Of a DNA stretch of 5,237 nt, positions 1 through 5,237 are shown in pieces. The stretch is from contig JACCXN010000034.1 of assembly GCA_013696965.1 (NCBI GenBank), positions 1-5,237 on the forward strand, given 5' to 3'. Both the position numbers and the translations under genes were made by a program. The stretch comes from Bacteroidota bacterium. GTDB taxonomy: Bacteria; Bacteroidota; Bacteroidia; JACCXN01. How positions within the stretch are numbered: the first letter of the stretch is position 1; each line of letters opens with the position of its first letter. A model generated the notes under the pieces. The model had not been told where the DNA came from and did not search any database. It saw only the letters and a list, made by a program, of their open reading frames with translations.

Positions 1-1
1 A

Positions 2-128
2 TTGCATATAAGCAAGTGGCGGTCTTGGTGCTCTATTGCAAAGCCTGGAATTTCTATTAACTTTGCTGCTCACGGTTTTTGGTTCGGTGCTGCAATCGCC
101 ACCTGCTTATATGCAAAAAACGTTAGCG
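2..128 (+). repeat. attC-like recombination site 1 (left outer box outside the window)
   Basis: An imperfect inverted repeat has arms at 2-23 and 95-116: GCATATAAGCAAGTGGCGGT on the left against ATCGCCACCTGCTTATATGC on the right. 20 of 22 positions pair, and the arms flank a 71-base central region. Five A residues and a C after the right arm lead to the R'-like box GTTAGCG (122-128). The matching R'' box would lie about 8 bases upstream of base 1 and cannot be seen. The inner ends GGCGGT/ATCGCC are shared with the site at 4791-4923, including the same two unpaired positions (14 and 21 of the arm). R' differs from the classical GTTRRRY, so a general attC model may score it poorly. Confidence 0.55.
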
Positions 129-292
129 GAAACCCTAAGGGCGACCGTGCAAGAATTAACGTAACGGACATGAAACAAAATTTTAACCACATCAGACACC
201 AGCGGACGACTGACCAACACGCAGACCGACCCAATGTATTTTTATTTTTTGCCCTCCCGCATTTTTTAAAAACAATTTTATTGCCGACACAC
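122..292 (+). repeat. Left cassette-end module, inverted partner of 4688-4798
   Basis: This non-coding-looking stretch runs from the R' box to the first hairpin. It begins GTTAGCGGA and contains two AT-tracts, GTATTTTTATTTTTT (236-250) and TTTTTAAAAACAATTTT (263-279). Both tracts recur exactly, as reverse complements, in the same order and at similar spacing in the right-hand module (4720-4734 and 4688-4704). The reading frame of the following gene stays open through here, but the translation is rich in Trp, His and Phe with no domain-like pattern, so I treat it as non-coding. The tract TATTTTTTG (243-251) resembles the Bacteroidota -7 element TAnnTTTG with one extra base. No convincing -33 element lies ahead of it, so a promoter here is only possible. 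Confidence 0.5.
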
Positions 293-357
293 ATTTGGCA
301 CATTTGGTTTTGCCCAACAGCAAAAGCCGACCCTTCGCAAAACCAAAAGAGCCAAAT
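293..357 (+). promoter_or_regulatory. Long hairpin just ahead of the first gene
   Basis: Arms 293-313 and 337-357 pair at 19 of 21 positions (TTTGGCACATTTGGTTTTGC with GCAAAACCAAAAGAGCCAAA) around a 23-base loop. The only mismatches are two A·A pairs flanking one C-G pair, in the core ACATTTG/CAAAAGA. The same core and the same two mismatches occur in the hairpin at 4607-4671, whose other stem pairs are different. Four T residues follow (357-360), so it could end transcripts arriving from an upstream cassette. It could equally be a 5' leader structure of this operon, because the signal-peptide codons of the next gene begin directly at its right edge. Confidence 0.5.
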
Positions 358-394
358 TTTCCCTCGCTCTGTTTGGCTTCTCTGCATCTTGACA

Positions 395-1819
395 ATGTTG
401 TTCTCCATTGACAGTTTTGCACAAATCAAAACACCGCAGACACCGCAATTTGAAAATCAACAACCTCAGACACCAACTCAAAATGCTTTAGGTGCAACGA
501 GTAACGACATTATGGAGCAGACCTACCGTAATGCTGAGAAACAAATGGGAGCATACATGAACAGACCTTACCTGACACCTGAACAAAACCAGAAAGCCGC
601 TCAACAATTTCAAATGCAACAGTTGCAAAACCAATCAGGTTATGGAAATCCGACTGCCCAAAACAATTTCAACCAAATGACACCGAAAGCCAAAATGGAA
701 AAGGAAATGGTTGAAATATTAAAGGAAAGTGAACACAGCAATTCCATCACAAACGAAAAAGACTATTACAATTCAGACTATTTCAAAAATGACCTTTCAG
801 GTTACATCAAAGCAAAACAGGTAATACAAGAAATGCTTAACGGCAAACTGACTTTAAGCATTAAGGACGCTTTTTACTTTTCAGAAGCAGCTTTTGGCGA
901 CCTGCATTTAACTTATCAAGAATACAACAATACCATAAAAGCAAACATCGACTTCATTAAGCAATGGCTGAAAGAAAATGGTTACAATTTGAATAATCCC
1001 GAAGCCCTGCATTATGGCATTCAAAAATTTATGTCTGACACATTATATATTACAGTTGATAGCAAAAAGCAAGGACACATTCCATACTATTACGATTATA
1101 TTGACATTCTTTCAGGAAAAGACAGAAAAAATTACTTTGTAACTAAAACCATTGCCACAGGTAGCGGACAATGCCACACTTTTCCAATTACTTATTTGAT
1201 TTTAGCCGAAGCACTCGGCATTGAAGCAAATTTGGCTTATAATCCGCAACATTCCTTTATCCGGTACAAAAACGATCAGGGTGCAGTGATTAACTACGAA
1301 ACAACGGTTGACAAGTTTCTGCCAAATTCATTTTACATTGAAACGCTTCCTGTAATGGCAGAAGCACAAAGAAACAGCTTGTATGTAACCGAACTAAACA
1401 AAAAACAAGTTGTAGCTTCCGTGCTGTTTGACTTGGCAGTTAATTTCATTAAAGAGCATTGGTTACATGACAAATCATTTGTTATTGATTGCATCAATTC
1501 GGCAGAGCCATTTTTTCCAAGACAAGGTTTCATCAACACCGCAAACAACTATTTACACAAGCGATTATATGCAGACGACTTCAATAGTAAAATTCAGGAA
1601 AGGGGAATTAAAGACTTGAAAGAAATGGAAAAATACCCCGATGTATTGCAAGCATACAAAAACTACTATGGTTATATGGAAAGTGTAAGCAAATTAGGAA
1701 TACAGGATTTTCCAGAAGCCGAATATTTACAGCTTCTTAAATACTATGACCAAAAGGGAAAAATACAAACAGCACAAAAGATAAATGCAAAATCAAAAAA
1801 ATCATTATTCATAAATTAA
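395..1819 (+). CDS. Exported protein with transglutaminase-like (Cys-His-Asn/Glu) domain
   Basis: The protein has about 474 residues if ATG 395 is the start. Just upstream the same frame encodes PRSVWLLCILTMLFSIDSFA followed by Q, which looks like a full type I signal peptide. The true start may therefore lie upstream, at a rare ATT (356) or a TTG (281 or 389); ATG 170 would add non-coding-looking sequence. The mature protein opens with about 90 Gln/Asn/Pro-rich residues, then a folded region. The transglutaminase-like core is GSGQCHTF (Cys260), QHSFIRY (His286) and NYETT (Asn300/Glu302), the usual cysteine-histidine-acid order of the transglutaminase/papain-like superfamily; the substrate is unknown. 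The C-terminal 170 residues look helical and may form TPR-like hairpins. The next gene starts 10 bases later and carries a diverged version of the same domain, so the two are probably co-transcribed and work together outside the cytoplasm. Whether the domain is enzymatic or only a scaffold cannot be told. Confidence 0.75.
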   Translation: MLFSIDSFAQIKTPQTPQFENQQPQTPTQNALGATSNDIMEQTYRNAEKQMGAYMNRPYLTPEQNQKAAQQFQMQQLQNQSGYGNPTAQNNFNQMTPKAKMEKEMVEILKESEHSNSITNEKDYYNSDYFKNDLSGYIKAKQVIQEMLNGKLTLSIKDAFYFSEAAFGDLHLTYQEYNNTIKANIDFIKQWLKENGYNLNNPEALHYGIQKFMSDTLYITVDSKKQGHIPYYYDYIDILSGKDRKNYFVTKTIATGSGQCHTFPITYLILAEALGIEANLAYNPQHSFIRYKNDQGAVINYETTVDKFLPNSFYIETLPVMAEAQRNSLYVTELNKKQVVASVLFDLAVNFIKEHWLHDKSFVIDCINSAEPFFPRQGFINTANNYLHKRLYADDFNSKIQERGIKDLKEMEKYPDVLQAYKNYYGYMESVSKLGIQDFPEAEYLQLLKYYDQKGKIQTAQKINAKSKKSLFIN

Positions 1820-1829
1820 TACTTTTACC

Positions 1830-4055
1830 ATGATGAAAACCTATATCCGAATATTCGTAGCAACCTTGTTGCTTTTTGGTGCTTGCAAAACGCAAAAGCC
1901 AATAATTAATGACAGTGTTTCTCATGCACCAGATGAAACTGTTCAGCCAAAGGTGGACACAGCCAATTATAACTATCCACCACCACGATATTACAGCGTT
2001 CCAAAGAAAGTATTCAAAGAATTAGAAAACTATGAAACGGCTTTTGACGAACTCAAAGCCATGTTGGAAGGCACTAAAGAACCAAATTTTGAAAGAGCCG
2101 TCTTTATCAGTGAAAATCCTTATCACGGAAGTAAATATACATACCAACAATTTCAAGAAATCATTGATGTTCATTTGTATTTTATCAATCAAATTATCAG
2201 TGAAAATGACAAGAGCGACAGCATTGATTTTAATGTAAAAGTTAATCAATACGGCAGGTTCAACATGGACGACATTAGACATTTACCTGACGAGAAAAAA
2301 GAACTTTATAAAAAAGCAATTGCCAATTGGTCAATCTTTACTTACATCACCGATACCGTAAAAATTTATCCGTTTTTTCATAAACCTTTTTCTTATGCTA
2401 CACATGACCCTTTTGGAATAAAAGATTGGTCAAATTCACAGGTAATTAATCTTCTTTATTCACAAGAACAAAAGGGCAACTGCTTTGCTCTGACTGCATT
2501 TTTCAAAATACTATCCGACAGGTTGAAATCGGATGCGAGAATTTGCACCGCCCCACAGCACATTTACATTCAGCACAAAGACAAAAAAGGAGACTATTAC
2601 AATGTTGAACTTGCAACCGCAGGACATCCCGGTGATGGAACAATTCAGACATTGACGCATACAACCACAGAAGGAATTAAAAGCGGTATTGCATTAAGAA
2701 GTTACGACACCAAACAAAGTATAGGCATTTGTTTAATAAATCTTGCTAAGAGCTATGAGCATAAGTTCGGTTCTAAAGACGATGATTTCATGCTCAAATG
2801 TGCTGAATTGGTTCTGAAGAATGACAGATTAAACCTAAATGCTTTATTGCTAAAACAACAGATTTTAGATGCAAGAGTAACAGGTTACGCAATAGAAAAC
2901 AACATCAACGACATCAACAATCTGAAAGCAAACAGTGAAATTTCACATACTGTTTATGAACTTGAAAGACACATTGCCTTGCTGTATCGCTTGGGCTATC
3001 GTCAAATGCCCTACGACATGCAGGAAATTATCATGACAGGGATAATTCCTGAAACTTTTGTAGATAAAAATCCAACTCCGTTCACCACCATTGACCCAGT
3101 TGACGAACACAGAAAAAAGTTTACAACTCTTTATGGTGGTGTTTTTCAAGAAGTATTTGTAACAAGAGAATTTGAACCGTTTGGACATTTTACCTTTCAA
3201 ACTGCCACCAACAAAATCACAGTCATTGACACCACAGCACAAACAGGATTTTTAATTGACCCTGTTGCTTTTGCTTACGATTTTGGAGCAAGAATGTATG
3301 ATGCAAGGTTGGGGATGTTCACAAGTGTTGACCCCAAATTCAATGTGTTTCCTTCAAGGTCTCCCTACTCTGCTTTTATGAATAACCCGATATTTTGGGA
3401 CGACCCTGATGGACAATGTCCTATTTGTCCTTGGTTAGATGCAATAGTGGATATTGGTTTTGTAGCCTACGATGTAGGTTTATTAATTCATGAAAAGGTA
3501 ACTACAGGCTCTACAAGCGGAGCAAATTGGGCGGCTCTTACTGCTGATGTTGGTTCTATTTTTATTCCTATGTCAGTCGGAGCAGGTATGGCAGTTCGTG
3601 CAGGTTTAACCACCACAAAAATAGGTGCTAAAACAACGACAAAACTTGTAATTAAAAGTGCCGATAATGTTAAGGATATAACTACTCAAGTTCTAAAAAA
3701 ACATGACATTGCCGCTGATGCAGTTAAAGTAGTTCAAGGAAAGTCAGATAAAGTGGCAGTAATTGGTCAGGGAATGACAAGAGTTAAAGGGTTAGGTGAT
3801 GAAATTGGTGCTAATGTGTTTAATCCATCGAAAGCAGCACAAAAAGAATGGGATGATTTATTAATAAAATCAGGAGGAGGTAAATTGAGTGATGATGTGG
3901 TTAAGAACACAAAACTACATAAAGAAAATCAAACATGGATTAAACAAATGAAAGATGAAGGTGCAACAATAATAGACATTGGAAGTCAACAAGGCAAATC
4001 TAAAAGCACATTTTACGAAATGGAAAAAACTACCATATATGGAAGCGGAAATTAA
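1830..4055 (+). CDS. Transglutaminase-like lipoprotein fused to Rhs core end and C-terminal toxin domain
   Basis: The protein has 741 residues and an ATG-ATG start 10 bases after the upstream stop. Residues 1-19 are a lipoprotein signal (LLLFGAC, lipobox Cys19). Residues about 85-262 form a transglutaminase-like domain with GNC (Cys218), QHIYI (His244) and NVEL (Asn258/Glu260). A helical, TPR-like part runs to about 410, including LGYRQMP. A linker leads to the Rhs core end: YDFGARMYDARLGMFTSVDP (483-502), SPY (511-513), NNP (518-520) and DPDG (525-528). This resembles the site where classical Rhs proteins cleave off their toxin, but the large Rhs cocoon is absent. Residues 535-605 resemble a pre-toxin linker (DIGFVAYDVG, then a Gly/Ala/Thr-rich stretch). 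Residues about 641-738 (VAVIGQGM ... KENQTWI ... IIDIG ... FYEMEKTTIYG) look like a polymorphic-toxin C-terminus that I cannot assign to a named family. The candidate immunity gene overlaps the 3' end by 17 bases. The toxin role is inferred from architecture; the domain order is visible. Confidence 0.82.
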   Translation: MMKTYIRIFVATLLLFGACKTQKPIINDSVSHAPDETVQPKVDTANYNYPPPRYYSVPKKVFKELENYETAFDELKAMLEGTKEPNFERAVFISENPYHGSKYTYQQFQEIIDVHLYFINQIISENDKSDSIDFNVKVNQYGRFNMDDIRHLPDEKKELYKKAIANWSIFTYITDTVKIYPFFHKPFSYATHDPFGIKDWSNSQVINLLYSQEQKGNCFALTAFFKILSDRLKSDARICTAPQHIYIQHKDKKGDYYNVELATAGHPGDGTIQTLTHTTTEGIKSGIALRSYDTKQSIGICLINLAKSYEHKFGSKDDDFMLKCAELVLKNDRLNLNALLLKQQILDARVTGYAIENNINDINNLKANSEISHTVYELERHIALLYRLGYRQMPYDMQEIIMTGIIPETFVDKNPTPFTTIDPVDEHRKKFTTLYGGVFQEVFVTREFEPFGHFTFQTATNKITVIDTTAQTGFLIDPVAFAYDFGARMYDARLGMFTSVDPKFNVFPSRSPYSAFMNNPIFWDDPDGQCPICPWLDAIVDIGFVAYDVGLLIHEKVTTGSTSGANWAALTADVGSIFIPMSVGAGMAVRAGLTTTKIGAKTTTKLVIKSADNVKDITTQVLKKHDIAADAVKVVQGKSDKVAVIGQGMTRVKGLGDEIGANVFNPSKAAQKEWDDLLIKSGGGKLSDDVVKNTKLHKENQTWIKQMKDEGATIIDIGSQQGKSKSTFYEMEKTTIYGSGN

Positions 4056-4593
4056 AAATTTACCAAAAGATATTGGACAGAAAATATTGATTGTGGTTAA
4101 GAATACTAAATCAATTTTTCAACCATTGAAGTCGTATGACTATGTTCTTGAAAAAATTGAGTTTGATAAGAGCTTAGTTATAAAATACGCATTAAATATA
4201 ATTTACAGTAATCATTCGGCTAATAGAAAAATAATTATTCACTATGAGCCGATTGATATAGAAAACAAAAGTATTGATATGCTAACACTGCATATAATTA
4301 AAATGAATGACTCTGAAAAGGAAATTGAATTTTATAGGTTTTTAAAAAAATGCGATATTCAAATTGACTTGGACACATTGCTTTATATAAATCACGATAA
4401 ATCGTGGTCATTTAAAGAAAATACAAAAGTTGTTCTGAAACTGAATTTGCTATACTTGACCACATTAGCAGAAAATATTATTACGGGTAAAAAGTGGGAA
4501 GAAGGATTAAAGTTTAAGTGGGATGAGCAATTAGAAAAAATGATATATGAAGAACAAAAAAATATATTATATAAGGACAACAAGCAAGAGTAA
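4039..4593 (+). CDS. Putative cytoplasmic immunity protein for the Rhs-linked toxin
   Basis: The protein has 184 residues from ATG 4039, which lies inside the end of the toxin gene (17-base overlap). That spacing suggests translational coupling. A TTG at 3979 in the same frame would add 20 residues inside the toxin codons and is less likely. There is no signal peptide or membrane segment, and the protein is rich in Lys, Ile, Glu and Asn with alternating strand- and helix-like segments. I do not recognise the family. The immunity role rests on position directly after a toxin C-terminus, small size, cytoplasmic character and base composition: sample lines contain 13 and 15 G/C in 60, against 24 and 29 in 60 in the two upstream genes. 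Such AT-richness is common in immunity genes exchanged with their toxin. A cytoplasmic immunity protein would imply a toxin that acts on a cytoplasmic target. Confidence 0.65.
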   Translation: MEAEIKNLPKDIGQKILIVVKNTKSIFQPLKSYDYVLEKIEFDKSLVIKYALNIIYSNHSANRKIIIHYEPIDIENKSIDMLTLHIIKMNDSEKEIEFYRFLKKCDIQIDLDTLLYINHDKSWSFKENTKVVLKLNLLYLTTLAENIITGKKWEEGLKFKWDEQLEKMIYEEQKNILYKDNKQE

Positions 4594-4606
4594 TGCATTC
4601 ATCCGT

Positions 4607-4674
4607 AAGCACACACATTTGCAAGTCGCACAAGCCAACTCACAAACCAAAACTTGCAAAAGAGTGTGCTTTTT
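4607..4674 (+). terminator. Hairpin plus T-tract after the operon, possible intrinsic terminator
   Basis: Arms 4607-4626 (AAGCACACACATTTGCAAGT) and 4652-4671 (ACTTGCAAAAGAGTGTGCTT) pair at 18 of 20 positions around a 25-base loop, and T5 ends at 4674. The hairpin starts 14 bases after the stop of the immunity-like gene, which fits a terminator. The loop is larger than in typical intrinsic terminators. The internal core ACATTTG/CAAAAGA with two A·A mismatches is identical to the hairpin at 293-357, so it may be a cassette-family structure with another role. Confidence 0.5.
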
Positions 4675-4687
4675 GCCACCCAAGTAA

Positions 4688-4798
4688 AAAATTGTTTTTA
4701 AAAATTTCCAACCCTTCAAAAAAAATAAAAATACGCAACCGCACAACCCACGACAGACTATGCAACTCGACACGAAAGCCAGAAGGGCATCCGCTAAC
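4688..4798 (-). repeat. Right cassette-end module, inverted partner of 122-292
   Basis: Read on the minus strand from the box at 4791-4798, this region begins GTTAGCGGA and then carries GTATTTTTATTTTTT (complement of 4720-4734) and TTTTTAAAAACAATTTT (complement of 4688-4704). The order and approximate spacing match the left module. A short ORF crosses it on the + strand (4593-4832), but it runs through the hairpin and into the attC-like stem and has no protein-like pattern, so I treat the region as non-coding. Confidence 0.5.
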
Positions 4799-4923
4799 AG
4801 CACCTACAAGAAATTGGCGGTTCAGTGGTTAAATAAAGCTTTGTGCTTCGTATCAAGTTTTGTGGTGGCAGACAGTTTTCGTCTCCGAAATCGCCAACTT
4901 CTTGTAGCTGCAAACCGTTAAAT
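4791..4923 (+). repeat. attC-like recombination site 2 (complete)
   Basis: The site runs from an R''-like box CCGCTAAC (4791-4798) through arms 4800-4822 and 4889-4911 to the R' box GTTAAAT (4917-4923), which fits the classical GTTRRRY. The arms pair at 20 of 23 positions (CTACAAGAAATTGGCGGTT against AATCGCCAACTTCTTGTAG plus a few outer bases). Mismatches fall at arm positions 4, 14 and 21; the last two coincide with those of site 1. The central region is 66 bases long and differs from that of site 1 except for short stretches such as CTTTG and TGCT. At about 133 bases the length is within the range of long attC sites. Confidence 0.6.
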
Positions 4924-5020
4924 GACCTTGCGAATATTTTTTGAGAAGTCATGTAACTTCGCGTTAGCCGCAGCGGAAAAAGTAGCCGCGATTTTTTCAG
5001 AGCATGGACATCATTCATGA
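4922..5020 (+). CDS. Possible 32-residue peptide at the start of the next cassette
   Basis: ATG 4922 overlaps the R' box of attC-like site 2, so it would be the first reading frame of the downstream cassette. The product (MTLRIFFEKSCNFALAAAEK, then VAAIFSEHGHHS) is Ala/Phe-rich and amphipathic in appearance. I do not recognise it. Its stop TGA overlaps the next ATG as ATGA. It is short enough to be chance, and no ribosome-binding site or promoter is evident. Confidence 0.2.
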   Translation: MTLRIFFEKSCNFALAAAEKVAAIFSEHGHHS

Positions 5021-5106
5021 TCAATGAATGCACAGACAAAATCCCGGCTCCTTCAAAAAAATTTCAGGGACAAAAACATTATTTTGACCAGACAGTTGTC
5101 GTTTGA
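5017..5106 (+). CDS. Possible 29-residue peptide overlapping the preceding small ORF
   Basis: ATG 5017 overlaps the TGA of the previous small frame (ATGA), an arrangement typical of translational coupling. The product starts MINECTDKIPAPSKKFQGQK and ends at TGA 5104-5106. It is polar with no recognised motif. The two frames could also be pieces of one gene broken by a frameshift. Chance is a real possibility. Confidence 0.15.
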   Translation: MINECTDKIPAPSKKFQGQKHYFDQTVVV

Positions 5107-5237
5107 TAGACTCAAAACTAACGAGGCCGCCTTTTCCGAGTAAGCAATAGCGTAGTTGTCGTGGTGTTGGGTTAAGGCGCAAACGCCATTTAACAGGCGG
5201 TTAACGCCAACCTGGGCATTGGGTAAAGAATGTGTGT
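5107..5237. other. Non-coding tail with two adjacent small hairpins
   Basis: I see no gene here. GTTAAGGCG (5171-5179) pairs with CGCC (5184-5187) and TTAAC (5190-5194), leaving two bulged bases and a CAAA loop. GGCG (5196-5199) pairs with CGCC (5205-5208) around GTTAA. These two hairpins share the GGCG/CGCC stem and GTTAA letters. They may belong to another repeat that continues past the window. Confidence 0.3.

What the first reader, a model, noticed from the sequence alone, without database searches (positions are those of the whole stretch)
122..4923. A 4.8 kb toxin operon packaged as a single integron-type cassette
The segment's left end GTTAGCGG (122-129) and its R''-like box CCGCTAAC (4791-4798) are exact reverse complements, whereas the box that now closes the right palindrome (GTTAAAT) pairs only by its core. 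In integron logic this is the signature of a cassette: the excised circle would rebuild a fully paired attC. A cassette of this size with a three-gene toxin-immunity operon would be unusual. No integrase is in view.
Basis: partly seen in the sequence, partly recalled or inferred. Interest (0 to 1): 0.75.

Follow-up and report, generated by a model that had tools for sequence, protein, structure and literature searches.

The report
Toxin cassette in an unusual integron
The segment is a movable gene cassette carrying a bacterial toxin operon, one of many in a gene-capture platform that works like an integron, is found across a whole class of Bacteroidota, and appears to run on a recombinase lacking the domain that defines known integron integrases.

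Summary
Window 123-4917 is one cassette. Its start box (GTTAGCGG, 122-129) and end box (CCGCTAAC, 4791-4798) are complementary, as are the two boxes of all 23 cassettes delimited by site scanning in this genome (5.8/6 bases match, against 2.6/6 for other pairings; permutation p<1e-5). In a genome of another family, DNA homology starts exactly at 122 and ends at 4921, while toxin tip and immunity gene are swapped. The genome has two integrases, each followed by an attI-like site and co-oriented attC-like hairpins. The same arrangement recurs in many Bacteroidota, including named isolates and one plasmid. The hairpins occur in 66 of 80 sampled genomes of the class and in 0 of 21 outside the phylum. 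They covary strongly and fold better on the bottom strand, as in integrons. It is not a standard integron: the integrases lack the IntI-specific domain (motif spacing about 65 residues against 107), and the sites lack the GTTRRRY consensus and conserved extrahelical bases. The integrases carry an N-terminal domain resembling XPB/HARP DNA-binding folds. I read this as a new integron variant. Its activity is inferred, not shown. The open-access library searched holds no description.

The parts
1..124 (+). attC-like site closing the preceding cassette (family A; its own R'' box lies off the contig); core GTT 122-124, cut expected between G122 and T123
   Evidence: more than 25 further copies at 88-100% in the genome; covariance model hit E=5.7e-15; inverted repeat 2-21/97-116
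123..4917 (+). the cassette (4795 bp): toxin operon plus its own attC-like site
   Evidence: matching boxes; DNA homology in G018 starts at window 122 and ends at 4921
122..129 (+). cassette start box (R'-type) GTTAGCGG, exact complement of 4791-4798
236..357 (+). non-coding leader with hairpin; imperfect inverted copy at the other end of the cassette (about 4607-4734); similar leader in another cassette (C88)
   Evidence: I5, I9, I10, I14; C88:2169-2295, 84%
170..1819 (+). ORF1, up to 549 aa; weak transglutaminase-like match; the real start may be later, at the signal-peptide-like stretch near 390
   Evidence: homologues in L212 (74%), L213-L215, C68
1830..4055 (+). ORF2, 741 aa lipoprotein-like polymorphic toxin; RHS-associated core about 3222-3416, variable C-terminal toxin tip about 3430-4052
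   Evidence: TIGR03696 34.2 bits over cut-off 32.5; C68 paralogue 40% identical up to DPDG, then unrelated; tip replaced in G018
4039..4593 (+). ORF3, 184 aa from this ATG (204 aa from TTG 3979); presumed immunity protein
   Evidence: position after the toxin tip; swapped together with it in G018 and C68; no family match at a credible score
4791..4919 (+). attC-like site of this cassette (family B): R'' box 4791-4798, stem 4800-4822/4889-4911, core GTT 4917-4919
   Evidence: covariance model E=8e-27; 5 near-copies; bottom strand of the circle form -36.5 kcal/mol
4918..5237 (+). next, short cassette without a convincing gene; start box GTTAAATG 4917-4924, end box CATTTAAC 5187-5194; its attC is cut by the contig end
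   Evidence: sequence

Best explanation
Window 123-4917 is a gene cassette of a chromosomal integron-type array. A tyrosine recombinase encoded elsewhere in the genome (contigs C44 and C14) recognises the folded bottom strand of each cassette's attC-like hairpin. It is expected to cut at G^TT and to insert the cassette at an attI-like site about 70-210 bp beyond the 3' end of the integrase gene, or at another attC. Excision would join G4917 to T123 and rebuild the fully paired outer stem GTTAGCGG/CCGCTAAC. Shown by sequence: cassette units with self-complementary ends, integrase-attI-attC order, a conserved covarying hairpin with strand bias, exact homology limits in another genome, and absence of the IntI-specific domain. 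Inferred: that these integrases act on these sites, that the substrate is single-stranded, and that the N-terminal XPB/HARP-like domain takes over hairpin recognition that the I2 helix performs in IntI. The cargo is a polymorphic toxin with its presumed immunity gene, probably for antagonism between bacteria.
For: Box matching in 23 cassettes of this genome and in arrays of other genomes (25 matched cassettes on the integrase's strand, 1 on the other). attI-like cores with a 9/9 match to the first attC box, 71-212 bp after the integrase end in 11 arrays, where about 0.005 per array is expected by chance. Stem covariation 0.724 against 0.170 shuffled, 20 of 21 pairs with two-sided changes. Bottom strand more stable in 65 of 69 sites, p=1.5e-12. 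DNA homology limits 122 and 4921 in G018. Hairpins in all 39 relatives that have the integrase and in 26 of 40 without it, Fisher p=3e-5. Hairpin model silent in 21 non-Bacteroidota genomes. No canonical IntI over the cut-off in 80 genomes, with the positive control ringing in 6 of 6.
Against: No recombination product or circular junction was seen, since there were no reads. Integrase and array are tied by position and co-occurrence only. 26 genomes have hairpins without the full integrase, possibly as remnants. The assembly is broken at the repeats, so array order in this genome is unknown. The XPB/HARP resemblance rests on Z 7.5 at best, in the range where a common arrangement cannot be excluded.
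Confidence: 0.85

Rival explanations
1. A canonical integron whose IntI was missed, acting on divergent attC sites.
For: Cassette logic, attI, strand bias and box complementarity are those of integrons.
Against: TIGR02249 never passes its cut-off in G000 or 79 relatives but does in 6 of 6 control genomes. R' fits GTTRRRY in only 9 of 98 sites. There are no conserved extrahelical bases. The integrases at the array heads lack the 41-residue insertion.
Confidence: 0.04
2. The hairpins are MITE-like or REP-like repeats moved by a transposase, and the cassette pattern is incidental.
For: Repeated palindromes at contig ends and many copies.
Against: Start and end boxes vary from cassette to cassette but match within each one. 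Sites are co-oriented with an integrase and begin at an attI-like core. Homology ends exactly at the cores. A transposon end would not covary with its cargo.
Confidence: 0.02
3. The arrays are integron cassettes, but the neighbouring integrase is not the (only) recombinase; another tyrosine recombinase such as a Xer protein moves them.
For: 26 genomes carry hairpins without the full-length integrase. G000 has several other tyrosine recombinases.
Against: All 39 integrase-positive relatives have the hairpins, and all 14 hairpin-free genomes lack the integrase. The attI-like core sits just past the integrase gene in 11 arrays.
Confidence: 0.09

Closest known systems
Sedentary chromosomal integrons (for example the Vibrio cholerae superintegron with IntI4/VchIntIA and VCR sites)
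   Same: Tandem cassettes in one orientation, about 120-nt attC hairpins with AAC/GTT ends, C before GTT, complementary R boxes, bottom-strand bias, attI beside the integrase, many cassettes of unknown function. IntI4 (2a3v) is the best sequence match in the PDB.
   Different: No IntI-specific domain; no GTTRRRY consensus or conserved extrahelical bases, but a conserved A.C mismatch in the stem; integrase transcribed toward the array with attI beyond its 3' end; extra N-terminal domain; confined to Bacteroidota in what was searched here.
XerA/XerC/XerD recombinases (NCBIfam NF040815 'site-specific tyrosine recombinase/integron integrase')
   Same: Catalytic domain and spacing of about 65 residues between motifs; C14 scores 217.8 against a cut-off of 220; XerA 5hxy is the top fold match.
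   Different: Xer proteins act on dif-type duplex sites (general knowledge); these head arrays of hairpin cassettes and have an added N-terminal domain.
Polymorphic toxins with RHS core (Zhang et al. 2012, PMC3482391)
   Same: Conserved N-terminal part, RHS-associated core ending near DPDG, exchangeable C-terminal tip with a following presumed immunity gene.
   Different: The whole operon is framed as an integron-type cassette; delivery route unknown.
HARP domain of SMARCAL1 and N-terminal damage-recognition domain of XPB
   Same: Model of the integrase N-terminal domain aligns to XPB (Z 7.5, rmsd 2.0 A, 59 residues) and HARP (Z 4.2, rmsd 1.7 A, 47 residues); one member hits PF07443 at E=0.0032.
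   Different: Fused to a tyrosine recombinase; weak similarity, function untested.

Membership tests
Integron | Tandem cassettes, each ending in an imperfect palindromic attC with AAC/GTT cores | tested here: met
Integron | Cassette-specific complementarity of R'' with the R' rebuilt on excision | tested here: met
   23 cassettes, 5.8/6 bases, permutation p<1e-5
Integron | attI site adjacent to the integrase gene | tested here: met
   9/9 box matches 71-212 bp after the integrase end in 11 arrays
Integron | attC bottom strand is the favoured folded strand | tested here: met
   65 of 69 sites, p=1.5e-12; A.C versus G.T on top strand 136:60 in the stem, 73:4 in the outer box
Integron | R' = GTTRRRY and R'' = RYYYAAC | tested here: not met
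   9/98 and 5/99
Integron | Conserved extrahelical bases on the R''-L'' arm (definition from PMC2727003) | tested here: not met
   No conserved bulge column in 43 sites; bulges no commoner on that arm than on the other, 22 versus 30 of 78; instead an A.C mismatch in 43/43 aligned sites
Integron | Integrase with the IntI-specific additional domain (PMC9668308) | tested here: not met
   Motif spacing 64-67 (69-70 in one) against 106-107 in IntI1 and other IntIs; TIGR02249 below cut-off in 80 genomes, positive control 6/6
Integron | Integrase-dependent excision and integration of cassettes | not testable with these tools
   no reads, no bench work; indirect support from homology limits in G018
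Polymorphic toxin (RHS-core type) | RHS-associated core before a variable C-terminal domain | tested here: met
   TIGR03696 above cut-off; tips differ in C68 and G018
Polymorphic toxin (RHS-core type) | Cognate immunity gene directly downstream | tested here: inconclusive
   ORF3 lies there and is swapped with the tip, but matches no known immunity family
HARP / XPB damage-recognition fold | Sequence and fold similarity of the integrase N-terminal domain | tested here: inconclusive
   HARP in 1 of 13 members at 0.0032, DUF5710 in 4 of 13; Z 7.5 and 4.2

The most novel reading that the evidence does not exclude
Bacteroidota have their own class-wide integron lineage in which cassettes are recombined as folded single-stranded hairpins by a recombinase that has no IntI I2 domain. 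A fused XPB/HARP-like structure-specific DNA-binding domain, together with a conserved A.C (bottom-strand G.T) mismatch in the hairpin, does the job that I2 and extrahelical bases do in known integrons. This would be a second solution to hairpin recombination, or a relic of the state before I2.
Probability: 0.5. Interest if true: 0.95.

Novelty: new variant of a known kind. Interest (0 to 1): 0.86.

Why it matters
Integrons are thought to have arisen when a Xer-like recombinase gained the I2 helix, which docks the extrahelical bases of single-stranded attC sites; the causal link could not be tested because deleting I2 kills IntI1 (PMC7790495). Here is a natural, widespread system with cassette arrays, attI and bottom-strand-biased hairpins in which both the I2 domain and conserved extrahelical bases are missing. 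It makes that question directly testable. It also means that a large cassette reservoir in Bacteroidota, with toxins, toxin-antitoxin-like genes and many unknown genes, has probably been invisible to searches that require IntI and canonical attC: a published survey reports complete integrons in Bacteroidetes as very rare (PMC9024848).

Tried and rejected
Rfam: no family matches the hairpins. Promoter idea: Bacteroidota -7 motif TANNTTTG in hairpin loops is only weakly enriched, 8 of 57 against 2.4 in shuffles, so it is left as a lead. Empty site: the lone toxin cassette in G018 sits outside an array, with flanks ...CTTTCA|GTTAGCGG and ...CAAAACG|ATAAC, but no relative with the uninterrupted flank was found, so the resemblance to insertion at secondary (attG-like) sites stays untested. 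PDB sequence search with the N-terminal domain profile gave only chance-level matches. Phage records show only distant integrases. Opposite-strand control: the one opposite-strand match is in Pseudoalteromonas, whose genome has a true IntI, where arrays usually run opposite to the integrase (own knowledge). The early stem scans tolerated one type of mismatch, so the strand-bias test was redone with symmetric scoring. Literature: ten searches of the open-access library, among them, found no description of these arrays; subscription papers and bioRxiv are not held, so prior description cannot be excluded. The count of carriers was not extended from the class to the whole phylum.
Full report
What was asked. 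Both the observation and the reading hold, and the system behind it turns out to be unusual.

The window and its genome. The window is a whole contig (C34, 5237 bp) of a 3.86 Mb genome in 106 contigs. The left palindrome (family A) has more than 25 further copies at 88-100% on 15 contigs, several of which end inside a copy, as expected where a repeat breaks an assembly. The right palindrome (family B) has five near-copies on three contigs. Further stem types occur in the same arrays.

Cassette logic. For each pair of neighbouring sites I compared the six bases after GTT of the upstream site with the six bases before AAC of the downstream site. In 23 cassettes 5.8 of 6 bases are complementary, against 2.6 of 6 for other pairings, and none of 100,000 permutations reached the observed sum. 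So each unit carries matching ends, as a unit that once closed into a circle would. For the window cassette, joining G4917 to T123 makes the bottom strand fold at -36.5 kcal/mol against -26.0 for the linear site. The box GTTAAATG at 4917 belongs to the next, short cassette, whose end box CATTTAAC is at 5187-5194.

Homology limits. The strongest single piece of evidence is L212, from a genome of another family of the class. DNA similarity to the window starts at window 122 and stops at window 4921, at 90% in both end pieces and 79% in the middle; window 427-674 and 3335-4606 have no DNA match. The second of these stretches is the toxin tip and the immunity gene, replaced by others. A second toxin cassette in the window's own genome (C68, 4573 bp) is 40% identical to ORF2 up to the DPDG motif and then unrelated. 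In G060 a related toxin lies in a 5192 bp cassette with matched boxes. Three further homologues (L213-L215) have no such sites nearby, so the operon also lives outside arrays.

The integrases. Two tyrosine recombinases with the same build sit on contigs C44 and C14, each upstream of sites in the same orientation. The first site after C44 is of family A and the first after C14 is of family B. The window has a family A site on its left and a family B site on its right, so both types occur in one array. The best sequence match in the PDB is IntI4, but in two pieces with a gap where IntI has its extra domain. Spacing between the KG..KDR and H.LRHS motifs is 64-67 residues in nearly all Bacteroidota members (69-70 in one) and 106-107 in IntI1 and five other IntIs. 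TIGR02249 stays below its cut-off in all 80 genomes searched and passes in 6 of 6 control genomes. In a tree the IntIs form a fully supported clade and the Bacteroidota integrases fall outside it; the deeper order is unresolved.

attI and orientation. In 11 arrays of different contigs and genomes a GTT core with a 9/9 match to the first cassette's end box lies 71-212 bp after the integrase end; chance expectation is about 0.005 per array. The integrase is read toward the array, with attI beyond its 3' end. In canonical integrons the integrase usually points away from the cassettes (own knowledge; reversed cases are known).

The hairpin. In an alignment of 43 diverse sites, 20 of 21 stem pairs show changes on both sides, with a covariation score of 0.724 against 0.170 for shuffles and about 0.1 or less for slid versions. 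The remaining position is an A.C mismatch in all 43, which is a G.T pair on the bottom strand. With scoring that treats both mismatch types alike, the bottom strand is the more stable in 65 of 69 sites (p=1.5e-12), and A.C outnumbers G.T on the top strand by 136 to 60 in the stem and 73 to 4 in the outer box. This matches the bottom-strand rule of canonical attC (PMC2727003), as does C before GTT in 98 of 99 sites. But only 9 of 98 R' boxes fit GTTRRRY, and there is no conserved extrahelical base on the R''-L'' arm. The I2 helix of IntI docks exactly those bases (PMC7790495), so here the protein feature and the DNA feature are missing together.

Spread. A covariance model of the hairpin finds sites in 66 of 80 genomes and 59 of 68 genera of the class, and in none of 21 genomes outside the phylum, six of them with canonical IntI. 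All 39 relatives with the long integrase have sites; all 14 without sites lack it (Fisher p=3e-5). Named carriers of arrays with matched boxes include Flavobacterium enshiense DK69 (eight consecutive matched cassettes), F. aciduliphilum, Algibacter, Winogradskyella, Aquiflexum, and a Chryseobacterium plasmid. Among the loci, 25 matched cassettes lie on the integrase's strand and 1 on the other.

How it may tell hairpins from duplex DNA. The C14 integrase has an N-terminal domain of about 68 residues (beta-beta-alpha-beta-beta-alpha-beta). Modelled alone, it aligns best, tied with CASTOR1, to the N-terminal domain of archaeal XPB (Z 7.5, rmsd 2.0 A over 59 residues), and also to the HARP domain of SMARCAL1 (Z 4.2, rmsd 1.7 A over 47). 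One member matches Pfam HARP at E=0.0032. Both are, from general knowledge, domains that bind forked or distorted DNA. I propose that this domain reads the hairpin in place of I2. This is inference, at about even odds.

Cargo. ORF1 and ORF2 look secreted or lipoprotein-like. ORF2 carries an RHS-associated core over its cut-off and ORF3 is a presumed immunity protein. Other cassettes of the genome encode a Gp49 (RelE-like) toxin-type protein, an exonuclease with BRCT domain, a glyoxalase, TonB-C, MORN and SdpI-like proteins, and many unknowns. Cassette sizes run from 297 to 7298 bp, median 1350.

Limits. Nothing was tested at the bench. Recombinase and sites are linked by position, co-occurrence and architecture. 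Several loci come from metagenome bins. The open-access library holds no description of these arrays, but it lacks bioRxiv and subscription papers.

Noticed in passing
window 236-357 and 4607-4734: The two ends of the cassette carry an imperfect inverted copy of the same non-coding element (17/17 and 15/15 exact stretches plus a hairpin); a similar leader sits about 118 bp into a cassette on C88.
   Followed up: partly
L212:3390-3415 and 8255-8275 (G018): A lone toxin cassette lies outside any array, apparently inserted at G^ATAAC, reminiscent of secondary-site (attG-like) integration.
   Followed up: partly
L043:9213-11150 (C44 integrase): This integrase is 646 aa and seems to carry about three copies of the N-terminal domain, against one in most relatives.
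   Followed up: no
L044:391-2335 (C68): ORF1 of the second toxin cassette is split into two frames (292 and 319 aa), so that copy may be decaying.
   Followed up: no
attC-like loops in many loci: The Bacteroidota -7 promoter motif TANNTTTG is somewhat enriched in the forward direction of the hairpin loops (8 of 57 against 2.4 in shuffles); sites might drive the next cassette.
   Followed up: partly
L043:11535-12254: The first cassette behind the C44 integrase encodes, on the opposite strand, a protein with a DnaA-type helix-turn-helix domain.
   Followed up: no
L110 (NZ_CP041688.1): A Chryseobacterium plasmid carries the same integrase and cassette arrangement, interrupted by IS110 and group II intron insertions.
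   Followed up: partly
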